A DNA stretch of 7,564 nucleotides, taken from the NCBI GenBank assembly GCA_020058355.1, contig JAGVEG010000003.1, positions 1-7,564 on the forward strand, in the 5' to 3' direction. Position numbers and translations under genes: made by a program. The DNA is from Candidatus Berkelbacteria bacterium. GTDB lineage: Bacteria > Patescibacteriota > UBA1384 > CAILIB01. Within the stretch, counting starts at the first letter, position 1; the number at the start of each line of letters is the position of its first letter. Under the pieces are notes generated by a model. That model did not search any database. It saw only the letters and a program-made list of their open reading frames with translations, and had not been told where the DNA came from. Of this stretch, positions 1 to 7,564 are shown piece by piece.

Positions 1-112
1 CCTGTAAACGGCTGAACTCTTCCATATTTTTGATGTGCCCCCGTAAGAGCGCATGTTCGTGCCCGGCGATCTTTTCTTTTACTTCCTTCTGAACGTACTC
101 AAGCTCAGTCAT
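1..112 (-). CDS. Small unidentified protein downstream of portal (3' end cut off by the window)
   Basis: Thirty-seven codons are visible, starting MTELEYVQKEVKEKIAG and running off the left edge without a stop. The start ATG (112-110) overlaps the portal TGA in an ATGA arrangement, and AAGGA lies 7 nt upstream on the coding strand (AAGGACACAGCCATG), so the start is well supported and translation is probably coupled to the portal gene. The visible part is charged and looks helical (many E, K, H), with no recognisable motif. A small gene just after the portal is common in phage head modules, but I do not recognise this one and assign no function. The remaining length is unknown. Confidence 0.75.
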   Translation of the reverse strand, partial: MTELEYVQKEVKEKIAGHEHALLRGHIKNMEEFSRLQ

Positions 113-2472
113 GGCTGTGTCCTTGATTGTATTTCTAACTGCGCAGCGTCTTTAATAATTTGGGCTCGCTGTTTCTCCCGTATCCGCTGGTCTTCCAGCT
201 GAATTCTCTGCTCCTCCAGCTCCAGACGTTTCAGTGCCACGTCATAGTCATACTGGTCGTTTTTGCCTTTTCTCTGCATCTCGAGCTGTTTGAGCTCCAG
301 CTCTTTCTGTTGAGCCTGGATGACTGGGTCTTGCGCGGCCTGCTGTGCCTGAGCTTGCGCTGCGGCCTGCTGGTTACGCTGCAGCAACGCTGTACCCGCC
401 TGAGACATGACCGCGCTGATCTGTTTCTCCAACTCCTCACTCATACCTTCTTCGTCATCAGGCAATTGGTACCCAAGCAAGGCTTCAATCTCCTGCTTGT
501 ACTGGAACGCCATGTGCTCCTGGATGTGCGCCATGATAGATGGCCCGATGGTCTGCCCTGTAGGTCCTTGGAGAATCTGCTGCATGCCTGGGTCCTGTAG
601 AAACGCCTGGTGCGCTGCGATGTGGGCCTTGTGGTCCTGATACTGGAACGCTTTCAAGGGCTGCCCCACCATGGCCGCCATATTCTCACTCACCGGGTCC
701 TTGGGCTTGCGAACTTTGTCTGTGGGAAGGGGCACTATTTTCGCTGCATTGGGCAGGCCAATCAACTCGATGGCTGACCGGTGTAACTCCGCCTGATCAT
801 AGACTGTCGGTGCAATCTGGGCCATCTGAATAACCGCCTGCAGCTGCGCGATCCGCTGTGTCATTGTAGACGCGTTAGGGTCTGACACCGGGATGATATC
901 CACCATGTCATAGTCAGCCTGCGCCGCCTGCGGTGTTCCTGAGTCTGGCTCGTACTCATAGGCTACTGGAGCATTGTCACGAATCACAGCTTTGAGGAGT
1001 TTGAACTCCTCTTTCATCGAGGCGTGCACTCGGGCCTGAACCGCACCCATGACTTTAAGTTGGCGCTCCAACAGGGCCAGTGTGGTACCCACTGGAGCCT
1101 CGGCGCTCATGTCACTGATCTTGATGTCAGCGGTAGCAGCGAGTCGGCGGCCTTCGTCAATCACTGCGTTCAACAGCGCAAACAGCACCTGGCTTGGTTC
1201 TTTGTATGGCAGTGGGACAATGCTGTCCTTCAGCGTACCGCTGCTGACGTCCACATCCCGGAACTCACCGGGCATGATAGGGCAGTCGTCGCCTTTGATA
1301 CGCGCGCCACGGGTTTTGAACCCACCCGGCAAGTTAGACAGTGTACCCGCGTCAATCAACTGCCTGAGGATACTCGTGGCCCCTTTGGCCAGTGCGCCTA
1401 CCAGGTGAATCAACCCAAACCCATACGCGCCATTCGCTGTTACATAGCTATACCCTGTGAAATGCTGGCGAGGAAGAAACAATATGTCGTCTTCCAGCCA
1501 GTTCCGGTAGATTGACAGCACGATCCCTGAGCTCGCATCGACAGTGATCACGTAGGGCAGCTTGACACCATCCTCATCTTCGTAGCCCGGCAGGTCCATC
1601 TCGCAGTGGATCTCGTACAGCGTGTGTCGGTCATCATCCGTGATGCTCACGCCTTCTTTGTCGGCCTTGGCTTCCTCGATCTCGTTGGTCATGATGGTGG
1701 GCTCGGGGAGCTCGACTTCCCGGTAGAACCCCTGAATCTGCAGTTTCTTGACCTCGTTGCAGGTCTTCCTCATCCGGTGGGTTTTTCTATACGCCTGCGT
1801 AACGCTTGAGCACGCGTAGGGCATGATCAGGTCTTCTGCTGGGATAAACACGCTGACTGGCCGACCTAGAGTTCGATCGTCGTAGACTTTTTTGAACGCG
1901 GCACCGGCCAAGGCCAGGTTGAACAGCATCTTCTCATGTTCTGTCCGGTACTCCTGCATCTGTTCGGTCAGCCGGTAGTTCATATCCTCTTTGACACGCT
2001 TGCTGGCCGCGAGTTTTTCTACAGATTCTTTGCCAATTATCTTGACGCCAACCGGCCCGCCCGCAGGGAATGTCTCCATGATGGTCTCTGACTGGAACCT
2101 GACTGCTGCTTCGAGCAACATGGGGTGAGTGAGACCGCACGCTCCTGCCCAAGGTTCTGAGCGCTCTTCGATGTTCAGGCCCAGTGTATGCAGCCCCTCA
2201 ACGTAAGTCTTTGACCAGGCTGATCGGGATAGGATGTCATTGTCCACGTCTTCTAGCAGGTACATCCCCAATATGTTGAGGGTGTCGTCGTCAAGGAACT
2301 CTGCCAGATTAGATTCGTGGGTTTCCCCTGATGTATCTGGTGCGTCTGGCATGAGGTCAATCTCCACCCCATCAACAGACATGGTCACGTCATCCGGGTT
2401 GACAATCTCTATCTCAAGGTCCGGTTCGAGACCCTCTGGTAATGACATGGGAGTAGGTGTACGATCAATCAT
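109..2472 (-). CDS. Phage portal protein (head-tail connector)
   Basis: The 787-residue protein is the expected size and position for a podophage/P22-type portal, the dodecameric ring at the capsid vertex through which terminase pumps DNA and to which the tail attaches. Visible features are an acidic N-terminus (about residues 10-70), a long mixed alpha/beta core, and an Ala/Gln-rich C-terminal part (about residues 680-787) that becomes a heptad-like charged coiled coil (repeats such as LELEEQRIQLEDQRIREKQR). That tail matches the helical barrel extension known in P22-type portals. The start ATG lies 8 nt after the terL stop; GAGG, overlapping the terL TAG, stands 5 nt upstream of it. The stop overlaps the next start (ATGA). 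Order after terL is typical of packaging modules. The family call rests on overall resemblance, size and context, not on a catalytic motif. Confidence 0.88.
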   Translation of the reverse strand: MIDRTPTPMSLPEGLEPDLEIEIVNPDDVTMSVDGVEIDLMPDAPDTSGETHESNLAEFLDDDTLNILGMYLLEDVDNDILSRSAWSKTYVEGLHTLGLNIEERSEPWAGACGLTHPMLLEAAVRFQSETIMETFPAGGPVGVKIIGKESVEKLAASKRVKEDMNYRLTEQMQEYRTEHEKMLFNLALAGAAFKKVYDDRTLGRPVSVFIPAEDLIMPYACSSVTQAYRKTHRMRKTCNEVKKLQIQGFYREVELPEPTIMTNEIEEAKADKEGVSITDDDRHTLYEIHCEMDLPGYEDEDGVKLPYVITVDASSGIVLSIYRNWLEDDILFLPRQHFTGYSYVTANGAYGFGLIHLVGALAKGATSILRQLIDAGTLSNLPGGFKTRGARIKGDDCPIMPGEFRDVDVSSGTLKDSIVPLPYKEPSQVLFALLNAVIDEGRRLAATADIKISDMSAEAPVGTTLALLERQLKVMGAVQARVHASMKEEFKLLKAVIRDNAPVAYEYEPDSGTPQAAQADYDMVDIIPVSDPNASTMTQRIAQLQAVIQMAQIAPTVYDQAELHRSAIELIGLPNAAKIVPLPTDKVRKPKDPVSENMAAMVGQPLKAFQYQDHKAHIAAHQAFLQDPGMQQILQGPTGQTIGPSIMAHIQEHMAFQYKQEIEALLGYQLPDDEEGMSEELEKQISAVMSQAGTALLQRNQQAAAQAQAQQAAQDPVIQAQQKELELKQLEMQRKGKNDQYDYDVALKRLELEEQRIQLEDQRIREKQRAQIIKDAAQLEIQSRTQP

Positions 2473-2480
2473 CTGAGCCT

Positions 2481-5400
2481 CTAATAATATTTGGCGACAC
2501 GCCCTTCGTATTGTCCATCATCCTGATCTTCATCGCTAGTCAAAGTTACGAAACCACCTTGGCGCATTCTGGTTAAACTCATGGTGAGGGCGTCGCAGTT
2601 GTGGGTCAGTACACCATTTGCAAAATACCATGGGCACCGATCAACTTTCAGGTTGTATACTTTTTCGACGGGATTTGGCCAGTGCGTTGTTGTGTACGCT
2701 TTTACACTTAGGGGAGCAGAATCGCTGCCGGATTGTTGCAGCGGTATACACACATTTGCACTGGTCACAGATTTTTCCTTCTCGGGTAGCCAAATTTTTT
2801 GCGTTAATCTTCTCTCGGTTAAACTGGCCCCAACAAATTGTACTGCAGTAGTCTTTTCTGGGGGTCCCCAAAAACTCAGATTGGCAACGCACGCAAATAC
2901 GCTCCTTGACAGGCTTCTTTTTGCCTTTAGTGGAGACTTTGTGGAGCGAGTTTTTTGCATGCTTTCTATGCCAGGCAAGCCCTTCCTCAGAGCTATGCCA
3001 CTTAGCTGCGAGTGGTCTGATCTCAGCGAGGTGTTTTTGGAACTGCTCACTTCTGCCAAGCTCGACTCTTTGCTCCCTATGTTCATCCCAATGCTCTTGC
3101 GCAGAAATGCATTCGAGATTCTCCAAACTGTTGTTAAGGCTGTTCCCGTCTTTGTGATGGATGTGGTGGCCTTCTGGGATAGGGCCATTAGCGTGCTCCC
3201 ATATATCCCGATGGAGAAACCCAAACCCGCCAGCGCGTCCAAAATAGTTCCGTAAGTGGTTTCTTTTAGAGTCTGGGTAGCGCCTGTAACGTTTTCCATT
3301 AAATACCACCAACTCAGAATTAGTTTTGCTTTTAGCCATGACGAACCTCGTAGTGTTGATTCGTCTATTATAACATCGTTGCGATTTAGTTGCCCAAGGT
3401 TCTTCCATCCTTTCGTAGTCATTATGGGGTGATTGGCTGTACCTCTTACACCAGCAAACTCGACCACAGGCTTGACCCCCGTACATCTGGACTCCAAAAC
3501 CTTACAGGGACCAAATGGAGTACACACCAATTCCCCCACAGCTACTTCACAGATAGGTTTCTTACTCCCATCAGCCATAGTAATCAGTGTATCGCCAACC
3601 AAGCATAAATCATCGTGGGCTCCAGATGGAAAGGAGCTCACCTGCTCCACCAACTCTTCAGCCCACCGGGTCTCTGGCACCCACACAACCCCATCCCTTA
3701 TCATATCAGCTACCGCGCCCAACCGCATTGTCTTATCACCCGTGCCACGGTGTGGAACGAACGGTGTGACGTAAACACCCGCAGCTCTGAACTCCTGGAT
3801 CAGTGGTGCGCCGTTGGCTTTCTGCTCGATGATGAATGAGTCTGGCTGCCAGTAGTCATACTCCTGCCGGCACTTGTCTTTCAGGTCCGGGAACTCCGCC
3901 CTGAAGTTCAATGAGTTCAGCAAGATGATCTCGTTCCGGTTGGTGGTCTCATTGAACCACACCCCCCATGTTGTCAAGGCGTTAAAGTCCGAGCGCTTCT
4001 TTGCCTCGACTGCAGCGTCAAGCGCCATGATTATGAACTCACAATTGGGTGGGGTTTCCTTCTTCCATATCTTGAACCATTCTTTAACCACGATGCCGCT
4101 GTCAGCGTTGGTCGGGTTCTGCTGGTACTGAGCGTTCCATTGGAACAGGGGCATGGACGCTTTCGTGCGTTTGAGTGAGTCCAACGTCCACTGTTCTGGC
4201 CAGAGGGATTTTTCTTCCGGTGTACCCTCGTTCAGGATGGCCGGGAACTCAAACAGTTCGTACTGGTCTGCTTGCTTGTTTAGCGCGCCGTCTTTGAGTA
4301 AACGGGCTGTGAGGTCCAGCTGCGACCAGCGGGTGTTATGGCTAACTACCCCGTTGGCGATAAAGTTTTCCGTACCTTCCACTTGTATATCAAACACATC
4401 CTCTTGCTCAGAATCAAGGGTTATGCTCAGAATCTCGTCTAGAGTGGGTCTCAATGTACTCAATGGCCCTTTGCAATACGTCGATGCTGTTGCGGTCTTT
4501 GACGATAAGATTGCACGGGTTACAGAGTAGCGCTCGGACTTTCCCTGTTTGGTGGCAGTGGTCGACAGCCAGTTTATGGTTTTTCCAACCCTTTGGTGTA
4601 TTACCTTCGTGAGGTTCCTCACGACAGATAGCACACCGTCCTTCTTGGGCTGTGTACATAGCAAGGTATTGCTCTTGGTCGATTCCGTATCGAGCTTTGA
4701 GGTGGGACTGCCGTCGTTTGGCTGGGCAGTATACTTGGTCACCTCTGGCGAGGCGTTTCTGTAAAAATATCTTGCCAGCGCAGGGAGAGCAGTGCCCATT
4801 AGACTGAACCGGTCTCTCACACCCTTCTGTCGGGCAAACCAGCCCTTTCCATTTCCCGTGGTGGCCCATTGGTAGATAGGGGGCGTCTGGGTGCTTTTTA
4901 TGGTAGCTCTGTCGGGCGAAGCATGCGTTGCATAAACCTTGCCTAGTTTTGGCCTTAGATAAGTTTGTACAATTTTCTGTAAGGCATTGGTAGTCTTGTT
5001 TAGTAGGGGGTGTCCACCCAGCTTCTTTCTTAACTGCAAACGCCGCAATCTGGCACCCTCTACACATACCCCGCACAGTTGTGGCTCGGGATAGTTTTTC
5101 GCAGCCTTCATTGATACAAGTGACATGCCGGGTTTCAGGTCTTTGATTTTGATCCAAGTTTCTACTCCGTTGAGGTCTACTAACAGCGGATGCCGTTCAT
5201 TCCCACGGAGTATATTACCTGATTTCATCACCAGTGTATATACACGATCTATCCCTTGGTTTTTCCAATTAAGGACTTTAGCGGGTCGGAGTAGGCCCCT
5301 CTCGTAACTGGCCACCATATCCCCAGGCCTGATATCCCGTAATCTCTTTGTTGCACCATTGGCCATAGTAATCTCAGTGCCCCCAACCAAACAATGGATC

Positions 5401-6056
5401 ACCGCTATTCTGCCACCAGGCATGAGACGGGTTCGCGCTCCGTAGGTGAACCATTCATACACCTTATCGAAAACCTCATAGTTTCCGTTAATGACTGCAG
5501 ACTCTGAAAACGGGTCATCAATCAGCAAAAGGTGGCTGCCCCGGCCACTCAAGGCACCCCCAACTCCGCAGGCGAACGCTTCGCCACCGTGGTTGGTGTT
5601 CCATTTACCCGCAGCTTTCGCATCAGCAGCGACACTCACATCAGGGAATATTTCTTTGTACTCATCAGACTGCATGAGGTTTCGGACTTTGCGAAGAAAG
5701 TCCACTGCAAGGTCAGCTGTGTGGGATGCGATAATGATTTTATGAGTCGGGTTATTCCCTATATACCACGCTGGAAAATATGTGGAAACAGCCATAGATT
5801 TCCCGAAGCGTGGTGGGCAATTTACGAGTATTCGATCTCGTTCACCCATCTCAACGTCTTCGAGCAGCTCATAGAGCTTGTGCAGGTGAGTGCCCATCTT
5901 GTAGTCGGGCTGCATATGCATGACGAATGCGTGCAGGGACTCCTGGCATATCTTGACGCGTTTACGGGTGTCGAGCTCCTCCAACAGCTCAAGCGTTCTG
6001 AGCATGTCTTCGTGAGTCATCCCCTGCATCATGCGGGCCAGGTCATCGCGGTTCAT
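2481..6056 (-). CDS. terL: Terminase large subunit, interrupted by two inteins (precursor of 1191 aa, about 502 aa after splicing)
   Basis: This is the ATP-driven DNA packaging motor and nuclease that docks on the portal. The N-terminal ATPase has Walker A CPPRFGKS (residues 80-87), Walker B LLLIDDP (176-182) and a coupling motif that would read GGRIAVIH/TRW once intein 1 (222-574) is removed. The C-terminal RNase H-like nuclease shows a first Asp in IIMALD (D680), an acidic FIIEQ (E744) and the last cluster HDDL/CDA (D815, D816, D1155), split by intein 2 (818-1153). Removing both inteins leaves 502 residues, the normal size for a terminase large subunit, and restores both motifs. The start ATG overlaps the TGA of the upstream protease-like gene (ATGA); its own Shine-Dalgarno is weak, so coupling is likely. 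The gene ends 8 nt before the portal start. Function depends on both inteins splicing, which the sequence supports but does not prove. Confidence 0.95.
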   Translation of the reverse strand: MNRDDLARMMQGMTHEDMLRTLELLEELDTRKRVKICQESLHAFVMHMQPDYKMGTHLHKLYELLEDVEMGERDRILVNCPPRFGKSMAVSTYFPAWYIGNNPTHKIIIASHTADLAVDFLRKVRNLMQSDEYKEIFPDVSVAADAKAAGKWNTNHGGEAFACGVGGALSGRGSHLLLIDDPFSESAVINGNYEVFDKVYEWFTYGARTRLMPGGRIAVIHCLVGGTEITMANGATKRLRDIRPGDMVASYERGLLRPAKVLNWKNQGIDRVYTLVMKSGNILRGNERHPLLVDLNGVETWIKIKDLKPGMSLVSMKAAKNYPEPQLCGVCVEGARLRRLQLRKKLGGHPLLNKTTNALQKIVQTYLRPKLGKVYATHASPDRATIKSTQTPPIYQWATTGNGKGWFARQKGVRDRFSLMGTALPALARYFYRNASPEVTKYTAQPNDGSPTSKLDTESTKSNTLLCTQPKKDGVLSVVRNLTKVIHQRVGKTINWLSTTATKQGKSERYSVTRAILSSKTATASTYCKGPLSTLRPTLDEILSITLDSEQEDVFDIQVEGTENFIANGVVSHNTRWSQLDLTARLLKDGALNKQADQYELFEFPAILNEGTPEEKSLWPEQWTLDSLKRTKASMPLFQWNAQYQQNPTNADSGIVVKEWFKIWKKETPPNCEFIIMALDAAVEAKKRSDFNALTTWGVWFNETTNRNEIILLNSLNFRAEFPDLKDKCRQEYDYWQPDSFIIEQKANGAPLIQEFRAAGVYVTPFVPHRGTGDKTMRLGAVADMIRDGVVWVPETRWAEELVEQVSSFPSGAHDDLCLVGDTLITMADGSKKPICEVAVGELVCTPFGPCKVLESRCTGVKPVVEFAGVRGTANHPIMTTKGWKNLGQLNRNDVIIDESTLRGSSWLKAKLILSWWYLMENVTGATQTLKETTYGTILDALAGLGFSIGIYGSTLMALSQKATTSITKTGTALTTVWRISNAFLRKSIGMNIGSKESSLAEVSSSKNTSLRSDHSQLSGIALRKGLPGIESMQKTRSTKSPLKAKRSLSRSVFACVANLSFWGPPEKTTAVQFVGASLTERRLTQKIWLPEKEKSVTSANVCIPLQQSGSDSAPLSVKAYTTTHWPNPVEKVYNLKVDRCPWYFANGVLTHNCDALTMSLTRMRQGGFVTLTSDEDQDDGQYEGRVAKYY
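2641..3339 (-). CDS. HNH homing endonuclease nested out of frame in intein 2
   Basis: The 232-aa protein has an HNH domain of the HNH_3 kind: LHRDIWEHANGPIPEGHHIH (42-61) followed by HKDGNSLNNSLENLE (62-76). The central motif has H58/H59, H61/H62, D64, N69/N70 and N74. The C-terminal part carries two zinc ribbon-like motifs, C149-x2-C152...C165-x3-C169 and C191-x2-C194...C208-x3-C212, probably for DNA binding. The ATG at 3339 is chosen over the upstream in-frame ATG at 3486: it has GAGG 6 nt before it, a TATAAT box further up, and the sequence before it translates to nothing domain-like. The frame is shifted by the same phase relative to terL as the other nested nuclease. The last nine codons overprint splicing block F (VYNLKVD). 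The inferred role is intein 2 homing into empty terL alleles. Confidence 0.92.
   Translation of the reverse strand: MAKSKTNSELVVFNGKRYRRYPDSKRNHLRNYFGRAGGFGFLHRDIWEHANGPIPEGHHIHHKDGNSLNNSLENLECISAQEHWDEHREQRVELGRSEQFQKHLAEIRPLAAKWHSSEEGLAWHRKHAKNSLHKVSTKGKKKPVKERICVRCQSEFLGTPRKDYCSTICWGQFNREKINAKNLATREGKICDQCKCVYTAATIRQRFCSPKCKSVHNNALAKSRRKSIQPES
3340..3349 (-). promoter_or_regulatory. Shine-Dalgarno site of the nested HNH gene
   Basis: The minus strand reads GAGGTTCGTCATG: GAGG (3349-3346) stands 6 nt before the ATG at 3339. In the terL frame the same bases encode LRGSSW of intein 2. The site decides the start and argues for independent translation of the nuclease. Confidence 0.7.
3367..3397 (-). 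promoter_or_regulatory. Candidate internal promoter for the nested HNH gene
   Basis: A perfect TATAAT (3372-3367, minus strand) lies 27 nt upstream of the HNH ATG. A weak -35-like TTGGGC (3397-3392) is 19 bp further up. Predicted transcription would start near 3360 and give a leader of about 20 nt carrying the GAGG site. The -35 match and spacing are poor, so this is a candidate only, but the -10, the Shine-Dalgarno site and the ATG are arranged as in a compact independent gene inside intein coding sequence. Confidence 0.5.
4414..5157 (-). CDS. Endonuclease VII-type homing endonuclease nested out of frame in intein 1
   Basis: The 247-aa protein carries a C-terminal His-Me finger domain of the endonuclease VII family: YGIDQEQYLAMYTAQEGRC (residues 157-175), zinc ligands C175-x2-C178 and C212-x2-C215, and the catalytic-type motif LAVDHCH (196-202) followed by TGKVRALLC. 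The N-terminal half has three tandem Cys4 units: C14/C19/C32/C35, C58/C63/C76/C79 and C108/C113/C123/C126. These are probably zinc-stabilised DNA-binding modules. The frame starts at the third base of an intein codon (TerL T300). Start TTG is chosen because GGAG lies 7 nt upstream and no better start precedes the first Cys repeat. It ends (TGA) just before splicing block F, so it fills the linker. The first 15 or so codons overprint Hint-domain sequence. The inferred role is to cleave intein-free terL and drive intein 1 homing. Confidence 0.9.
   Translation of the reverse strand: MDQNQRPETRHVTCINEGCEKLSRATTVRGMCRGCQIAAFAVKKEAGWTPPTKQDYQCLTENCTNLSKAKTRQGLCNACFARQSYHKKHPDAPYLPMGHHGKWKGLVCPTEGCERPVQSNGHCSPCAGKIFLQKRLARGDQVYCPAKRRQSHLKARYGIDQEQYLAMYTAQEGRCAICREEPHEGNTPKGWKNHKLAVDHCHQTGKVRALLCNPCNLIVKDRNSIDVLQRAIEYIETHSRRDSEHNP
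5158..5168 (-). promoter_or_regulatory. Shine-Dalgarno site deciding a TTG start for the nested endonuclease VII-like gene
   Basis: On the minus strand the sequence reads GGAGTAGAAACTTG. GGAG (5168-5165) lies 7 nt before TTG (5157-5155), a near-ideal distance. It sits inside intein 1 coding sequence between block B and the following strand, where terL itself needs no ribosome binding site. Confidence 0.7.
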
Positions 6057-6496
6057 TCAGTACCCAGTGGCCTGAGGGTATCTACTTCGCTGCCTGTGTA
6101 GATGTCAAACTGTGAAGCGATTTTAACTGCCTGCTCTGCTGTAGCCCCGAATGCCATAGCCCCATCTGCATGATCCGCACCTGAACCTGTGGAAAACCGA
6201 GGGACGTCCACAAAAACAAACTCATAGCTTGCCATGGCGTAATACACCTGCTTACCAGCGCATACCAGCATGACTCGGAAGTTATCTCCTACCTGGGGCT
6301 TTTTTGCTGGGTCCCGTTCACCAAGGAACCATTCCTTCCATCGTTCAACTTCGAACGCATTACCTGAACACCCACCAATGGCATCGAGACCCTTGTATGT
6401 GCACCTGAACATCTTGGTGGTACGTACTGGGGTCGTGCCAAATGTACGGAGTTTGTCTGCGGCTAAGGTAGTGCCGTCCCATGCAATGGTTGTTAT
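6053..6496 (-). CDS. HslV/proteasome-beta-like Ntn-hydrolase, apparent ATA start
   Basis: The 147-aa protein begins MTTIAWDGTTLAADKLRTFG and resembles a compact HslV/proteasome beta subunit. Thr2 would become the N-terminal nucleophile after Met removal. D14 (AAD) and K28 (TTK) sit where the family has its Asp and Lys. GSGADHADGAM (104-114) and AVKIASQFDIYTG (123-135) match the C-terminal GSG and IYT-type elements. It is shorter than HslV (about 170-180 aa). No ATG, GTG or TTG lies between the upstream in-frame stop and the conserved N-terminus; ATA at 6496 fits best, with AGGAG 6 nt upstream and a 4-nt ATAA overlap with the preceding gene. The ATG at 6412 would delete the nucleophile and Lys. 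Such proteins occur in phage head modules; a role in capsid maturation or protein turnover is inference. Confidence 0.8.
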   Translation of the reverse strand: MTTIAWDGTTLAADKLRTFGTTPVRTTKMFRCTYKGLDAIGGCSGNAFEVERWKEWFLGERDPAKKPQVGDNFRVMLVCAGKQVYYAMASYEFVFVDVPRFSTGSGADHADGAMAFGATAEQAVKIASQFDIYTGSEVDTLRPLGTE

Positions 6497-7101
6497 GTCG
6501 TTCTCCTGGCTCTCTTACGTGCGGCGCGCTCATTGGGCACGGGGGTGTCTTCAATAACTGGTTCAGGTTCTGCAGGGGGTTGGGGCAAGGGTCGTCTGGC
6601 TTTTTCTTCTTCGGGGTCAACCTCCAGCACACGAGCAAGTTTCTCCTGCAGTAGTCTCTCGAGCTCTTCCGTTGGGCGGTGGCGTATCGTCACCTCCGAC
6701 TTGTCCGTAAATAGCCCCACGTCGCTGATCTTGCCCAGCAACTCTAATGACTTCAGTCGCACCCGTGGATCTGTGGATCCTGAGTCTTCCAGCAATTTAT
6801 TGGTAATGTAGGTGCGCAATTGGGCGGCACTGGCAATGACCTGCTTGTCATACTCTGACAGCATCAGCTTGAGGTGGAGAACCACACCGGGGTTGTGCAG
6901 CTCCTGAGTGTCCTCGGGTAGAGCTTGTGTGAATACGGCACGGGCCTTGGCCTGCTCTGGTAAATCAACCTCCACATCCTGATCGAGAAACTGGATCGTT
7001 TTCAACGCAGCGTCCACCCTGTACTTCAACTGTTCAAAGTCGGGCGGGTTCTCAGCGAAGGAGCTTCCAAAGTCTATGTCAGGTTTGTACATGGCGACCA
7101 T
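6493..7101 (-). CDS. terS: Terminase small subunit-like protein
   Basis: The 202-aa protein (MVAMYKPDIDFGSSF...) lies two genes upstream of terL, where the DNA-recognition subunit of terminase is expected. The central and C-terminal part includes RVRLKSLELLGKISDVGLFT, which resembles the LKALELLGK..GLF element of many TerS proteins. A helical EELERLLQEKLARVL follows, then an acidic/Pro-rich stretch and a basic tail ending RAARKRARRTT. TerS would bind the packaging site and load TerL. No strong Shine-Dalgarno stands before either candidate start, ATG 7101 or ATG 7092 (199 aa). I chose the longer; a candidate promoter ends just upstream. The frame stays open to 7404 but that extension is low-complexity and not protein-like. 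The stop overlaps the start of the next gene. Function is by weak similarity plus position. Confidence 0.68.
   Translation of the reverse strand: MVAMYKPDIDFGSSFAENPPDFEQLKYRVDAALKTIQFLDQDVEVDLPEQAKARAVFTQALPEDTQELHNPGVVLHLKLMLSEYDKQVIASAAQLRTYITNKLLEDSGSTDPRVRLKSLELLGKISDVGLFTDKSEVTIRHRPTEELERLLQEKLARVLEVDPEEEKARRPLPQPPAEPEPVIEDTPVPNERAARKRARRTT
6494..6507 (-). promoter_or_regulatory. Shine-Dalgarno site and ATA start of the HslV-like gene
   Basis: The minus strand reads AGGAGAACGACATAACAACC. AGGAG (6507-6503) is followed after 6 nt by ATA (6496-6494), whose last two bases are the first two of the TAA stop of the upstream gene (ATAA). The geometry is that of a standard ATGA coupling with ATG changed to ATA. 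Confidence 0.7.
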
Positions 7102-7118
7102 TAAGTGGCGTTTGGACG

Positions 7119-7147
7119 AGTGTAAATTTTTTGTAGAATTTTTGCAA
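7119..7147 (-). promoter_or_regulatory. Candidate sigma70-type promoter of the packaging operon
   Basis: On the minus strand TTGCAA (7147-7142) and TACACT (7124-7119) are separated by exactly 17 bp. Each matches the consensus at four of six positions. Predicted initiation near 7112 would leave only about 10-20 nt of leader before the terS start, which may explain the lack of a clear Shine-Dalgarno site. Confidence 0.4.
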
Positions 7148-7275
7148 GGGGTTAGTAAAAAGTGACGGGGGCGTTTCCGATGGAGAGTGTTGGATTGGGT
7201 GGCGGAGTTTTGCAGAGTGGGGGTGTGTTCAAGGGATGAAAGTAGAATGATTAGCGAAGTGGGTGAGATGAGTTT
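7141..7275 (-). promoter_or_regulatory. C-rich, G-poor leader stretch, rut-like
   Basis: Over 7141-7260 the minus-strand transcript would have about 50 C and 9 G in 120 nt, with many YC dinucleotides (for example CTCATCTCACCC and CCACCCAATCC). This is the composition of Rho-loading (rut) sites. No protein-like frame covers it on either strand. Whether it terminates or attenuates transcripts entering terS from upstream is inference. Confidence 0.3.
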
Positions 7276-7292
7276 GGCATTTGTCTCGAATG

Positions 7293-7305
7293 CAGTGTAT
7301 ACAGT
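7293..7305. repeat. Near-palindrome CAGTGTATACAGT, operator-like
   Basis: The core TGTATACA is a perfect palindrome, and the minus strand reads ACTGTATACACTG. The half-site ACTGTA recurs at 7459 and 7490 on the plus strand, in and near a promoter, so it may be a repressor site. No repressor gene is in the window. Confidence 0.35.
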
Positions 7306-7327
7306 AACTTCGCGAATCTCACATATA

Positions 7328-7342
7328 AGGGGGGTGCCCCCT
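7328..7342. repeat. Perfect G/C hairpin
   Basis: AGGGGG, a 3-nt GTG loop, and CCCCCT form a perfect 6-bp inverted repeat. There is no T-tract after it on either strand, so it is not a standard intrinsic terminator. It adjoins the G-quadruplex motif at 7349-7380. Confidence 0.55.
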
Positions 7343-7348
7343 GCCGTA

Positions 7349-7380
7349 CCCCCACACCCACAGCGCCCATTTAACCCCCC
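7349..7380 (-). other. G-quadruplex-type motif
   Basis: On the minus strand there are four G-tracts of 6, 3, 3 and 5 bases separated by loops of 6, 6 and 3 nt (TTAAAT, CGCTGT, TGT). This meets the usual G3+N1-7 rule for an intramolecular quadruplex. It lies in the non-coding leader, in the direction of operon transcription. Confidence 0.55.
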
Positions 7381-7458
7381 TCGCTGTTGACAAACGTATA
7401 ACAATGTGTCACGTGCGTGCGTCTAATATATAAATAGAATCGCCCAGACATACTTCAT

Positions 7459-7499
7459 ACTGTAGTACCTTTTGAATAACACTTGACAAACTGTAATAC
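7459..7499 (+). repeat. Direct repeat ACTGTARTAC, putative operator pair
   Basis: ACTGTAGTAC (7459-7468) and ACTGTAATAC (7490-7499) differ at one position and are 31 bp apart, about three helical turns. The second copy is between the -35 and -10 of the plus-strand promoter. Binding by a phage repressor or activator is inferred from position only. Confidence 0.4.
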
Positions 7500-7511
7500 A
7501 TTCTGTAGAAT
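7483..7511 (+). promoter_or_regulatory. Strong sigma70-type promoter on the plus strand, divergent from the operon
   Basis: A perfect TTGACA (7483-7488) and TAGAAT (7506-7511, five of six) are separated by 17 bp. Transcription would start near 7518 and run out of the window to the right. The motif ACTGTAATAC (7490-7499) lies inside the spacer, and ACTGTAGTAC lies 31 bp upstream (7459-7468). TTGACAAAC also occurs at 7387-7395, but with no good -10 at the right distance. The arrangement suggests a regulated divergent, perhaps early, promoter. Confidence 0.6.
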
Positions 7512-7564
7512 TCAATACATCGAATCAGTCAACGCGATTCGCCCCGGCCACGATGGCCCTACTA

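Follow-up and report, generated by a model that had tools for sequence, protein, structure and literature searches.

The nuclease open reading frames (ORFs) of group I introns can overlap the ribozyme. Fractured genes, in which free-standing nuclease genes lie between the halves of a split intein, were reportedly described by Dassa et al. in 2009.

One close published precedent was found for the layout described below, the ShiLan element, in which a phage DNA methylase contains an HNH endonuclease encoded out of frame (Arsenault, Gosselin and Gogarten 2025, PMC11855218). In the passages of that paper dealing with the element, its authors argue for homing and find neither an intein or intron nor a ribosome binding site. 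The same passages refer to overlapping reading frames in actinobacteriophages, for which they cite a preprint by Gosselin, Arsenault and Gogarten 2025 (bioRxiv 10.1101/2025.01.02.630785) and one other work; judging from its title, which refers to actinophage inteins of 'non-canonical architecture', the preprint may describe the present layout for some of them. Inteins with a nuclease in another frame are not described in excerpts of PMC10448857, PMC3556154, PMC6293099, PMC7468147 and PMC3029335. For the terL inteins of cluster B mycobacteriophages, main-text passages of Kelley et al. 2016 (PMC5050341) name a HEN for TerL1-b and -c only and contain no mention of an out-of-frame EndoVII in TerL6-f, which is the mycobacteriophage name for the site of intein 1 below.

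The terL gene analysed here carries two inteins. In the reading that we hold with considerable confidence, based on sequence comparisons, these are mini-inteins that are predicted to splice, each carrying in a shifted frame a nuclease gene that is likely translated separately and would home into intein-free terL.

The terL gene and its two inteins

The stretch of DNA that was analysed (7,564 nucleotides, hereafter the window) is the sequence IMGVR_UViG_2830711996_000001 and belongs to an assembly of 803 kb in 115 contigs. Its terL ORF (2481..6056, minus strand, 1191 aa) has no internal stop and lies between a portal gene (109-2472, identified by phrog_1216) and an ORF encoding an HslV-like peptidase (6053-6412). 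The frame matches phrog_38 (terminase large subunit, 2e-80) in PHROGs and Intein_splicing (2.7e-18), Vint, Terminase_6N and Terminase_6C in Pfam. Two inteins separate the exteins (5394-6056, 3606-4334 and 2484-2597, minus strand), which match terminases, so that each intein is inserted in frame in a conserved gene. The preliminary description had recognized one terL gene with two inteins and a TerL of 502 aa once both are removed; the single ORF with its Pfam and PHROGs matches bears out the former, and the same length was computed here from the ORF. As terL is one continuous ORF and not a host gene in two ORFs, it is not a fractured gene with a split intein. A Pfam search of the 1191-aa ORF revealed no nuclease domain, in agreement with the earlier statement that neither intein has an in-frame nuclease.

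Intein 1 (4335..5393, minus strand, 353 aa, residues 222-574, C...VSHN/T, the slash marking the splice junction) interrupts the TerL ATPase domain and is recognized by PF14890 and by intein_Nterm/Cterm. Its junction (Q/CMTGDT...HN/TRW) is also found in mycobacteriophage Phlyer. Among 12 inteins, C1, N65 and H68 are invariant, block B reading NxxH instead of the commoner TxxH. AlphaFold predictions, made from 38 sequences for the nuclease and 36 for the intein, give splicing halves with a predicted Hint fold (pLDDT 85-98 by block, Hint-fold matches in the PDB) and a linker (4467..5099 in the intein frame, minus strand) predicted to be disordered (block pLDDT about 29-70, mostly below 50).

This linker is the stop-free passenger of a nuclease gene, HEG1 (4414-5157, minus strand, 247 aa, TTG start), which lies in the -1 frame of intein 1; the nuclease of this intein is found solely in that other frame. 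HEG1 matches Endonuclease_7 (PF02945, 1e-20) in Pfam and phrog_307 (2e-27) in PHROGs and carries the DHxH...LLCNxCN motif of EndoVII/His-Me finger nucleases, D199, H200, H202, L210-N213, C215 and N216 being invariant in 38 sequences of the family. Its profile clearly matches T4 EndoVII (1e-6); the Foldseek matches of its model (mean pLDDT 89.4, pTM 0.56) to T4 EndoVII are weak (E 0.018-0.064, none below 0.001). A Shine-Dalgarno motif (SD), GGAG (5165..5168, minus strand), is provided by Gly-Val codons of the intein 7 nt before the TTG; its position is common to relatives, which strongly prefer the GGA codon there. Along HEG1, 0 stops occur in the intein frame, compared with 20 in the third frame. 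When the synonymous codons of HEG1 were redrawn with the protein kept, the intein frame acquired 6.5 stops on average and remained without stop in 0 of 200 draws; the two frames are therefore not both open by chance.

Intein 2 (2598..3605, minus strand, 336 aa, residues 818-1153, C...LTHN/C, Vint PF14623) interrupts the HDDL/CDA motif of the TerL nuclease domain, an insertion site shared with the viral locus L028. It contains HEG2 (2641..3339, minus strand, 232 aa from its ATG), an HNH_3 nuclease gene with a Cys-rich C-terminus. The gene lies in the -1 frame of its intein, the same relative frame as HEG1 (-1 / +2), and is covered by 0 stops in the intein frame and 23 in the third frame. It matches HNH_3 (PF13392, 8.5e-17) in Pfam and phrog_15471 (1e-24) in PHROGs; within its HHxDxxxxNN motif, H61, H62, D64, N69 and N70 are invariant in five sequences. 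The frame is open upstream to 3486, where an alternative ATG, the one chosen automatically, likewise has a GGAG nearby. In our judgement, the alignment of relatives obtained with HEG2 makes the ATG at 3339, preceded at 6 nt by an SD-like GAGG (3346..3349, minus strand), the most likely start. The earlier claim of a complete same-strand nuclease per intein in another frame, EndoVII-like in intein 1 and HNH-like in intein 2, thus holds, as does the position of their ends in the C-terminal splicing region, HEG1 stopping 79 nt and HEG2 43 nt before the end of its intein.

Distribution of the layout in terL genes

Relatives were collected with several searches, besides which a scan of bacterial and archaeal genomes was made; all search seeds derive from terL. 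A whole-protein search found 530 relatives of 0.55-1.75 times the length of the TerL precursor, of which 120, the window's own included, were listed. Viral contigs were scanned with an alignment of the intein N-terminal half, blind to the nuclease (80 of 359 matches listed), and with the EndoVII nuclease (80 of at least 588 matches listed). The genome scan gave 13 matches, four of them at the site of intein 1 (site 1), in records of Mycolicibacterium vanbaalenii, Nonomuraea, a Geobacteraceae MAG and an Eremiobacterota MAG. From 177 loci and 164 ORFs, 120 distinct site-1 intein DNAs were retained (five from L001-L008, 62 from the blind scan, 49 from the nuclease scan alone and four from genomes). 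Ten of the 177 loci were left out as one splicing-half match is missing (L040, L101, L113, L079, L169, L170, L173 and L175-L177); four of these, namely L040 and L101, which are cut by contig ends, L113, which has unreadable bases, and L079, whose terL spreads across several frames, still have EndoVII in the -1 frame. L171, L172 and L174 fell below the score cut and were likewise left out of the 120, and L104 was kept though its intein start reads extein-like.

In all 120 distinct site-1 inteins among the matches listed, an intact EndoVII ORF occupies the same frame. The profile E values range from 8e-45 to 5e-106, and this frame stays open over 155-264 codons, compared with a longest open stretch of 25-93 codons in the third frame. 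Among these matches, no site-1 intein was seen with a nuclease in any arrangement other than the out-of-frame EndoVII. The broken nuclease frames that would have spoken against the preliminary description are thus absent, and a fusion of EndoVII or HNH_3 in frame with the intein occurs in none of the 120 listed proteins of the 530 relatives (precomputed Pfam). A blastn search of terL against named phages gave no match; the protein-level search did find named relatives. The HEG1 matches fall within annotated terminase genes of Gordonia phages and cluster B mycobacteriophages, and inspection of the reading frames showed the same -1 arrangement in Phlyer, Nordenberg, Angelicage, Vincenzo and phi1_186018. 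Chandler, known from its tblastn match alone, is matched by HEG1 at coordinates identical to those of Phlyer. The Phlyer record marks the intein and that of Vincenzo reads 'homing endonuclease in intein' without a separate gene; none of the terL records of named phages that were checked has a separate nuclease gene annotated at that place, and intein mobility is therefore probably underestimated.

Two other nuclease families are nested in terL inteins at other sites. A search with the HNH_3 nuclease (80 of 205 matches listed) found this gene nested in 69 of the 80 listed loci (58 distinct), in the -1 frame in 69 of 69, at the catalytic-Asp motif near the TerL C-terminus. It occurs in very unlike terminases, including those of Tetrasphaera phage TJE1, Acinetobacter phage Highwayman and a Rhodobacteraceae phage. 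An SD of at least four bases precedes it in 33 of the 58 distinct loci, against 240 of 2067 random NTG controls, a comparison in which picking the best start favours finding one. Among the 11 non-nested loci, one is cut by a contig end (L239), eight have HNH_3 beside the terL ORF (L223, L224, L231-L235 and L244, about four lineages) and L214 and L236 are the rest; the free-standing gene abuts or overlaps the 3' end of terL in L223, L224, L231 and L244. As relatives stand free beside terL, these data suggest that the nested HNH_3 nucleases descend from a free-standing ancestor. The third family, phrog_3377, for which all 73 matches were taken, is nested in 30 loci (28 distinct), in the +1 frame in 30 of 30, with an ATG and an SD in all 28 distinct loci (random NTG control 42/384). 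It occupies three further TerL positions, defined by the residues after the intein (IIDDP, GVG and SEQ). The other 43 loci were checked for a terL-like ORF alone, with 3 matches. When 31 hand-picked ORFs of the 94 distinct ones covering these nucleases (65 + 29) were scanned, 23 matched Intein_splicing, 18 Terminase_6N and 7 Terminase_3. Two nested nucleases in one gene are found again in L013 and L028 (EndoVII with HNH_3, as in the window) and in L014 and L086 (EndoVII with phrog_3377).

The search for terL inteins of the same layout has therefore given some 200 distinct loci among the matches listed, and two points of the preliminary description have to be given up. The layout cannot be called new or very rare, since it is the sole nuclease-bearing state seen at site 1 and recurs at other TerL sites with two other families; its rarity is further weakened by the out-of-frame HNH insertion already published, hidden in a methylase and devoid of intein (passages of PMC11855218). 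Nor are paired nested nucleases a peculiarity of this gene.

At two further TerL sites (L008, L033 and L088; L063, L116 and L129), LAGLIDADG-like motifs were seen by eye in frame, and none of these six loci has an alternative-frame open stretch above 95 codons. Outside terL, in-frame LAGLIDADG-like motifs were also noted by eye in L171 and L174 (ribonucleotide reductase) and L172 (DnaB), the genes being named by eye as well.

The nuclease might assist packaging or recombination and simply reside in the terL intein, without being a homing enzyme; we regard this as rather improbable. Phage enzymes that process DNA belong to the EndoVII and HNH families, HNH_3 relatives stand free on the flanks of terL, and Kala et al. 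are said to have found in 2014 that HNH proteins encoded beside terL are packaging factors. However, the site-1 nuclease is found together with the intein and is absent inside terL where the site is empty (P0018, whose site-1 junction has no intein) or occupied by a mini-intein too short for a nuclease (P0051, 151 aa; P0072, 172 aa), and some identity patterns are suggestive of transfer. Nuclease identity surpasses extein identity by over 0.2 in 232 of 5050 pairs (101 of the 120 loci), an excess that a faster extein clock could mimic; the correlation between the two identities (0.71) indicates that vertical descent contributes too. Taken with the empty site and the short mini-inteins, the excess weakly suggests transfer.

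Selection on the nuclease frame and on its internal start

In all 120 site-1 inteins among the matches listed, the nuclease start is aligned to one Trp codon of the intein, the NTG being made of the base preceding this invariant codon (TGG) and its first two bases. The starts are 104 ATG, 15 GTG, a single TTG and no CTG, compared with 398 ATG, 888 GTG, 352 CTG and 299 TTG at 1937 control extein Trp codons. The TTG is that of the window, which counts against the explanation preferred here. The SD is supplied by a Gly codon located four codons upstream of the start, and a motif of at least four bases is present in 114 of the 120 inteins vs 167 of the 1937 controls.

Codon bias was tested at site 1 alone on 77 representatives less than 70% identical, with P values that treat these related loci as independent. 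An A stands at the base that creates the ATG in 65 of 77, whereas 26.1 are expected from extein codon usage (P 6e-22), and the SD Gly codon is GGA in 59 of 75, whereas 10.3 are expected (P 9e-39). A mere effect of composition was considered and rejected: against the intein's own non-overlapped codons, the excess of A shrinks (41.6 expected, P 2e-9) but persists, and 13.8 GGA are expected (P 5e-32). Given the preferences for GGA and A at the internal start, the synonymous choices of the intein thus serve the nuclease. Judging from codon usage, the internal start and SD of the site-1 nuclease are selected at the cost of intein codons. The nuclease start looks independent of splicing, in line with the earlier proposal for the nuclease.

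The same data bear on whether programmed -1 ribosomal frameshifting makes the nuclease as a fusion to the intein N-half, with no start of its own. The -1 position of EndoVII and HNH_3 and an intein frame open on either side would fit this, but slippery heptamers of the X XXY YYZ type (simple ones alone counted) occur near the nuclease start in 1 of 77 inteins vs 25 of 559 control extein windows. The start codon and SD are selected, and phrog_3377 lies in the +1 frame, yet always has its ATG and SD. Frameshifting is thus very unlikely, and initiation at an internal start is retained.

The substitution pattern points to a gene maintained for its protein. Over 23,035 overlapping codons of the site-1 inteins among the matches listed, 0 stops were counted in the intein frame, compared with 1,781 in the third frame. 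When the synonymous codons of the nuclease are redrawn, 3.3 intein-frame stops arise per intein and about 4 of 77 inteins stay open; when its own codons are shuffled, the figures are 1.7 and about 13-14 of 77. The intein frame is open in 77 of the 77 representatives. Differences were compared by codon position in 94 pairs sharing 75-97% identity. The values are 0.153/0.110/0.335 for the intein N-half and 0.070/0.056/0.338 for its C-half; in the overlap, read in the nuclease phase, they are 0.131/0.076/0.284. The substitution peak is thus at intein position 3 outside the overlap and at nuclease position 3 inside it, the phase flipping at the borders of the nuclease. From pairwise tests that reuse related sequences, the dN/dS of the site-1 nuclease is 0.076 (NN/SN), or 0.164 by NS/SS with few sites, and that of the HNH_3 and phrog_3377 families (NN/SN) is 0.132 and 0.130. 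The intein frame gives 0.35 (NN/NS) or 0.76 (SN/SS), doubly synonymous sites being few. In pairs with 60-70% nucleotide identity, amino-acid identity is 63% for the nuclease, 37% for the linker read in the intein frame and 34% for the third frame. Comparison of both frames thus gives values of about 0.08-0.13 for the nuclease frame, which, by this measure, is subject to strong purifying selection. The linker in the intein frame is hardly conserved and predicted to be disordered, a passenger held stop-free. The two form an overlapping gene pair in which the nuclease is selected for its sequence and the linker for openness but hardly for sequence.

Such selection, with frames intact in the 120 inteins counted, leaves very little room for a relic, that is, a defunct out-of-frame ORF that arose when a nuclease domain once in frame was frameshifted. 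Ordinary inteins carry their nucleases in frame and a single frameshift could yield the layout; however, the start and SD are selected, and the 120 listed proteins, none of which has an in-frame EndoVII or HNH_3 domain, already contradict this origin. A sequencing or assembly error can shift the frame of a domain, but artefact and chance are ruled out for all practical purposes by the constancy of the frame, identical in all 120 inteins, which come from many assemblies, and in the RefSeq phages Phlyer, Nordenberg, Angelicage and Vincenzo, by the presence of two such sites in the window, by a third frame full of stops and by the redraw test. A functional nuclease gene overprinted on the intein remains the preferred reading.

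Proposed lifecycle and comparison with known systems

Taken as a whole, the lifecycle can be viewed as follows. A single terL mRNA would be translated from the terL start into a precursor, whose intein halves would fold around the disordered loop and then splice; ready splicing in E. coli is reported for Chandler gp6, which has a related intein at the same site (passages of PMC5050341). Translation of the same mRNA from the internal start would yield the free nuclease, which would cut the intein-free terL of a co-infecting phage. Repair would then copy intein and nuclease together into the cut gene, in other words homing. The arrangement may have arisen when a nuclease-less intein captured a free-standing, terL-linked nuclease gene. 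We lean towards regarding the dual-frame intein as a distinct class, in which His-Me-finger (HNH/EndoVII) nucleases would be overprinted genes with internal ribosome binding sites, LAGLIDADG nucleases being kept in frame. It would have at least three origins in phage terL, each locked to one frame, from free-standing nucleases beside the target gene, and nuclease dosage would be uncoupled both from splicing and from what becomes of the host protein.

An intein is generally regarded as a single protein made of two domains; the widespread group described here has a likely mobility gene in the frame that annotation skips. It is also a clear case, in bacterial viruses, of overlapping genes under selection: the overlap covers about 200 aa, some 200 distinct loci were counted, one frame is essential and the other likely selfish, and the internal start has left its imprint at the codon level. 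As named laboratory phages carry the layout (Phlyer, Vincenzo, Nordenberg, TJE1 and, by its match, Chandler), the question of homing is testable at once.

Like fractured genes, these loci encode the nuclease as a protein of its own next to an intein; in fractured genes the host gene is split, whereas here its frame is continuous and overlaps the nuclease gene. As in group I introns, a nuclease gene with its own start is nested in a self-splicing element, but those are RNA elements in which the host frame need not stay open. The TerL6-f inteins of cluster B mycobacteriophages, as presented in passages of Kelley et al. 2016 (PMC5050341), interrupt the same gene and, by Phlyer, share the junction and family of intein 1. 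The ShiLan element, as the excerpts of its description present it, likewise hides a nuclease in the other frame of an in-frame, stop-free insertion; unlike it, the nucleases described here lie inside a recognizable intein with a full splicing domain and, at site 1, have a selected SD and start. With canonical inteins bearing an in-frame LAGLIDADG or HNH nuclease, they share the Hint fold, the C1...HN ends followed by C, S or T, insertion in conserved motifs and a nuclease placed between the splicing halves. They differ from these in having the nuclease as a gene of its own, read in another frame, with the in-frame linker as its passenger.

Surroundings and irregular forms of terL

Immediately upstream of terL in the window, a small ORF (6053-6412, minus strand) encodes a protein that matches the phage 'peptidase HslV family' phrog_1040 of PHROGs (2e-20). 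Two bacterial genome records, from Mycolicibacterium vanbaalenii (L165) and Nonomuraea roseoviolacea (L166), carry a terL intein like intein 1 of the window, with EndoVII encoded in the -1 frame, and these inteins are presumably located in prophages.

Two other terL loci are irregular. In L104, the intein starts (nt 1221-1240) with the extein-like motif TRWGKR instead of CMTGDT, which is perhaps due to a chimeric assembly joining an intein-bearing and an intein-free allele. In L079 (nt 2861-5242), terL is split among several frames while the EndoVII frame within it is still open; this terL may be a decaying gene or the product of a poor assembly.

Intein number and size among related terminases

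The terminase P0076 (1498 aa) apparently harbors three inteins, one of which includes an in-frame LAGLIDADG Pfam domain. The mini-inteins found at site 1, in the ATPase domain, of P0051 (151 aa) and P0072 (172 aa) are too short to hold the nuclease and would represent a nuclease-free stage of the putative cycle.

Free-standing HNH_3 genes beside terL

At eight loci (L223, L224, L231-L235 and L244), an HNH_3 nuclease gene is free-standing and adjoins or overlaps terL at its 3' end, where the terL ORF has no intein at the HNH_3 site; for L232-L235 this layout is deduced from BLAST alone. These free-standing genes might be the ancestors of the nested HNH_3 genes.
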